Positions 1-64,000 of a stretch of DNA of 64,000 nucleotides are shown here, piece by piece; positions within the stretch are counted from its first letter, which is position 1, and every line of letters begins with the position of its first letter. Source of the DNA: Gammaproteobacteria bacterium (GTDB lineage: Bacteria; Pseudomonadota; Gammaproteobacteria; Chromatiales; Chromatiaceae); contig JAGRGQ010000012.1 in the NCBI GenBank assembly GCA_020445405.1, positions 1 to 64,000 of the forward strand. Direction: 5' to 3'. Made by a program: the position numbers and the translations under genes. The notes beneath the pieces were generated by a model. That model saw only the letters and a list, made by a program, of their open reading frames with translations. It did not search any database and was not told the DNA's origin.

Positions 1-1
1 A

Positions 2-127
2 CTCAACCAGACCGGGCAGGCGATCGAGGTGATCGCCATGACGATGGCGGTCTATCTCACCATAAGTCTGTCGATCTCGCTGTTCATGAACTGGTATAAC
101 AGGAAAAAACAGCTGGTGGAGCGCTAA
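2..127 (+). CDS. aapQ: Polar amino-acid ABC transporter permease, C-terminal end (AapQ-like)
   Basis: Only the last 41 codons lie in the window; the gene starts upstream. The visible residues form one hydrophobic helix (AMTMAVYLTISLSISLFMNW) followed by a basic tail ending in QLVER, the usual end of HisM/GlnP-type permeases. The stop is one base before the ATG of the second permease, so the two are translated together. With the two genes downstream this makes an AapQMP-type importer for general L-amino acids. The binding protein AapJ would be expected just upstream. The assignment rests mainly on context. Confidence 0.75.
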   Translation, partial: LNQTGQAIEVIAMTMAVYLTISLSISLFMNWYNRKKQLVER

Positions 128-128
128 T

Positions 129-1226
129 ATGATAAACAACGACTCCCTGCCCGACCTGCCGCCGCCGCGAACCAGCGTTGGCTTTATTGGCTGGCTGCGA
201 AACAACCTGTTCCCTTCGCCGTTGAATACCCTGCTTACATTGCTGGCGCTCTATATCATCTATCTGGTGGTCGTGCCGACGGTAAGCTGGGTTTTCCTCA
301 ACTCGGATTGGGTGGGCGAATCCCGCGACGCCTGCACCAGCGGCGGCGCCTGCTGGGTCTTCATCTCGGCGCGGTTCAACCTGTTCATGTACGGCTTCTA
401 CCCGGAGAGCGAGTATTGGCGTGTAAACCTGGTCTTTGCCATTCTCGCGCTGCTGTTGGTGCTGCTGCATATCAAGCAGCTGCCGCGCAGGGGATGGCTC
501 GGGGCTTTCGCCTTGATCGGCTATCCGATTATCGCGTTCTATCTTTTTTCGGGCGGCATATTCGGGCTGGAAAAGGTGGAGACCAGTAGGTGGGGCGGGC
601 TTTCGCTGACGCTGGTCCTCTCCGGTGTGGGCATTGTGGCTTCGCTGCCGATCGGCGTGATACTGGCGCTGGGGCGCAATTCGCAGATGCCGATCGTGAA
701 AGCGGTCAGTATCGTGTTCATCGAATTCTGGCGCGGTGTTCCGCTGATCACGGTGCTGTTCATGTCGTCGGTCATGCTGCCGCTGTTTCTGCCCGAGGGG
801 ACCAGCTTCGACAAGCTGCTGCGCGCGATGATCGGTATCGTGCTGTTCGAATCGGCTTACATGGCCGAGGTTGTGCGCGGCGGGCTGGCGGCGATCCCGA
901 GGGGGCAGTACGAAGCCGCCAAGGCGTTGGGGCTGAGCTACTGGAAGAGTATGTCTCTGATTATCCTGCCGCAGGCGCTGAAGCTGGTGATTCCGGGTAT
1001 CGTCAACACCTTCATCGCGCTGTTCAAGGATACCACCCTGGTGCTGATCATCGGACTGTTCGATCTGCTGACCACGGTGGAGGCCGGTTTCAAGGATTCG
1101 CACTGGTTGGGCTATGCGCTTGAGGGTTACGTATTTGCCGCGCTGGTATACTGGATATTCTGCTTCAGTATGTCCCGTTACAGTCAGAATCTTGAACGCA
1201 AACTGCATACCGGGCACGCCCGATAG
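129..1226 (+). CDS. aapM: General L-amino-acid ABC transporter permease AapM
   Basis: This is an inner-membrane permease subunit of 365 residues. It has an N-terminal helix (about residues 30-55), a middle stretch with two helices, then a binding-protein-dependent permease domain from about residue 150. The EAA loop that docks the ATPase is near residues 262-281 ([16 protein letters not shown]). The length and the extra N-terminal region match AapM/BztC, which are longer than HisM-type permeases. The ATG is one base after the aapQ stop and the ATPase gene follows 11 bases later, so this is one operon. The substrate is probably a range of polar L-amino acids; the sequence alone does not fix it. 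Confidence 0.88.
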
Positions 1227-1237
1227 TCGAGAACGAG

Positions 1238-2011
1238 ATGACGAAGAGTGACAAAACAGACGCCGATGGCAGCGTCTCAGATAGACCGATGATCGAAATC
1301 AAAGGCATGCATAAATGGTACGGTGAGTTTCATGTACTGAAGGATATCAACCTTAGCGTTGCAAAAGGCGAGCGCATCGTGGTATGCGGACCCTCGGGTT
1401 CGGGAAAATCCACGATGATCCGCTGCATCAACAGGCTGGAAGAGCACCAGAAAGGCAAGATCATTGTTGACGGCATCGAACTGAACGACGACCTCAAGCG
1501 CATTGACCGGATCAGGCGCGAGGTCGGGATGGTGTTCCAGCACTTCAACCTGTTTCCCCATCTGACGGTACTGGAGAACTGTTGCCTGGCGCCGATATGG
1601 GTGCGCAAAATGCCGCGCAGGAAGGCGGAGGCGATCGGCATGGAGTACCTGGAGCGGGTAAAAATACCGGAACAGGCGAAAAAATATCCCGGACAGCTGT
1701 CCGGCGGCCAGCAGCAGCGCGTTGCCATCGCGCGCAGCCTGTGTATGAGTCCGAGCATCATGCTTTTCGACGAACCCACCTCTGCACTGGATCCGGAGAT
1801 GATCAAAGAGGTGCTGGAGACAATGATCGAGCTGGCCGAGAGCGGCATGACCATGATCGTCGTGACGCATGAAATGGGATTCGCGAAGACGGTAGCCAAC
1901 CGGGTTATATTCATGGACGAGGGCCAGATCATTGAAGAGAATGATCCGGAGTCGTTCTTCAGCGCGCCCGAGCACGACCGCACCAAACTGTTTCTCAGTC
2001 AGATCATGTAG
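1238..2011 (+). CDS. aapP: Amino-acid ABC transporter ATP-binding protein AapP
   Basis: This cytoplasmic ATPase of 257 residues energises the AapQM permease pair. Walker A is GPSGSGKST (about 51-59), the ABC signature is LSGGQQQR (about 154-161) and Walker B is [12 protein letters not shown] (about 174-185), followed by the switch histidine in VTHEMGF. This is the standard GlnQ/HisP/AapP layout at the usual length of about 250 residues. It is the last gene of the aap operon. After its stop there is a hairpin (2031-2056) and then a convergent kinase-like gene. Confidence 0.93.
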
Positions 2012-2030
2012 CCAGCACGCCTTTTTTTCC

Positions 2031-2056
2031 GGCGAACCCCGAACCCGGGGTTTGCC
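2031..2056. terminator. Hairpin between convergent aapP and fructosamine-kinase genes
   Basis: A 10-bp stem (GGCGAACCCC pairing with GGGGTTTGCC, one G-T pair) closes a 6-base loop. It lies between two convergent stop codons. A run of seven T precedes rather than follows the stem on the plus strand, so it is not a textbook intrinsic terminator in either direction. Its position still suggests a role in ending transcription. Confidence 0.4.
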
Positions 2057-2068
2057 GCGGTGGAACAG

Positions 2069-2947
2069 TCAGTGCCCCAGCTCCGCCAGCAGGCGCTCGA
2101 TGGCAGCCAAAGCCTGGCTTGCGTAACCGCCTCCGAAGAGGTTCAGATGGTTCAGGATATGGTAGAGGTTGTAGAGGTTTTTGCGGGTGTGGTATCCACT
2201 GTCGAGCTTCCACGCGTCGTTATAGGCGCGGTAGAATGCACTGCCGAATCCACCGAAGAGTTCGGTCATTGCGATCTCCGCTTCCCGATCGGCAAAATAG
2301 AGCGCAGGGTCGTAGATGACCGGTTCGCCTGTCGCGGTATAACCCAGATTACCGCCCCACAGATCGCCGTGAATCAACGATGGCTGCGGATCGTGGTCGA
2401 TAAGCGCAGGGAAAAGATCGAGCAGCCTCTCTCCGCGTTGCTGCAGGCGGCCCAGATGCCCCCGCGTCGCGGCAAGCTTGAGTTGGAATGCCAGCCTTTG
2501 GCTGCGCCAGAAGTCGATCCAGTCATGCGACCAGCGATTGGGCTGCGGTGTCGAGCCGATGTAGTTGTCTCTTTCCCAGCCAAAACGTTCACCCCGATGA
2601 CGGTGCAGAGCCGCCAGGCGCTGCCCTGCCAGGCCGGCGTTTGAGGCTCCGCCCAATGCGATGTATTCCAGCACCAGGTAGGCATGCTGATTCGCCACCC
2701 CGGAGCAGATCGGGCGGGGTACCCGCACTGTCGCGCTGGCGGAAAGCAGCGTCAGCCCGGCAGATTCGCTCTCAAACATCGCGCACAGCGCGCTGCGGTT
2801 GGTTTTTACGAAATAGTCGCGCTCTCCATCGCTGAGGTGAAAGCAGCTGTTGATGCAGCCGCCGCCGATGGCGCGGGTGTGGAGAGGCTGAAAGGGAGCG
2901 CCGGTGCACTCGCCGATATGTTTGCTGATCTGGCTCCAGTCTAACAT
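2069..2947 (-). CDS. Fructosamine kinase / ketosamine-3-kinase family protein
   Basis: This is a 292-residue kinase-like protein of the FN3K family (YniA in E. coli), which phosphorylates sugars attached to protein lysines so that glycation products break down. Visible motifs are the ATP-site lysine in DYFVKTN, the catalytic loop LIHGDLWGGNLGY with its Asp and Asn, and YDPALYFADREAEIAM, where the Asp corresponds to the metal-binding DFG/DPA position. The ATG at 2947 (MLDWSQ) gives the normal family length; the frame extends further upstream but that part is probably not translated. It is a single gene convergent with aapP. Its natural substrate is not known from sequence. Confidence 0.85.
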   Translation of the reverse strand: MLDWSQISKHIGECTGAPFQPLHTRAIGGGCINSCFHLSDGERDYFVKTNRSALCAMFESESAGLTLLSASATVRVPRPICSGVANQHAYLVLEYIALGGASNAGLAGQRLAALHRHRGERFGWERDNYIGSTPQPNRWSHDWIDFWRSQRLAFQLKLAATRGHLGRLQQRGERLLDLFPALIDHDPQPSLIHGDLWGGNLGYTATGEPVIYDPALYFADREAEIAMTELFGGFGSAFYRAYNDAWKLDSGYHTRKNLYNLYHILNHLNLFGGGYASQALAAIERLLAELGH

Positions 2948-3391
2948 GGGCTGATGATACATCCGTTGGCAACGCACGGTGAAGGTCGCGGTGGACTGCC
3001 GTGGGCGGCGCATGGACGAGAACGAAAAAATCCGCGCCAGCGGTTGACAATCAGGAAAAAATCAGAGGCGTTTTCAGTTTGTTATGCACAGTTGCGGGAG
3101 GGCGCGTCCGGTCTGCATCGATTTTATGCCGATTGCATCATCAGAAATTCATAATATATTCTAAGTCGTTGAAAAATCAGCGATCGCTTTAACTGATAAT
3201 TTTTCTGCGATTTTGTAACATGGCATAGAACTCAATTATTTAGCGGCACATGGCGCGGTTCATCCACAGAGTTATCCACAGGCGCTGTGGAGAATCCGGT
3301 ATTTTTCTATTTCACAGGGGGTTAGCTCGATTTATCAACATTATGAATTAACGAATCGATGTAACTCCGTTACTGACCGCGCGTGACCGGG
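2948..3391. other. AT-rich non-coding region with a DnaA-box cluster
   Basis: No gene is visible in this region between the kinase start and priA. It contains TTATGCACA (3082-3090), TCATCCACA (3260-3268), TTATCCACA (3272-3280), the reverse-strand box TTCTCCACA (read from 3294 to 3286) and TTATCAACA (3332-3340). The first and third match the DnaA consensus TTWTNCACA and the others differ at one position. An AT-rich stretch at about 3145-3240 with an AvaI/GATC-type core (GCGATCGC near 3179) lies between the first box and the rest. This is the composition of an origin or a DnaA-titration site. It could also be DnaA-dependent control of priA. Confidence 0.5.
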
Positions 3392-5596
3392 ATGATGATT
3401 CTAAAGGTCGCGGTAGCGGCGCCGGTCTACTCGATTTTCGATTATCTTCCCCCGGTCGACTGCGCCCCCGGGCGGTTAATTTCCGGAATCAGGTTGCGCG
3501 TACCTTTCGGGCGTGGTGAGCGCTGCGGCGTGTTGTTGCAGGTGACGACGGATTCGCAGCTCCAGGCGAGTCGTCTCAAGCGGGTGCGCGAGGTGCTCGA
3601 CGAACAGGCGTTGTTTGGCGCGGAGGATATTGCACTGTTGCGCTGGGCGGCCGACTATTACCACTATCCGCTCGGAGAGGTGATCGCCGGCGCGCTACCC
3701 GCTCGCTTGCGAAAATGTGCAAAAGAGCAGAAAGGCGGTCTGTCGGGATGGCGCCTGACCGCGTTGGGCAGCGCAGTGGATCCAGCAGCGCTGAGACGGG
3801 CGCCCAGACAGGCGGAAGTGATGAGATTATTGATGCAGTCACCCGCAGGGTTGTCGCCGCAGGATATCACGCTCTATTGCGGTGCCTGTGCACAGGTGCT
3901 GCGTAATCTGGAGCGGCGTGGCTGGCTTGAACAGTTCGAGTTCCAGTCGGTGAACCGCGCTCATGTCGCGCCGTCGTCGGCAACTGCCCCCGATTTGAAT
4001 GCGGATCAAAGGTTGGCCGTCGACCGCATATTGGCCAGCCTCTCAGGCTTTGCTTCGTACCTGCTCGACGGTGTGACCGGAAGCGGCAAAACCGAGGTTT
4101 ATCTCGAGCTGGTCAAAAAAGTCGTTGCTCTGGGTGGTCAGGTGCTGGTGCTGACACCTGAGATCGGGCTGACCCCGCAGCTGCTGCAGCGATTCCAAAG
4201 TCGTCTGCAGATTTCCATCGCGGTAATGCACTCCGGTCTTGCAGAGGGCGAGCGGGAACAGGTCTGGAGGAGGGCGCGACTGGCACATGCGCGGGTGTTG
4301 ATCGGCACCCGCTCCGCGGTCTTCGTCCCAATGCCGGAACTCAGGCTGATTCTGGTCGACGAGGAGCACGATCTATCGTTCAAGCAGCAGGATGGTTTTC
4401 GCTATTCCGCGCGGGACGTCGCTGTGGTTCGGGCCCGGCGCTGCAACTGCCCGGTGGTATTGGGTTCGGCCACGCCGTCGCTGGAGAGCCTTAAAAATGC
4501 ACTGGATGGAAGATATCTCCATCTGCGGTTGCCGCAGCGGGCGGGGGGTGCCGCACCGCCGCGGATAGAGTTGCTGGATATCCGTTCCACGCATCTCGAG
4601 GCGGGCATGTCGCCTGTGCTAACGCGGCTGCTTGAGGTCGAGCTTAGTGCCGGCAATCAGGTGTTGCTGTTTCTCAATCGGCGCGGCTATGCGCCGATTC
4701 TCACCTGCCACGACTGCGGTTGGCTGGCACAGTGCGAACGTTGCGATGCGCGCATGACGCTCCATCTGTCGGACAACCTGCTCAGTTGCCACCACTGCGG
4801 GGGGCAGCGTCGGGTAGACCGATACTGTCCGGAGTGCGGCGGTAAAGAGTTGAGGGCGCTGGGTCAGGGCACCGAGCGACTGGAAGAGACGCTGCGGGCG
4901 CGCTTTCCCGGTGTCGGTCTGGTACGCATCGATCGTGATGCCACACGGCGTAGAGGCACCCTGGAGAAGCTTCTCGGGGAGATCAAAGAGGGTAAGCATT
5001 CACTTCTCCTGGGTACCCAGATGCTGGCCAAAGGCCACCACTTTCCCGATGTTACGCTGGTGGGTATTGTGGATCTGGATCAGGCGTTGTTCGGCGCCGA
5101 TTTCCGCGCCGGCGAACGCATGGCGCAGTTGATCGTTCAGGTGGCGGGGCGCGCAGGCCGGGCGGAGAAACCGGGCAGAGTGATCATACAGACACGCCAT
5201 CCGGAACATCCGCTGATGCAAACGCTGCTGTGCTCCGGTTACGCCGCTTTCGCCAGCGAATCTTTGCGTGAGCGCCAGCTGGCGTTACTGCCGCCATACT
5301 GTTTTCAGGCGCTTCTCAGGGCCGAGGCGCAGCACAGGGCGCCCGCACTCGTGTTTCTTCAGCAGTGCGTCGAACTGGGTGTCAGCCTGAAGGTTACGGA
5401 CGTGGAACTATGGGGTCCAGTCTCCGCCCCGATGGAGAGGCGCGCCGGTCGTTACAGATTTCAGTTGCTGCTGCAGTCCGACAGGCGGTCCGCGCTGCAG
5501 GAATTTCTGGCGGAGTGGATCCCCCGGATTGCTGCGTTGAAATCGGCCCGGCGGGTCCGCTGGTCCGTCGACGTGGATCCCCAGGAGATGTTGTGA
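3392..5596 (+). CDS. priA: Primosomal protein N' (replication restart helicase PriA)
   Basis: PriA recognises stalled or repaired forks and reloads the replisome. The protein is about 735 residues, as in E. coli. In order there are an N-terminal DNA 3'-end binding domain (VAAPVYSIFDYLPP), a DEAD-type helicase core with Walker A DGVTGSGKTE (about 227-236) and the DEEH box VDEEHDLSFKQQ, then eight zinc-ligand cysteines (CHDCGW, CERCDA, CHHCGG, CPECGG, about 440-480) and helicase motifs ending with the QVAGRAGR arginine-finger region. The exact start is uncertain among GTG 3383, ATG 3392 and ATG 3395. It is monocistronic, with a DnaA-box cluster just upstream. Confidence 0.97.
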   Translation: MMILKVAVAAPVYSIFDYLPPVDCAPGRLISGIRLRVPFGRGERCGVLLQVTTDSQLQASRLKRVREVLDEQALFGAEDIALLRWAADYYHYPLGEVIAGALPARLRKCAKEQKGGLSGWRLTALGSAVDPAALRRAPRQAEVMRLLMQSPAGLSPQDITLYCGACAQVLRNLERRGWLEQFEFQSVNRAHVAPSSATAPDLNADQRLAVDRILASLSGFASYLLDGVTGSGKTEVYLELVKKVVALGGQVLVLTPEIGLTPQLLQRFQSRLQISIAVMHSGLAEGEREQVWRRARLAHARVLIGTRSAVFVPMPELRLILVDEEHDLSFKQQDGFRYSARDVAVVRARRCNCPVVLGSATPSLESLKNALDGRYLHLRLPQRAGGAAPPRIELLDIRSTHLEAGMSPVLTRLLEVELSAGNQVLLFLNRRGYAPILTCHDCGWLAQCERCDARMTLHLSDNLLSCHHCGGQRRVDRYCPECGGKELRALGQGTERLEETLRARFPGVGLVRIDRDATRRRGTLEKLLGEIKEGKHSLLLGTQMLAKGHHFPDVTLVGIVDLDQALFGADFRAGERMAQLIVQVAGRAGRAEKPGRVIIQTRHPEHPLMQTLLCSGYAAFASESLRERQLALLPPYCFQALLRAEAQHRAPALVFLQQCVELGVSLKVTDVELWGPVSAPMERRAGRYRFQLLLQSDRRSALQEFLAEWIPRIAALKSARRVRWSVDVDPQEML

Positions 5597-5819
5597 GCGG
5601 TTTAACTGCGCCGGGCACGAAGCAGAATGCGCGGCTATTGTTTGTGATCGACGGGGAGAGCGCTACCTGCTGTTAGGGAAATAGCAACGCGCGCTGTTCC
5701 TGAACAGCTACCGAACGAATACAACAGTATGCGAATCACCGCTGACGGGTGCGAATTTCGCGCATTTCCTGTTATCCTAAAAAACTTTGACTTTCATTCT
5801 GAAGTTTCAAGCCATACCG

Positions 5820-7580
5820 ATGAAAAACCAAGTCGTAAAATTGGTCTCCCAGGCGTTGGAACAGCTGGCCGCCGACGCTGTCATACCCCGCGCAGATCTG
5901 CCGGTACCGCTGATTGAAAGGACCAGGGACACGCGGCATGGCGACTTCGCCTGCAACATCGCGATGGTACTGGCCAAAATCGCGCGGGTGCGCCCCCGGG
6001 AACTGGCGGAGAAACTGGTTGCCGCGCTGCCCCGGAATCAATTGGTGGAGAAGGTGGAGATCGCCGGTCCGGGGTTTATCAATTTCCACCTCACAGCGGA
6101 TGCTTACCACCGGCTGGTGCCCCAGGCGATTGAGCAGGGTTACGGGTTCGGGCGTAGCGATATCGGCCAGGGACGACGCATCCAGGTCGAGTTTGTCTCC
6201 GCGAACCCAACCGGTCCTCTGCACGTGGGACATGGACGCGGTGCGGCGTACGGTGCGGTTGTGGCTGACTTGCTTGAAGCGGTGGGGTTCAGCGTCCACC
6301 GGGAGTACTACGTCAACGATGCCGGCCGGCAGATGGATATTCTCGCCACGAGTGTCTGGCTGCGGTATCTGGAGCTTTGCGATCAGCAGATCGTTTTTCC
6401 TTCAAACGCCTATCGGGGGGACTATATCTGGGATATCGCCGCCACGCTGCACCGGGAACATGGCGAAGCTTACCTGCATCCGGCTGTCGAGCTGTTCCAG
6501 GACATCCCAGCGGATGAACCGGCGGGTGGGGACAAAGAGCTGCATATCGATGCGTTGATAGCGCGCAGTAAGCAGCTGCTGGGGGATAATCGTTACCGCT
6601 TTGTGTTTGAGCTGGCTTTGAACGTTATCCTGGACGATATTCGCGACGATCTGGCGCTGTTCGGCGTCAACTACGAGGAGTGGTACTCGGAACGGACGCT
6701 CACCGAATCCGGCGCGGTCAACAGGGCGGTCGAAAAACTGCGCTCTCTGGGACAGGTGTACCAGAAATCAGGCGCCCTCTGGTTCCGTTCCACTGCATTT
6801 GGCGACGAGAAGGACCGCGTGGTGGTGCGGGAGAATGGACAGCACACCTACTTTGCCGCGGATATTGCTTACCACATGGACAAGCTGGAACGTGGATTTG
6901 AGCGCGTGATCGACGTTTGGGGTGCGGATCATCACGGTTACGTGCCGCGGGTGAAGGCGGCGCTGCAGGCGATGGGCGATGACCCGTCCAGGCTCGATGT
7001 TCTGCTGGTACAGTTCGCCAATCTCTACCGTGGCGGGGAGAAGGTTCAGATGTCCACCCGCTCGGGATCTTTCGTCACACTGCGCGAGCTGCGCAAAGAG
7101 GTCGGACGCGACGCCGCCCGTTTTTTCTATGTCATGCGCAAATGTGAGCAGCATCTCGATTTTGACCTCGACCTGGCAAAATCAAATTCCAGCGACAACC
7201 CTGTCTACTACGTGCAGTATGCACATGCGCGCGTCTGCAGTGTGCTGCGGCAGGCGTCTGAAAAGAACATTGCCGTTGAGCCGAGTCCGGGTGTGGATAA
7301 CCTCGATCGCCTGACCGAGGAGCACGAACAGGCGCTGCTCACCGCACTGTCCCGCTATGGGGAGCTGGTCGAAGCATCTGCGCTCAACAAAGAGCCGCAC
7401 CAGCTGTGCCAGTATCTGCGCGAGCTGGCCAACGATTTTCATACTTACTACAACGCGCATCAGTTTCTGGTGGCGGATGAGCGATTGCGCGATGCGCGTG
7501 TCAAACTGATACTTGCGGTGCGACAGGTGCTGCGTAACGGACTCAACCTGCTGGGCGTTTCGGCGCCGGAAAGTATGTAG
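5820..7580 (+). CDS. argS: Arginyl-tRNA synthetase
   Basis: This class I synthetase charges tRNA-Arg in the cytoplasm. The 586-residue protein begins MKNQVV, the usual ArgS start, and carries the class I HIGH motif as LHVGHGRG (about 133-140). The second motif is VQMSTRSG without the KMSKS lysine, as is normal for ArgS. The end, [12 protein letters not shown], matches the family's C-terminal anticodon-binding domain. An in-frame start 33 bases upstream exists but would add a tail the family lacks. Its stop abuts the ATG of the SPOR protein gene, a pairing (argS with an FtsN-like gene) common in gammaproteobacteria. Confidence 0.97.
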
Positions 7581-8156
7581 ATGCCGCGCGATTACAAAAG
7601 CCGGGCAAACACTCAGGCAAAAAGGCGGCGGCAGGTTTCCGGGTGGGTGTGGTTTATCCTGGGGATGCTGGTGGGTCTGTTTTTCAGCGCCCTCGCGTGG
7701 ATCAAGCTGTTACCGGCGGACGCGAAATCCTCCGCTGCCGCAGGTGCAGGCAAGACAGCTCCGACAACGCAGAGAGAGAAGACCGTCGGCGGGGAGGTCA
7801 CTCCTAAACCGCGCTTTGACTTCTACACCATTCTGCCTGAGATGGAGGTGGTAGTGCCTGAACCGGAAGTGGTTCCCAGGGCTCTGAACAGACAGAAGTC
7901 GGTTGAAGAGGGCGCCGCCGAAGCGGACCGGTATATGCTGCAGATGGGTTCGTTCAGACAATATGCCGACGCTGACAGACTGAAGGCCAGTCTCGCACTG
8001 GTGGGCATCCAGGCCGAGATCCAAAGGGTTAAAATAGATAACGGTGAAACTTTTCACCGGGTGCGGGCCGGTCCTTACAGTCCCGAAAAGGTCAAACTGC
8101 TCAGTGCGAGACTGAAGGAGAACCGTATCAACAGTCTGATGATAAAGCTGAAATAG
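7581..8156 (+). CDS. SPOR-domain cell-division protein (FtsN-like)
   Basis: This is a 191-residue inner-membrane protein with a short basic cytoplasmic N terminus, one transmembrane helix (about 18-42, VWFILGMLVGLFF), a flexible alanine- and proline-rich linker, and a C-terminal SPOR domain (about 113-190, starting YMLQMGSF and containing VRAGPY). SPOR domains bind peptidoglycan strands stripped of stem peptides at the septum. The order of parts is that of FtsN, although it is shorter than E. coli FtsN and lacks its long linker. It starts directly after the argS stop, so the two are co-transcribed. Confidence 0.85.
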   Translation: MPRDYKSRANTQAKRRRQVSGWVWFILGMLVGLFFSALAWIKLLPADAKSSAAAGAGKTAPTTQREKTVGGEVTPKPRFDFYTILPEMEVVVPEPEVVPRALNRQKSVEEGAAEADRYMLQMGSFRQYADADRLKASLALVGIQAEIQRVKIDNGETFHRVRAGPYSPEKVKLLSARLKENRINSLMIKLK

Positions 8157-8253
8157 CCGCCGCTGCTGCACGGATGATTACCCGAAGGCAGCGGTTTACG
8201 GTAGCCTGAATCCCGAACTTTCCGCGCGTATCGTCGTGCGGCCGAGGCAGCGG

Positions 8254-8538
8254 TTACTGCCTGTCCGGCATTCCGGGCATCGGGAGCGGGCGCGCCACAT
8301 GCGCATTGGAAGATCCGCTGTCCGCCCATTCATAAAGCTCCGTCGTCGCGCTGTCGCATTTGCAGCAGCTGCTGCCGCAGGCGGAGTCCAGCAGCTGCCG
8401 GCGTATCAGCCCTTTACGCAAAAGGGTCTCCAGCATACCCCTGACGGCGTCCGGCGGTGTGTCGAAGTGCAATGCAATATCGGCCAGACTGACTTGGCCG
8501 CGTTGCTGCAGATAGCGCTTTATTTTTGCAAGGATCAT
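8254..8538 (-). CDS. feoC: FeoC-like iron-sulfur transcriptional regulator
   Basis: This 94-residue protein has an N-terminal winged-helix (about 1-50, MILAKIKRYLQQRGQVSLADIA) followed by a cysteine cluster CGSSCCKC (about 54-61), the Fe-S or metal-binding loop typical of FeoC. FeoC binds FeoB and protects it or regulates it. The start overlaps the feoB stop by four bases (ATGA), so it is translationally coupled as the last gene of feoABC. The tail after about residue 75 is rich in Pro and Met and not conserved as far as I can judge. Confidence 0.85.
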   Translation of the reverse strand: MILAKIKRYLQQRGQVSLADIALHFDTPPDAVRGMLETLLRKGLIRRQLLDSACGSSCCKCDSATTELYEWADSGSSNAHVARPLPMPGMPDRQ

Positions 8539-10850
8539 GCGCCTGCCCGCCCCGAAAGCAGCTGCAGTTCGGATTCACGAAGACCCCATCGCTTCAGCCC
8601 GGTAACGACCAGCACGATTACCAGCAGCAGTGCAATAATCCAGGCGGACGAGCTGACCGGGTGATGGCTGAATCTGGCGGCCTGGTAAAAGATTGTGGAG
8701 GCGGTGAACGCAACACCGGTGGTCCAGGCAGCCACAAACATCGCCCACGCGCCGCCGGTCTCGCGGGTAATCGCCCCGATGGTTGCGACACAGGGGAAGT
8801 AGAGCAGAATAAAAAGCAGGTAGGCGAATGCGCCGGCCTGGCCGTCGAAACGTGAAGCCATCGCCCCGAAGATTCCGCTGTTCACCTCCTGGGCCTGAGC
8901 TGCCGCTTCGCTGGAACTGACGTCGCCGATATCCATGCTAAGCGGATCCAGCACCCTGTCCCTGATGGCGGCCAGATTCTCCGGGATGGTGGCCGCTGCC
9001 GCCTGAAGCGCAGGCCAAAGACGGAACGGCTCCGTGCGCTGCTCGACACCGTCCTGCTCCTGAACTGACAATTGGGTGTAGAGCGAGTCCAGAGTGCCGA
9101 CTACAGCCTCCTTGGCAAGGACCCCGGTAAATATGCCGACCGTGGCCGGCCAATTGTCGTCTTCGATTCCAAGGGGGGAGAACAGCGGTGTGATGGTCTG
9201 GCCTACGGCTGCCAGTACGGATCTCTGCTGCGCTCCGCTCGCAAATGAACCGTCCGTGCCGACCGAGTTGAGGAGATTCAGTGCCAATACCATGGTCACG
9301 ATAACTTTTCCCGCGTCGCGGATAAATATCTTTACTCTGTCCCAGGTGCGCAGGGTCACACCTTTCAGCGTCGGAATGTGGTACGGCGGCAGCTCCATCA
9401 TGAAGCCTGCGCTCTCCCCTGAAAGCAGGGTACGGCGCATGACCATACCGGTAAGCACCGCGATGCTGATGCCAATGAGATAGAGCAGGAAGACCAGGTT
9501 CTGTCCGTTGCTGGGAAAGAACGCCGCCACGAACAGTGCATATACCGGCAGGCGCGCGCCGCATGACATGAAGGGATTCATCAAGATGGTAAGCTTCCGC
9601 TCACGCTGATTTTCCAGAGTCCGTGTGGCCATCACGGCGGGGACGTTGCAGCCGAATCCCACGATCATCGGCACGAATGCCTTGCCTGGCAGACCGATGC
9701 TGCGCATCGCCCGGTCCATGACGAAAGCGGCCCGCGCCATATAACCGGTATCCTCCAGTATCGAGAGAAACAGGTAGAGGCAGGCGATAATGGGTATGAA
9801 GGTGGAGACGACCTGTATACCGGCGCCGACCCCCTGCGCGAGGATGACCCGGCTCCAGTCCGGCAGCCCGGCCTGCGTTATCAATTCACCCAGACCATCC
9901 ACGAGTATGGCGCCCACGGTCATGTCGAAGAAATCAATGAAGGCGCCACCGATGTTGATGGTGAACATGAACATCAGATACATGATGACAAGAAAAACCG
10001 GAATTCCCGCGACCCGGTTCAACACGACCTGGTCGATTCGGTCGGACAGGGTTTTGCCCAGCTTTCCCGCTTCGCGGATTGAGCGCTGGGCCAGTGTATG
10101 GGCATGTCCGTAACGGGCGTCGGCGATATGAATGTCGGCCTCTTCGCCGGACCGCGTTTCGATGACCCGTTTCCATTTTTCCACCAGTGCAACCGCCGCC
10201 TCACCCGCCAGGCCGAGTGCGTGGCTGTCACCTTCCAGCAGTTTCAGCGCCAGCCAGCGCAGATTGGCCCGGTCCGAGACGCCTTCCAGCTCGGGAATGA
10301 TTGCGCTGATCGCCTGCTCGACCGTGTCTTCGTGGGTGACCTCGAATTCGCAGCATTCCGGCCCGGTCAGAAGGCGCTGGATCTGCTGTTTGAGCAGGCC
10401 CATCCCCTCTCCGGTCACCGCAACCACCGGGACAACCGGGCAGCAGAGCTGCGCCGCCAGCTTTTCCGTATCCACCTCGATGCCGCGCTTGCGCGCCACG
10501 TCCATCATATTCAGCGCCACCACCATTGGAATCCCCATTTCCCGCAGCTGGACGCTGAAATAGAGGTTGCGCTCGAGGTTCGAGGCGTCGATGACGTTGA
10601 CTATCAGATTGGCTTCCCGGGAGAGCAGGTAGTCGCGGGTGATCTTCTCGTCCAGCGAAGAGGCGTCGAGCGAATAGATACCCGGCAGATCGATGACACG
10701 CACATCATCGCCGTCGATCCTGAAGCGCCCCTCTTTGCGATCCACCGTGACGCCGGGCCAGTTGCCGGTCTTTTGGCGGATGCCGGTGAAAGCGTTAAAG
10801 AGAGCGGACTTGCCGCAGTTGGGGTTACCTCCCAGTGCAATGATGGGCAC
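8535..10850 (-). CDS. feoB: Ferrous iron transporter FeoB
   Basis: This GTP-gated inner-membrane Fe(II) transporter has 771 residues. The N-terminal G domain has G1 GNPNCGKS (about 8-15), G3 DLPG and G4 NMMD. Two Gate-type membrane regions follow, with GCNVPAVMATRTLENQRERK and FMSCGARLPVYALF, carrying the cysteines expected in the pore. The GTG at 10850 (GTGCCCATC) is chosen because GGGGAG lies just upstream and because the protein then begins directly with the G-domain strand; the open frame upstream overlaps feoA. The stretch around LSMDIGDVSSSEA is a soluble insertion seen in many proteobacterial FeoBs. Confidence 0.96.
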   Translation of the reverse strand: MPIIALGGNPNCGKSALFNAFTGIRQKTGNWPGVTVDRKEGRFRIDGDDVRVIDLPGIYSLDASSLDEKITRDYLLSREANLIVNVIDASNLERNLYFSVQLREMGIPMVVALNMMDVARKRGIEVDTEKLAAQLCCPVVPVVAVTGEGMGLLKQQIQRLLTGPECCEFEVTHEDTVEQAISAIIPELEGVSDRANLRWLALKLLEGDSHALGLAGEAAVALVEKWKRVIETRSGEEADIHIADARYGHAHTLAQRSIREAGKLGKTLSDRIDQVVLNRVAGIPVFLVIMYLMFMFTINIGGAFIDFFDMTVGAILVDGLGELITQAGLPDWSRVILAQGVGAGIQVVSTFIPIIACLYLFLSILEDTGYMARAAFVMDRAMRSIGLPGKAFVPMIVGFGCNVPAVMATRTLENQRERKLTILMNPFMSCGARLPVYALFVAAFFPSNGQNLVFLLYLIGISIAVLTGMVMRRTLLSGESAGFMMELPPYHIPTLKGVTLRTWDRVKIFIRDAGKVIVTMVLALNLLNSVGTDGSFASGAQQRSVLAAVGQTITPLFSPLGIEDDNWPATVGIFTGVLAKEAVVGTLDSLYTQLSVQEQDGVEQRTEPFRLWPALQAAAATIPENLAAIRDRVLDPLSMDIGDVSSSEAAAQAQEVNSGIFGAMASRFDGQAGAFAYLLFILLYFPCVATIGAITRETGGAWAMFVAAWTTGVAFTASTIFYQAARFSHHPVSSSAWIIALLLVIVLVVTGLKRWGLRESELQLLSGRAGA

Positions 10851-10893
10851 GCTCCACTCCCCTGGCCGGATGGTCCAATTCGATGATCCGATA

Positions 10894-11154
10894 CTAACGC
10901 GTTTCGGATAAGTCCAGCGGTTTGGCAAACAGTTTGCTGGCAACGGTTCCGCCGAGCGCCACCCTGTTTCCCTCGCAGGCGATCACGACGCCTTTGTCAC
11001 GTTGCTGAGTCACCTTGATTCTGGAACCGACGCGGATACCCAGTCCCAGCAATCGCCTTGCTGTCCGGCGGTCGACCCGGATTTCGGAGATCAAAACCAG
11101 CTGATCGATTGCCAGTTGGTCCAGCGCCGTCGGGGAGTGAATATCGGTATTCAT
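10894..11154 (-). CDS. feoA: Ferrous iron transport protein FeoA
   Basis: FeoA is a small cytoplasmic SH3-fold partner of FeoB. This one has 86 residues with the family signature: LVLISEIRVDRRTARRLLGLGI, a glycine-rich turn, then VALGGTVASKLFAKPL at the end. It is the first gene of feoABC, ending 43 bases before the feoB start. A Fur-box-like sequence lies 17-35 bases upstream of its ATG, which fits iron-dependent repression of the operon. Confidence 0.92.
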   Translation of the reverse strand: MNTDIHSPTALDQLAIDQLVLISEIRVDRRTARRLLGLGIRVGSRIKVTQQRDKGVVIACEGNRVALGGTVASKLFAKPLDLSETR

Positions 11155-11170
11155 AAATTTAATGCCAATT

Positions 11171-11189
11171 AAGAATAATTCCTATTCGC
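11171..11189 (-). promoter_or_regulatory. Possible Fur box upstream of feoA
   Basis: Read on the minus strand, the segment gives GAATAGGAATTATTCTT, which resembles the GATAATGATAATCATTATC Fur consensus with an internal inverted GAATA/TATTC. It lies just upstream of feoA in a 60-base gap. It matches only in part, and an Fnr-type or promoter function for the same AT-rich bases cannot be ruled out. Confidence 0.4.
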
Positions 11190-11214
11190 ATCCTAGCATC
11201 GACACTTGTCGGGA

Positions 11215-11940
11215 TCAACAGGTCTGCTCAATTTCGCGCTTCCGCAACAGGTCCGCCCGCATGGGTTTGAGGAAATTGGCACCCTGGGGTGTCATGCGCC
11301 GTTCGAACGCCTCGCGGACGCGCCGGTAAAGTTCGGGGTCTATCCGGTGTTCGGTGTGAGTCACGTTCAGTATCTGTTTCTCAAACTGGGCAAAATCCCT
11401 GAAATGTCCGGGAGCGTCGAAAAATATCTGCCTGACCAGTTGAAAACCGCCGCCGGCCACCGCTTTTTCCACGGCCCGGAAAGCTGCCTGGCGCACCTCT
11501 CTTTCGTCATGGAAGAGTTTCATGATGTCATTGAAGTCGCCCCGGTAAACCGGTTCGGACAGATACGCGAGGCCGCCGGGTTTGAGTACGCGATGTATCT
11601 CCGTGAGGGCCTCATCCATGCGATCAACCGGGACGTGGTGCAGGGATTTGAGCATGATCACCAGATCGACGCTCTCTGCGGGCAGGTCTATTGCCTGCGC
11701 ACCGCCGGCAACGAATTCGACATTGTCCAGGTCGTCGATCAACAGGTTTTTTTGATGCTGAATCTGATCCACTTCGGTGGCGATGATGTACCCGGCGCGT
11801 AACTGTTCCGCCAGTTGGCGTGTCATCCAGGCCGTGCCGCACCCCAGTTCCAGCACCCTGGCGCCCGCTAGCGGCAGGTTTTGCCGCATAACCTCCAGCT
11901 CAGTGGATTCGCGATAGCTGGTTTCGTCGTCTATTCTCAT
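11215..11940 (-). CDS. Class I SAM-dependent methyltransferase
   Basis: This 241-residue protein has a Methyltransf_11-type fold. Motif I, VLELGCGTAWMTRQLA (about 29-44), binds S-adenosylmethionine, and the acidic residue ending strand 2 is in IATEVD. The LVIMLKSLHHV stretch (about 93-103) and VLKPGGLAYLSEPV (about 119-132) are the motifs that flank the catalytic pocket in small-molecule methyltransferases. The substrate is unknown. It is a single gene between feo and the divergent ClC gene. An iron- or quinone-related role has no support in the sequence. Confidence 0.8.
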   Translation of the reverse strand: MRIDDETSYRESTELEVMRQNLPLAGARVLELGCGTAWMTRQLAEQLRAGYIIATEVDQIQHQKNLLIDDLDNVEFVAGGAQAIDLPAESVDLVIMLKSLHHVPVDRMDEALTEIHRVLKPGGLAYLSEPVYRGDFNDIMKLFHDEREVRQAAFRAVEKAVAGGGFQLVRQIFFDAPGHFRDFAQFEKQILNVTHTEHRIDPELYRRVREAFERRMTPQGANFLKPMRADLLRKREIEQTC

Positions 11941-12005
11941 GGTTTTCCGACCCTGTCAAAGATACGTTAATATCTAGGGTATCGTCGCAACCTGCCCAGA
12001 ACAAG

Positions 12006-13790
12006 ATGCGGCAACAGGAGGATAGATTGCGCCGAAAAATAAGCGTCCGGCTGGGCGATCTGCTGGACCGGCAACGGCTTCGACTGGCCCACCCCGATGC
12101 ACTGTTTCAGCTGGCGCTGCTTGGATTGATTACCGGGCTGCTGGCCGGCACGGTGATTCTGCTGTTCCGACTGGCGGTAGAGGGGACCCAGAGCGGATTT
12201 CTGCCAGGCGGGTTGCCGGAGAATTACGAAATGCTCCCGCTCTGGCTGAGGTTGCTGCTGCCAACCCTGGGTGGCGCTATTATCGGTCTGCTCTTTTTCA
12301 GATTTTCCCGCGGATTGTACCTGCTGGGCGTTGCCCGGGTGATGGAGCGCATGTCCTATCATCAGGGTCATCTCACACTGCGTGGCTTTTTTCTGCAGTT
12401 CCTGGGCGCAGCGGTTGCCATCATCAGCGGCCATTCGGTCGGCAGGGAAGGGCCGCACGTCTATCTGGGGGCAGCCTCCGGCAGTCTTTTGGGGCAGTAT
12501 CTTCACCTGCCCAACAACTGTATTCGTACCCTGGTCGGCTGTGGTGCGGCCGCCGCAATCGCAGCCTCCTTCAATACGCCGCTGGCGGGTGTGATATTCG
12601 CTCTGGAGCTGGTGATGATGGAGTATACGCTGGCCAGTTTCATCCCGGTAATGCTCTCCGCGGCCAGCGCCAATGCAGTCTCTGTGCTGGTGCTGGGCGG
12701 TGAACCGGCGTTCCAGATTCCGGACCTTCATCTCGGAAGTCTCACACAGATGCCGCTGGTGATGCTGCTGGGTGTGGTTGCCGGCGCCCTGTCCGCGCTT
12801 TTCATTCATCTGCTGCAAGGCCTGTCGATGCGGGTCAGAAAATGGCCTTTCTGGTGGCGAACCAGCTGTTCGGGGCTGGCGGTGGGCATTATCGCAACCG
12901 CCGTCCCCGAGGTGATGGGAATCGGCTACGATACGGTCAATGCCGCTCTTCTGGGAGAGATAGGTATTGCCGTGCTGGCGCTGTTGCTGGCGTTCAAGAT
13001 GCTGGCTACGACTTTGTCCGTCGGCATGGGAATACCGGGTGGCATGATCGGACCGGCGCTTTTCATGGGCGCTACGCTGGGAAGTCTGTTCGCCCAGTTG
13101 GCCAATCTCATGTTGCCCGGCGCCGCTTTCGACGTCGGATTCTACGCTGTGCTGGGGATGGGCGCGATGATGGGCGCGAGTCTGCAGGCGCCGCTGGCAG
13201 CGCTCACTGCGATGATTGAGTTGACCTATTCACCGCAGATAATCATGCCTGGTATGCTGGCGGTGGTAATTGCCGGATTGACTGCAAGTGAACTGTTTGG
13301 AAAGCAGTCGATCTTTATCGCGGTGCTTAAAGCCGCCGGTATGGACTACAATGCCGATCCGGTGACCCAGGCTTTGCGCCGCATTGGTGTTGCCAGCATT
13401 ATGCAGCGAAATTTTGTGCGAACCGGAGCCTTGCTCACGCGGCAGGAAGCCGGCGAACTGTTGGGGAAGGAGCCGGAATGGCTGCTGCTGTACCGGGAGC
13501 ACGAGCCGGTCGCGCTGATGCAGGCGGTGGATCTTGTGCGCCATCTGCAGGAGACGGATGACAAGCCGTTGATGGATGCCCGTATCGATCTGACGGCGGT
13601 CCCCGGTCGCCGCTTCGAGGTGGCCGGTGTCAATCTGCAGGCAAATCTGCACGAGGCGCTGGAGATACTCGATCGGAAGGGGGTCAATGCGCTTTATGTG
13701 GAGCGGATGGCGGTACCGGGTATCAACCGGATATACGGTGTGATTACGCGCAATTCGGTGGAAAGTGCCTACCGCTATCGATTTGATTGA
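12006..13790 (+). CDS. ClC-family chloride channel / H+-Cl- exchanger with C-terminal regulatory domain
   Basis: This 594-residue membrane protein belongs to the ClC family. Family motifs are GREGPHVYLGAASG (about 149-162), whose glutamate is the external gate, and GIPGGMIGPALFMGATLG (about 342-359), which replaces GxFxP in the ion pathway. About ten helices span roughly residues 30-450. The last 120 residues (from about 465) form a soluble part that looks like a degenerate CBS pair. That makes it longer than E. coli ClcA (473). Whether it is a channel or an exchanger is not settled by eye. Confidence 0.88.
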   Translation: MRQQEDRLRRKISVRLGDLLDRQRLRLAHPDALFQLALLGLITGLLAGTVILLFRLAVEGTQSGFLPGGLPENYEMLPLWLRLLLPTLGGAIIGLLFFRFSRGLYLLGVARVMERMSYHQGHLTLRGFFLQFLGAAVAIISGHSVGREGPHVYLGAASGSLLGQYLHLPNNCIRTLVGCGAAAAIAASFNTPLAGVIFALELVMMEYTLASFIPVMLSAASANAVSVLVLGGEPAFQIPDLHLGSLTQMPLVMLLGVVAGALSALFIHLLQGLSMRVRKWPFWWRTSCSGLAVGIIATAVPEVMGIGYDTVNAALLGEIGIAVLALLLAFKMLATTLSVGMGIPGGMIGPALFMGATLGSLFAQLANLMLPGAAFDVGFYAVLGMGAMMGASLQAPLAALTAMIELTYSPQIIMPGMLAVVIAGLTASELFGKQSIFIAVLKAAGMDYNADPVTQALRRIGVASIMQRNFVRTGALLTRQEAGELLGKEPEWLLLYREHEPVALMQAVDLVRHLQETDDKPLMDARIDLTAVPGRRFEVAGVNLQANLHEALEILDRKGVNALYVERMAVPGINRIYGVITRNSVESAYRYRFD

Positions 13791-14118
13791 CATCCCGGAA
13801 GATGCGCTGTTCGATGGCGTTTGATGTGGCTCAATTATCTCAGGTTTTTTGGGGAAAAGTGGTGCAGTGGTCTGTGTCTGAGCGTATATTTTAACTGGAA
13901 TGTAACGAATCCGTAACACGATATTTTGGAGTCGTTGCAGGGATGCCGCTGTAAATTTCGGAGTTTGCAAACTGGGAGCGCTTGATATCCTCTCTGGCCA
14001 AAACTGGAAACCATGTTTTTTCCAGTGCTCTGAACCTTTACCAGACAATAACCAATATAGAATATATTCCCGGTAGCGTGGCACCGGGGTTGATTTTCAC
14101 CTTACAGGAAACGCAGAA
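13791..14118. other. Intergenic region before the polyphosphate kinase gene
   Basis: I find no gene in these 328 bases. The segment is richer in A and T than its neighbours. It contains a Pho-box-like direct repeat (listed separately) about 200 bases before the ATG of the PPK2 gene. A purine-rich Shine-Dalgarno (TTACAGGAAACG) precedes that ATG. Confidence 0.6.
13900..13917 (+). promoter_or_regulatory. Pho-box-like direct repeat upstream of PPK2
   Basis: ATGTAAC and CCGTAAC are two 7-base repeats separated by 4 bases, the 7-4-7 spacing of PhoB boxes (consensus CTGTCAT-N4-CTGTCAT, with TGTAAC a common variant). They stand upstream of a gene for polyphosphate metabolism, which PhoB controls in several bacteria. 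The match is imperfect at the first base of both halves. Confidence 0.4.
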
Positions 14119-15063
14119 ATGACAGCAGAAGAAAACTCTGACGCAATGGATTCAACGCCCGGCGCTCAAGGCGGCGCGGCTCAGCCGATGGGCCAGAGCG
14201 GTGAGTTGCAGGATCTCCTCGAAGAGAACAAGCGACTGCAGGCTGCATTGGAAAAAAGAAAGCAAAGCGAAAAGAAGGCGATGCGCCGTTTTCGGAGGGA
14301 AGAGGAGCTGAAGCCCTATCAGGCGGAACTGATCCGGTTGCAACAGTACCTGGAGGCCAGCGGAACCCGGATGATCATCCTCTTCGAGGGAAGGGATGCA
14401 GCCGGAAAAGGAGGAACCATTCGCCGGGTAACCCGCTATATGAACGAAAAGCACTACCGTGTCGTGGCTCTCGGCAAACCCACCGACCACGAGAAGAGTC
14501 AGTGGTTTTTTCAGAAATACGTACGTCAATTTCCCCGCGGCGGCGAGATCGTGCTGTTTGACCGCAGTTGGTATAATCGCGCGATGGTGGAGCCGGTGTT
14601 CGGATTCTGTACCGAAAACGAGTACCAGAACTTTATGCGCGGCGTAGGCGGATTCGAGAAGGATCTGGTGCGCCAGGGAACCATTCTCGTCAAGCTCTAT
14701 TTCAGCGTAACCAAGGAGGAGCAGGAACGGCGCTTCAACCGGCGCAAGACCGATCCCCTGCGGCAGTGGAAGCTGAGTGAGGTCGATGTTCAGGCGCAGG
14801 AGCGCTGGGAGGACTTCACCAACGTCAAGCATGAGATGCTGAAGCAGACCCACACGACACACGCTCCCTGGACTATCATTCGCTCAAATGACAAGCATCT
14901 TGCAAGACTGAATGCGATGAGGGTGATCCTCAACTCGGTGCGTTACTCGCGACTCGACCCGGAGCTGGATTTCGTGCCCGATCCGCGGATTGTGGTTTCG
15001 GGCTCCCGTGAGCTGGAGATGATGGAAGCCCAGCGCCTGGGCAGCGGGAAGTTCCAGGCCTGA
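14119..15063 (+). CDS. Polyphosphate kinase 2 family protein
   Basis: PPK2 enzymes transfer phosphate between polyphosphate and nucleoside mono- or diphosphates. This one has 314 residues. Walker A is FEGRDAAGKGGT (about 91-102), Walker B is VLFDRSWYNRAMVEPV (about 144-159), and the lid is RRKTDPLRQWKLS (about 203-215). The first 60 residues are a charged, probably coiled extension. The single PPK2 domain suggests class I, which favours ADP or GDP. A Pho-box-like element lies upstream. The next gene starts 6 bases after its stop. Confidence 0.92.
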   Translation: MTAEENSDAMDSTPGAQGGAAQPMGQSGELQDLLEENKRLQAALEKRKQSEKKAMRRFRREEELKPYQAELIRLQQYLEASGTRMIILFEGRDAAGKGGTIRRVTRYMNEKHYRVVALGKPTDHEKSQWFFQKYVRQFPRGGEIVLFDRSWYNRAMVEPVFGFCTENEYQNFMRGVGGFEKDLVRQGTILVKLYFSVTKEEQERRFNRRKTDPLRQWKLSEVDVQAQERWEDFTNVKHEMLKQTHTTHAPWTIIRSNDKHLARLNAMRVILNSVRYSRLDPELDFVPDPRIVVSGSRELEMMEAQRLGSGKFQA

Positions 15064-15069
15064 GTAAAC

Positions 15070-15735
15070 TTGTCGGCCGCAGACCTTTTGAACAGCCAGG
15101 TTCTGATACTTATCGGAGCCTGGCTTTTCTATTTTCTGATACATTCCGTGCTTGCTTCCTTGCCGGTCAAACGCATCGTAGCCGGGCGCTGGCCGAGGAT
15201 GATGCCGGCGTACCGGCTGTTTTTCAACCTGACAGCACTGCTGCTGCTGGTGCCGCCGTTATACCTGACCTATCGTCTGAACGGGCCCTGGTTGTGGCGC
15301 TGGAGCGGTCCGGCCGGGTGGTGCGCCGACGGTATGGCGCTGATCGCCATCGCGCTGTTCTGCTGGACACTCAGATACTACGACAGTGGAGAGTTCATCG
15401 GCCTCAAGCAGTGGCGGGGAAAGGTTGCGTCGGTGGAGGATCAGGAGCGTTTCCACCTCTCTCCGATGCATCGGTTTGTCCGCCACCCCTGGTACTCACT
15501 CGGACTGGTACTGATCTGGAGTCGGGATATGAATCTGCCTTTTCTGCTGACGGCTGTCGTCATTACGCTATATTTTCTGGTGGGCTCCCGCTTGGAAGAG
15601 AAAAAGCTGCTGGCTTATCACGGCAGCGTCTATCAACGCTATCGGGAGCGGGTGCCGGCGTTGCTGCCGACACCCTGGCGTTACCTTTCCAGAGAGGATG
15701 CAGCGGAGTTTGAACGCGATGTCGACAGAGGATGA
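15070..15735 (+). CDS. Membrane methyltransferase of the NnrU / isoprenylcysteine carboxyl methyltransferase type
   Basis: This 221-residue inner-membrane protein has five or six helices. Its C-terminal half has the family signature: HRFVRHPWYSLGLVLI (about 137-152) and the tail RLEEKKLLAYHGSVYQRYRERV (about 175-196). PEMT/ICMT proteins bind S-adenosylmethionine through these parts and methylate membrane lipids or small thiols; the substrate here is unknown. The start is TTG at 15070, because no ATG fits the conserved N-terminal helix. It overlaps the following phosphohexomutase gene by 17 bases, so the two are coupled. Confidence 0.78.
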   Translation: MSAADLLNSQVLILIGAWLFYFLIHSVLASLPVKRIVAGRWPRMMPAYRLFFNLTALLLLVPPLYLTYRLNGPWLWRWSGPAGWCADGMALIAIALFCWTLRYYDSGEFIGLKQWRGKVASVEDQERFHLSPMHRFVRHPWYSLGLVLIWSRDMNLPFLLTAVVITLYFLVGSRLEEKKLLAYHGSVYQRYRERVPALLPTPWRYLSREDAAEFERDVDRG

Positions 15736-17221
15736 GATCCTGACGATAGACGCCCTGATGCAGCAGTGCGGCGTCCAGTTTGGAACAAGCGGGGCAAGAG
15801 GGCTTGCGGAGGCGATGACCGACCGTGTCTGTTTTGCCTACACCAGCGGTTTTCTCGGGTATCTGGCGCATGAGCAGGAGTTCAGGCCGGGATCCGAAGT
15901 GGCTATTGCGGGAGACTTCCGTGCGAGCACTCCAAGGATCATGGCCGCCGCAGCGGGTGCAGTAAGGGACAGGGGTGGCGTGCCGGTAAACCTGGGCTCT
16001 ATTCCGACGCCCGCGCTTGCGCTCTACTCCCTGGAACGAAAAATTCCCGGTCTGATGGTGACAGGCAGCCATATTCCCGAGGATCGCAACGGAATCAAGT
16101 TCTACAAAGCTGCAGGGGAGGTTCTGAAACCGGATGAAAGCGGCATCCGCCGGCAGCGGGTGCATATCCCGGAGGGGGTATTCGACGCGCACGGCATGTG
16201 CCGGAGCGACCTCGAATTGCCCGTCGAAACCGACGCTGCCCGCCGGCGTTATTGTCAAAGATATCTGGATTTTTTCCCGGCGCATTGTCTGCACGGGAAG
16301 CGCATCGGTCTGTACCAGCACTCCTCGGTCGCGCGCGGGTTGTTATACGACATTCTGGAAGGTCTCGGTGCGGAAGTGATCCGGCTCGGTTATTCCGACA
16401 GTTTCATTCCGGTCGATACCGAGGCGATTCGCGCCGAAGACGTGGCGCTGGCGCGCCAATGGGCGCAGCGGCATGAGCTGGATGCGCTGGTTTCAACCGA
16501 CGGTGACGGCGATCGACCCTTGATCGGGGATGAAACCGGCGCATGGATGCGCGGTGACGTGGCCGGTGTGCTCTGTGCGCGTTACCTTGGAATCAGGTGT
16601 CTGGTCACGCCGGTCAGCAGCAACAGTCTGGTTGAGCGGTGCGCCTGGTTTGAGCGCATTCAACGCACCCGCATCGGCTCACCCTACGTGATCGAGGCGA
16701 TGAACGAGGCGGTGTCGTCGGGGCGAACGGCGGTTGCCGGGTATGAGGCGAATGGCGGGTTTCTGCTGGCTGATGAAGTGCGTCGCAAATCCGTGCGGCT
16801 GTCGCCGCTGCCCACCCGGGACGCGGTAATCGTAATCCTCTCGGTACTGATGCTGGCGCAGCAGTTGCGGCGCTCTCTTTCGGCCCTTGTTTCGGTGTTG
16901 CCGCGCCGCTACACCTTCAGTGACCGGTTGAAGGAGTTCCCCACCGAATTGAGCCGCGCCAGGATAGAGTCGATGAATAGCGGCGGGCCGGGCGAACGTG
17001 CGGCGGCGGTGGAGGCCGTTTTTGCGGATGAACTCGGCGCGGTTGAAAAAATTGATGCCACAGACGGATTGCGCGTCACGTTCGTATCCGGTGAGGTGGT
17101 CCACCTACGCCCTTCCGGGAACGCACCGGAGCTGCGCTGTTACACGGAGGCGGATTCGCCCGAACGGGCGGCGGCGATAAATCGGCGATGTATTGAAATC
17201 ATGGAAGGCTGGCGCAGGTAG
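15719..17221 (+). CDS. Phosphohexomutase (phosphomannomutase/phosphoglucomutase superfamily)
   Basis: This 500-residue cytoplasmic enzyme moves a phosphate between the 1 and 6 positions of a hexose. All four superfamily loops are visible: GTSGARG near the start, the phosphoserine loop MVTGSHIPEDRNG (about 116-128), the metal loop STDGDGDRPL (about 258-267) and the sugar-specificity loop GYEANGGF (about 340-347). The phosphate-binding loop PSGNAPELR is near residue 467. TGSHIP replaces the more usual TASHNP, which marks a recognised subfamily. The ATG lies inside the preceding gene's end. Substrate (mannose or glucose phosphate) cannot be decided here. Confidence 0.9.
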   Translation: MSTEDEILTIDALMQQCGVQFGTSGARGLAEAMTDRVCFAYTSGFLGYLAHEQEFRPGSEVAIAGDFRASTPRIMAAAAGAVRDRGGVPVNLGSIPTPALALYSLERKIPGLMVTGSHIPEDRNGIKFYKAAGEVLKPDESGIRRQRVHIPEGVFDAHGMCRSDLELPVETDAARRRYCQRYLDFFPAHCLHGKRIGLYQHSSVARGLLYDILEGLGAEVIRLGYSDSFIPVDTEAIRAEDVALARQWAQRHELDALVSTDGDGDRPLIGDETGAWMRGDVAGVLCARYLGIRCLVTPVSSNSLVERCAWFERIQRTRIGSPYVIEAMNEAVSSGRTAVAGYEANGGFLLADEVRRKSVRLSPLPTRDAVIVILSVLMLAQQLRRSLSALVSVLPRRYTFSDRLKEFPTELSRARIESMNSGGPGERAAAVEAVFADELGAVEKIDATDGLRVTFVSGEVVHLRPSGNAPELRCYTEADSPERAAAINRRCIEIMEGWRR

Positions 17222-17325
17222 ACCGAGGTCAAGAACCGAGAGTGGATGCCGACGATATCTGCAGGCGTTTCCATGCGACTTTTGGCGGACGCTATCACTC
17301 TTGCAGAATCAGGGGGCTTGAAACC

Positions 17326-17646
17326 ATGCTGGATTATGCTGAAAAACGAGATTTTCCGCGCATGTGCATCGATTGTGCCGCTCGTTACCGGGTGGAAGGC
17401 AGCGACAGCGCCGGAAATGCGATTGCCAGGGATCTCAGCGGCGGTGGATTGCGGCTGCGGGTCGAAAATGAACTGCTCACCGGAAGCCGGCTCAATGTCG
17501 AGATCAGACCGGGAAAAAATATCACCCCGCCGCTCTACGCGGTGGCGGAGGTGGTTCGATGCGAAGCCGATGGGCATGATTTCGAGGTCGCCTGCAGCAT
17601 CGTCAAAATGCTTCAGGAATCTGAGGTTACACCGGATTTTATATGA
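17326..17646 (+). CDS. PilZ-domain c-di-GMP-binding protein
   Basis: This 106-residue protein is a single PilZ domain. The two c-di-GMP binding motifs are intact: RxxxR in EKRDFPRM (about 7-14) and DxSxxG in ARDLSGGGLRL (about 38-48). A GTG at 17242 would extend the frame by 28 codons. The ATG at 17326 is preferred because AGGGGG lies 9 bases upstream and because the domain begins directly with MLDYAEKRD. It is a stand-alone receptor; its target is not shown by neighbours. It may respond to the REC-PAS-GGDEF-EAL protein at 57-59 kb, which is inference. Confidence 0.85.
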   Translation: MLDYAEKRDFPRMCIDCAARYRVEGSDSAGNAIARDLSGGGLRLRVENELLTGSRLNVEIRPGKNITPPLYAVAEVVRCEADGHDFEVACSIVKMLQESEVTPDFI

Positions 17647-18056
17647 AATACAGAGAGTTATAATTCGGCATGGACAGGCGGCTATCGCTGCTGGACACTG
17701 TTCTGATTGCCTTCGATCTCGCTCCGGAAGGCAAAGATTGACACGCTTTTGCAAGGTCGGGGCATGCGGATACGCAAACCCGCCTTTAGTGTGACGGCAG
17801 CGCCGTCAGCCGATTCGAGCGCCAAGCCATCTCGCGCCGCTGATCCGGACCCGCGTCGGGTGCACCTCGGCGAAAGTTATCGCCCGACTCTTTTTTCGCT
17901 CCGGTGTGATGGTTCGGCTGCCCAAGCAATCATCCGGGATTCGCTATAACTGGGCATCACGCGGGCAGGCGCAATAAGGTAAAATCCCATTTTTCACGTT
18001 GGTGAATCCAATCGCCTCTTCTCCTTGAATGTGTTTTTAACTTCCACTGATTTGCC
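17647..18056. other. Intergenic region between the PilZ and DUF3683 genes
   Basis: I find no convincing gene or RNA in these 410 bases. A stem TTGCCTTC / GAAGGCAA (17707-17714 with 17727-17734) with a 12-base loop may be the end of the PilZ transcript; it has no T-run. The rest shows no clear promoter consensus. Confidence 0.5.
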
Positions 18057-21000
18057 ATGAGCAGCCAGCAACCCCACCGCATCCGCGAGATACCCTATAA
18101 CTACACCTCGTTCTCCGACCGGGAGATCGTAATCCGGTTTCTCGGGGAGGAGATCTGGCGTCTGATCACCGAACTGCGCGGCACCCGGCGCACCGGACGA
18201 TCGGCACGAATGTTGTTCGAGGTGCTCGGGGATATGTGGGTAGTGGTGCGTAATCCTTACCTGCAGGAGGATCTGCAGGCGGATGAGGGGCGCCGCAACG
18301 CGCTTATCGGAGCGCTGAAACACCGCCTCGATCAGTTCGAGGGGCGCGCGAATGGTAACCGGAAAGCGCTGCAGTTGCTGCAGGCCGCGCGTAAATCGGT
18401 GGAGTCCTTCTCCGCCTGTTTCGAGAGCAATAATGCGTTGCGCCAGAGGGTGCGCCGGGCACTCACCCACATTACCCGCCGCGACAACGTCGATTTTGGG
18501 GGGCTGGCGCGGGTATCGCACGCCACGGATGCCACCGATTGGCGGGTGGAGACGCCTTTTGTGGTAATCAGTCCGGATAGCGAGGGGGAGGTTGCCGCCA
18601 TCGTAAAAGCCTGCATCGACTGCGGCCTCTCGCTGATTCCGAGAGGGGGAGGGACCGGATATTCCGGGTCGGCGGTACCGCTGGATACCCGGTGTGCGGT
18701 CATCAATACCGAAAAGCTGGAGCAACTCGGAGAGGTGGAGTACCTCCTGCTGCCGGGTGTGGAGCACAAGGTGCCGACCGTGCGCGCCGGCGCCGGGGTG
18801 GTAACGCGCCGGGTATCCGACCTGGCTGCCGATCTCGGTCTGGTATTTGCCGTCGATCCCACCTCCCAGGACGCATCGACCATCGGCGGAAATATCGCCA
18901 TGAATGCCGGTGGAAAAAAAGCAGTGCTCTGGGGCACCACACTGGACAACCTGGTCTCCTGGCGCATGGTGACCGCGGACGGCTGCTGGCTTGAGGTTGA
19001 ACGCCTGAATCACAATCTGGGCAAGATCCACGAGCAGCCGGAAGTGCGCTTCCGGATCACGCGGTATCGGTCTGATGACAACGGGCGCATCGGCGACCCG
19101 GAAATTCTCAGCATGCCCGGTGCGAGTTTTCGCAAAGCGGGCCTGGGCAAGGATGTAACCGATAAGTTCCTATCCGGACTGCCCGGGGTGCAGAAGGAGG
19201 GGTGTGACGGATTGATCACATCCGCGCGCTTTGTCCTGCATCGCATGCCGGAGCATGTCCGCACCGTCTGCATGGAGTTCTTCGGGAGCGATCTCTCCAA
19301 ATCGGTGCCGGCCATCGTGGAGATCAAGCAATACATAGAACAGTGTGAAGGCGTTCAATTGGCAGGTCTGGAGCATCTGGACGAGCGCTATGTGAAGGCG
19401 GTGCACTACGCCACCAAGGCGCCGCGAAGCGAGCGGCCCAAGATGGTGTTGATCGCCGATCTGGTTTCCGACGATCAGGATCTGGTGGCGCGAACCGCAT
19501 CGCGGGTCGTGCAGTTGGTCAACGCGCGTGATGCCGAAGGCTTCATCGCCGTCAGCCCCGAAGCGCGGCGCAGTTTCTGGCTGGACCGGGCGCGCACTGC
19601 CGCTATTTCCGCCCACACCAACGCGTTCAAGATCAATGAAGACGTGGTGATACCGTTGGAACGGCTGGCCGACTACAGCCGTGGTATCGAGCGCATCAAC
19701 ATCGATCAGTCCATCAGCAATAAGCTGAAGATCATGCAGGCAGTGCTGGATTACCTCAGCGGCAGCATGCCCGAGGGGCGCCTTGGTGAGGAGTATGAGG
19801 AGTCCAGCGAAAACGACGCTATACAGGCGTCCAAAAGGGACGCAGCGCGTGAGCTGGTGTCCGCCGCGATTGGTAGATGGCAGGGCATTCAACAGTGCCT
19901 GGAGGCACCGGTCAATGATCACCTCTATCTGTTGCGCGACAAGGAACTGCCGCTGGTGCGTGAGGGTGACACGCTGCTGGAGATGATGCTGCGGCGTGAT
20001 CTGGTCCACAGCTACCGGAAGGAGGTGGCTGCTCCTCTGGCAGAGATTCTCAATGGCCAGGAGATGCGTCCGGTACGGGAAAAGCTCGACCGGATACATC
20101 GCGAAATTCGGGATTCGCGGCTTTTTGTGGCGCTGCACATGCACGCGGGCGACGGCAATGTTCACACCAATATCCCGGTGCATTCGCACAACTATCAGAT
20201 GCTGCACGAAGCGGACCGGATTGTGGACCGGATTATGCAGCTGGCGACCTCCCTGGATGGCGTGATCTCCGGAGAGCACGGCATCGGGATGACCAAGGTG
20301 AGGTACCTGGACCAGGAGAAGTTGCAGAAGTTCGTCGAATATAAGCGCAAAGTGGATCCGCAGGCCCGCTTCAATCCGGGAAAGCTGATGCCAGGGTCCG
20401 GGCTGGATGGCGCTTATACGCCGTCACTCCGACTGGTGCAGCAGGAGGCGATCATCCTGGAGGAGAGCGAGCTGGGCGAGCTCAACGACGATATCAAGCA
20501 CTGCCTGCGCTGCGGAAAATGCAAACCCGTGTGCCAGACACATATTCCCCGGGCAAATCTGCTTTACTCGCCGCGCAACAAAATTCTCGCCACCGGCCTG
20601 ATGGTGGAGGCGTTCCTCTACGAGGAACAGACACGGCGTGGGCTCTCTTTGCGCCATTTCGAGGAGATGAACGATGTCGCGGACCACTGTACTGTCTGCC
20701 ACAAATGTCAGACTCCCTGCCCGGTCGATATCGATTTCGGCGATGTCACCGTGCGTATGCGCAAAATACTTATCGATCGTGGAAAGAAGAGAAAACATCC
20801 GGGCAGCTGGGCGGCACTGGCTTTTCTCAACGCAGCCGATCCACGCACCATCCGGGTGCTGCGTAAGGGGCTGCTGGAATGGGGTTTCAAAGGGCTGACG
20901 CTGGGGCACGGTCTGTTCCGACGACTGGGATTGCTGGGCGAGCCGGATCGTCTCCCGGCGGCAACCACAGGACGGGTCGATGCAAGGGTGCAGGTGGTGG

Positions 21001-21914
21001 AGCTGCTGAGGCGCCCGTTGCGGGTGGAGCTGCCGAAGAAGACGACGCGTGCCATGTTGGGGCTGGAGGATAGAAATTTCGTCCCTATTCTGCGCGATCC
21101 CGCGCGGATCGATGAGGAGTCGGAGGCGATTTTCTATTTTCCGGGATGCGGTTCCGAACGTCTTTTCAGCGAAGTCGGCCTGGCCACAATTGCCATGGTC
21201 TATCAGCTGGGAGATCAACTGGTACTGCCGCCCGGGTATCTCTGCTGCGGCTATCCTCAGACCGCCGCCGGTCTGGATCAGAAAGGACGGCAGATCACGA
21301 CCGAAAACCGGGTACTGTTCCACCGGGTCGCCAACACCCTCAACTATATGGACATCAAGACCGTGATCGTCTCCTGCGGCACCTGTATGGATCAGTTGCT
21401 CAAGTACCAGTTCGAACAGATTTTCCCCGGATGTCGGCTGCTGGATGTACACGAATATCTGATGGAAAAAGGGGTGAAAATGCAGCAGGCGAACAAGCCT
21501 GGATATCTCTACCATGACCCCTGCCACTCGCCGATAAAGCAGCACAATCCGCTGGAGGTGGCCGCGCAGCTGATGGGGTCGGAGGTCAGGTTGTCGGACC
21601 GCTGCTGCGGTGAGGCGGGCACGCTCGGCGTGTCGCGGCCGGATATCGCCAATCAACTCAGGTTCCGGAAACAGCAGGAGCTGCAGGACGGCATCCGCGC
21701 TCTGCGTGGAACGGAGCGTATCACAAGTGACGAAGTCAGGCTGCTGACCAGCTGTCCCGCCTGTCAGCAGGGCCTGAACCGTTACCGGGACGACACCGGA
21801 TTGCGGGTCAGCTACATGGTGGAGGAGCTTGCGCGCGACAGCATGGGGCCTGAATGGCAGCGGGAGATCGTCACCAGGCTGCTCAATGGCGGAATTGAAC
21901 GGGTACTGCTGTAG
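18057..21914 (+). CDS. DUF3683-type fused FAD-linked oxidase / Fe-S / CCG-domain oxidoreductase
   Basis: This is a 1285-residue fusion related to D-lactate and glycolate dehydrogenases. In order: an N-terminal DUF3683 region (about 1-140), an FAD-binding domain of the p-cresol methylhydroxylase type (about 165-340, with [11 protein letters not shown] near 194), a FAD-oxidase C domain (to about 780, with [12 protein letters not shown] near 695), two 4Fe-4S motifs ([11 protein letters not shown] near 816 and [12 protein letters not shown] near 878), and a heterodisulfide-reductase-like part with two CCG motifs (CCGYPQ near 1061, CCGEAG near 1181). It thus combines GlcD- and GlcF-like functions in one chain that can pass electrons to quinone. 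Its physiological substrate is not established to my knowledge. Confidence 0.9.
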
Positions 21915-22082
21915 TCTGCCGTGGAGCCGCGTTTACGTTCGGTTGCGCCTTGCGTCGCGCAATTTCCCGCACCCGGAGAAAGCGCGCAGCTTGCCGGACC
22001 GGTTTACGCAACTCCTGCGAAGGCGTGCGCACCACCAGGTTTCCTGACAAGCGCTGCGCCTCTGCCGGTGATACTGCTATCT

Positions 22083-22733
22083 TCATCCCGGGTTAATCGC
22101 TGACAGGCGCTGCCGTATCTCTTCCGGAATCTCAGCTGTCTTCTCCAGAAGTGCCTGCGCGTCTCTGTGCAACAGCACCCGCTGGTCGTAGTCTAGCAGT
22201 GACAGCACAGCTTCGAACTCCGCCGGCGGTGCGGAGAGCAGGGTTGGCACCAGTTCGTGACTGCCGATGGGTGAGTCCGGAGCGAGCAGGTCCGCCACCA
22301 GCGGGTATTGCAGCAGCTCGAAGTGGGCGCGCCGGGCCTCCTCCTCCCGGGCCAGGTTGCGCAACGCCGTCTGGTCATTGCCGGCGCCCCTGCGCACGGC
22401 CGCCGTAATGACCTGGAGCAGCTTCTCAATAGCCTCCTGGTTTTCGCGCTGATCATCCGCCAGCCCCGCTGACTGTTCGTAGCATTTGTCCAGCCGCTCC
22501 TTGATGCCCAACACCAGACTGCTGTTTTCGTTGGGCTGCATCCTCACCGCTGCGTGAATCGATTTGCGAAGTTCGGTGACGAATGCAGACAACTCCTCGT
22601 GATCCAGGCGCTGCGCCTCGTCCAGAGACTCCCTGGACAGGGTTCGCTCGGATTCCGGAAACAGTGGATTATCTCTTTTGCGCAGCAGATGTCTCTCCCT
22701 GCGTCCGGGGTGCTGGCTGAAAGGCAGTTTCAT
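22083..22733 (-). CDS. Uncharacterised 216-residue protein
   Basis: I do not recognise a family. The protein is soluble, charged and probably largely helical, with an N-terminal basic patch (HPGRRERHLLRKRD), a long acidic/alanine-rich helical stretch (about 35-150) and no signal peptide or membrane segment. It contains an LPLVADLL-like hydrophobic stretch (YPLVADLLAP, about 142-151) and ends IRQRLSAINPG. It is transcribed just ahead of a lipoprotein gene on the same strand but reads separately (42-base gap on its upstream side). Codon use looks like its neighbours. No function is proposed. Confidence 0.75.
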   Translation of the reverse strand: MKLPFSQHPGRRERHLLRKRDNPLFPESERTLSRESLDEAQRLDHEELSAFVTELRKSIHAAVRMQPNENSSLVLGIKERLDKCYEQSAGLADDQRENQEAIEKLLQVITAAVRRGAGNDQTALRNLAREEEARRAHFELLQYPLVADLLAPDSPIGSHELVPTLLSAPPAEFEAVLSLLDYDQRVLLHRDAQALLEKTAEIPEEIRQRLSAINPG

Positions 22734-22775
22734 GGCGTGTACCGGCTGGCGGGTTGCACCGTCTTCACATAATGA

Positions 22776-23192
22776 TTACTTGTAGGCTGGTATAGGGTTC
22801 GCCCGGTACCAGATTTTTCCCTCGGGCTGATACTCCCAGACCTGCTCATCGACCAGAGTCTGTTCAATCTGACGGTCTTTTAACACATAGGATATTCGGG
22901 CGGTCTGGATGACTCTGCCCTCGCTTATCGGTGTCGGCGGCCGGATCACTTCGTAGCTGGTCACCTTGATGTTGTCCAGACCCGTGGGAAGGCTCTCACT
23001 GGAGAATCGCTCAGGCTGAAGAAAAACGTAGGCGCTTTCCGGGCTGCCCCAGCGAACCGTGTTTTGGTAGCTGGAGAGCACCTTTTCAAGTTCGATATCC
23101 GATTGCCTGCTCTGCAGTGACTGGCAGCCGCTCAACGACAACAGGAGCAGGACCATCGGTAGGAAGAGGTGTCTGATGGAAAGGGTGTTCAT
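22776..23192 (-). CDS. Putative outer-membrane lipoprotein
   Basis: This 138-residue protein has a signal peptide ending in a lipobox, LLSLSGC, with the lipidated cysteine at residue 23. The mature part has no recognised domain; it is small, beta-rich in appearance (VTSYEVIRPP, TARISYVL, WEYQPEGKIWY) and resembles the nuclear-transport-factor-like folds of proteobacterial lipoproteins, which is only an impression. The ATG at 23192 is the one that gives the signal peptide; a long in-frame extension upstream is spurious. Ser follows +2 only after Gln, so outer-membrane sorting is likely. Confidence 0.8.
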   Translation of the reverse strand: MNTLSIRHLFLPMVLLLLSLSGCQSLQSRQSDIELEKVLSSYQNTVRWGSPESAYVFLQPERFSSESLPTGLDNIKVTSYEVIRPPTPISEGRVIQTARISYVLKDRQIEQTLVDEQVWEYQPEGKIWYRANPIPAYK

Positions 23193-23334
23193 AGGGATAT
23201 ATCTGGTGGCCGATGGGCTCGACATAGTAAGCGAGTCATACGGGATCGCACAACTGTCGGTATCCCTGCTAAGATGCGACGCCTGGTAACGCGCGCCGAA
23301 AGCAGGCACCAGACCACGCCGAAGGAATGCTTGA

Positions 23335-24534
23335 ATGACACAACAAACTGACCAGGAACCGAGAGCTGAAATCCGGATCGGTGACAGCCGCATCACGCTG
23401 CTCGGTACCGCACATGTTTCGCGCGCCAGTGCGGAACGGGTGAAGGAGATGCTGTCGACTGGAGAGTACGATGCCGTCGCGGTGGAGCTGTGCCCCAGCC
23501 GATACAATGCGCTGGTCGATCCGGATGCGCTCTCCCGTATGGACCTGTTTCGGGTGTTCAGGGAGGGTAAGGCGAGCATGGTGGCCGCCAACCTGGCACT
23601 CGGCGCCTATCAGCAGCGGATTGCCGAGCAGCTGAATATCGAGCCTGGTGCGGAACAGCGCGCGGCGGTGCACTATGCCAGGAACAGCAACACGCCGGTA
23701 CTGCTTATTGACCGGGAGATCGGTGTCACGCTCAAGCGGGTTATGCACAACATCCCCTGGTGGCAGCGGTTGGGGATCGTCGCCGGGCTGCTGGCCAGCG
23801 TTATCTCCCGGGAGCAGGTGAGTGAGGAGGAGATCGAAGCGCTCAAGCAGGGTGACATGCTGGAGACCACCTTTGCCGAGTTTGCAGAGAACAGGCAGGA
23901 TCTTTACCTCCCCCTGATCGACGAACGGGACCGGTATATGGCTGCCCGTCTGCAACAGGAGGCGGATACCCACAGCCATGAAAACATACTGGCGGTGGTG
24001 GGTGCCGGCCACCTGAAAGGGATACACGGCTATCTTGCCGAGGGTATGGCAAACCCGGGTGGGACGATCGAGGCGCTGGATCATCTGCCCCGGCCGAGCC
24101 GATGGCCACAACTGATACCCTGGTTTATTGTGGCATTGGTGCTGCTCGGTTTCAGTATCGGCTTTAGCCGCAGCCCCGCGTTGGGCTGGCAACTGGTGCT
24201 GGACTGGGTGCTGATCAATGGATCCCTGTCCGCGCTGGGAGCGCTGATTGCCGCAGCTCATCCGTTTACCGTAATCACCGCTTTTCTGGCCGCGCCGATC
24301 ACCTCGCTGAACCCGACCATTGGCGCCGGCATGGTGACCGCAGCGGTGGAGATCTATCTGCGAAAACCGCAGGTCGGGGATTTCAGCAGGCTGCGCCACG
24401 ATACCACCAGACTCAAAGGTTGGTGGCAGAACCGGGTGTCGCGCACATTGCTGGTATTTCTGTTCAGTACGCTGGGCTCTGCGGCGGGCACCTATCTGGC
24501 GGGATTTCGAATCTTTGACCGACTCGCAGGTTGA
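23335..24534 (+). CDS. TraB/PrgY family membrane protein
   Basis: This 399-residue protein has an N-terminal TraB domain with ITLLGTAHVSRAS (about 18-30), AVAVELCPSR (about 47-56) and a later AVVGAGHLKGI (about 222-232). These conserved Gly-x-x-His and Glu residues are shared with TIKI-like putative metalloproteases. Four C-terminal helices from about residue 262 anchor it in the membrane. PrgY in Enterococcus sequesters a peptide pheromone; most bacterial members are unassigned. It is transcribed divergently from the lipoprotein gene. Confidence 0.85.
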   Translation: MTQQTDQEPRAEIRIGDSRITLLGTAHVSRASAERVKEMLSTGEYDAVAVELCPSRYNALVDPDALSRMDLFRVFREGKASMVAANLALGAYQQRIAEQLNIEPGAEQRAAVHYARNSNTPVLLIDREIGVTLKRVMHNIPWWQRLGIVAGLLASVISREQVSEEEIEALKQGDMLETTFAEFAENRQDLYLPLIDERDRYMAARLQQEADTHSHENILAVVGAGHLKGIHGYLAEGMANPGGTIEALDHLPRPSRWPQLIPWFIVALVLLGFSIGFSRSPALGWQLVLDWVLINGSLSALGALIAAAHPFTVITAFLAAPITSLNPTIGAGMVTAAVEIYLRKPQVGDFSRLRHDTTRLKGWWQNRVSRTLLVFLFSTLGSAAGTYLAGFRIFDRLAG

Positions 24535-24662
24535 CGGTCACGGGGATGCATCTGCCGGGAAACTGCTGCCGGTTCAGGCTGCGGGATCTCCGCAGGGGGA
24601 GATGTTCAGCTCAGCTGTGAGTCGCGGAGAATATCGAATTTTTTCGTATGGTGATCCGGGCT

Positions 24663-25391
24663 TCATGCAGGCGTCTGGTCCATCAACGTTTTCATCGCAT
24701 GGCGCAAGTTGGCAAACAGGTGCCTGTTCTCTTTCTCCTCTCTCGCCAGCAGTTGTTTCATGTGCTCACGCCGGGTCGGCGCGCTGAAGCAGGCGGGGCA
24801 GCTGTCGGCGATGATCGGAAGTGCCGCATCGCGGGCAAAAGCGCCGGTCTGGGTCTCCCGGCAGTAGACCAGCGGCCGGATAATACGGACGTCGCCGGCG
24901 TCGTTCAGATAGTGCGCTTTCATGGTCCGCAGCTGACCGCCATGAAACATGGACAGCAACAGGCTCTCGGCGAGATCGTCCAGGTGCTGGCCAAGGGCCA
25001 GCACATTGTAACCGTGCCTGCGGCAGGTGGTGTACATGATGCCCCGCTTCATGCGTGAGCAATAGGCACAAAAGGAATCACCGTCCATGTTTTCCACCGC
25101 CTGTTTCATGATCGGCTGCGAACAGTAGTGGTAAGGTACGCGGATGCTTTCGTAGTAGGCTTTCAGGGATGCAGGATCGAATCCCTCCACCTCTGGGTCC
25201 ACGGTAATAACGCCGAGATCGAACCTGACCGGAGCGTATGACTGCAGGTGTTTCAGGATCTGCAGCAGGGTCAGTGAGTCCTTGCCCCCGGATACGCCCA
25301 GCAGAATTCGGTCCCGGTCGCGGATCATGTTGAAGTCGGCGATGGCTCGGCCAACCTTGCGCAGTAGTGATTTTGGAGGTTTATGGCTCAT
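24663..25391 (-). CDS. ttcA: tRNA 2-thiocytidine synthetase TtcA
   Basis: TtcA thiolates cytidine 32 in several tRNAs. The 242-residue protein has the PP-loop SGGKDS (34-39) that binds ATP, a CxxC pair CAYC (about 118-121) followed by SRMKRGIMY, and a third cysteine region DSCPAC (about 198-203), which together hold the Fe-S cluster. The ALGQHLDDLAES motif (about 136-147) matches the family. It is shorter than E. coli TtcA (311) at the C terminus. ATG 25391 is chosen over an upstream in-frame TTG (25427). Confidence 0.85.
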   Translation of the reverse strand: MSHKPPKSLLRKVGRAIADFNMIRDRDRILLGVSGGKDSLTLLQILKHLQSYAPVRFDLGVITVDPEVEGFDPASLKAYYESIRVPYHYCSQPIMKQAVENMDGDSFCAYCSRMKRGIMYTTCRRHGYNVLALGQHLDDLAESLLLSMFHGGQLRTMKAHYLNDAGDVRIIRPLVYCRETQTGAFARDAALPIIADSCPACFSAPTRREHMKQLLAREEKENRHLFANLRHAMKTLMDQTPA

Positions 25392-25523
25392 TATTGACTC
25401 AATATTTGGTGTATAAGGACGACTCAAGGTCTGGAGCGCAACAGTGTAGCCGGGTTTGCGCTTCCACAGGCCGACGTATACTTTGTGACGCCAACCGACA
25501 GACAGAGATCAGGGAGTGGGGAA

Positions 25524-26444
25524 ATGGGTGAGTTTTCGTTAATTCTGGTGGTGCTGGCCATTGTGCTGGTGGTGCTGGGCGCGAAACGGGTGCCGCAAGG
25601 CACCGAGTATACCGTAGAGCGGTTTGGCCGCTATACCAAAACGCTGCGGCCCGGACTGAATATTATCGTGCCCGTTATCGATTCCGTGGGCGCCAAGCTC
25701 AACATGATGGAGCAGGTGCTGGATGTGCCCTCGCAGGAGGTGATCACCCGCGACAACGCCATGGTTACCGTGGATGGCGTGGTCTTTTTCCAGGTTCTGG
25801 ATGCGGCCAAGGCAGCTTATGAGGTGAGCCAGCTCACGCACGCCATTCTGAATCTGACCATGACCAACATCCGCACGGTGATGGGCTCCATGGACCTGGA
25901 TGAACTGCTATCCAAGCGCGATCACATCAACGCCCAGCTGCTGAGTGTCGTGGATGATGCGACGACCCCCTGGGGGGTCAAAGTGACCCGCATCGAGATC
26001 AAGGATATCTCTCCGCCGATGGATCTGGTTGACGCGATGGGGCGGCAGATGAAGGCGGAACGCGAGAAGCGGGCGGCGATTCTGGAATCCGAAGGCCAGC
26101 GCCAGTCGGAAATTCTGAAGGCCGAGGGTAAGAAGCAGGCTGCCATCCTGGAGGCGGAAGGGGAGAAGGAGGCTGCTTTTCGCGCAGCCGAAGCGCGCGA
26201 ACGACTGGCGGAAGCCGAAGCCAAGGCCACGATGATGGTCTCGCAGGCGATTGCCAAGGGTGATGTTAATGCAATCAACTACTTTATTGCGCAGAAATAT
26301 ACCGAAGCATTAAAAGATATCGCTTCGGCGGAGAACCAGAAGATTATCATGATGCCGCTGGAGGCATCGAACCTGATAGGCTCGCTCGCGGGTATCACGG
26401 AGTTGGCCCAAGGGGCAGCGAAAAGCAGAGGGGGAGCTGCCTGA
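25524..26444 (+). CDS. qmcA: SPFH/band-7 membrane protein (QmcA-like)
   Basis: This 306-residue stomatin-like protein has one N-terminal membrane helix (about 4-20), the SPFH domain (from [15 protein letters not shown], about 24-38) and a long alanine/glutamate coiled-coil (about 170-245) that drives oligomer rings. SPFH proteins form membrane microdomains and scaffold proteases such as FtsH. The ATG at 25524 follows GGGAGTGGGGAA; an upstream in-frame start would add a non-conserved tail. It overlaps the nfeD stop-start (TGATG), the usual stomatin-NfeD operon. Confidence 0.93.
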
Positions 26445-26893
26445 TGGATTGGCTCGAGAGTGCCGTCTACTGGCACTGGTGGGTGCTGGGTGTGGTATTG
26501 GTCATTCTGGAGGTGTTTTCACCTGGCGTCTTTTTCATCTGGATGGGCGTGGCAGCGGGCGCGGTGGGGCTGGTGATGCTGTTGTTTCCGGCGCTGGGCT
26601 GGGAATACCAGCTACTGTTGTTCGCGCTGATCAGCGTTGCCAGCGTGGTGCTGTGGCGTTTGCTGCTCGTGAGGCATCCGATTGCCACCGATCAGCCGCG
26701 GCTGAACCGTCGGGGAGAGCAGTATATTGGCCGGACATTTACGCTGGAAGAACCGCTGGTCAACGGACTGGGCAAGATCCGGGTCGACGACAGTACCTGG
26801 AAGATCGAAGGTGAGGATTGCGATGTCGGCACCAGGGTAACGGTGGTAGGTGTCGATGGGGTGGTGTTGAAGGTGGAGAGCAGGGTCGGGTGA
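26444..26893 (+). CDS. NfeD-family membrane protein
   Basis: This 149-residue protein has two or three N-terminal helices (about 10-75) and a C-terminal OB-fold (about 85-148, with YIGRTFTLEEPL and GTRVTVVGVDG). NfeD proteins partner SPFH proteins and may control their assembly. The start overlaps the qmcA stop by one base, and its stop overlaps the GTG of the next gene, so three genes are coupled. It is the short NfeD form without the ClpP-like protease domain. Confidence 0.9.
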   Translation: MDWLESAVYWHWWVLGVVLVILEVFSPGVFFIWMGVAAGAVGLVMLLFPALGWEYQLLLFALISVASVVLWRLLLVRHPIATDQPRLNRRGEQYIGRTFTLEEPLVNGLGKIRVDDSTWKIEGEDCDVGTRVTVVGVDGVVLKVESRVG

Positions 26894-27828
26894 ACGGTGA
26901 GAAGTTTCATCTGGATTTGACCGGCAGGCCTTTAGAGGGTTACCGGGCGGATGACGTTGCGGTCGCTTTGGCGCGCCTGTTGCGGATACCCCAGGAGAGG
27001 GCGCGTAATCTGCTGCGGGGAAAGCCTTCGCGCATCAAGCGCCAATTTGAAAAAGAGAAGGCGCTTCACCTGATGGACAAGCTTATCGCCTGCGGAGCGC
27101 AGTGTGAAGTCACGCCAAGTGAAACCGGGGACGATGGCGGTCTCGGGGTTGAAGCGGATATCGAATTTTCGGAAAAGCTGGAACTCGAGATCGAGCAGCC
27201 GAAGACAGCGGACGAGGGGAAGGCTGCAACGGCGGGTCGAACGGATGCTGTGCGCGGCGAACCGGATGCGGAGCCGGTCGTCCCAACTGCGGAACGGGCA
27301 GTGCCGGCGGATAATGACGACGGGGATCGATCCGGTCAATCTGCGGTTGCCAAGGCAGCCGTGCCGGAAGTTGGCGGTGCGTCGGCATCAATCGTCGGCA
27401 GCAGGCAAAGAGTAGTTTCGATTGTGGGCGCCGTGGTCGTGCTGGTTGGATTCGGCGTCTGGGCGACGCTGAACTTCATGGGCGGATCCAAGCCCGGGCA
27501 GCAGAACCAGCTTCCTGCAGAACGGCCCGCCGGGGAGGCCGTTTCCAAAGTTGTTTCCGAGTCGGAGAATACCCGGCGCCGGCTGGAGTTAATGGCCAGC
27601 TCAGTGAAGATTTGGATGATTCAGTACGGCGCCGGTTTTGATCCGTCACAGGTCACTCTGGATCGCATGCAGCAGGATCTGGGGATCTCCACGGAGGAGA
27701 TGGAGGACGGTTGGGGGACACGGCTGCACTACAGCGCTGCCGCCGGATCCTTCACGATCACCTCAGCCGGTCCCGACCGGACTTTTGGCAGCGGGGACGA
27801 TATACAGCTGGAGAAGCCGGCCCGTTAG
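26890..27828 (+). CDS. Single-pass membrane protein with a GspG-like C-terminal segment
   Basis: This 312-residue protein starts at GTG 26890, overlapping the nfeD stop. The first 75 residues (FHLDLTGRPLEGY, then VALARLLRIPQERARNLLRGK and ALHLMDKLIACGAQCEV) look like a small alpha/beta domain found at the N terminus of several proteobacterial membrane proteins; that is from memory. An acidic low-complexity linker follows, then one helix (about 177-197). The last 45 residues, with a WGTRLHY motif and ITSAGPDRTFGSGDDI, resemble the calcium-binding end of type II pseudopilin GspG. The function is unknown. It is translationally coupled to nfeD. Confidence 0.7.
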   Translation: MNGEKFHLDLTGRPLEGYRADDVAVALARLLRIPQERARNLLRGKPSRIKRQFEKEKALHLMDKLIACGAQCEVTPSETGDDGGLGVEADIEFSEKLELEIEQPKTADEGKAATAGRTDAVRGEPDAEPVVPTAERAVPADNDDGDRSGQSAVAKAAVPEVGGASASIVGSRQRVVSIVGAVVVLVGFGVWATLNFMGGSKPGQQNQLPAERPAGEAVSKVVSESENTRRRLELMASSVKIWMIQYGAGFDPSQVTLDRMQQDLGISTEEMEDGWGTRLHYSAAAGSFTITSAGPDRTFGSGDDIQLEKPAR

Positions 27829-27847
27829 GGGGCAGGGACGAGAGCCG

Positions 27848-28507
27848 TCAACGGGTTCCGAATACCACGATGGTTTTGCCCTTGACGGTGATAAGGCCCT
27901 GTTCTTCCAGATTTTTAAGCACCCTGCCGGCCATTTCCCGGGAGCAGCCCACAATACGGCCGATCTCCTGCCTGGTGATACGGATCTGCATACCGTCGGG
28001 ATGCGTCATCGCATCCGGTTGTTTACACAATTCCAGCAGCGTGCCGGCGATACGGCCGGTGACATCGAGGAAGGCCAGGTGCCCGACCTTGCGGCTGGTA
28101 TGCAGCAGACGCTGGGTCAGTTGCGCGCCCATCGCGTACAGCATCTCCTTGACGTAAGGTTTCAGATCGGTTTCGAACAGCTGCTCCAGACGCGCATAGC
28201 TGATCTCTGCCAGCATGCAGGATGAGCGGGTGCGAACCAGTACGCTCCGGCTGGGCTGGATATGGGAGGTGAACAGGCCCATTTCGCCGATAAACTCTCC
28301 CTTGTTGAGATAGGTTAGAATTATCTCCTTCCCCTCTTCGTCCTCGATAATGATCGCAACCGAACCGTCCACCAGGTAGAACAGTGTATCGGCGTTGTCG
28401 CCGGGATGGACAATATCGGTTTTCGCCGGATAGCGTCTGCGGTGACAAAACGAGAGTAAGGGCTGCAGAAACTGGGGTTCCTGTTGCAGGGGCTTGACGA
28501 TGCTCAT
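27848..28507 (-). CDS. crp: cAMP receptor protein CRP/Vfr
   Basis: This 219-residue global regulator binds cAMP and DNA. Much of it reads like E. coli [34 protein letters not shown], the phosphate-binding arginine region PSRSVLVRT, and the long stretch [14 protein letters not shown]. The DNA-recognition helix is in [19 protein letters not shown] (about 180-198). There, RE-MAGR replaces the RETVGR of E. coli, a small change near base-contacting residues. The yhfA-type OsmC gene is divergent beside it, as in E. coli and P. aeruginosa (vfr/PA0653). A sigma-70-like promoter lies upstream. Confidence 0.96.
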
Positions 28508-28540
28508 GTTTACTCGCTTTGAAATACTCCCGATTACCAG

Positions 28541-28569
28541 ATTCTAGGCAAGGAGTTGCCGGTTGTCGA
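28541..28569 (-). promoter_or_regulatory. Sigma-70-like promoter for crp
   Basis: On the minus strand, TCGACA (28569-28564) and TAGAAT (28546-28541) are separated by 17 bases. They match the -35 TTGACA at 5 of 6 and the -10 TATAAT at 4 of 6. They place the start near 28533, about 25 bases before the crp ATG. Confidence 0.45.
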
Positions 28570-28611
28570 TCTATGATAGTCTGCACGCGGTTCAAAATTG
28601 GCGAGGATGTG

Positions 28612-29028
28612 ATGAAAGCACGGGTAAAGTGGGTGGAAAATATGCTGATGGTGGGCGAGTCCGGCAGCGGGCACGCCATTATAATGGATGGGCCGCCGGA
28701 ACATGGCGGCCGAAATCTCGGGATTCGGCCGATGGAGATGCTGCTGCTCGGTCTGGGCGGCTGCGCCGAGATCGACGTGGTGCATATTCTGAAGCGGGGC
28801 AGGCACCGGGTGAGTTCCTGCGAGGCGGTTGTGGAAGCGGAGCGGGCCGTAACCGATCCCAAGGTTTTTACCAGTATCCACGTTCATTTCGTGTTGGCGG
28901 GAACCGGCCTCAGTGAGAAAGCAGTGGCTCGGGCCGTTGCGTTGAGTGCAGAGAAGTACTGTTCGGCCTCCCTGATGTTGGGCAAGACGGCCGCAATAAC
29001 CCACGATTACGAGATCAGGGAAGCGTAA
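28612..29028 (+). CDS. yhfA: OsmC-family protein (YhfA type)
   Basis: This 138-residue protein belongs to the OsmC/Ohr fold; members are thiol-dependent peroxidases, though YhfA has no confirmed activity. It begins MKARVKWVENM, matching the YhfA start, and has PMEMLLLGLGGCAEIDV (about 43-59) with the first conserved cysteine and AEKYCSASLML (about 112-122) with the second. The ATG 28612 is preceded by GCGAGG. It sits divergent from crp, its conserved neighbour, and its stop overlaps the next start (TAATG). Confidence 0.9.
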   Translation: MKARVKWVENMLMVGESGSGHAIIMDGPPEHGGRNLGIRPMEMLLLGLGGCAEIDVVHILKRGRHRVSSCEAVVEAERAVTDPKVFTSIHVHFVLAGTGLSEKAVARAVALSAEKYCSASLMLGKTAAITHDYEIREA

Positions 29029-30656
29029 TGGATTCGGCTTCCGATGCTTTTCATGCCTTGGTCGAAGAGTTTTACGGGGTCTGGTTCCGATTCCATCCGG
29101 ATGCGCTGCTGAGTGCCGCTCTTCCGGGTTACGGCGGAAGCATGCCGGCGCTGGATGACAGCCAGATGGGTGCGCTGGGGTCCTGGCTGGAGAGCACCGT
29201 CGTCGGGTTGGAGGAGATCGATTTCGATGCGCTCGATCCCGCAGAGCAGATCGACATGGAACTTCTTTTCGGCGCCTGCAGGGATGAATACCAGGCGATT
29301 CTGGCGCATGACTGGCGCCACCGGGATCCGCTGGCGTTCATGCCTCTGCGGACTATTTACCAGCTTGCGCTGGCTATTGGAAACAGCGGGCCGGCCGCGC
29401 TGGAAGCCTGTCTGCAGGGCGTGCCGGAGATACTGCAACAGGCCCGTGAGCATCTGACCGGATACCCTGAGCTGATTCCCCGCATCTGGGTCGACGCGGC
29501 GCTGCAGCAGGGTGCGGCCGGTGTTCGCTTTCTCAGGCAGTTGAGCGACCGGGGCGGTGTCGGCTCCGGCTTGCAGGCAGTGTCTGACCAGGCATCCCAG
29601 GCGATCGCCGCCTATCTGGAATTTCTCGCCAGGGAAGTCGCATCCGCGGCGGAGGGACGCTGTGCGTGCGGCGGGCAGCGTTTCCGTGAACAGCTTCGGC
29701 TCAGACATCACTTACCGGACAGGCCTGACGATTACCTCGATTTTGCCCGTGAGAGTTACCAGAAGAGCCGCGCTGAACTGGGTATGCTCTCGCTGGAGCA
29801 GACCGGCAGCGCCGATCCGCGCGGCTGGATGGAAAAACTCAACCGCAAAAACCCGGTGCCAGCCGAGCAGAGAGTGCAATACGTTCGTCGGCGCAGTACG
29901 GAGATTTACCGTATGCTGGCCGCTTCGGGACAGTTTACGCTGCCCCAATCGGCGGGCCTCGAACTGCAGTCGATGCCCGATGCGTATCCGTTGCAGGCGC
30001 CGGTTTACCGACCGCCGGCGCCCGGGGTGGCCGGCCCCTCCGCTCTGCTCTGTCTGCCGGGGATGCCGGCAGCGATGCCTGCCGACACTGGCGAGCGGCT
30101 GACAGCGTGGTGTATTCGCAACGCCTGGCCTGGGCGGCATCTGCAGGCCGCGGCCGCTGCCGGCAGTCCGCTTGCCGGCACCCTGGTGCGCCGCGTCAAT
30201 CTGTCCGCCGCCCACCAGGCCGGCTGGTCCCTTTACGCCGAACAGTTGACGCAGGAGTTGGGTTTTTTTCCAACACCCGAACAGGCGCTGCAAGGTCAGC
30301 TGGAACGTTTACGCCGGTCGTTGATGGCGGTGCTGGATATCGAGTTCCATGTTCACGGTATGGCCGCTTCCGGTGCACTGCTGCAGCTGCGGTCGCTGCC
30401 CGGGCACAGCGCGGAACAGGCGGCGCACGATCTGCTGTCGCTCACCCGCCGCCCGACACAGCATCTGGCGGCTGTGGTGGAGTGGAAAATACTCGATGCG
30501 CTCCGCCGGTGGCATGCGCGCAGCGGAGGTATTGACATGGCAGCGTTCCATACCCGCTTGCTGGCCCAGGGAGGCATTGCCACACCGCCGGTCATAGCCC
30601 GGTTTTTTGGTCGCCAGGCGTGGGCATGGGTGGAAGCGCAGGTTTACAGCCAATAG
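29028..30656 (+). CDS. DUF885-like protein lacking the metal-binding motif
   Basis: This 542-residue protein is soluble and helical and resembles DUF885 family proteins (gluzincin-like putative peptidases) in the C-terminal part: AAHQAGWSLYAEQLTQELGF (about 390-409) matches the family's EGWALYAE motif. In the family, a metal site HExxxGHHLQ precedes it by 20-odd residues. Here the same position reads RNAWPGRHLQ (about 363-372), so the first His, the Glu and one of the two later His are gone. It is therefore probably not a metallopeptidase. It starts inside the yhfA stop and runs 13 bases into the convergent coq7 gene. Confidence 0.7.
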   Translation: MDSASDAFHALVEEFYGVWFRFHPDALLSAALPGYGGSMPALDDSQMGALGSWLESTVVGLEEIDFDALDPAEQIDMELLFGACRDEYQAILAHDWRHRDPLAFMPLRTIYQLALAIGNSGPAALEACLQGVPEILQQAREHLTGYPELIPRIWVDAALQQGAAGVRFLRQLSDRGGVGSGLQAVSDQASQAIAAYLEFLAREVASAAEGRCACGGQRFREQLRLRHHLPDRPDDYLDFARESYQKSRAELGMLSLEQTGSADPRGWMEKLNRKNPVPAEQRVQYVRRRSTEIYRMLAASGQFTLPQSAGLELQSMPDAYPLQAPVYRPPAPGVAGPSALLCLPGMPAAMPADTGERLTAWCIRNAWPGRHLQAAAAAGSPLAGTLVRRVNLSAAHQAGWSLYAEQLTQELGFFPTPEQALQGQLERLRRSLMAVLDIEFHVHGMAASGALLQLRSLPGHSAEQAAHDLLSLTRRPTQHLAAVVEWKILDALRRWHARSGGIDMAAFHTRLLAQGGIATPPVIARFFGRQAWAWVEAQVYSQ

Positions 30657-31288
30657 GTCGATTTTGTCATCAGTTTTGCGGTCAGACGCATTGCCGCCTT
30701 CACCGGTCCGGGCAGAGGCGCGCCGCCACTGCTGGCGGCAACCTCGGCGTGCTGCTGTTCGTCCTTTCGCATCTGTTCCAGAATGGCGCGGCTTTTCCGG
30801 TCCGCCATCGGAATCTGCTGCAGGTGGCTGTCGATATGCGCGCACACCTGGCGTTCGGTCTCGGCAATGAAACCCAGACTCCATTTGTCTCCCGCCAGTC
30901 CGGCGGCCGCGCCGATTGCGAATGAGCCCGCATACCAGACGGGGTTTAACAGACTGCGCCTGTTACGAAGCTCCAGCAGGCGGTTGTGGCACCAGTCCAG
31001 ATGATCGCTCTCCTCCCGGGCCGAGCGCTGCATGCTGTCCCTTACCCGGGGCAGCCGGGCGGTCAACGCCTGGCCCTGATAAAGCGCCTGCGCGCAGACT
31101 TCGCCTGTATGGTCCACCCGCAGCAGTCGTGCCACGTGCTGTTTCTGGTCCGGAGTTAGCTCTGCATCCTGCAGGCCGCGGGCGGGGTCGGCTCGCTCCG
31201 TAACCCGGGGTTTCCCAAACAGTGTCTGCAGTGCCTGATCGAATCCCATCAACAGACGGTCGGCGGCGGAATAGTCTCTCTCGTCCAT
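30644..31288 (-). CDS. coq7: Ubiquinone biosynthesis hydroxylase Coq7
   Basis: Coq7 is a membrane-bound di-iron monooxygenase for the last ring hydroxylation of ubiquinone. The 214-residue protein has the iron ligands in the family layout: HTGEVCAQALYQGQ (about 59-72), EESDHLDWCHNRL (about 89-101), AETERQVCAHIDSHL (about 142-156) and DEQQHAEV (about 175-182). The ATG 31288 is chosen over TTG 31297. Bacteria use either Coq7 or UbiF for this step. With UbiH and UbiI at 47-50 kb, the three aerobic hydroxylations are all encoded here. Confidence 0.94.
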   Translation of the reverse strand: MDERDYSAADRLLMGFDQALQTLFGKPRVTERADPARGLQDAELTPDQKQHVARLLRVDHTGEVCAQALYQGQALTARLPRVRDSMQRSAREESDHLDWCHNRLLELRNRRSLLNPVWYAGSFAIGAAAGLAGDKWSLGFIAETERQVCAHIDSHLQQIPMADRKSRAILEQMRKDEQQHAEVAASSGGAPLPGPVKAAMRLTAKLMTKSTYWL

Positions 31289-31380
31289 GACGGACAAGAA
31301 TAGGCGATCCGGCGCGCCGGGTGAAGTGTCTGATGCTGGTACGGAGACCAGACTGGCGGAGGCGCGGGGGGTTACGGACG

Positions 31381-32661
31381 TCAGTGAGCGGTCGGTTGCG
31401 GCAACTGCTGCAGCAACAACTGCACCGGATGCATCACTTCAATCCCGGGGTATAGGTGCTTCAGGCCAGCCGCCAGATGAAGCGCGCAGCCGGTGTTGCC
31501 GGTGACCAGAATATTGCATCCGTGCTGCCTAACCTGTTCCAAAATGGGCTGGCGCAGCCGGTCAGCCATTGCGGGCTGCATCAGCAGGTAGCTGCCGGCG
31601 GCGCCGCAGCAGCCCGTTTCCGGCAGCGCGCGAAGGTCGATGCCGGGTATCTGCCGGAGCAGACCGGTTACGCCCGCAGCTGCTCCGGGAAGCCGCCGCG
31701 ACGAGCACGGGTGGTGTATCAGCACTTTGCGCTGCAGCGGCGAGAAGTGCAGTTTCTCCAGCAGTCCGGTGCTGCTGAGAAAGGTGCAGATATCGTTGAC
31801 CGGTGCATTCAGTTTTTGTCCGGTTGCTTCATATTCGAGCAGTTGCACGCCGCAGCCGGTGGCAACATGGACAATCGCGTCGAGTTCCAGCCGGTTGAAT
31901 GCACGTTGGTTCGTTTCGGCCAGTTGTTTGGCAATACCGGGTTGTCCGTTATGCTGGTGCAGCGCGCCGCAACAGGATTGCTGTTCGGGCACGACCACCT
32001 CGAAGCCAATGCGGGTTAATAGTCTGACTGACGCATGCAGTGCCGGTTGGTCGGTGATACGGCCAATGCAGCCCGTGAAGAGCGCGACGCGTCCGTTGTC
32101 GGGTTTGTCCGCCGGATAAAAAGGCTGCAGACGGGGGTGTTTCGACCAGACCGGTAACAGGTCGTCCAGGCGCCGGAACCGCGCTCCGCCGATTTTCCTC
32201 AAAATCCCTTTCAGACCGGATTGTTGATAGAGCCGGAGCATCGCCGGGCTGGCCCGGAAGTAGGGGAGGCGGGAGAGCAGAGAGAGTCGATAGCGCTGCA
32301 GCCGGGAGAGCCTGGCAGGCGCAAGCGCACGCACCGCATCGATCAGCATGCCGTATCGGACTCCGGACGGGCAGGCCGTCTGGCAAGCCAGGCATCCCAG
32401 GCAGCGGTCCAGATGGCGGTGCAGATTGGGGCTTTCCACCACCTGGCTGGCAAGTGCCTGCATCAGCGCGATCCTTCCGCGTGGTGAATCTCCTTCGTCC
32501 CGGGTGAGCCGGTAGGTGGGGCAGTGGGGCAGACAGAGTCCGCACTTTACGCAGCGGTCGGCTTCGGTGAGTATCTGGTTCGGGTTCAATGGATAATAAT
32601 ACGTGAGATGTTCGGAGAGACCGATGAATGCGATTCTCTCGCAAAGTCGGTGAGTACGCAA
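31381..32661 (-). CDS. glcF: Glycolate oxidase iron-sulfur subunit GlcF-like
   Basis: This 426-residue protein has two 4Fe-4S motifs, CVKCGLCLPHCP (about 37-48) and CLGCLACQTACPSG (about 88-101), followed by a CCG-domain part with TGCIG, CCGALHQ (about 242), HHPCSSRR and CCGAAGSYL (about 359). That is the GlcF/LutA layout. No glcD or glcE lies in the window, so it is an orphan. The likely start is TTG 32661, with GGAG nine bases upstream; there is no ATG ahead of the first Fe-S motif. A partner may be encoded elsewhere or it may serve another flavoprotein. Confidence 0.88.
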   Translation of the reverse strand: MRTHRLCERIAFIGLSEHLTYYYPLNPNQILTEADRCVKCGLCLPHCPTYRLTRDEGDSPRGRIALMQALASQVVESPNLHRHLDRCLGCLACQTACPSGVRYGMLIDAVRALAPARLSRLQRYRLSLLSRLPYFRASPAMLRLYQQSGLKGILRKIGGARFRRLDDLLPVWSKHPRLQPFYPADKPDNGRVALFTGCIGRITDQPALHASVRLLTRIGFEVVVPEQQSCCGALHQHNGQPGIAKQLAETNQRAFNRLELDAIVHVATGCGVQLLEYEATGQKLNAPVNDICTFLSSTGLLEKLHFSPLQRKVLIHHPCSSRRLPGAAAGVTGLLRQIPGIDLRALPETGCCGAAGSYLLMQPAMADRLRQPILEQVRQHGCNILVTGNTGCALHLAAGLKHLYPGIEVMHPVQLLLQQLPQPTAH

Positions 32662-32787
32662 AATTTAAGACTCCGATTTTTTAGGGGCAATTGCAGATGG
32701 CGGAGGGCAGTAGGTTGTGGATCTCTCTCCCGTCACTTGTCAGCCTGAAATAATGCTTGAGTTCGGCAGCATGTAAGCTAGCCTTAC

Positions 32788-32822
32788 CTTGGCCCTTGGC
32801 CCTTGGCCCTTGGCCCTTGGCC
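32788..32822. repeat. Five tandem copies of CTTGGCC
   Basis: A perfect 7-bp tandem repeat (five copies, 35 bases) stands about 100 bases upstream of rplM, just after the end of the glcF promoter region. It resembles the heptanucleotide arrays found downstream in this window but is uniform and single-armed. Confidence 0.95.
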
Positions 32823-32924
32823 GATAATTTGTTGCATAAGGCTTGCTATCCTGCGCTATGTCCGATAACATTCGCGCTCTTTTTTCGAGTGATTTTACTT
32901 GGATTCTCCGTCGGAGCGAGTTCA

Positions 32925-33353
32925 ATGACGACTGTAAGTGCAAAACCCGCTGAGGTTCGCCGCGACTGGTATCTCGTCGATGCCAATGAAAAAACGCTGG
33001 GCCGATTGGCCAGCGCGATCGCGCATCGATTGCGTGGTAAGCATAAACCCGAATATACACCGCATGTCGATACCGGTGATTACATCGTGGTTATCAATGC
33101 GGAGAAGGTCAGAGTGACCGGAAACAAGATGAAGGACAAGATGTATTACCACCATACCGGTTACATCGGAAACCTCAAATCGACTAACCTGACAAAGCTT
33201 TTGGCTGAACACCCGGAGCGGGCGTTGGAAAGCGCAGTCAAGGGGATGCTGCCGAGAAATCCACTGGGCAAGGCAATGTTCAGAAAGTTAAAGATTTACG
33301 CCGGTCCTGAGCACAGGCATCAGGCACAGCAGCCTCAGCCGCTCGAAATTTGA
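32925..33353 (+). CDS. rplM: 50S ribosomal protein L13
   Basis: The protein is 142 residues, the usual L13 length. Signature stretches are [16 protein letters not shown] (about 15-30), [15 protein letters not shown] (about 38-52), YYHHTGYIG (about 74-82) and GMLPRNPLG (about 104-112). ATG 32925 is correct since MTTVSAKP is a typical start; the frame upstream is not part of the gene. Followed by rpsI, as in nearly all bacteria, but with a heptad-repeat array between. Confidence 0.97.
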
Positions 33354-33356
33354 AAT

Positions 33357-33432
33357 TTAAGGTTCGAGGCACCAGGTACTGGAAACGAGTGAAAAATCCA
33401 ATCAACCTGGAACCTGGAACCCAAAACCTGGA
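33357..33432. repeat. Inverted heptanucleotide array between rplM and rpsI
   Basis: The left arm reads AGGTTCG, AGGCACC, AGGTACT, GGAAACG. The right arm is the complementary type, AACCTGG, AACCTGG, AACCCAA, AACCTGG. Both have a 7-base period and the arms face each other, so they can fold into an imperfect hairpin. The same kind of element lies after rpsI and between livK and livH. Confidence 0.75.
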
Positions 33433-33440
33433 TGGATAAA

Positions 33441-33833
33441 ATGGCACACACCCAAACCTATGCAACCGGACGTCGCAAAAGCTCCACCGCACGCGTCTAT
33501 CTGAGTGCCGGAAACGGCAGCATCACGGTAAATAATCGTACACTGGACCAGTACTTCGGCCGTGAAACCGCACGCATGGTGGTGCGTCAGCCGTTGACGG
33601 TGGCTGAAGTCCTGGACAAGGTGGATGTTCGTGTCTCGGTTATCGGCGGTGGTAATACCGGGCAGGCAGGCGCGATAAGGTTGGGCATTGCGCGAGCGCT
33701 TTCCATCTATGACGAAAGCCTGCACAGTCGCATGCGCAAGGCCGGTTACCTGACCCGCGACGCGCGCGCTGTGGAACGCAAGAAAGTGGGTCTGCACAAG
33801 GCGCGCAAGCGTCCGCAGTACTCCAAGCGATAG
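33441..33833 (+). CDS. rpsI: 30S ribosomal protein S9
   Basis: The protein is 130 residues, exactly the E. coli S9 length, and begins [19 protein letters not shown]. It has the conserved [19 protein letters not shown] stretch (about 67-85) and the basic tail [14 protein letters not shown] that reaches the tRNA in the P site. ATG 33441 is used; ATG 33432 upstream is in frame but would add a non-conserved MDK. It is co-transcribed with rplM. Confidence 0.97.
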
Positions 33834-33908
33834 GTGCCAGGTACCGAGGTCGGGATGCTGGGAACGAGGGAGCAAACTTTCCTGATACCCAGACCCCAGT
33901 ACCTCACA
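33834..33908. repeat. Inverted heptanucleotide array between rpsI and tRNA-Gln
   Basis: Left arm: AGGTGCC, AGGTACC, GAGGTCG, GGATGCT, GGGAACG, AGGGAGC. Right arm in the opposite sense: CTGATAC, CCAGACC, CCAGTAC, CTCACAA. The 7-base phase is kept across each arm, and GGTACC/CAGTACC can pair. Directly followed by the tRNA gene. Confidence 0.75.
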
Positions 33909-33910
33909 AT

Positions 33911-33986
33911 TGGGATGTAGCTCAACTGGCAGAGCGACGGACTCTGACTCCGTAGGTTCGAGGTTCGACCCCTCGCATCCCAGCCA
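33911..33986 (+). tRNA. tRNA-Gln (anticodon CTG)
   Basis: The 76-base sequence folds as a cloverleaf. The acceptor stem pairs TGGGATG with CATCCCA, the D arm is CTCAACTGGCAGAG, and the anticodon arm is ACGGA-CTCTGAC-TCCGT with anticodon CTG reading CAG. The T arm is CGAGG-TTCGACC-CCTCG, and CCA is encoded at the end. The T at position 1 opposite A72 region and the TGGG/CCCA ends agree with glutamine tRNAs. Confidence 0.97.
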
Positions 33987-34566
33987 TCTCAATGGAAACA
34001 GGTAAAGACGGGGACAGCGGGGCAGGAGAACTGCAGTCGCGGTAAGTTTTTAGATCCCTGAGTATCAATTCTCGATATCTTCCCTTTAAATTGCGCTCGT
34101 CTTCCTCTCCTTGGCCTCACCATCGGTCCCGTTTTCCCGGGTCCAAGACATTACCCGGTATCTATCCAAATCAGTCAGCCCTTGGTTTCCGTCTCCCATC
34201 TACTCCAACGACTGCATTCTCTTCCTCGTTTTGCGGGCCTCGATTCCGGTACCTATGGTGTTAGTTGGCTTTTCACAACAACTTTTTCTGACAATTTTGC
34301 CTGGTTGGAACAAAAAGCTACTCGATTGGGTATCTGTGGTGAGATAAAAACCAATGTCAAATTTTAAATTCATAATATAATTCGCCAATTATAACGATTA
34401 AATGGGTAAATTAATCAAATTTTCCGTTAAAAATGTATCTTTTACACAACATAAATTTTTTTTGTTGTTTTTTTTAAAATAGATGTTGCAAAAGTGCTCC
34501 CGCCTGTCTACTATTCACCCTGACACAACAACCGACCCACAAAAACACTTTTCACGGAGTAAATGC
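33987..34566. other. AT-rich intergenic region before the porin gene
   Basis: I find no gene in these 580 bases. The first 330 are of ordinary composition with pyrimidine-rich stretches. Bases 34320-34485 are strongly AT-rich with runs of T. A promoter at 34486-34514 and a GGAG Shine-Dalgarno at about 34556 serve the porin gene. The AT-rich block directly upstream of that promoter could be an UP element or a nucleoid-protein silencing site. Confidence 0.6.
34486..34514 (+). promoter_or_regulatory. Promoter of the porin gene
   Basis: TTGCAA (34486-34491) and TACTAT (34509-34514) are 17 bases apart, matching the -35 at 4 of 6 and the -10 at 4 of 6. The predicted start is near 34521, leaving a leader of about 45 bases to the ATG. 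The AT-rich tract directly upstream would favour strong expression, as expected for a major porin. Confidence 0.6.
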
Positions 34567-35553
34567 ATGAACAAAAAACTGATCACCCTGGCAATCGCTG
34601 CCGCCATGGTTGCCCCGCTGGCAGCCGCCGCCGAAACCACGCTGTACGGACGTCTTGACACCGCATTGGTCAGCGGCGACGACGATACCGACCGCGCTTG
34701 GGACATCGACACCGGCACCACCCGTGTCGGTCTCAAGGGTTCCGAGGATCTGGGCGGCGGCCTCAAGGCCATCTTCCAGGCCGAGTGGGAGTTCACCTCC
34801 TCCGAAGGTGGCAGCACCGCTGCTGGCGACCAGAACCTGGATAACCGTCTGGCTTACGCAGGATTGAGCGGTGGTTTCGGTACCGTCGCGATCGGCCGTC
34901 AGTGGACCCCGTACTACGGTGCGGTTGACAAGACCGATATCTTCAACAACCCGGGTGGTTCCAACGGCGCCAGCCCTGGTAACGTTGCCAGCGCCAACGC
35001 AAACTCGATCGGCCCCAGCCGCACCGGCAATGCACTGGCCTACGTCAGCCCGAACTTCAATGGCTTCGTAGCGAAACTGGCACTGGTGATCGATCGTGCC
35101 ACCGGTCTGGGTCAGAGCGACGGCATCGACGCCTACAACCCTTCCATTCAGTATGACAACGGCCCGATCAGTATCGGTGCATCCCTGCTCGAGTACGACA
35201 ACGATCTGGGCGCACAGGATGTCTGGGGTATTGCCGGTTCCTATGACTTCGGCATGTTCAAGGTGATCGCCCAGTACGAAGATATGGATGAGACTGACGG
35301 CACCAACAACAACGACGGTGCAGACGAATGGTCGATTGCCGGCGAAGCCAACTTCGGCAACAACACCATCCGTGCGCTCTACGGCAACGTGGATTATGAC
35401 GGCGGTGACGATATGGACGTCTGGGCACTCGGCTTCCAGCACAACTTCAGCGCACGTACCCGTGTCTATGCTGAATATGTTGCCAACAACCTTGACTCAA
35501 ACCCCGACGTAGACCGCGATCAGTTCGCTCTGGGTCTGCGTCACGACTTCTAA
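34567..35553 (+). CDS. Gram-negative porin (16-strand general porin family)
   Basis: This 328-residue outer-membrane protein has a signal peptide cut after about residue 22 (AAAMVAPLAAAA, then ETTLYGRLDT). The first strand TLYGRLDTALV, the loop 3 type region, many alternating strands and the terminal LGLRHDF with C-terminal Phe are those of Porin_4 / OmpC-type trimeric porins. It is rich in Asp and Asn, and uses highly preferred codons, which fits an abundant protein. Bordered by a strong promoter and a strong terminator, so it is monocistronic. Confidence 0.94.
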   Translation: MNKKLITLAIAAAMVAPLAAAAETTLYGRLDTALVSGDDDTDRAWDIDTGTTRVGLKGSEDLGGGLKAIFQAEWEFTSSEGGSTAAGDQNLDNRLAYAGLSGGFGTVAIGRQWTPYYGAVDKTDIFNNPGGSNGASPGNVASANANSIGPSRTGNALAYVSPNFNGFVAKLALVIDRATGLGQSDGIDAYNPSIQYDNGPISIGASLLEYDNDLGAQDVWGIAGSYDFGMFKVIAQYEDMDETDGTNNNDGADEWSIAGEANFGNNTIRALYGNVDYDGGDDMDVWALGFQHNFSARTRVYAEYVANNLDSNPDVDRDQFALGLRHDF

Positions 35554-35583
35554 GTCTGACCTGACAAGTTGAAGTAACGGAAA

Positions 35584-35609
35584 ACGGGGCCTTCGGGCCC
35601 CGTTTTTTT
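35584..35609 (+). terminator. Intrinsic terminator after the porin gene
   Basis: A perfect 8-bp stem ACGGGGCC / GGCCCCGT with a TTCG tetraloop is followed by seven T. It begins 30 bases after the porin stop. Confidence 0.95.
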
Positions 35610-35993
35610 CTTTTCCCTGTGGCAAAACGCCTTTGAATTCCCTATTCTGTGTGCTGCCGCCTGCGCCGCAGTGGCAGCGCTGAATCAGTTGCGATACCGG
35701 GCTTGAAGTGGGGAAGGCACATAACTAAAGTAAAAAACTACCTCATCCCGGCGATGGGTCGGTATCCCCAAGCACGATTAACGGTCGCTTCTCAGGATGC
35801 CGGCTGGCTCTGGTGTGACGAACAGAGTAACTGAACGGGAATTTCAGCTTAGGTAAGTGCAGACAACTGACTGAACTGGCCGTAACGACAACGACCGGGT
35901 TTGCCGTATTTGATTACCGGGTTAGTATCGGAATTTGACGGGATCAATCCTGGCCACAGTGGATCATTAACAGACCTGTGAGGACTAAAGATA
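35610..35993. other. Intergenic region before livK
   Basis: I find no gene or clear RNA in these 384 bases after the porin terminator. The livK Shine-Dalgarno (GTGAGGACTAAAGATA) is at the right end. No promoter hexamers stand out. Confidence 0.5.
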
Positions 35994-37112
35994 ATGAAAA
36001 AGAGAGTACTTCAGAAACTTGCTGCCGGTGCGCTGTGTTTAGGTCTGGCTGCGCCGACATTCGCTGCGGACACGATCAAGCTGGGTGTTGCCGGTGCGCA
36101 CAGCGGCGATCTGGCCTCCTACGGATTGCCCAGCGTCAACGCCGCAAAACTGGTTGTTGAGCAGATCAACGCCAGTGGCGGCATCGATGGAAAAATGGTC
36201 GAATTGCTGATCGAGGACGATGTCTGCAAGCCGGAGGTGGCCACCAACACCGCAACCAAGCTGATATCTGACGGCGTGAACGTGGTGATGGGACACATCT
36301 GCTCCGGCGCCACCAAGGCTGCGTTGCCGATCTATAATAATGCGGGTGTGGTCGTCATGTCCCCGTCGGCGACCAATCCGGAGTTGACCCAGAGCGGCGA
36401 CTATCCGAACTTCTACCGCACGATCGCTTCTGACGATGCCCAGGCACGCACCGAAGTCGATTTTGCGCTGAATGTCCTGGGGCTGACCAAAATCGCGGTG
36501 ATTCACGACAAGGGCGATTACGGCAAGGGACTGGCCGAGTTTGCCAAGGCATTTCTGGAGAAGTCGGGCAAGGCCGAAGTCGTGCTGTTCGAAGGCGTTA
36601 CCCCCGGTGCGGTGGACTACTCGGCCGTGGTGCAGAAAATCAAACGTTCCGGGGCGGAGGCGGTCATTTTCGGGGGTTATCATCCTGAAGCTTCCAAAAT
36701 TATCACCCAGATGCGCAAAAAACGTCTCGATACAATCTTCATCTCGGATGACGGTGTGAAGGACGATACCTTTATCAAGGTGGCCGGCAAGTATGCCGAA
36801 GGGGTATACGCCACCGGTCCCAAGGACACGTCGTCAAATCCGCTCTCAAAAAAGGCGGTCGAAGCGCACAAAGCCAAATTCGGCACTGATCCCGGCGCCT
36901 TCTACGAGAATGCCTATTCCGCCACGCTGGCGCTACTGAATGCGGTTGACAAGGCGGGTTCCACCGAAATGGCGGCGGTGCGCGAAGCGCTGCAGAACAA
37001 CGATGTGGAAACACCGGTCGGCACCATCCACTTCGACAAGATGGGAGATGCCGTGGGCGTGGGCTTTGCCATGTATCAGGTAAAGGACGGCCAGTACGTC
37101 GAAGTCAAATAA
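35994..37112 (+). CDS. livK: Branched-chain amino-acid ABC transporter substrate-binding protein
   Basis: This 372-residue periplasmic binding protein has a signal peptide (MKKRVLQKLAAGALCLGLAAPTFA split near residue 24; only its ends are quoted as MKKRVLQ and APTFA). The mature part begins DTIKLGVAGAHSGDLASYG and has the conserved lobe features LLIEDDVCKPEVA and AVIFGGYHPEA of LivJ/LivK. It delivers leucine, isoleucine and valine, or related ligands, to LivHMGF. It heads the liv operon and is separated from livH by a heptanucleotide array. Confidence 0.93.
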   Translation: MKKRVLQKLAAGALCLGLAAPTFAADTIKLGVAGAHSGDLASYGLPSVNAAKLVVEQINASGGIDGKMVELLIEDDVCKPEVATNTATKLISDGVNVVMGHICSGATKAALPIYNNAGVVVMSPSATNPELTQSGDYPNFYRTIASDDAQARTEVDFALNVLGLTKIAVIHDKGDYGKGLAEFAKAFLEKSGKAEVVLFEGVTPGAVDYSAVVQKIKRSGAEAVIFGGYHPEASKIITQMRKKRLDTIFISDDGVKDDTFIKVAGKYAEGVYATGPKDTSSNPLSKKAVEAHKAKFGTDPGAFYENAYSATLALLNAVDKAGSTEMAAVREALQNNDVETPVGTIHFDKMGDAVGVGFAMYQVKDGQYVEVK

Positions 37113-37309
37113 TCAGGTACCAGGATCGAGGTACTAGGTACTAGGTGCTAGAGTCCACAGCCTCATACTGTCAGTGAATTGCTCCGGTGCCCGAAGCGCA
37201 AATAAGATTGGGTGTCGGGGCTGGTTACCGGCATCTTCGTTGACTCGTGGACTTAGACTATGAATTCTAATCCCAGAACCTCGATCCTCGGTCCTCGTTT
37301 CTTGTTCTA
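37113..37309. repeat. Inverted heptanucleotide array between livK and livH
   Basis: The left arm (about 37115-37156) reads CAGGTAC, CAGGATC, GAGGTAC, TAGGTAC, TAGGTGC, TAGAGTC. The right arm (about 37267-37308) reads TAATCCC, AGAACCT, CGATCCT, CGGTCCT, CGTTTCT, TGTTCTA, the complementary type. The arms are about 110 bases apart and separated by ordinary sequence. It lies inside the liv operon, so transcripts that cross it could fold here and lower expression of the membrane genes relative to livK. Confidence 0.8.
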
Positions 37310-38212
37310 ATGGAATATTTCATCGAACTGTTTTTCAGCGGTCTGACCCGGGGGGCGATTTATGCGCTGATCGCGCTGGGTTATACCATGGTGTATGGCA
37401 TCATTGGCCTGATCAATTTCGCCCACGGCGAGATCTATATGATCGGTGCGTTCACCTCCTTTGTTGTCGCCACGGTGCTCTCCATCTACGGTTTTCCACT
37501 GCTCTCCATCATTCTGCTGGCGGGTCTGGCGGCGGCGGTCTGGTCTGCCTCTTACGGTTATACCGTCGAAAAGATCGCATACCGGCCGTTACGTCATGCG
37601 CCACGCCTGTCCGCACTGATCAGCGCCATCGGCATGTCCATTTTTCTGCAGAACTATGTGCTGTTGGCCCAATCCCCGGATTTCCAGCCATTTCCCGAGC
37701 TGATCCCCGACTTCGAATTTATGGAACCATTTGCCCATGTGGTCGGATCTTCGGATGTGGTGATTCTGCTCACCACGGCGCTGGTCATGGTGGGCCTGAC
37801 CCTGCTGATCAAGTTTTCCCGGCTGGGCAAGGCGATGCGGGCCACGGCGCAGGACCGAACCATGGCGATGCTGGTGGGTATCGACGTAAACAAGATCATC
37901 TCGATGACCTTTATCATCGGCTCGTCGCTTGCCGCCATCGGGGGGATGTTGATCGCCTCTCACATCGGCCAGATCAATTTCTTCATCGGTTTTATCGCCG
38001 GCATCAAGGCATTTACGGCCGCTGTGCTGGGCGGTATCGGATCGATTCCCGGTGCAGTGCTGGGCGGTTTCGTTCTGGGGCTGACGGAGAGCTTCGCCAC
38101 CGGTTATGTCTCCAGCGACTATGAGGACGTATTCGCTTTCTCGTTGCTGGTGCTGATTCTGATCTTCAAACCCGCCGGACTGCTGGGTCGGGAAGCGGCG
38201 GAAAAGGTGTGA
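37310..38212 (+). CDS. livH: Branched-chain amino-acid ABC transporter permease LivH
   Basis: This 300-residue inner-membrane permease has about eight helices. The start MEYFIELFFSGLTRGAIYAL and the NFAHGEIYMIGAF stretch (about 37-49) are characteristic of LivH. The cytoplasmic coupling loop is around RLGKAMRATAQDRTMAMLVGID (quoted in part, RATAQDRTMA, about 181-190), and the GGIGSIPGAVLGG motif is near residue 240. It works with LivM. The gene follows livK after the repeat array and is 3 bases from livM. Confidence 0.93.
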   Translation: MEYFIELFFSGLTRGAIYALIALGYTMVYGIIGLINFAHGEIYMIGAFTSFVVATVLSIYGFPLLSIILLAGLAAAVWSASYGYTVEKIAYRPLRHAPRLSALISAIGMSIFLQNYVLLAQSPDFQPFPELIPDFEFMEPFAHVVGSSDVVILLTTALVMVGLTLLIKFSRLGKAMRATAQDRTMAMLVGIDVNKIISMTFIIGSSLAAIGGMLIASHIGQINFFIGFIAGIKAFTAAVLGGIGSIPGAVLGGFVLGLTESFATGYVSSDYEDVFAFSLLVLILIFKPAGLLGREAAEKV

Positions 38213-38215
38213 CCG

Positions 38216-39442
38216 ATGTTTTCGCTTGAACAGCTGAAAAAATCACTGTTGGTCTCCCTCTGGTTCGCCTTTCTTACCTTTCCGCTGCTGGTGATCAAGG
38301 TGGATCCGATTCAGCGCACGGTGCTTTGGCGCTGGGAAAATATGGTGCTGGTGGCGATCGGCAGTTTCCTTGTTTCATTATTGGTGCGGGTTTTTAATCA
38401 GCACCAGGAGCGCAGGCGGGAGCGCAGGGCAGCCGGCGGGATTGCCGAACGTGAGCCATTGATTCAGGTGATTCTGAGAGAGCCGAAATATCTGTATCCG
38501 TTATCCGCTGCTGTCCTGCTTTGCAGCTTGATCTTTCCCCATCTGGTTTCCACTTATCAGACCAATATTCTGATCACCGCACTGATGTATGTGATGTTGG
38601 GGTTGGGGCTCAATATCGTGGTCGGTTTGGCGGGACTGCTGGATCTTGGATATGTGGCATTTTATGCGGTGGGCGCATACTCTTACGCACTGCTCAACTA
38701 TCATTTTGACGTGGGTTTCTGGATGGCGCTGCCGATAGGTGCGTTGCTGGCGGCGATGTTCGGTGTGCTGCTCGGCTTTCCAGTGCTGCGCCTGCGCGGA
38801 GACTACCTCGCCATAGTGACATTGGGATTCGGTGAGATTATCCGTCTGATTCTTGAAAACTGGAACGAATTTTCCCAGGGCCCCAGCGGAATTTCCAACA
38901 TCCCGCGTCCCGGATTTTTTGGTGTCGAGCTTTCGCTCGAGAGCGCCATCCTTTACCTTTACTACATCATGATCGCGATGGTTATATTCACAATATTCGT
39001 GGTCAACAGACTGCAGGATTCACGTATCGGCCGCGCCTGGGTTGCGCTGCGCGAAGACGAAATCGCGTGCCAGGCAATGGGTATCGACAAACGCAAGACC
39101 AAACTCACCGCTTTTGCACTGGGCGCAACCTGGGCCGGCATGGTAGGCGTGATTTTTGCGGCCAAGACAACATTCATCAACCCGGCAAGTTTTACCTTCC
39201 TGGAGTCGGCGATCATTCTCTGTATCGTGGTACTTGGTGGTATGGGATCGATATTCGGCGTCATTGTCGGTGCGCTGGTGCTTATTCTGTTGCCGGAGTA
39301 CCTGCGTGCGCTCTCCGATTATCGGATGCTAGCGTTTGGTGCGGTACTGGTAACCATGATGATCTTTCGGCCGCAGGGTGTTGTCGCCAATATCCGCCGC
39401 AGTTACCAGTTTAGGGCGAACCCGGATGGCGAAGGTCAATGA
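38216..39442 (+). CDS. livM: Branched-chain amino-acid ABC transporter permease LivM
   Basis: This 408-residue permease has a two- or three-helix N-terminal extension (about 10-100) as in E. coli LivM, then the common permease core with LVGLAGLLDLGYVAFYAVGAY (in part, GLLDLGYVAF, about 140-149) and the coupling motif AWVALREDEIACQAMGID (about 270-287). The FGVIVGALVLILLPEYLR end is typical. It overlaps livG by 4 bases (ATGA). Confidence 0.93.
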   Translation: MFSLEQLKKSLLVSLWFAFLTFPLLVIKVDPIQRTVLWRWENMVLVAIGSFLVSLLVRVFNQHQERRRERRAAGGIAEREPLIQVILREPKYLYPLSAAVLLCSLIFPHLVSTYQTNILITALMYVMLGLGLNIVVGLAGLLDLGYVAFYAVGAYSYALLNYHFDVGFWMALPIGALLAAMFGVLLGFPVLRLRGDYLAIVTLGFGEIIRLILENWNEFSQGPSGISNIPRPGFFGVELSLESAILYLYYIMIAMVIFTIFVVNRLQDSRIGRAWVALREDEIACQAMGIDKRKTKLTAFALGATWAGMVGVIFAAKTTFINPASFTFLESAIILCIVVLGGMGSIFGVIVGALVLILLPEYLRALSDYRMLAFGAVLVTMMIFRPQGVVANIRRSYQFRANPDGEGQ

Positions 39443-40230
39443 ATAAGCCGGTACTGCAGGTGGACGGTCTCTCCATGGACTTCGGCGGTATCCGGGCCAT
39501 GTGTGAACTCGATCTGGAGGTGCACCGGGGCCAGATTGTGGCGTTGATTGGGCCTAATGGTGCCGGCAAAACCACGTTCTTCAACTGCGTGACCGGAATT
39601 TACAATCCGACCGCGGGCAATATTTTTCTCAATCCTCCTGATGGATCGAAACCGATACGCCTGAATGGGCTGAAACCGAACCAGGTCACGAGGAAAGGGA
39701 TGGCCAGGACGTTTCAGAACATCCGCCTGTTTCAGAAGATGACGGTGCTGGAAAATGTGATGATCGGCCGTCACTGTCGGACGAGCTCATATATCTTCGG
39801 TGCTGTATTCAGGACCAGGGCGACGGTCAGGGAGGAGCGGGAGACGGTGGAGAAAAGCTACCGGATTCTGCAAAAGGTGGGACTCGCGGGTGCGGTCAAT
39901 GAATTGGCGGAGAACCTCCCATACGGTGCGCAACGACGGCTGGAGATTGCCCGGGCTCTGGCAACCGAACCTTTTCTGCTGCTGCTGGACGAGCCGGCCG
40001 CCGGCATGAATCCCCAGGAGACGCGGGAACTGGACGAATTAATCAACAGAATTCGCGACGAGGGCCATTCGATTCTGCTGATCGAACACGATATGAAACT
40101 GGTGATGAGTCTCTCCGACAAGATTTTCGTGGTTGATTACGGCAGGAAGATCGCCGAAGGTTCTCCCCGGGAGGTGAGTTCAGATCCAGCGGTGATAAAG
40201 GCTTACCTGGGTGAGGACATCGATGCTTGA
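39439..40230 (+). CDS. livG: Branched-chain amino-acid ABC transporter ATPase LivG
   Basis: This 263-residue ATPase has Walker A GPNGAGKTT (about 36-44), a LivG-type insertion with RKGMARTFQNIRLF (about 84-97), signature NLPYGAQRRLEIARAL (about 155-170; the LSGG is replaced by LPYGAQ, as usual in LivG) and Walker B LLLLDEPAAGMNP (about 176-188). The protein ends with the extra helix KAYLGED that contacts the permeases. It overlaps both neighbours. Confidence 0.94.
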   Translation: MNKPVLQVDGLSMDFGGIRAMCELDLEVHRGQIVALIGPNGAGKTTFFNCVTGIYNPTAGNIFLNPPDGSKPIRLNGLKPNQVTRKGMARTFQNIRLFQKMTVLENVMIGRHCRTSSYIFGAVFRTRATVREERETVEKSYRILQKVGLAGAVNELAENLPYGAQRRLEIARALATEPFLLLLDEPAAGMNPQETRELDELINRIRDEGHSILLIEHDMKLVMSLSDKIFVVDYGRKIAEGSPREVSSDPAVIKAYLGEDIDA

Positions 40231-40930
40231 ATTGCGCGACGTCCATACCTATTACGGCAATATACAGGCGTTGAAAGGTATCACCCTGGAGATCAGAAAC
40301 GGGGAGATAATCACCTTGATCGGCGCCAATGGCGCGGGCAAGAGTTCCACGTTGATGTCTATCTGTGGTGTGGCTCCGCCGCGCTCTGGCGAGATCCTGT
40401 TCAGGGGTGAGCCGATAACCCGGATGAGTCCCGATCATATTGTATCGCTGGGCGTTTGCCAGGTGCCCGAGGGACGGCACATTTTCCCGCAACTGACGGT
40501 TCAGGAAAACCTCGACATGGGGGCTTTTTTGCGTACCGACAAGGAGGAGATAAGGCGTGATCTGGAGTATGTCTTTTCGCTGTTTCCGATTCTCGCCGAG
40601 CGCAGAGCACAGGCCGGCGGAACGTTGAGCGGAGGTGAGCAGCAGATGCTTGCCATGTCCCGGGCATTGATGGCAAGGCCCCAGCTCTTGCTCCTGGACG
40701 AACCGTCCATGGGACTGGCTCCACTGATCATCCGCCAGATCTTTGAGATTATCAAAAAGATCAACCAGGAGCAGGATACCACTATCTTTCTGGTAGAACA
40801 GAATGCCAACCAGGCACTCCAGATAGCTGATAGGGGCTACGTCATAGAAAATGGAACCATTACGATCAGCGACACTGCCGAGAATCTGCTGGCCAATTCC
40901 GATGTGCAGAAGGCTTACCTCGGAATATGA
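40223..40930 (+). CDS. livF: Branched-chain amino-acid ABC transporter ATPase LivF
   Basis: This 235-residue ATPase has Walker A GANGAGKSS (about 34-42), the signature LSGGEQQMLAMSRAL (about 133-147) and Walker B LLLLDEPSMGLAP (about 153-165). It ends KAYLGI as LivF does. ATG 40223 overlaps the livG stop by 8 bases; an upstream in-frame GTG (40211) is less likely. It is the last gene of the liv operon and is convergent with rpiA. Confidence 0.94.
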   Translation: MLELRDVHTYYGNIQALKGITLEIRNGEIITLIGANGAGKSSTLMSICGVAPPRSGEILFRGEPITRMSPDHIVSLGVCQVPEGRHIFPQLTVQENLDMGAFLRTDKEEIRRDLEYVFSLFPILAERRAQAGGTLSGGEQQMLAMSRALMARPQLLLLDEPSMGLAPLIIRQIFEIIKKINQEQDTTIFLVEQNANQALQIADRGYVIENGTITISDTAENLLANSDVQKAYLGI

Positions 40931-41044
40931 GAAAACAGGTGGTGGGAAAGGGGGGGGCAAGCATAAAAAACATGTTGAAAACTATCGCCCGCTTTTCCTG
41001 AATTTCCCAGACCACCCTGATTCGGATTTTCAACGCTGTCGATA

Positions 41045-41090
41045 AACCTATTGCTTTTCTGCAGGCCCTAGTATCCAGTACCTATGGTTT
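41045..41090. repeat. Heptanucleotide array over the rpiA stop codon
   Basis: On the rpiA strand the bases read ACCATAG, GTACTGG, ATACTAG, GGCCTGC, the same 7-base type as in the arrays at 33 and 37 kb. It covers the last five codons of rpiA and its stop. No facing arm is clear. Confidence 0.5.
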
Positions 41091-41730
41091 CAACGCCATT
41101 TTCCGTACCGAGTAGCAGAATATCCGCCGGCCGCAGGGCGAACAGCCCATTGGTCACCACCCCGGCGATATTGTTTATCTCCTGCTCCATTTTAGCCGGC
41201 TCGAGGATGCGCAGATTATGCACGTCGAGAATAAGGTTGCCGTTGTCGGTTATAAAATTATCCCGCCAGACAGGCGTTCCCCCCATTTTTACCAGCTGTC
41301 TGGCAACGTGACTGCGTGCCATAGGTATTACTTCCACCGGCAGTGGAAACTCTCCCAGTACATCAACCAGTTTGCTGCCGTCTGCGATACAGACGAATTT
41401 CCGACTCGCTCCGGCAATAATCTTTTCCCGTGTCAGTGCCCCCCCGCCTCCTTTGATCAAATGCAGATGCCGGTTGGACTCATCAGCACCGTCAATATAG
41501 ATGTCGAGCTCTCCGGTCGCATTGAGATCGAGAACCTGAATTCCTCGCGACTTAAGCCTTTCGGTGGAGGCCTCTGAGCTGGAGACAGCGCCGTCGATCT
41601 TGTGCTTTACTTGTTCCAGCAAGTCGATGAAATGGTTAACGGTTGAGCCGGTGCCAACCCCGACTATGCCGCCCTTGATAAATTTAAGGGCGGCTTCGGC
41701 CGCGATTTTTTTCTGATCGTTCTGAGACAT
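41068..41730 (-). CDS. rpiA: Ribose-5-phosphate isomerase A
   Basis: RpiA interconverts ribose-5-phosphate and ribulose-5-phosphate. The 220-residue protein has the family motifs [11 protein letters not shown] (about 26-36), [25 protein letters not shown] (in part, DGADES and [10 protein letters not shown], about 83-105) with the catalytic Asp/Glu/Lys, and a final VETIGTGY, where the usual end is about VVGTxxGVK. The last five codons overlap a heptad repeat. It is divergent from ilvA, as in E. coli the region is rpiA-linked. Confidence 0.95.
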
Positions 41731-41911
41731 ATCACCCCCTGTCTTTGAATATTATTGATTTATGATACCGTTGGCGCTGGTCGTTGTCATGCCAGGTGAA
41801 AGAGAGGCCCGCGGATTCCGGGTTGTCGTCTGCCCGTGCACGTGACAGCAGGATAAGTCACATAGTGGAAAATTGTTTCAGTTGTTGCAACGAAATATTG
41901 AAGGAAGCCCG

Positions 41912-43453
41912 ATGCCTCAGTCTTACATTGAAAGAATCTTGCGTTCACGGGTCTACGATGTCGCCGAAGAGACACCGCTGAATATTGCCCCGAGGTTGTC
42001 GAAACGCCTGGGTAATCGGGTTTCTTTGAAAAGAGAGGACCTGCAACCGGTATTCTCGTTTAAATTGCGGGGAGCGTACAACAAGATTGCGGGTCTATCC
42101 GCCGAAGAAAGGGAGCGAGGGGTGATCGCCGCATCAGCCGGCAACCATGCCCAGGGGGTGGCGATATCAGCCAACAGGCTGGGTATTCGGGCACTGATCG
42201 TGATGCCGCAGACCACGCCGGTGATAAAAGTGGATGCGGTCAGGAGCTATGGCGCCAGGGCGGTACTTTTTGGCGATTCGTACGATGAAGCATATGAACA
42301 TTCCAGGCAGCTTGCCAGGCAGAAGGGAATGACTTTTATCCATCCCTTTGATGATGCGGATGTTATCGCGGGTCAGGGCACGATTGGAATGGAGATACTT
42401 CGCCAGCATGGCGGACCCCCAAACGCCATTTTTATACCCGTAGGTGGTGGGGGTCTCATTGCCGGGATAGGTGCCTACGTCAAGTTTGTGTTTCCCGGCG
42501 TAAAGATCATCGGTGTGGAACCTGAAGATGCGCCGACACTCCAGCGTGCCCTTGCATGCAAGCGAAGGGTGGTGTTGAAGCAGGTTGGAATCTTTGCGGA
42601 TGGTGTTGCCGTCAGGCAGATCGGAAAGGAGAGTTTCCGGATTGCCCGTGAGGTCGTGGATGAAGTGATACTGGTCAGCACCGATGAGATCTGTGCGGCG
42701 ATAAAGGATGTGTTTGACGACACCAGGACCGTAGCGGAGCCGGCGGGTGCACTCTCCGTTGCCGGGCTGAAACGATATGTCGCAAGAGAGGGCGCAAAAG
42801 ACCAAAGTCTGGTTGCGATCGAGAGTGGGGCAAATATAAATTTCGACCGATTACGTCACGTTGCCGAGCGTGCCGAATTGGGAGAGCGACGGGAGGCACT
42901 GCTGGCTGCCGAGATTCCAGAGGAGCCGGGCAGCTTTCTGAGATTTTGCCGGGCGCTGGGGCGCAGAAACATTACAGAGTTCAACTACCGTTATGCCGAT
43001 GCTGTCAATGCACATGTATTCGCGGGTGTCGAGTTGAGTGAGGGGGAGAGGGAACGCGAGGGGCTGGTGGATCATTTGCAACAGAAAGGGTATCGGGTGG
43101 TCGATCTGACCGACAACGAAACCGCAAAGCTGCATATACGCTATATGGTTGGCGGCCACTCGCCTTCGCTGCACGACGAGTCGCTCTATAGATTTCAGTT
43201 CCCCGAACGTCCTGGAGCGCTGTTGTCATTTCTGTCTGAACTGGGAAAGCGCTGGAACATCAGCCTGTTTCACTACCGTAACCACGGGGCAGCCTATGGC
43301 CGGGTGTTGATGGGGATACAGATCAGTACTAAGGAGAAGCACGAGTTCCGCAGGTTTCTCAGCGAACTGGGTTATGCAGTTGAAGAGGAGACCGACAATA
43401 TAGCCTACCGGCTATTTGCATGCGGCGGCAGTTGCAATTATCAAATGTCCTGA
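41912..43453 (+). CDS. ilvA: Threonine dehydratase, biosynthetic (IlvA)
   Basis: IlvA converts threonine to 2-oxobutanoate, the first step of isoleucine synthesis. The 513-residue protein equals the E. coli length. The PLP lysine is in PVFSFKLRGAY (about 48-58), the phosphate-binding loop is PVGGGGLIAGIGA (about 183-195), and two ACT-like regulatory domains follow (about 325-510) where isoleucine and valine bind. ATG 41912 follows AAGGAAG. The last residues FACGGSCNYQMS are an unusual cysteine-containing end where the family usually stops near YxLFLG. Confidence 0.95.
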   Translation: MPQSYIERILRSRVYDVAEETPLNIAPRLSKRLGNRVSLKREDLQPVFSFKLRGAYNKIAGLSAEERERGVIAASAGNHAQGVAISANRLGIRALIVMPQTTPVIKVDAVRSYGARAVLFGDSYDEAYEHSRQLARQKGMTFIHPFDDADVIAGQGTIGMEILRQHGGPPNAIFIPVGGGGLIAGIGAYVKFVFPGVKIIGVEPEDAPTLQRALACKRRVVLKQVGIFADGVAVRQIGKESFRIAREVVDEVILVSTDEICAAIKDVFDDTRTVAEPAGALSVAGLKRYVAREGAKDQSLVAIESGANINFDRLRHVAERAELGERREALLAAEIPEEPGSFLRFCRALGRRNITEFNYRYADAVNAHVFAGVELSEGEREREGLVDHLQQKGYRVVDLTDNETAKLHIRYMVGGHSPSLHDESLYRFQFPERPGALLSFLSELGKRWNISLFHYRNHGAAYGRVLMGIQISTKEKHEFRRFLSELGYAVEEETDNIAYRLFACGGSCNYQMS

Positions 43454-43456
43454 ATC

Positions 43457-43482
43457 ACCGGGTCCGGAGAGCCGGACCCGGT
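43457..43482 (+). terminator. Hairpin after ilvA
   Basis: A perfect 11-bp stem ACCGGGTCCGG / CCGGACCCGGT with an AGAG loop starts 4 bases after the ilvA stop. No T-run follows, so it may stabilise the 3' end rather than terminate by itself. It could also end the convergent histone-like transcript. Confidence 0.6.
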
Positions 43483-43542
43483 ATCCTGTCCCAAACCCAG
43501 ATAGCAACGGCGCCGTTAACCTGGCGGGTTCAGAGTCCAGGC

Positions 43543-43941
43543 TTAGGTGGTTGTCGTGGCTTTTTTTCTGGGCGTCACCTTTCTAGGTCTGAGGACCTTC
43601 TTCACGACTGCTTTTTTTGCGGTGACCTTTTTCTGAACGGTGGTCTTTTTCACGACTGCTTTTTTTGCGGCGACCTTTTTCTTTGCGGCGGTCTTTTTCA
43701 CGGTGGCCGTTCTTGCCGCTGGTGCTTTCTTCGCAACAACCTTTTTCTTTGCAACGGTCTTTTTCACGGTGGTCGTTCTTGCCGCTGGTGCTTTCTTCGC
43801 AGCAACTTTTTTCTTTGCGACGCTCTTTTTAACAGTGGCCTTGGTTGCCACGGGTCTCTTCTTCGCAACGACCTTCTTTGTCACGCTTGTCTTTTTCTTT
43901 ACGGTGCCGCTTTTCTTTGTTGCTGTTTTCTTAACGACCAT
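43543..43941 (-). CDS. Lysine/alanine-rich histone H1-like protein
   Basis: This 132-residue protein consists almost only of K, A, V, T and R. It is built from 22-residue units (KKAPAARTTTVKKTVAKKKV and variants), repeated roughly four to five times. It resembles AlgP and HctB-type histone-like tails, which bind DNA non-specifically through their charge. The ATG 43941 has AAGGGGG upstream; the GTG at 43944 is just before it. Its opposite strand reads as a phenylalanine-rich frame, an artefact. The DNA repeat unit is 66 bp. Confidence 0.82.
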   Translation of the reverse strand: MVVKKTATKKSGTVKKKTSVTKKVVAKKRPVATKATVKKSVAKKKVAAKKAPAARTTTVKKTVAKKKVVAKKAPAARTATVKKTAAKKKVAAKKAVVKKTTVQKKVTAKKAVVKKVLRPRKVTPRKKATTTT

Positions 43942-44029
43942 CACAACCCCCTTAGTAGAAGCTACGAACTAGTATCGTATGAATTACTACCGGTTGAGTA
44001 TAATAAAGCGAATGAAAAATACCAGCAAA

Positions 44030-44668
44030 TCATATAGTTTTTTTAACTCTGAGATGCAGTCCGGCTTCTGTGACAACGCCGTCGAGCGGAACGTCCCAGG
44101 AGCGCACGTTCATATTCGATAGCCTTTGACACTCGTGGGCCATACCGATCAGCTTCGGCCTGTACCAGTGTTCGCGGTGCTTCAGAAAAGCCAGGGTGCG
44201 ATCGTAATAACCGCCACCCATGCCCATCCTGTTTCCCAACTGGTCAAATCCAACCAGTGGCACAAGTATGAGATCCAGCGCCCATGGTGCGATGCATCGC
44301 CGTTTTACACCCATTGGTTCACCGATACCGAAACGATTTTTTTGCATGACATCGTCCGGTCGGTATTCGACAAACCAGAGCGCCTGCTTGCCGTCGTGTC
44401 TGAGGACGGGCAGGTACAGCTTTTTACCAAAGCGGAAGCCGATGCCAGCTAATGGAGCCGGGTCCAGTTCACCGTCGCAGGCCTGGTAGACGGCAATGGA
44501 CCGATAGCGCAGAAAAATACCCGATCGAATAAGATGATCAGTGGCGGCTTCGCTGTTGGCCAGGCGTCTGGCAACGGAAAGGGAGCGGCGCCTTGCCCGC
44601 AACTCTTTTCGCAGGTCTGATACCGGTAGCGGACCGGCGGATTTATCGGTCTGGGTTGGTGCGGTCAC
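44030..44668 (-). CDS. ygfA: 5-formyltetrahydrofolate cyclo-ligase
   Basis: This enzyme makes 5,10-methenyl-tetrahydrofolate from 5-formyl-THF using ATP. The 212-residue protein has LRKELRARRRSLS near the start, then the nucleotide-binding motif MGMGGGYYDRTLA (about 150-162). In E. coli YgfA (here the same gene) lies immediately downstream of 6S RNA, with which it is co-transcribed. That order is kept here. The start is GTG 44668. Confidence 0.93.
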   Translation of the reverse strand: MTAPTQTDKSAGPLPVSDLRKELRARRRSLSVARRLANSEAATDHLIRSGIFLRYRSIAVYQACDGELDPAPLAGIGFRFGKKLYLPVLRHDGKQALWFVEYRPDDVMQKNRFGIGEPMGVKRRCIAPWALDLILVPLVGFDQLGNRMGMGGGYYDRTLAFLKHREHWYRPKLIGMAHECQRLSNMNVRSWDVPLDGVVTEAGLHLRVKKTI

Positions 44669-44789
44669 CGTCTACCCGCGTTTGACCGAACCCGGTATCC
44701 GGCCGGAGGCTGATGACTGTGTTCCCGGTAGACGAACAGTTGTCATGTCGGGTGTGCGGGACCGGAGTCCGAAGTTCGGTGAGGAAAAA

Positions 44790-44985
44790 GAAGAGGACAT
44801 TCCCCGCCGGTGCCGTCGCTAACGTTCGTTCTTGAACCAGTAGGCTCAAGTGGGGTCATCCGTGCCGCCTAAGGCTTTCCGCTCGGGGCGGACATGCACA
44901 CGGGCAGCGACTTACTGTCCCCGGGGTATATATTAGGCTCAAGAAAATACCCGGTTGGCTTACGTACACTACAGGGAACGTCCCT
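44790..44985 (-). ncRNA. ssrS: 6S RNA (SsrS)
   Basis: 6S RNA imitates an open promoter and holds sigma-70 RNA polymerase in stationary phase. The call rests on synteny and fold. It lies between zapA and ygfA, the fixed place of ssrS in gammaproteobacteria. The ends pair (GGACGTTCCC with GGGAATGTCC). An internal hairpin CTTGAGCC-tact-GGTTCAAG (44831-44850) is the counterpart of the CCTTGAACC / GGTTCAAGG arm of E. coli 6S. The deduced length of about 195 nt is near the usual 184. The ends are estimates. Confidence 0.82.
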
Positions 44986-44987
44986 TA

Positions 44988-45015
44988 TATATAAGGCTAA
45001 ACCTAATTGCTTCAA
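44988..45015 (-). promoter_or_regulatory. Promoter of 6S RNA
   Basis: On the minus strand, TTGAAG (45015-45010) and TATATA (44993-44988) are 16 bases apart. The start would fall at about 44981-44984, in agreement with the paired 5' end of the RNA. The -35 overlaps the zapA stop codon. Confidence 0.6.
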
Positions 45016-45326
45016 ACTTCCAGTTGCTTGCAGTTATTTAGTGCCGAATCGATCTTTTCCAGCATGGTTTGCATGCGTTTGTTCACTGTTCCGATGGCGT
45101 TGTTCTTTTCGTTTTTTTGTTGAAGCAACTCATGTGCCAGATTTAAGGCCACCATGACCGCCATGCGGTCGCTGCCGATGACCTTGCCGCTTGAGCGGAT
45201 ACTGCGCATCTTTCCATCCAGTAGTCTGGCGGAGGCTAGCAATCCCTCCTCCTCTCCTTTCTGGCATGCAATGCGGTACTCTTTGTCCAAAATGTGGACA
45301 ACAACTGGCGTGTTTTGATCCTTCAC
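45012..45326 (-). CDS. zapA: Cell-division protein ZapA
   Basis: ZapA crosslinks FtsZ filaments at midcell. The 104-residue protein has the N-terminal domain PVVVHILDKEYRIAC (about 7-21), the central MAVMVALNLAHELL (about 54-67) and a C-terminal coiled coil. The GTG 45326 overlaps the stop of the preceding gene (GTGA), so they are coupled. zapA is directly upstream of 6S RNA, as in related bacteria. Confidence 0.94.
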   Translation of the reverse strand: MKDQNTPVVVHILDKEYRIACQKGEEEGLLASARLLDGKMRSIRSSGKVIGSDRMAVMVALNLAHELLQQKNEKNNAIGTVNKRMQTMLEKIDSALNNCKQLEV

Positions 45327-45556
45327 AGATTGGTTTCCATGGACTTGAGTCTGGTAATCATCGATTCCACCCGGATCCTTGCCATATCCGTTTTGTCGAT
45401 CAGATCAGCCCGTTCCGCAATGAGTCGTTCCTGTTTCAACATTAATGCGCGATTGTTTTGTGTCAGTTTATCGACAATTTTAAGCAATTCGTCAATGCGA
45501 GACTCCAGGATCTTCAAGCCTGTTTCCATTTCCGCCCTGTGCTCTTCGGTGTTCAT
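45323..45556 (-). CDS. Small coiled-coil protein next to zapA (TIGR02449 / ZapB-like)
   Basis: This 77-residue protein is one long coiled coil with heptad leucines and isoleucines (ILESRIDELLKIVDKL, then LIAERADLIDK). Such proteins precede zapA in Pseudomonas and other gammaproteobacteria and are described as ZapB-like; they likely add to the Z-ring network. ATG 45556 gives the conserved start; twelve codons further upstream are in frame but not conserved in my judgement. Confidence 0.8.
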   Translation of the reverse strand: MNTEEHRAEMETGLKILESRIDELLKIVDKLTQNNRALMLKQERLIAERADLIDKTDMARIRVESMITRLKSMETNL

Positions 45557-45670
45557 GCTGATCAATATAGAATGCTCGATGAAGCGGGTCAACGTTATCC
45601 GCGGCGTGTTATGCTTTTCCCGCCATACCGGCCATAAAATTGAACCGGATTCAAACTGAGACAGTGCAAA

Positions 45671-46216
45671 ATGTCAGACGAACATGAGGAGGTGGAGCGC
45701 CGCTTGGCGTCTGCCGATCTGGAACTGAGTGGTGCAGAAGTGCACGGCCTGCTTTGCGGCCTGCTCTGCGGTACCGCAGCAGATGCCGCAGAGCGCTGGT
45801 TCGCCGAGTTGTTCCCACAGGCCGAAGCGGGGGATTTGTTGCGCGAGGAGTGTCAGCATACATTGCGGCGGTTGTACGAGCGGACCCTGGCTTCGATTGC
45901 GGATCCGGGAATGGGCTTCGAACTGTTGTTACCCTCGGACCGGAAACCGATTCGCCTGAGAGCTTCGGGAGTGCGTGACTGGTGCGAGGGGTTTCTCTAC
46001 GGACTGGGTCTGGCCGGAGCTGCGGACGAAAACGCGTTTGCGCAGAGCACCAGAGAGTCGTTAATCGACATCGGTGAAATTGCCCGTATGAACATCGACG
46101 ACCTGAGTGACGGCGATGAAGAGGAAGAGGAGGCGTTGATGCAGGTTACAGAATTTCTCCGTGTCGCAGTGTTGCTGACATATGACGATCTTGCCGGAAA
46201 ACGGGCGGTTCAATGA
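45671..46216 (+). CDS. ygfB: UPF0149 family protein YgfB
   Basis: This 181-residue helical protein has LSGAEVHGLLCGLLCG (about 19-34), WCEGFLYGLGLAG (about 102-114) and an acidic stretch DGDEEEEEALMQVTEFLRVA (in part, GDEEEEEALMQ, about 153-163). These are the YgfB/YecA features, with no known catalytic residues. In P. aeruginosa YgfB (PA5225) affects ampDh3 expression. It overlaps pepP by 4 bases (ATGA). Confidence 0.92.
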   Translation: MSDEHEEVERRLASADLELSGAEVHGLLCGLLCGTAADAAERWFAELFPQAEAGDLLREECQHTLRRLYERTLASIADPGMGFELLLPSDRKPIRLRASGVRDWCEGFLYGLGLAGAADENAFAQSTRESLIDIGEIARMNIDDLSDGDEEEEEALMQVTEFLRVAVLLTYDDLAGKRAVQ

Positions 46217-47544
46217 TGACCGGTAGTGAATTCAAACGGCGTCGAACTCAGCTGATGCGCATGATGGGGCCGGGAAGCATCGCCATTCTGCCTGCCGCAC
46301 CCATGGCGCGCCGCAATCGGGACGCCTACTATCGTTACCGACCGGACAGCGATTTTTTTTATCTTACCGGCTTTCCCGAACCAAATGCTGTGGTGGTGCT
46401 GATCCCGGGGCGCAAGCAGGCGGAGTACATTCTTTTCTGTCAGGAGAGGGATCCTGAAAAAGAGGCATGGGACGGTCCGCGTTACGGTCAGGAAGGTGCC
46501 AAAGCGGTGTTCTCTGCCGATGATTCGTTTCCGATTGGGGATCTGGATGAGATTCTCCCGCGTATGCTCGAACAGTGTGAGCGGGTGTTTTATGCGATGG
46601 GTTGCAGTATCGAGCTGGACAAGCAGATGTCGGAGTGGATCAGCGGAATCCGGGAAAAAAGCCGGGCTGGCGTTCAGGGGCCGCTGGAGTTTGTTGCACT
46701 GGACCATTATCTGCACGATATGCGGTTGTACAAAAGCCGCTCCGAAATAAAAATAATGCGTGACGCGGCAAGGATTTCAGCCAAAGCGCATGTGCAAGCC
46801 ATGAAAACCTGCAGGCCCGGTTTGGGCGAGTGGCAACTGGAAGCGGAGCTGGTGCATACCTGTACCGCCGCCGGCGCGCGTGATCAGGCGTATTCACCGA
46901 TAGTCGGTGGCGGCGCCAATGCCTGTGTTCTGCACTACACGGAAAACAGAGCTGAGTTGCGTGATGGCGATCTGTTATTAATCGATGCCGGTTGCGAGCT
47001 CGACTGCTACGCTTCTGACATCACCAGGACATTTCCGGTTAACGGTCGGTTTTCATCGCCCCAAAGGGCACTGTACGAGTTAGTACTCAGAGCGCAGCTT
47101 GCGGCTATAGACAAGGTGAGACCCGGCAATCATTGGAACGATCCTCACATGGCGGCGGTCAGGGTCATAACCAAGGGTCTGGTCGAGTTGGGGATTCTCA
47201 AGGGGTATGTGCCGACATTGATCAAAAATGAAGCTTACAAGCGCTTCTACATGCATCGCACCGGCCACTGGCTGGGAATGGATGTGCACGATGTGGGTGA
47301 CTACAAAGTGGATGGTGAATGGCGGCTGCTTGAACCCGGCATGGTGCTTACCGTCGAGCCTGGTCTCTATATTCCCGAGGGCTGTAAGGGTGTCGCAAAA
47401 AAGTGGTGGAATATAGGTATTCGCATCGAGGATGATGTGGTCGTTACCCGATCGGGCTGTGAAGTATTGACCAGGGATGCGCCCAAAGGCGTAGCGGAAA
47501 TCGAAACGTTGATGGGGGGATCGGGTCTGGCGAACCAGGTTTAG
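46213..47544 (+). CDS. pepP: Xaa-Pro aminopeptidase
   Basis: PepP removes an N-terminal residue next to proline. The 443-residue protein has the pita-bread fold metal ligands in order: LLIDAGCELDCYASDITRTF (in part, DAGCELDCYASD, about 257-268) with two Asp, HRTGHWLGMDVHDVGDY (in part, HRTGHWLGMDVHD, about 349-361), VEPGLYIP (about 380-387) and RIEDDVVV (about 408-415). The length matches E. coli PepP (441). It lies in the conserved ygfB-pepP-ubiH-ubiI order. Confidence 0.96.
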   Translation: MMTGSEFKRRRTQLMRMMGPGSIAILPAAPMARRNRDAYYRYRPDSDFFYLTGFPEPNAVVVLIPGRKQAEYILFCQERDPEKEAWDGPRYGQEGAKAVFSADDSFPIGDLDEILPRMLEQCERVFYAMGCSIELDKQMSEWISGIREKSRAGVQGPLEFVALDHYLHDMRLYKSRSEIKIMRDAARISAKAHVQAMKTCRPGLGEWQLEAELVHTCTAAGARDQAYSPIVGGGANACVLHYTENRAELRDGDLLLIDAGCELDCYASDITRTFPVNGRFSSPQRALYELVLRAQLAAIDKVRPGNHWNDPHMAAVRVITKGLVELGILKGYVPTLIKNEAYKRFYMHRTGHWLGMDVHDVGDYKVDGEWRLLEPGMVLTVEPGLYIPEGCKGVAKKWWNIGIRIEDDVVVTRSGCEVLTRDAPKGVAEIETLMGGSGLANQV

Positions 47545-47572
47545 ACTGAATGCCCTTGAGTTGTGCGAAGCT

Positions 47573-48799
47573 ATGTGTCTGGAATTTGACGTAATCATCG
47601 TTGGCGGTGGCATGGTTGGTGCGAGCCTGGCCCGGGCGCTGTCCGATTGTGGGCTGCGGATTGCCGTTGTCGAGTCCTGGTTGCTCGACTCGGATCGACA
47701 GCCGAGCTACGACGACCGGGCCGTTGCTCTGGCATACGGTACCCGATTGATACTCGAAGGTATGGGGCTCTGGAGCGCGATCTCTACCGATGTCGAGCCG
47801 ATCCGGCAAATTCATGTGTCCGACCGGGGGCATTTCGGATTCACCCGTCTGCATCATGAGTCGCTCAATGTGGAGGCTCTGGGCTATGTGGCAACAGGTC
47901 ACGACCTGGGAAAAAATCTGCTCCAGGGTCTTGGAGATTTACCCAATGTCGCTCTCTTCTGTCCGGCAACTCTGGTCGACTTCGATGTGTCGGAAGAGAG
48001 TGTACAGGTAAAAGTTACGCAGGCTGAGACTGAACTGGCGTTGCGCGGCCGGTTGCTGGTGGCTGCGGACGGCTCGCGCTCCATGGTGCGCGAGCGCCTC
48101 TCCATAGGCGTGCGGGAATGGGAGTACGGTCAGAGTGCCGTGATCAGCAACCTGACACCCGGCGAGCTTCCGCGGGGCACAGCTTTCGAGCGTTTCACCG
48201 AATCCGGGCCGATGGCTATGCTGCCGCTCAATAAGGGTCGCTACGGATTGATCTGGACCGTTGAGGAAGCCGATCTTGCCGAAGTGATGGCGTGGGATGA
48301 ACGAGAATTTCTGCTGCAGGTACAACAGCGGTTCGGATACAGACTGGGACGGTTCCAACGGGCCGGTCGCCGCAGCAGTTATCCGTTGAGCCTGGTTAGG
48401 GCCAAAGCGCATATACGGTCGCGTGTTGCTTTGATCGGAAACGCCGCGCATGCGGTTCACCCGATTACGGGTCAGGGGTTTAACCTGGGCATCAGGGATG
48501 CCGCGGTTCTGGCGGAGGTGCTGGTGGATGCCGACCGGGATGGAAGGGATCTGGGCGCCCTAGAAACCCTGAATCTGTATTTGGACTGGCGCCGGCGCGA
48601 TCAACAGGCAGTGGCGTTGATGACCGACAGTCTGGTGAGGTTGTTTACCAACCCACTGCCGCCGATACGCGTTGCCCGCGATATCGGCATGCTGGCGCTG
48701 GATCTGGCCTCCCCGGCAAAAAGGTTTCTTACGCGACAATTCATGGGCATCAATGGCCGATTGCCGCGGCTGGCACGGGGACTGAGTCTTGTGCGTTAG
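47573..48799 (+). CDS. ubiH: 2-octaprenyl-6-methoxyphenol hydroxylase UbiH
   Basis: UbiH hydroxylates C1 of the ubiquinone ring using FAD. The 408-residue protein has the FAD-binding GxGxxG, FDVIIVGGGMVGASLARA (in part, VIIVGGGMVGASLA, about 4-17), the middle DG motif LLVAADGSRSMVRERL (in part, AADGSRSMVRE, about 161-171) and the second FAD motif ALIGNAAHAVHPITGQGFN (in part, IGNAAHAVHPITGQG, about 287-301). ATG 47573 is chosen over TTG 47561. Its last 11 bases overlap ubiI. Confidence 0.94.
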   Translation: MCLEFDVIIVGGGMVGASLARALSDCGLRIAVVESWLLDSDRQPSYDDRAVALAYGTRLILEGMGLWSAISTDVEPIRQIHVSDRGHFGFTRLHHESLNVEALGYVATGHDLGKNLLQGLGDLPNVALFCPATLVDFDVSEESVQVKVTQAETELALRGRLLVAADGSRSMVRERLSIGVREWEYGQSAVISNLTPGELPRGTAFERFTESGPMAMLPLNKGRYGLIWTVEEADLAEVMAWDEREFLLQVQQRFGYRLGRFQRAGRRSSYPLSLVRAKAHIRSRVALIGNAAHAVHPITGQGFNLGIRDAAVLAEVLVDADRDGRDLGALETLNLYLDWRRRDQQAVALMTDSLVRLFTNPLPPIRVARDIGMLALDLASPAKRFLTRQFMGINGRLPRLARGLSLVR

Positions 48800-50075
48800 C
48801 CATAACGAAGGTTTCGATTGCGAGGTCGCCATCGTCGGTGCAGGCATGGTTGGCGGGGCGCTTGGCTGCGCGCTTGGCCAGCAGGGCTTCAACGTGGCGC
48901 TGGTGGAACTGAGAGAACCCGAAGCGTGGTCCCGGGATAAGGTGGACCAGCGGGTATCCGCGCTGACCCGCGCTTCGCAGCACATCCTGGAGAGCCTGGG
49001 TGTCTGGGACCGCATGTCGGAAATGCGGGTCAGCCCCTATCGGGGAATGTCGGTCTGGGATGCAACCGGCAGCGGCAGTATCGAGTTCGATGCCGCCGAT
49101 ATCGGGGAGCCCGACCTCGGCCATATTGTGGAAAACCGGGTGACTCAGCTGGCGTTATGGGAACGTTTAGCGGAAATCGACGGTGTAAGCAGGTTCTGTC
49201 CAGAGAGCGTCAGCCGGATGGAGCTTGGCGGCGAAAGGCCGTGGTTGGAGTTGAGTGGCGGTAAACGAATCGAGGCAGACTTGATTGTTGCGGCGGATGG
49301 CGCAAACTCCACCGTCAGAGAGTTGGCAGGCATCGCATGCAGCGGATGGCAGTACGACCAGCACGCGCTGGTCGCTACGGTCTATCCGGAAAAGCATCAT
49401 CAGGAGATTGCCAGGCAGCGTTTCATGCCGACCGGTCCTCTGGCCCTTCTTCCGATAGAAGACGGCAGTTGCTCCATCGTCTGGTCCACGTTGCCGGATC
49501 ACGCGGATTTTCTGTTGGGACTCGATGGACCCGGATTCTGCCGGGAGCTGGAAATGGCCAGTCAGCGTGTGCTTGGCGGGATCGAGTCGGCGGGACCTCG
49601 CACGGCGTTTCCACTCGGCCTTCGACATGCGGACCATTACGTATCCGAGGGTGTGGCTTTGATTGGTGATGCTGCGCATGGCATTCATCCTCTGGCCGGC
49701 CAGGGGGTCAATCTTGGATTTCTGGATGCCGCGGTATTGGTGGATGTGTTGCAAAACGCCAAAGTAGGTGGGCGCCCACTTGGCAGCTATGCCACGCTGC
49801 GCCGCTATGAGCGTGGGAGAAAAGGAAACAATCTGGAGATGCTTGCGTTAATGGATCTGTTCAAACGGGTTTTCAGTAACCGGAATAAAGTACTGACCGC
49901 GCTGCGCAACCTCGGCCTCAATCTGGCGGATGCATCGGGTCCGCTCAAACGGATATTGGCGCGCCGGGCGATGGGATTGAGCGGCGACCTGCCATCGCTG
50001 GCGGTTGCTCCTGCAGGGGCGTATGAAATAGGAAAAGAGTGCAGTTCCTCCTCTCACAATTATCCAAGGAGATGA
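48789..50075 (+). CDS. ubiI: Ubiquinone hydroxylase UbiI/UbiF family
   Basis: UbiI hydroxylates C5 of the ring. The 428-residue flavoprotein has [16 protein letters not shown] (about 11-26), the middle motif [17 protein letters not shown] (in part, [13 protein letters not shown], about 158-170) and [19 protein letters not shown] (in part, [15 protein letters not shown], about 292-306). The start TTG 48789 overlaps ubiH; no ATG lies before the FAD motif. UbiF is close in sequence, so the identity as UbiI leans on synteny (E. coli ubiH-ubiI, P. aeruginosa PA5223-PA5221) and on the presence of Coq7. Confidence 0.88.
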
Positions 50076-50077
50076 AA

Positions 50078-50473
50078 ATGAGCAATATACCAACCGAGCT
50101 GAAATACGCGAAAAGTCACGAATGGGTCCGGGACGAAGGCGATGGTACTGTCTTTGTGGGAATCACCGATCATGCTCAGGAGCAGTTGGGCGACTTGGTA
50201 TTCGTGGAGTTGCCGGAAGTGGGGGAGACATTGATAGCGGGCAGTGAATGCGCGGTGGTCGAGTCGGTTAAGGCGGCTTCCGATATTTACAGTCCGGTGT
50301 CGGGAGAGGTGATTGAGATCAACGAAGCGCTGGAGGATGCGCCGGAAACGGTCAACGAGGATGCCTACGGCGATGGCTGGTTGTTCCGGTTAAAGCTCGA
50401 CGACGAGGCCGACATGGACGAACTGCTGGATGCCGACGCATATACCGCGGCCATTGAGTCGGATGCGGATTAA
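50078..50473 (+). CDS. gcvH: Glycine cleavage system H protein
   Basis: GcvH carries lipoate between the P, T and L proteins of the glycine cleavage complex. The 131-residue protein reads like E. coli GcvH ([30 protein letters not shown]), and the lipoyl lysine is in [17 protein letters not shown] (about 58-74). ATG 50078 is favoured because AAGGAG lies 6 bases upstream; the in-frame ATG 50072 touches that motif. It follows ubiI by 2 bases. No gcvT lies in the window, although E. coli places gcvT just before gcvH. Confidence 0.95.
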
Positions 50474-50493
50474 GCATCGGAACAGGGCTGATT

Positions 50494-51894
50494 GTGCCAC
50501 TCATTCCCCACACTGACGATGAGCTTCGGGCGATGCTGGGCGCCATTGGTGTCGACAGCATCGAAGCGCTGTTTGATGAAATTCCGGATCGGCTTCTCTG
50601 TGGCACTCTGGAGGCGATGCCAACGGCTGTATCGGAGGTGGATGCCTCCCGGCTGATGTCGGCTCGTGCCAGGCTGGATGGCGTGCCGACCTGTTTCATT
50701 GGTGCGGGTGCATACGATCATTATGTCCCGGCCGCCGTCTGGCAGATCGCCGCCCGTGGGGAGTTCTACAGTGCGTCTGCGCCCTGTCAGGCTGAGGCGA
50801 GCCAGGGAACGCTTCAGTTACTCTATGAGTTTCAATCCATGATGGCGGCATTGACCGCCATGGACGTCTCCAATGCCTCTCTTTATGATGGCGCATCTGC
50901 GCTGGCTGAAGCGGTATTGATGGCGGTGCGCATAAACCGAAAGTCCAAATCGCGGCGGGTACTGGTACCAAAAAGCCTGCATCCCGCCTATCGGCGGGTG
51001 GCAGGCAATATTGTCCGCAATCAGGGCATCGTGCTGGAAGAGCTTCCCTACGATCCTGCTGGAGGGCATATCGATCCAGTACTGTTACAGCAATACGATG
51101 GTCTGGATATTACTGCGCTGGTGATTCCACAACCCAATTTTTTTGGCGTCCTGGAGGAGGCGGATACGCTTGTGGAGTGGGCGCGGGTTAACGGTGCAGT
51201 GACAGTTGCGGTGGTGAATCCTCTCTCTTTGTCGGTGCTGTCACCACCCGGCGAGTGGGGTGAGCGGGGTGTGGACATCTGTTGTGGGGATGGGCAGCCG
51301 CTGGGCGCACCGCTCTCTTCGGGCGGCCCCTACTTCGGTTTTCTCTGCTGCCGTCAGGCGTTTGTCCGGCATCTGCCGGGATGGATTGTCGGACGTACGC
51401 TGGACGTGGATGGCAAGACCGGGTTTACTCTGACGCTGCATGCACGCAACCGGCGCACCCGGCGCTCCGGGGCGGCTTCCAATATCTGCACCAACCAGGG
51501 ACTTATGGTGACGGCAGCAACAATCCATATGGCGCTGATGGGAGCGGAGGGTCTGTCACGGACGGCCGCCAGTTGCCATAGCAATACCCTGCGTCTCGGT
51601 GAGAGATTGAGCATGCTTCCGGGAGTGTCGATACGGTTTGATCGACCCGTGTTTCACGAGCAGGTAGTGACGCTGCCGGTGGCGGCCAACGGCGTGCTGC
51701 GCACACTGGCTGCCCACAATGTTCTCGGTGGACTTGATCTGTCACGCGATTATCCGGAACTTGGCAACGCCATCCTCTGTTGTGCCACGGAAAGGCGCAC
51801 TGCCGAAGAGATTGAAATCTTCACCGGCAGGCTTGAACGTGCGGTCGCGCTGCAGGGTGGTGCGCCCTGCCGGTTGCAGCCGAAAGGTTGGTAA
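50494..51894 (+). CDS. gcvPA: Glycine dehydrogenase (decarboxylating) subunit 1, divergent
   Basis: GcvPA is the N-terminal half of the two-subunit P-protein. The 466-residue chain has FIGAGAYDHYVPAAVWQI (about 67-84), SQGTLQLLYEFQSMMAALT (in part, SQGTLQLLYEFQ, about 104-115), SLYDGASALAEA (about 129-140), a GxPLSSGGPYFGF stretch (about 268-283) and SNICTNQGL (about 329-337). The YTPYQPE motif that usually precedes SQGTLQ reads SAPCQAE here. It is co-transcribed with gcvH and gcvPB. It may be an active enzyme or a specialised form (see findings). Start GTG 50494. Confidence 0.85.
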   Translation: MPLIPHTDDELRAMLGAIGVDSIEALFDEIPDRLLCGTLEAMPTAVSEVDASRLMSARARLDGVPTCFIGAGAYDHYVPAAVWQIAARGEFYSASAPCQAEASQGTLQLLYEFQSMMAALTAMDVSNASLYDGASALAEAVLMAVRINRKSKSRRVLVPKSLHPAYRRVAGNIVRNQGIVLEELPYDPAGGHIDPVLLQQYDGLDITALVIPQPNFFGVLEEADTLVEWARVNGAVTVAVVNPLSLSVLSPPGEWGERGVDICCGDGQPLGAPLSSGGPYFGFLCCRQAFVRHLPGWIVGRTLDVDGKTGFTLTLHARNRRTRRSGAASNICTNQGLMVTAATIHMALMGAEGLSRTAASCHSNTLRLGERLSMLPGVSIRFDRPVFHEQVVTLPVAANGVLRTLAAHNVLGGLDLSRDYPELGNAILCCATERRTAEEIEIFTGRLERAVALQGGAPCRLQPKGW

Positions 51895-51899
51895 CCGGC

Positions 51900-53357
51900 A
51901 TGTCGTTAATTTACGCACAGTCCCGCCGGGGCAGATCTACATCCGCGCACGCTGTCTGCTCCGGGGATGAACTTACCGATATTCCGGAAAGGTTTTTGCG
52001 CAAAACCCGTGCGGCACTGCCCGAGCTGTCGGAGTTGCAGACCGTACAGCACTTTACCCGCCTGTCGAGGAAAAATTTCTCTGTCGATACCGCGTTGCAA
52101 CCACTCGGTTCCTGCGGCACAAGATACACTCCCCGCGGCGCCGACTCACTTGCCATGCTGCCTGAATTCCTGGCCCGTCATCCCGAGGCGCCAGAGGGGC
52201 ACAGTCAGGGTTTTTTGGCCTGCCTGTATGATCTGCAGGAGATGCTCAGGGTGGTAACCGGCATGCAGGGCATCTCGCTTACGCCTGCGGCCGGTGCTCA
52301 GGGTGAGTTTGCCGGCGTTGCCATGATCAAGGCCTATCATGCTGCGCGTCAGGAGTTCGAACGCGACGAAATGCTGGTGTCCGCCGCGGATCATGGCAGC
52401 AAGCAGGCATCGGTGGTGATGTGCGGTTATAAAGTTCGCAGCATCCCGACCAAACCGGACGGCGATATCGATTTGGCATCGCTGAAAACCATGTTGGGGC
52501 GCCGTACAGCCGGCGTCATGCTGACAATTCCATCCGGCCTGGGAGTTTTCGATCGGGGCATAGAGGCTGTTGCAGCGCTGGTCCATGGTGTGGGGGCACT
52601 GCTTCATTGCGACGGTGTCAACCTTACTGCCATTCTGGGCAAGGTCCGTCCTGGCGATATGGGCTTCGATGTCGTTCACCTGGACCTGCACAAGGGCTTC
52701 TTCGCGCCGCATGGCGGGGGCGGCCCCGGCGCGGGACCGGTAGGGGTAAGCGCGAGTCTGTTGCCCTATCTGCCAGTGCCCATAGTGGGCCTTGCCGGTG
52801 ATCGGTACAGCTGGTTGTGCGAGCAGGAGCGCCCCGAGTCGATCGGCCGGCTGAGCGCCTTCGCCGGCAATGCCGGCGTCTTGCTGCGCGTTTATGTCAA
52901 CTTGCTGATGCTGGGCCGTGAAGGTATAACGCGAGTGGCGGAGTATGCCACGCTCAATGCAAACTATCTGCTCAAGGAGTTGATGAAAGCCGGTTTTGAA
53001 GCGGTCCACCCGGATCGTCGTGCGACCCATGAGTTTGGTGTCACGCTGCGCCGTCAAGTCAGGGAGCTGGAGGTGAGTAGCAGGGATATTTCCAAGCGGC
53101 TCCTGGATTATGGCGTAGATGCGCCAGCCACCTGGTTTCCCCCGATATTTCCCGAGTGCCTGTTGTTGAAGCCGGCTGAAACCGAAAACAAAGAGACGCT
53201 CGACAGATTTGTGGGTGCGATGAAGTCGATTCTGAAAGAGGCGGAGACAGATCCGGATCTGGTCAAGGGCGCCCCTTATCGGTTGCCAGTCAGGCGGCTT
53301 GATGATGTACGCGCCGCGCGCGACCTGGATTTAGCCTGGAAGCCGGCAAATGGCTGA
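51900..53357 (+). CDS. gcvPB: Glycine dehydrogenase (decarboxylating) subunit 2, divergent
   Basis: GcvPB is the C-terminal half of the P-protein, with the PLP lysine in FDVVHLDLHKGFFAPHGGGG (in part, HLDLHKGFFAPHGGGG, about 258-273). This confirms the PLP-enzyme class. Motifs that I recall as near invariant are changed: LGSCGTRYTP instead of LGSCTMKYNP (about 72-81), and ADHGSKQASV instead of AHGTNPASA (about 163-172). The N terminus before about residue 40 is not typical and includes RRGRSTSAHAVCSG. It overlaps dgkA by 8 bases. ATG 51900 is preferred to TTG 51888. Confidence 0.85.
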   Translation: MSLIYAQSRRGRSTSAHAVCSGDELTDIPERFLRKTRAALPELSELQTVQHFTRLSRKNFSVDTALQPLGSCGTRYTPRGADSLAMLPEFLARHPEAPEGHSQGFLACLYDLQEMLRVVTGMQGISLTPAAGAQGEFAGVAMIKAYHAARQEFERDEMLVSAADHGSKQASVVMCGYKVRSIPTKPDGDIDLASLKTMLGRRTAGVMLTIPSGLGVFDRGIEAVAALVHGVGALLHCDGVNLTAILGKVRPGDMGFDVVHLDLHKGFFAPHGGGGPGAGPVGVSASLLPYLPVPIVGLAGDRYSWLCEQERPESIGRLSAFAGNAGVLLRVYVNLLMLGREGITRVAEYATLNANYLLKELMKAGFEAVHPDRRATHEFGVTLRRQVRELEVSSRDISKRLLDYGVDAPATWFPPIFPECLLLKPAETENKETLDRFVGAMKSILKEAETDPDLVKGAPYRLPVRRLDDVRAARDLDLAWKPANG

Positions 53358-53712
53358 TCAAAGTGCCTCCGGATTGCGGCGCATCGTAAACGCCTGGTTC
53401 TACTCCATGGCAGGATTCAAAGCCTGTTTCAGGCATGAGGAGGCGTTTCGCCAGGAGGCGCTGGCGGTCCTGGTACTGCTGCCGGTGGGCCTCTGGCTGG
53501 GGCAGAACGGGAGCGAACGGGCGCTGCTTGTGGGGAGCCTGTTACTTGTACCTTTGGTTGAAATTCTCAATTCGGCGATCGAGGCCGTGGTCGACAGGTT
53601 CGGCGGCGAACTGCATGAGCTGTCGGGACGCGCCAAGGACATGGGTTCGGCTGCGGTGTTTCTGAGTATCGCAAGCGCGATCTTTGTCTGGATTTCGGTA
53701 TTATTGGGTTGA
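53350..53712 (+). CDS. dgkA: Diacylglycerol kinase
   Basis: DgkA is a small inner-membrane kinase that recycles diacylglycerol from membrane-derived oligosaccharide synthesis. The 120-residue protein has three helices. The family signature is LLVPLVEILNSAIEAVVDRFG (in part, VEILNSAIEAVVDR, about 70-83), with the catalytic Glu, and SGRAKDMGSAAVF (about 91-103). The ATG lies 8 bases inside the gcvPB end, so it may be coupled to the gcv genes. Confidence 0.95.
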   Translation: MADQSASGLRRIVNAWFYSMAGFKACFRHEEAFRQEALAVLVLLPVGLWLGQNGSERALLVGSLLLVPLVEILNSAIEAVVDRFGGELHELSGRAKDMGSAAVFLSIASAIFVWISVLLG

Positions 53713-53810
53713 GCCTGCACCCGACCTCCCTACACCCCCATGCAAGCGCGCAAGCAAAAGCCCGGTGAAAACAGAGGAGATGACAGCGGTTCGCGGGTAA
53801 TCGGAAACAT

Positions 53811-54827
53811 TTATTCTCGCGCCTCTCTTGTCGCAAGCATGCTGGCGTAGTGGGCCGCATCATACAGCGCGATTCTGTCGCTTAATCTCTCGTGCCATCC
53901 TCCCGGATTGTAGGGCGTACTCAGCGCCGGTCTCTCCGCCGATTCCACCATTCCGATATCCGCTGCGAAAGTCGAATCACTCTCCTCGTCCGTTAGCTGG
54001 CATTCTGAGCAGAGCTCGCTGAAATGCGCGCTGAGGCTGGTTACCGGGAGCACCGTTTCCGCGATTGCGCAAAAACGTTCGACAATCGCATCCCATTGAC
54101 TGGCCGTTATCGAATCGGGGTGGCAGCTAGCAGCTACCGTGGGGTTTTGTTCCGCGCAGCTCTGCACTGGCTGCCGTGCGGGTAAGTAGCCGAGATAGTG
54201 GGGTTCCAGTTGCAGATATTTCGATGCCGCATGCTGCAGTTTTTTGAAAGTATCATGAGCATCCGGCAGGTTACCTGCCATTTCCACTATGACATGAATG
54301 AGCGGTTCTATCTGCTGTCGTTTTAGTGCCCGCAACAGTGAAAATGCGCTGGTCAGCGAGTCGGCTTCGGGTGTGAGGGCCAGCAAAACAACGGGCACGG
54401 ATTGATAGAGACGAAGCAAGCCTTCATCTGCTTCGGATGCGGTCTCGACGATGAGGTAGTCAAACGCCGATTCCAGTTCAGTCAGCAGCTCCACCAGCAT
54501 CTGCTGCCGGTTCCCGTCCATGTGAAAAAAATTCGCAAATGCGCTTCCGACGGACAACGTTTGAGTGCCGGAGCGGTCATCTGACAAAATCTCCGCGAGG
54601 AGTTTTCTTCCTGCGAACAGTTCCTCCAGCGGCGCTCCACGACTATTCCCGGACGCCGGATCGGTGGTGATCAGGCAGACATGTTTTCCCCGTCCCGCCA
54701 GAGCAATGCTAAGATTAGCTGCGGTGGCGCGACTGTTCATACCGACACTGGTCATGGCGGCCAGTCTGGCAGTGCCGCCATCCGGGCATGAGTCGTTAAA
54801 ATCCTGCGTAACAGCGATATTGTCCAT
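53811..54827 (-). CDS. MinD/FlhG-like ParA-family protein without a P-loop
   Basis: This 338-residue protein resembles FlhG/MinD ATPases over its length: AATAANLSIALAGRGKHVCLITTD-type strand (here ATAANLSIALAGRGKHVCL, about 33-51), LLTELESAFDYLIVET (about 116-131), PVVLLALTPEADSLTSAFSL (in part, LLALTPEADSLTSA, about 150-163) and LEPHYLGYLP (about 210-219). The deviant Walker A that should read KGGVGKT at the N terminus is SVGMNSRA (about 27-34), without either lysine or threonine. The Switch II DTAAG is ETASEAD. It probably binds no ATP in the normal way. Start ATG 54827; ATG 54836 is also possible. It is divergent from the HDOD-kinase gene. Confidence 0.72.
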   Translation of the reverse strand: MDNIAVTQDFNDSCPDGGTARLAAMTSVGMNSRATAANLSIALAGRGKHVCLITTDPASGNSRGAPLEELFAGRKLLAEILSDDRSGTQTLSVGSAFANFFHMDGNRQQMLVELLTELESAFDYLIVETASEADEGLLRLYQSVPVVLLALTPEADSLTSAFSLLRALKRQQIEPLIHVIVEMAGNLPDAHDTFKKLQHAASKYLQLEPHYLGYLPARQPVQSCAEQNPTVAASCHPDSITASQWDAIVERFCAIAETVLPVTSLSAHFSELCSECQLTDEESDSTFAADIGMVESAERPALSTPYNPGGWHERLSDRIALYDAAHYASMLATREARE

Positions 54828-54900
54828 AAGAACCATTATGCCCGGAAACTTTTCTTAATTGCATTGCTATGGTCAAAGGATCTGTTACAGTGAAATCGCT

Positions 54901-57021
54901 ATGGTAGGGCTTTCTAACAATAAAATACAAAAATATGATGTGGGCCAGATACCTTCGATTCCCCACGTTCTACTGAAGCTGATCGAAGCTTGTCATAAGG
55001 TTGATGTCAGCTTCGAAGAGCTGTCCGATATCATCAAAAAGGACGCGGGGCTCTGTGCCAGGATAATCGCAGTGGCTAATTCCGCTGCCTACGCACAATG
55101 GAATGACGTCAAGGATTTCAACAGGCTTCTGGTCGTTCTCGGACTGAACACGATTAAGACCATTGCTATTACAACGGCGGTGCATCAGTTTTTTTCCCAG
55201 TTCAATGCGGACATGGGACGTTGGGTTGGCGGATTCTGGCGGCACTCCCTCAGTTGTGCCTATGCGGCCAAGCTGCTTGCCCGGCTGACAGGATACGAGC
55301 CGGCGGATGAGGCCTACCTTGCCGGATTGTTGCATCAAGTTGGGCAGTTGGTTTTTTTGAAGAAGGAACCGGATCAATACCCGGAGCTGTTATTCGATGC
55401 AGCCACGGATCAAGAGCTTACCAGGTTGGAGAGGGAGCTGTTCGGGGCCAGTGGAAATGAGGTTGGTGCTCAACTGATATATGATTGGGATCCTGATTCG
55501 ATGCTGGGTGATGCCGTGCTCTATCAGCGGGAGCCGGCAGAGGCGGTGCTGGATGCTCCGCGCCTGGTCCGACTTATCAATTTTGCCCACAAGCTGAGTA
55601 ACCGCTCCGGTCTGAATGAAGAGTTACTGCATGAGGCCGGGTTGCTCTTCGATTTGTCGCAGCCGGTTATCGAAGACCTCAGGCTGGAGGTCAGGTCCGG
55701 TGTTGCCAAGGCGGCTGAGGGCTTGGGCATAAATCTGGATCCGGATGCGGAACCGGGTCAGGATTTTTGTGCGGATGGGGAGGAGGTGCGTCTGGAGCTG
55801 GCGCGCAAAGTCAGGGAGTTCGCTTTGCTGGACGGGGTGGAGCAGCATCTATCGGGTTCGGCGGAATTGGATGACGTGCTGCTGGCGAGCCTGCAGGATC
55901 TCAAAATTCTGTTTGGACTGCCCCATGGTATCTGTTTTCTTACCGATCCGGACGCAGGGATATTGCAGCCAAAGGCAAACAGTTGCTCGCGGTCCGAGCA
56001 GGTGGCTGAGTTTCAGCTACAGCTGAAACCCGGCAGGAGTGTGGTGGCGGATGCATCCCTCAATCGTAAACTGAGTTCTTCGTTCGATCCGGATTTTGCG
56101 GATCGTCTCTCAGTTGTCGATAAACAGTTGATAAAGCTCCTGGATTCAGAGGGCATGCTGTGCATTCCGCTGTGTACCGGACCGGAGGATGTGGGCGTTC
56201 TGATCACCGGACTCGCAGCCGTTGATATGCAGCGTATTCAGCAGCAATCCGAACTGATGCTCTGCTTTTCGGAAGCGGTTGCCCGAACGCTTCACCAGAG
56301 GCAGCGCCTGACCCGGGGACGTGATGAGGCTCTGGCTCAGGAACGGGAACTGAAACAGAACCAGATCCGCAAGTTGGTGCATGAGGCGAATAATCCGCTG
56401 GCCATCATCAAAAATTACCTTCAGGTTCTCTCGGTTCGGCTCGGCAGCGAGAGCGGGGTTCAGAATCAGCTATCCATTTTAAGTGATGAGATAGAGAGGG
56501 TCGCGGATATCATTCTCAGGATGCGGGATATATCTCCGCAGTCCGAGATAAGCCGGGGTGCGGTGGACATTAACGAACTGTTGAGGGACCTGTTGGAAAT
56601 TTTTCGCGTCTCCCACTTCACCACCAGGGAGATCAAAACGGATATGCGTCTGGATGGTTCAATGCCGGCTGTATTGACGAACAGAAACAGCCTCAAGCAG
56701 ATATTGACCAACTTGATAAAGAACGCGGTCGAAGCAATGTCCGGAGGTGGGATACTGACGGTTGCAAGTCGGGATCGTGTGAATATAGATGGTGCCCAGT
56801 ATATTGAACTGATATTGGCCGATTCAGGACCGGGAATCCCGGCAGAAATGCTGGATAATGTCTTCAGGCCGGTTAAGAGCGGCAAAGGGGGAGCTCATTC
56901 AGGCCTGGGGCTGACTATAGTTAAAAACCTGATTTCTGATATAAATGGCTCAATTAGTTGTAGAAACCGGAGAGAAGGTGGGGCAGAATTCACTATTCAT
57001 TTGCCCAGAAATTTAGAATAA
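54901..57021 (+). CDS. HDOD-GAF-histidine kinase hybrid sensor
   Basis: This 706-residue cytoplasmic protein combines three parts. The HDOD domain (about 15-215, PSIPHVLLKLIEAC, LGLNTIKTIAI, LAGLLHQVGQLV) is a catalytically dead HD-type signal domain. A GAF-like part follows (about 325-460). The histidine kinase has an H box KLVHEANNPLAIIKNY (in part HEANNPLAI, about 493-501), an N box TNLIKNAVEAM (about 604-614) and G boxes DSGPGIP and SGLGLTIVKNL (about 642-670). No membrane segment is seen. A response-regulator gene follows 71 bases later. The start MVGLSNN is chosen over an upstream TTG. Confidence 0.85.
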   Translation: MVGLSNNKIQKYDVGQIPSIPHVLLKLIEACHKVDVSFEELSDIIKKDAGLCARIIAVANSAAYAQWNDVKDFNRLLVVLGLNTIKTIAITTAVHQFFSQFNADMGRWVGGFWRHSLSCAYAAKLLARLTGYEPADEAYLAGLLHQVGQLVFLKKEPDQYPELLFDAATDQELTRLERELFGASGNEVGAQLIYDWDPDSMLGDAVLYQREPAEAVLDAPRLVRLINFAHKLSNRSGLNEELLHEAGLLFDLSQPVIEDLRLEVRSGVAKAAEGLGINLDPDAEPGQDFCADGEEVRLELARKVREFALLDGVEQHLSGSAELDDVLLASLQDLKILFGLPHGICFLTDPDAGILQPKANSCSRSEQVAEFQLQLKPGRSVVADASLNRKLSSSFDPDFADRLSVVDKQLIKLLDSEGMLCIPLCTGPEDVGVLITGLAAVDMQRIQQQSELMLCFSEAVARTLHQRQRLTRGRDEALAQERELKQNQIRKLVHEANNPLAIIKNYLQVLSVRLGSESGVQNQLSILSDEIERVADIILRMRDISPQSEISRGAVDINELLRDLLEIFRVSHFTTREIKTDMRLDGSMPAVLTNRNSLKQILTNLIKNAVEAMSGGGILTVASRDRVNIDGAQYIELILADSGPGIPAEMLDNVFRPVKSGKGGAHSGLGLTIVKNLISDINGSISCRNRREGGAEFTIHLPRNLE

Positions 57022-57092
57022 AACCCAATTCGGGACCGCGCATGCACACACTGACTCTTTTTTCGGGATTCATCCATGTTGAAGGTGAGTAG

Positions 57093-59297
57093 ATGAAAAC
57101 CTCCGTGTCATGGTTGGATGCCAGGTTCAGCTCAGCAACGGACGACCATCATGGAGCGGCGCATGATCCATCGGAAAACCCCGGATCCAAGGTTCTGGTG
57201 GTCGACGATGAGGTTCGCATGCGGGCAAGTGTCGGGGACCTTCTGCAGGCTTACGGGCATCAGTGTGAACTTGCCGCAGGCGGTGACGAGGCATTGGGGC
57301 TGTTATCGGCGGGTGGCATAGATCTGATGCTGCTCGATTTGAACATGCCTGGAATCGACGGTTTTCAGGTGATGCGGGAGGTGAAGGAGCGTTACCCCGA
57401 CACCGACGTGATCGTGGTAAGTGGTGAAACGACCTTTGAGAGCGCAACCGAGGCGTTGCGGTGCGGCGCGCAGGATTTTCTGCGCAAGCCATATGCCCCG
57501 GAAGAGCTGATACGCATTGTCGGCAGCACGCTGCGCAAGCGCTGCCTGGAACGCAGTATCCGTGATATGAATCGCTGCCTCGAGGCCTCAGAACACCGTT
57601 ACCGGTTCATAGTCAACAACTCGCCCGATATCATCTATATGCTGGATAATAGCGGCCATTTTGTGTTTGTAAATGACCGTATTAAGACCATTCTGGGCTA
57701 TGAAACAGAGGAACTGCTGGGAAAGCACTACTCCGAATTCGTTCACAAGGAAGATATCGAAAAGGCGAAATATGTATTTGATGAACGGCGCACCGGAAGC
57801 CGGGCCAGCCACAATATCGAGTTTCGCCTGTTGTGCAAGGGCAGTTCGCTCCCCTATCGCTATTTTGAGTCGCGATCCATCACCATAGAGCTGAGCGCGA
57901 TGGGTGTATACACGGAACAGCACGCGGAGGAGAAGGAGGAGTTTATCGGTACCTATGGCGTGGTCAGAGATATCAGTGAACGCAAGCGGGCCGAAGAGGT
58001 CATCAATTTCCAACTCTACCACGACCTTCTGACAAAGCTGCCGAATCGTGCGCTGTTCCGCGACCGGTTGAATCTGGCGATATCGCAAGCCAAACGAAGC
58101 AAGACCAAATTGGCGGTCATGTTTCTCGATATGGACAGATTCAAGGTGATCAACGATTCACTCGGGCATCTCGCAGGGGATCAACTACTGCAAACGATCG
58201 CGCTTCGACTGAACTCCTGCCTGCGCGACGGCGACACCCTGGCCCGGGTCGGCGGCGATGAATTCAACCTGCTTGTACCGGGAATCAACGGTCGGGAAGA
58301 CGCTGCAATGGTTGCCCGGAAAATCATGGAGAGACTGAAAGAGCCGGTTATTCTGGATGGTTACGAGGTGTTCGTCAGCTTCAGTATCGGCATTGCCATT
58401 TTTCCCGAGGATGGTCAGACCATCGATGTGCTGGTAAAAAATTCCGATATGGCGATGTATCACATCAAGACGCATGGGAAAAACGGTTACGAGTTTTTTG
58501 CGGATAACATGAAGGCGACGTTCCATCGCCAGTTGTCACTGGAAAACGGAATCCGCAAGGCGCTGGAGAAAAGAGAGTTCGAGCTTTTTTATCAGCCTCA
58601 GATCAATCTTCTGGAAGGCCGCATATGCGGTATGGAGGCGCTGATTCGCTGGAATCACCCGGAGCGGGGACTGCTGTTGCCGGATCAGTTTATACCATTG
58701 TCGGAAGAGACCGGCCTCATCGTGGAGATAGGTAACTGGGTGCTGGACAGCGCCTGTCGCGATTTGAAAGCCTGGCGGATTCAGGGGATCAGCAGTGATA
58801 TTCAGATGGCGGTCAATATCTCCGCAGCACAGCTGATGCAACCGGAATTCGAACGTAGTGTACTGGATACACTGACCAAGCATAATGTCGCCGGCAGTCA
58901 ACTTGAGCTGGAGATTACGGAAAACATACTGATGCAGGATATGGATCAGGCAGTCAGTAAATTTCAGCAACTCGCCGCCAATGGCGTGCGTGTCGCGGTC
59001 GACGATTTCGGCATCGGGTACTCTTCCCTGAGCTACCTCCACGCATTGCCCTTGAATACGCTGAAAATCGATCGTTCGTTTATTTCCGGGATTCAGGCGT
59101 CCAAGGATCGCAGCTCAATAGTTACCGCGGTACTTGCGATGGCACGGGAACTCAATCTCGAGGTTGTGGTGGAGGGTGTTGAGCGCAAGGCACAGGTCGA
59201 CTATCTGCGCCGGCTGGAATGCATTAAGGCTCAGGGTTTCTATCTCGGGCGTCCACTGCCGTCGGACGAGATACCAGGGCTGGTGCGAAACGGCTGA
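57093..59297 (+). CDS. Response regulator with PAS, GGDEF and EAL domains
   Basis: This 734-residue protein has, in order, a REC domain (about 33-150; acidic VVDDE, phosphoaspartate in LLDLNMPG near 82), a PAS domain (about 165-310), a GGDEF diguanylate-cyclase domain with intact RVGGDEF (about 384-390) and an RxxD inhibitory site (RDGD) five residues earlier, and an EAL phosphodiesterase domain with intact GMEALIRW (about 510-517), ELEITENIL and DDFGIGYSSL. Both catalytic sites look functional. Adjacent to the HDOD-kinase gene, it is the natural partner. It sets c-di-GMP levels. Confidence 0.92.
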   Translation: MKTSVSWLDARFSSATDDHHGAAHDPSENPGSKVLVVDDEVRMRASVGDLLQAYGHQCELAAGGDEALGLLSAGGIDLMLLDLNMPGIDGFQVMREVKERYPDTDVIVVSGETTFESATEALRCGAQDFLRKPYAPEELIRIVGSTLRKRCLERSIRDMNRCLEASEHRYRFIVNNSPDIIYMLDNSGHFVFVNDRIKTILGYETEELLGKHYSEFVHKEDIEKAKYVFDERRTGSRASHNIEFRLLCKGSSLPYRYFESRSITIELSAMGVYTEQHAEEKEEFIGTYGVVRDISERKRAEEVINFQLYHDLLTKLPNRALFRDRLNLAISQAKRSKTKLAVMFLDMDRFKVINDSLGHLAGDQLLQTIALRLNSCLRDGDTLARVGGDEFNLLVPGINGREDAAMVARKIMERLKEPVILDGYEVFVSFSIGIAIFPEDGQTIDVLVKNSDMAMYHIKTHGKNGYEFFADNMKATFHRQLSLENGIRKALEKREFELFYQPQINLLEGRICGMEALIRWNHPERGLLLPDQFIPLSEETGLIVEIGNWVLDSACRDLKAWRIQGISSDIQMAVNISAAQLMQPEFERSVLDTLTKHNVAGSQLELEITENILMQDMDQAVSKFQQLAANGVRVAVDDFGIGYSSLSYLHALPLNTLKIDRSFISGIQASKDRSSIVTAVLAMARELNLEVVVEGVERKAQVDYLRRLECIKAQGFYLGRPLPSDEIPGLVRNG

Positions 59298-59588
59298 CAG
59301 TGCGGAAGGGGTGGCTGGCGGACATCTCCCGGTTATCAAAACCTCCGATTCGGCAACGTTTATCCCGTCCACACGGTCACCGCAGCCTTTGGCTCCCTAG
59401 TCACCAACATGTCGCCAGCAGCGGGCATTGCGCACATACTCAAAGTGAGTGTTGTATAACCAGATCCGCGGAGGAACCGCAGCGTGTGTTGACAGTAAAG
59501 GCGCGCACCGAATCGCGCAGTACTGGCGGCAGCGCGCATTGGATTGGTGTAACATCTACGCCTTCGGTTTATCTGCTGCGGAGATTAT

Positions 59589-60524
59589 ATGTCAGCGCTG
59601 ATCTGCGGGTCGTTCGCTTACGACACCATTATGGTGTTCCACGATCAATTCAAGAATCATATTCTGCCCGAACAGGTTCACATTCTTAATGTCGCTTTTC
59701 TGGTGCCGGAACTTCGCCGTGAGTTTGGGGGCTGCGCAGGGAATATTGCCTATAATCTGAATCTTCTCGGTGGTGACGGCAAACCGATGGGAACCGTAGG
59801 GACAGACTTCGAACCCTATGCCCGTTGGATGGACGAATGCCGTGTAAGCCGCGATTATCTGCGGGTGATTGAAGGTGAATACACTGCACAGGCGTATATC
59901 ACGACTGACCGGGATGACAATCAGATTACCGCGTTTCACCCCGGTGCCATGAACCATTCCCATCGGAACAGCGTAAGCGACGCGCCGGGCTGTACGCTTG
60001 GGCTTGTCTCACCGGATGGACGCCAGGGTATGATCGATCATGCACGCCAGTTCGCCGAAGCAGGGATACCTTTCATCTTTGATCCCGGACAGGGTATGCC
60101 CATGTTCGATGGAGACGATCTGCTCGCATTCACGCAACAGGCCAGCTGGCTCGCCTTCAATGATTACGAAGCCAAATTGATGGCGGAGCGAACCGGTCTT
60201 TCACCGGCGCAGCTGACCGCGATGGTGGAGGCTGTGATTGTCACCCGCGGTGCCGAAGGGTCCGTCATATTCACGCCGCAACGCGAATATCAGATACCCG
60301 TGGCCCGCACCGGGTGCCTGGTGGACCCGACCGGCTGCGGTGACGCTTACCGGGCAGGCCTGCTCTACGGACTGATGAACGAAATGGACTGGGATGTCAC
60401 CGGACGCATTGCCGCGCTGATGGGCGCTATCAAGATCGAGCAGGCGGGGACTCAGAATCATCGTTTCACTCTGGACGAGTTCCACACCCGTTTCCGGGAC
60501 TCCTTCGGTTTCACTTTCGCCTGA
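59589..60524 (+). CDS. PfkB-family carbohydrate or nucleoside kinase
   Basis: This 311-residue cytoplasmic kinase has a GGCAGNIAYNL motif (about 46-56), the ribokinase-type loop ITAFHPGAMNHS (about 111-122) and the PfkB catalytic signature VDPTGCGDAYRAGLLYGL (in part, DPTGCGDAYRAGL, about 246-258) with the Asp that removes the proton. It resembles the bacterial adenosine-kinase-like group (MSALICGSFAYDTIMVF start), but the substrate cannot be fixed. It reads separately from the Moco genes downstream. Confidence 0.88.
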   Translation: MSALICGSFAYDTIMVFHDQFKNHILPEQVHILNVAFLVPELRREFGGCAGNIAYNLNLLGGDGKPMGTVGTDFEPYARWMDECRVSRDYLRVIEGEYTAQAYITTDRDDNQITAFHPGAMNHSHRNSVSDAPGCTLGLVSPDGRQGMIDHARQFAEAGIPFIFDPGQGMPMFDGDDLLAFTQQASWLAFNDYEAKLMAERTGLSPAQLTAMVEAVIVTRGAEGSVIFTPQREYQIPVARTGCLVDPTGCGDAYRAGLLYGLMNEMDWDVTGRIAALMGAIKIEQAGTQNHRFTLDEFHTRFRDSFGFTFA

Positions 60525-60571
60525 CAACAGACGGCGGTATCCATTCCCGCCAGAGAATCCCAGAGGCAATT

Positions 60572-61090
60572 ATGACAGGACATTTTGACCAGACCGGATT
60601 TGTACCGCTGAATATCGCCGTACTGACCGTTTCAGATACGCGTACCGAGGAGACAGATAAATCCGGAAGGGTACTTCAGGAGGGTGCGGAGGAGGCGGGT
60701 CACAAGGTGGTGGAGAAGGTCATAGTTAAAGATGACGTTTACCAGATGCGGGCGATTTTTTCACGCTGGATCGCGGATCCCGATGTACATGCAATCCTCA
60801 GTACCGGCGGCACCGGCATTGCCAGCCGCGATAGTACACCGGAGGCGGTTATACCGCTGCTGGACAAGCCCATTGAGGGATTCGGCGAACTGTTCCGGGC
60901 TGTTTCCATGGAGGAGATAGGCGCCTCGGCCATCCAGTCGAGGGCATTCGCGGGCCTGGCCAATCAGACCTTGATTTTCTGCCTGCCGGGATCGACCGGC
61001 GCATGCCGCACCGGTTGGAGTAAAATATTGCAGCCGCAGCTTGATCACCGTACGCGGCCCTGCAATTTTGCCCAGATGTTTCGTGCCTGA
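60572..61090 (+). CDS. moaB: Molybdenum cofactor biosynthesis protein MoaB/Mog
   Basis: MoaB/Mog adenylylates molybdopterin, or helps do so. The 172-residue protein has LNIAVLTVSDTRTEETDKSG (in part, VLTVSDTRTEE, about 16-26), ILSTGGTGIASRDSTPEA (in part, STGGTGIASRDSTPE, about 72-86) and the end CLPGSTGACRTGW. These are the MoaB features. The gene heads a cofactor block with moeA and moaD. The role of MoaB in E. coli is dispensable; in other bacteria it does the Mog step. Confidence 0.93.
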   Translation: MTGHFDQTGFVPLNIAVLTVSDTRTEETDKSGRVLQEGAEEAGHKVVEKVIVKDDVYQMRAIFSRWIADPDVHAILSTGGTGIASRDSTPEAVIPLLDKPIEGFGELFRAVSMEEIGASAIQSRAFAGLANQTLIFCLPGSTGACRTGWSKILQPQLDHRTRPCNFAQMFRA

Positions 61091-61146
61091 GCAGCGTCTG
61101 CACAGCGCGGGCGGCCGGGGTAAAAAATTTGCCAAGAGAGACTGAA

Positions 61147-62397
61147 ATGAGTGCGTGTGATTGTTCATCCCATTGCGGGCCCTCTGATCTGATGCCGCTG
61201 GAGGAAGCGCTTGACCTGCTGCTTTCTCATGCCAGAAAGGTGGATGAGAGCGAGCAGGTCCCGATTGACGATGCGCTGGGCAGGGTGTTGGCGGAGACGG
61301 TCACGAGCCGCATTACGATGCCGCCCTGGGATAACAGCGCCATGGATGGCTATGCGGTCAACACCACCGACCTGAGACAGGCCGGAGTCCGCATGCCGGT
61401 CTCGCAGCGTATACCGGCCGGCGTTTCCGGAACCCCCCTGTTGGCGGGTACGGCGGCAAGGATTTTCACCGGTGCGCCGATACCGGCGGGCGCTGATGCC
61501 GTGGTTATGCAGGAGGCGTGCGAGCAGGCGGGCGATCACGTGACGATCAACCGGCTGCCCGTCATCGGTGCCAATATCAGGCGCGCAGGCGAGGACACCC
61601 GGGAGGGTGACGAGATTCTGCCGGCGGGCATCCGCATTGAACCTCAACATATGGGGCTGCTGGCCTCGGTCGGGGTGGCGCGGGTCAGTGTATACCGTCG
61701 CCTGAGAGTCGCTCTCTTCTCCTCCGGAGATGAGCTCGTCATGCCGGGGCGCCCACTTGGGCCGGGACAGATCTACAACTCGAACGAGTTCATGCTGGAT
61801 GGCTTGTTGAGAACCACCGGGTGCGAAGTAATCAGGCTGGGTATAGTCGAGGATACACTGGAAGCCACATGCACTGCGTTACTGAAAGCGGCGGAACAGG
61901 CCGACCTGGTTATCGCCTCAGGTGGCGTCTCGGTTGGCGAAGAGGACCACATTAAACCGGCGGTGGAGCGGCTCGGTTCGCTCGATCTCTGGAAAATTGC
62001 AATCCGGCCGGGCAAGCCACTGGCTTTCGGACACGTAGGCAGCGTGCCTTTTATCGGTACGCCGGGTAATCCGGTCTCTCTGTTTGTCACCTTCTGCCTG
62101 TTCGCCAGGCCATTCATCCTCAAAGCGCAGGGCGTGATGGAGTCGCTTGCGCCCAGAGCGGTGTCGGTAAAAATTGACTTTGACTGGCCACGCCCGGATA
62201 AGCGGCGGGAGTTCGCACGCGCGCGAATGGAGCTGGATGATCAGGGCAAGCCCCGGATATCGGTTCATCGCAGCCGCTCCTCAGGTGTGCTCAGCTCCCT
62301 GGCCTGGGCCAACGGACTGGCCGTGCTGCCGGAAAACAAGCCGTTGGTCAGGGGCGATTCTGTGAAATTTCTGCCTTTCAGCGAGTTATTGCGATGA
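61147..62397 (+). CDS. moeA: Molybdopterin molybdenumtransferase MoeA
   Basis: MoeA inserts molybdate into adenylylated molybdopterin. The 416-residue protein has the start part with LPLEEAL-like (here LMPLEEALDLLL), MPPWDNSAMDGYAV (about 59-72), FTGAPIPAGADAVVMQE (in part, TGAPIPAGADAVV, about 110-122), SSGDELVMPG (about 194-203) and SGGVSVGEEDHIKPA (about 258-272), then IGTPGNPVSLFVTFC. The N terminus carries a short CDCSSHCG segment. Start ATG 61147 is chosen over TTG 61129. It overlaps moaD by 4 bases (ATGA). Confidence 0.95.
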   Translation: MSACDCSSHCGPSDLMPLEEALDLLLSHARKVDESEQVPIDDALGRVLAETVTSRITMPPWDNSAMDGYAVNTTDLRQAGVRMPVSQRIPAGVSGTPLLAGTAARIFTGAPIPAGADAVVMQEACEQAGDHVTINRLPVIGANIRRAGEDTREGDEILPAGIRIEPQHMGLLASVGVARVSVYRRLRVALFSSGDELVMPGRPLGPGQIYNSNEFMLDGLLRTTGCEVIRLGIVEDTLEATCTALLKAAEQADLVIASGGVSVGEEDHIKPAVERLGSLDLWKIAIRPGKPLAFGHVGSVPFIGTPGNPVSLFVTFCLFARPFILKAQGVMESLAPRAVSVKIDFDWPRPDKRREFARARMELDDQGKPRISVHRSRSSGVLSSLAWANGLAVLPENKPLVRGDSVKFLPFSELLR

Positions 62398-62639
62398 TCA
62401 AGGTACTCTACTTTGCCCGTCTGAGGGAGGAGCTGAAAACGGGCTCTGAATCTGTCGCCGCTGTTCCTGATCTGCGTTCACTGAAAGACATGCTGCGGGC
62501 GCGCGGTGGTGATTGGGCGGAGATTTTCGGCGACGGCCAATGGGTGATGGCGTCGGTTAATCAGAAGATGGCAGACCTGGATACGCCGCTCACCGACGGT
62601 GACGAAGTCGCTTTTTTCCCCCCCGTCACGGGCGGGTAG
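62394..62639 (+). CDS. moaD: Molybdopterin synthase small subunit MoaD
   Basis: MoaD is a ubiquitin-like carrier, thiocarboxylated at its C terminus, that gives sulfur to precursor Z. The 81-residue protein ends PPVTGG, with the required terminal Gly-Gly. The start MIKVLYFARLREEL is typical. Translationally coupled to moeA. Followed by a strong inverted repeat (62646-62676). Confidence 0.95.
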   Translation: MIKVLYFARLREELKTGSESVAAVPDLRSLKDMLRARGGDWAEIFGDGQWVMASVNQKMADLDTPLTDGDEVAFFPPVTGG

Positions 62640-62645
62640 TCCGCT

Positions 62646-62676
62646 CTACCAATTACTCCACCGGAGCAATTGGTAG
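62646..62676. repeat. Strong inverted repeat after moaD
   Basis: CTACCAATT (62646-62654) pairs with AATTGGTAG (62668-62676), and inside it CTCC (62656-62659) pairs with GGAG (62663-62666), giving 13 bp with one mismatch and a 3-base loop. Both strands carry an AATTGGTAGA stretch that resembles the D arm of leucine tRNAs. No T-run follows. It could end the moeA-moaD transcript. Confidence 0.75.
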
Positions 62677-62811
62677 ACGAACGTCCAGCAGCGGTGTCGG
62701 GACGGAACGGCGCCACCGGGAGGTCGCCGCACTTCGTGCCCAAGTTTAAAACCGTGGGAAGGGGAGTCGCTGCCCCAGGCGTCTCTCACTATTATGTCGA
62801 ATAAATACGAA

Positions 62812-62823
62812 GTAAGTACTTAC
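62812..62823. promoter_or_regulatory. Perfect palindrome upstream of moaE
   Basis: GTAAGTACTTAC is a perfect 12-base palindrome in an AT-rich 100-base region ahead of moaE. It has the look of an operator for a TetR-like or other dimeric regulator. No regulator gene lies next to it. Confidence 0.35.
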
Positions 62824-62901
62824 ATTAATGATTGAATTCCGAATTGCATTTTTGTTGCGTCGGGATTTTTTCAAATGCCGTACAATCAGGAGGGCCCGTC
62901 A

Positions 62902-63357
62902 GTGAGCGAAATTGTGATTCAGAGCGAGCCAATCGATGTTGCCGCGATTCAGGATAAATTGAGAGCGAACAATCCGTCAGTCGGCGCTGTGGTCACTTTT
63001 CTTGGACTGATGCGGGACATGAATCAGGGCGACCAGGTCTTCAGCATGTTTTTGGAGCACTATCCGGGCATGACCGAAAAGGCGCTGCGGGAAATCCTCG
63101 ATGAGGCAGAGCGGCGTTGGGATTTGCTGGGAGTCCGGGTAGTGCACCGGGTTGGTGAGTTGAGTCCGACAGACGCCATCGTGCTGGTGGCCGTGGCAAG
63201 TGCACATCGCGGGGAGGCTTTTCGCGCCTGCGAGTTTGTGATCGACTTTCTCAAAACCCGTGCACCTTTCTGGAAGAAGGAGCGCACCGGGAACGGTGAC
63301 CGCTGGGTCAGCGCCCGGCATGGTGATTCCGACGCTGAGAAGCGTTGGGGCGAATAG
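62902..63357 (+). CDS. moaE: Molybdopterin synthase catalytic subunit MoaE
   Basis: MoaE with MoaD forms molybdopterin synthase. The 151-residue protein has the family motifs FLGLMRDMN (here the M of GxMR aligns with the usual VGxMR), LEHYPGMTEKAL (about 51-62), HRVGELSPTDAIV (about 85-97) and TRAPFWKKE (about 128-136) with the catalytic lysines. GTG 62902 is chosen because AGGAGG lies 8 bases upstream; ATG 62875 would put that motif inside the reading frame. It is separated from moaD by 262 bases, unusual for this pair. Confidence 0.94.
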   Translation: MSEIVIQSEPIDVAAIQDKLRANNPSVGAVVTFLGLMRDMNQGDQVFSMFLEHYPGMTEKALREILDEAERRWDLLGVRVVHRVGELSPTDAIVLVAVASAHRGEAFRACEFVIDFLKTRAPFWKKERTGNGDRWVSARHGDSDAEKRWGE

Positions 63358-63364
63358 TTCCGTA

Positions 63365-64000
63365 TCAAAGCGCTGCGGCAGGGCGTGTTCTGCACTCCGT
63401 GACTTGGAGGCGTTTGTCAAAGGCTGAAAAATCTTCGAGTGGTGTCTCACATCGGGTCCCGCTGCAGATATAAGCTCTGACGCCGTTGCTGACCTGGCGC
63501 GTATCGAGCAGCCCCGGTAAGCCGGATTCGTTGACTGGAATCGAGAGCGTGTAGCGCTGCGGTGCATAAGCCTCCAACGCCCGCCGGCGCCACCGGCTCA
63601 ACTCAGCGACCGGGCCCCGGATCACAATGATCTCGGGGGGAGTGATAAGCTCTTCCAGAGAATCCAGCAGCGTACAATGCGCGGAAGGCATTTGGAGTAT
63701 CTGTGCCCAGGCGATTTTCAGCGTGTCCTCCGCAGCGTCGATATAACGCGCCTCTCCCAGCAGGTGCCCGAGACGGAGCAGCGCAAACGCGGCGACACCG
63801 TTGCCGGCGGGCGTTGAGGCGTCGCTGAAGGGTTTGGGGCGATGAATCAGTTTTTCGTGGTCATCGGCGGTAAAAAAGAACCCACCCGCCTGAGGATCGT
63901 GGAAGTGTTCCAACAGCACCTCAGCCAACATAACCGCGAATGAGAGGTCGTCAAGGCTCCAGTGTGTCTGCGTAAGCTCCATGATCGCATCTATCAGATA
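63365..64000 (-). CDS. Thioredoxin-domain protein (YyaL/DUF255 type), C-terminal part
   Basis: The 211 residues seen are the end of a larger protein that begins beyond the window. They form the alpha-helical (six-hairpin glycosidase-like) part of the YyaL/spermatogenesis-associated protein 20 family: LSFAVMLAEVLLEHFHDPQAGGFFF (in part, DPQAGGFFFTADDHE), then RPKPFSDASTPAGNGVAA and IVIRGPVAELSRWRR. In full-length members an N-terminal thioredoxin-like domain precedes this. The function is unknown. The stop is 8 bases from that of moaE (convergent). Confidence 0.85.
   Translation of the reverse strand, partial: YLIDAIMELTQTHWSLDDLSFAVMLAEVLLEHFHDPQAGGFFFTADDHEKLIHRPKPFSDASTPAGNGVAAFALLRLGHLLGEARYIDAAEDTLKIAWAQILQMPSAHCTLLDSLEELITPPEIIVIRGPVAELSRWRRRALEAYAPQRYTLSIPVNESGLPGLLDTRQVSNGVRAYICSGTRCETPLEDFSAFDKRLQVTECRTRPAAAL

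Follow-up and report, generated by a model that had tools for sequence, protein, structure and literature searches.

The spacer between the ribosomal protein genes rplM and rpsI was found to consist almost wholly of two facing arrays of degenerate seven-base units, and elements of the same type were observed elsewhere in this genome. The arrays, their facing orientation, the position of their AGG side right after stop codons and the ability of their arms to pair are matters of observation, as is their turnover between congeners. As to their nature, we give roughly even chances to the reading that the elements are intercistronic RNA stem-loops whose arms have grown by 7-nt duplication, and which probably resemble REP hairpins rather than terminators.

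The window, i.e., the whole stretch of 64,000 nucleotides that was analysed, corresponds to bases 1-64000 of contig C33, which is 73 kb long and belongs to an assembly of 4.18 Mb and 322 contigs. The best matches of its S9 protein were Sedimenticola-related MAGs (Chromatiales). Contamination of the contig was considered and rejected, its tetranucleotide profile agreeing with those of other contigs (correlation 0.94-0.99). The relevant features are listed below, with the supporting methods in parentheses.

32925-33353, plus strand: rplM, ribosomal protein L13 (Pfam PF00572, E 6e-49)
33345-33358, plus strand: two tandem copies of GAAATTT that run across the rplM stop codon, lag-7 continuous with the left arm (sequence, lag-7 scan)
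33360-33387, plus strand: left arm of the rplM-rpsI element, AGGTTCG AGGCACC AGGTACT GGAAACG (sequence, lag-7 scan, profile scan)
33404-33432, minus strand: right arm of the rplM-rpsI element, facing the left arm, just upstream of rpsI (TRF period 7, profile scan)
33441-33833, plus strand: rpsI, ribosomal protein S9 (Pfam PF00380, E 2e-47)
33832-33866, plus strand: left arm of the rpsI-tRNA-Gln element; overlaps with the TAG stop of rpsI (profile scan)
33885-33904, minus strand: right arm of the rpsI-tRNA-Gln element (profile scan)
33911-33986, plus strand: tRNA-Gln (CTG) (ARAGORN, Rfam)
35994-37112, plus strand: livK-like periplasmic binding protein (Pfam PF13458, E 2e-63)
37115-37157, plus strand: left arm of the livK-livH element, AGGTACC AGGATCG AGGTACT AGGTACT AGGTGCT AGAGTCC (TRF, lag-7 scan, profile scan)
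37272-37301, minus strand: right arm of the livK-livH element; its end lies immediately ahead of the start codon of livH (TRF, lag-7 scan)
37310-38212, plus strand: livH-like branched-chain amino acid permease (Pfam PF02653, E 1e-48)

The earlier note on this DNA had described facing arrays with a 7-base period and varying bases at 33357-33432. These proved real: when the spacer was shuffled 2000 times by dinucleotide, no shuffle reached the lag-7 identity of both arms. The start of the left arm was refined to 33360, 7 nt past the rplM stop codon (33351-33353), while the lag-7 signal itself begins upstream of 33357, in the GAAATTT duplication. On the plus strand, the right arm reads AACCTGG AACCTGG AACCCAA AACCTGG, and Tandem Repeats Finder reported period 7 with 4.1 copies and 72% matches. 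The period is strict in both arms, yet one unit in each fits the consensus poorly.

The expected hairpin was also recovered. The predicted RNA fold of 33354-33440 reached -25.9 kcal/mol (z -3.1), and none of 200 shuffles was as good; with 141 nt of context the same stem was retained, and z dropped to -1.8. Since the modelled stem does not extend as far as the GGATGG stretch ahead of rpsI, the ribosome site of this gene is probably not buried; an alternative in-frame ATG is possible at 33432. The claim that the element separates two normally adjacent genes was correct insofar as the spacer is unusually enlarged (87 nt), but the genes remain neighbours in the same order and on the same strand. 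A perfect CCTTGGC array of 5.1 copies was also noted at 32787-32822, about 100 nt upstream of rplM; it represents a second heptad vocabulary less than 600 nt from the element.

Similar elements had been reported at 33.8 and 37.1 kb, and both are present. The livK-livH element (37115-37301) is the clearest (0 of 2000 shuffles; z -3.5 for the fold of 37108-37309), while the rpsI-tRNA-Gln element (33832-33904) is weaker, with 40 of 2000 shuffles reaching its lag-7 identity and a fold z of -2.0. A unit profile, A-G-G-T-N-C-N, was built from five seed elements and scanned over 0.97 Mb (23% of this genome). At high score, five facing elements were detected, compared to none in the reversed sequence at the same threshold and no outward pairs; the profile was trained on the same five elements, and hence these two controls carry the weight. 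The earlier note had proposed a family of elements, to be given up if arrays were no commoner than chance, and the excess over the control (5 vs 0) upholds it.

Two of the five elements lie outside the window, at gap-pgk (C267:76618-76696) and thiS-thiG (C66:36160-36236), these genes being named by eye from translation, with gap and pgk backed by matching orthologous loci. All five lie between co-directional genes and start 0-7 nt past a stop codon, the distances resting on mechanical ORF calls. When arrays were counted without a profile in the intergenic DNA of this genome, period 7 was the highest: it had 9 arrays, and the other periods from 4 to 14 averaged 2.6. The corresponding values were 7 and 1.5 in the relative G008, and 12 and 6.9 in 80 named loci, where the excess was smaller and period 7 was not the single maximum. 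The exact pattern AGGTACCNAGGTACC gave no match. Looser patterns, run over the whole of this genome with 2 mismatches, gave mostly chance-level counts (38+59 for the loosest, control 32+38), and the inspected matches outside C33, C66 and C267 included no facing pair.

At gathering score, an Rfam search of the window assigned the heptad elements to no family and returned only tRNA and 6S RNA, the latter at 44797-44980 on the minus strand (RF00013, 86.7 bits). Independently of the heptads, an ORF at 43420-44037 contains 48- and 66-bp tandem repeats (43597-43875). Terminator calls on the plus strand were absent from 33360-33432, from 33832-33904 and from the end of the livK-livH right arm. No U-tract follows the elements of the window, and rho-independent termination was therefore rejected.

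The arrangement of the arrays was examined on a larger scale in the repeat-rich relative G041, using a sample of 0.25 Mb picked for richness and containing 48 strong arrays. Neighbouring arrays were facing in 14 cases, oriented the same way in 3 and outward in none. Of 40 arrays, 26 had their outer AGG side no more than 25 nt from a gene end (a stop in 17 cases, a start in 9); for the inner side this was so in 1 of 34, and for a random intergenic stretch in 21%. Arms often begin with TAAAGGC on the outer side and carry AGGAAAAGATA at the inward end, with differing cores between them. Perfect AGGTACT arrays are cut off by the ends of several G041 contigs (L295, L296, L297, L301, L307 and L310); this assembly was thus probably broken by long arrays, and array numbers from short-read assemblies are underestimates.

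A marked turnover was observed among relatives. In 80 other genomes, the probable closest relative included, the rplM-rpsI spacer measured 3-81 nt and contained no heptads. The spacer is likewise free of heptads in congener G002, with 35 nt, and in L038, with 34 nt, which, given its identical livK-livH spacer, is probably congener G001. Judged from these spacers, the rplM-rpsI element is a recent acquisition, lacking in both congeneric genomes seen. After rpsI, L038 has only a short stretch of three right-arm-like units, and AGGTACT x10 or AGGGCCG-type units occur there in relatives that are more distant. At livK-livH, G001 and G066 carry heptad hairpins that differ in both sequence and core. 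Of 146 family genomes, 5 had strict AGGTACY arrays; G041 gave 133 matches and G066 gave 42, overlapping registers being tallied separately. Thus, both the presence of arrays and their unit words shift quickly between congeners.

The empty rplM-rpsI site in congeners, the very uneven copy number across genomes, and the outer TAAAGGC and inner AGGAAAAGATA shared by G041 arms around unrelated cores would suit a miniature mobile element, in which a non-autonomous transposon or REPIN-like element inserting after stops would have the facing arrays as its terminal inverted repeats. We regard this as quite unlikely. No target-site duplication was seen at rplM-rpsI, the cores are not shared, and one-armed and same-direction arrays also occur. 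The REP-type transposase domain PF01797 is absent from the array-bearing genomes G008 and G087 and plentiful in the array-poor G012. Mobility driven by RAYT (Y1) transposase was likewise found unsupported, as the transposase was uncorrelated with arrays across genomes and no arrays adjoined the PF01797 loci examined.

Pairing energies were compared between true partner arms, swapped arms and shuffled sequences. The values were -42.8, -42.6 and -20.9 kcal/mol in G041, and -28.0, -27.3 and -17.7 kcal/mol in the genome of the window, respectively. Compensatory covariation between partner arms was sought and not found. Since pairing is equally strong after swapping, the arms have not co-evolved as partners, and the hairpin stems arise from shared vocabulary and facing orientation. 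Blocks of two or three units are repeated within single arms, which, together with the doubled GAAATTT at the rplM stop, points to growth of the arms by 7-nt steps.

These observations are also what neutral slippage would produce, i.e., a polymerase slipping by seven nucleotides, with arrays of no function piling up at gene ends, where they do least harm, and the facing arrangement arising by template switching in short palindromes. We consider this explanation possible, though somewhat doubtful. It would account for the fast change between congeners, the duplicated multi-unit blocks, and true partners matching no better than swapped arms; in addition, an earlier survey, as cited in PMC4679880, found seven to be the preferred unit of long bacterial repeats. 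The strict gene-end polarity and the complete lack of outward pairs are hard to explain in this way. Mismatches between adjacent units are also unevenly distributed over the seven positions, about 17% at A1-G2-G3 against about 30% at the others, although this bias is partly built in, the phase having been set by AGG.

The GG of the unit is among its best-kept positions. Four spaced GG tracts per arm could fold into a quadruplex of two layers, at the DNA or RNA level; quadruplexes have been proposed for GGGNATC heptads as well, and the gene-end polarity of those heptads (PMC4692102) equals that observed here. Two Gs per unit with 5-nt loops would be weak at best, however, and a quadruplex needs neither C6, which is kept in 97% of profile-detected units, nor facing pairs, so that we consider it very improbable.

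The intercistronic stem-loop reading gains from the comparison of orthologous spacers. At gap-pgk and livK-livH, most heptad-free relatives show an ordinary stem-loop at the corresponding place; in the livK-livH spacer it has a T-run in G017 and G012 and none in G005. The exceptions at gap-pgk are G002, without a significant hairpin (z -0.15), and G004, with a weak overall score (z -1.5). These two spacers suggest that what is kept is the stem-loop, and that heptads are one of the ways to build it; such retention in relatives also speaks against slippage without function.

Under the stem-loop reading, arms of about AGGTNCN, followed by the complement, would lengthen and shorten by tandem duplication in seven-base steps. 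Nearly every unit could pair with nearly any unit of the opposite arm, so the hairpin would outlast unit gain, loss and register slips. In a polycistronic mRNA it would mark the end of the upstream cistron, blocking 3'-to-5' exonucleases or guiding processing, and would thereby permit unequal expression of neighbouring genes, as does the REP hairpin between malE and malF. Intercistronic hairpins of E. coli that lack a U-tract, e.g., malE-malF, shield the upstream cistron from 3'-to-5' exonucleases (PMC5927463). By this analogy, protection of the upstream cistron would be the most likely role, which we hold with about equal measures of confidence and doubt. Several points weigh against a hairpin role: unequal expression of L13 and S9 offers no obvious advantage, AGG is retained beyond what pairing alone needs, and partner arms lack covariation. 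Moreover, relatives have no hairpin at rplM-rpsI; with no ancestral hairpin there to replace, the element at this site may simply be tolerated and bring no benefit.

The closest known counterparts are the heterogeneous GGGANTN heptads of Xanthomonas and the GGGGA(C/T)T heptads of Nostoc, which are intergenic, form convergent pairs (70-75 pairing cases per genome in Xanthomonas) and are of unknown function (Rehm et al. 2015, PMC4692102). In GGGNATC-type repeats, the coding strand carries the G-rich side past stops and the non-coding strand carries it ahead of starts, and the repeats vary between related species (PMC4692102). The AGGTNCN arrays are likewise degenerate tandem heptads, mainly intergenic, with the same G-rich polarity (all five elements of this genome, and the outer sides in G041) and convergent pairs in both genomes. 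Facing GGGATTC arrays in the same arrangement were found at a Lysobacter locus (L093). The differences are the missing GGG tract of a three-layer quadruplex (two Gs, not three), the other lineage, and far fewer copies in the genome of the window; furthermore, at two orthologous spacers AGGTNCN hairpins take the place of ordinary stem-loops, and the AGGTNCN arms proved interchangeable. With every architectural feature matched except the GGG tract, the AGGTNCN family is a variant of the Xanthomonas/Nostoc kind with a different word, not a new kind. A literature search for AGGTNCN-type words in Sedimenticola-like bacteria returned nothing relevant.

Other systems are more distant. REP/BIME/REPIN elements share the short palindromes after stops, intercistronic and foldable in mRNA, and REP hairpins stabilise upstream cistrons (PMC5927463); unlike them, the heptad arrays have no conserved palindromic unit, consist of tandem-heptad arms that vary in length, unit number and word, and lack a linked RAYT transposase. 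The TAACTGA repeats of marine Beggiatoaceae (MacGregor 2015, PMC4679880) are also intergenic 7-nt tandem repeats of sulfur-oxidising gammaproteobacteria, but their word is fixed, and they are nearly always direct, single-armed and mostly upstream of start codons; the units of the present elements are AGGTNCN-like and do not identify them as TAACTGA repeats. Geobacter metallireducens has about 49 dispersed elements of four heptads (consensus GGGACCG / GGACCGG; PMC2700814); they differ in occurring also inside genes, in their fixed unit number and in being presented as predicted regulatory RNA elements, and facing pairs are not among the features given in the part drawn on here.

For the heptad arrays of Xanthomonas and Nostoc, the function was described as still to be elucidated (PMC4692102). 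The AGGTNCN family offers three handles: spacers with and without the element, alternating stem-loop types at gap-pgk and livK-livH, and interchangeable arms. Together they make it possible to test directly if selection acts on the hairpin, with the heptad being no more than its building mode. A broader proposal, that facing heptad arrays form a general class of self-renewing intercistronic hairpins in gammaproteobacteria, with constant step and polarity, a lineage-specific word, and arms acting as interchangeable zippers, appears unlikely at present; if true, it would imply a cellular process extending DNA at gene ends by seven bases, together with selection keeping pairs facing.

Further heptad words were noted in passing. 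G008 contains arrays of several distinct words, and at C3:633099-633256 (L124) a facing AAGGTAC pair encloses the heptad run ATCAGTT ATCAGTT GTCAGC, the complement of which contains TAACTGA, the Beggiatoaceae word. The gap-pgk spacer of G004 (L270) carries GAAGCTT GAAGCGT GAAGTGT GAGGTTT GAGGCTT beside its ordinary hairpin. In Zobellella taiwanensis (L080:1227-1447), four GGGGACT units are followed by about 20 CCCTAAT units.
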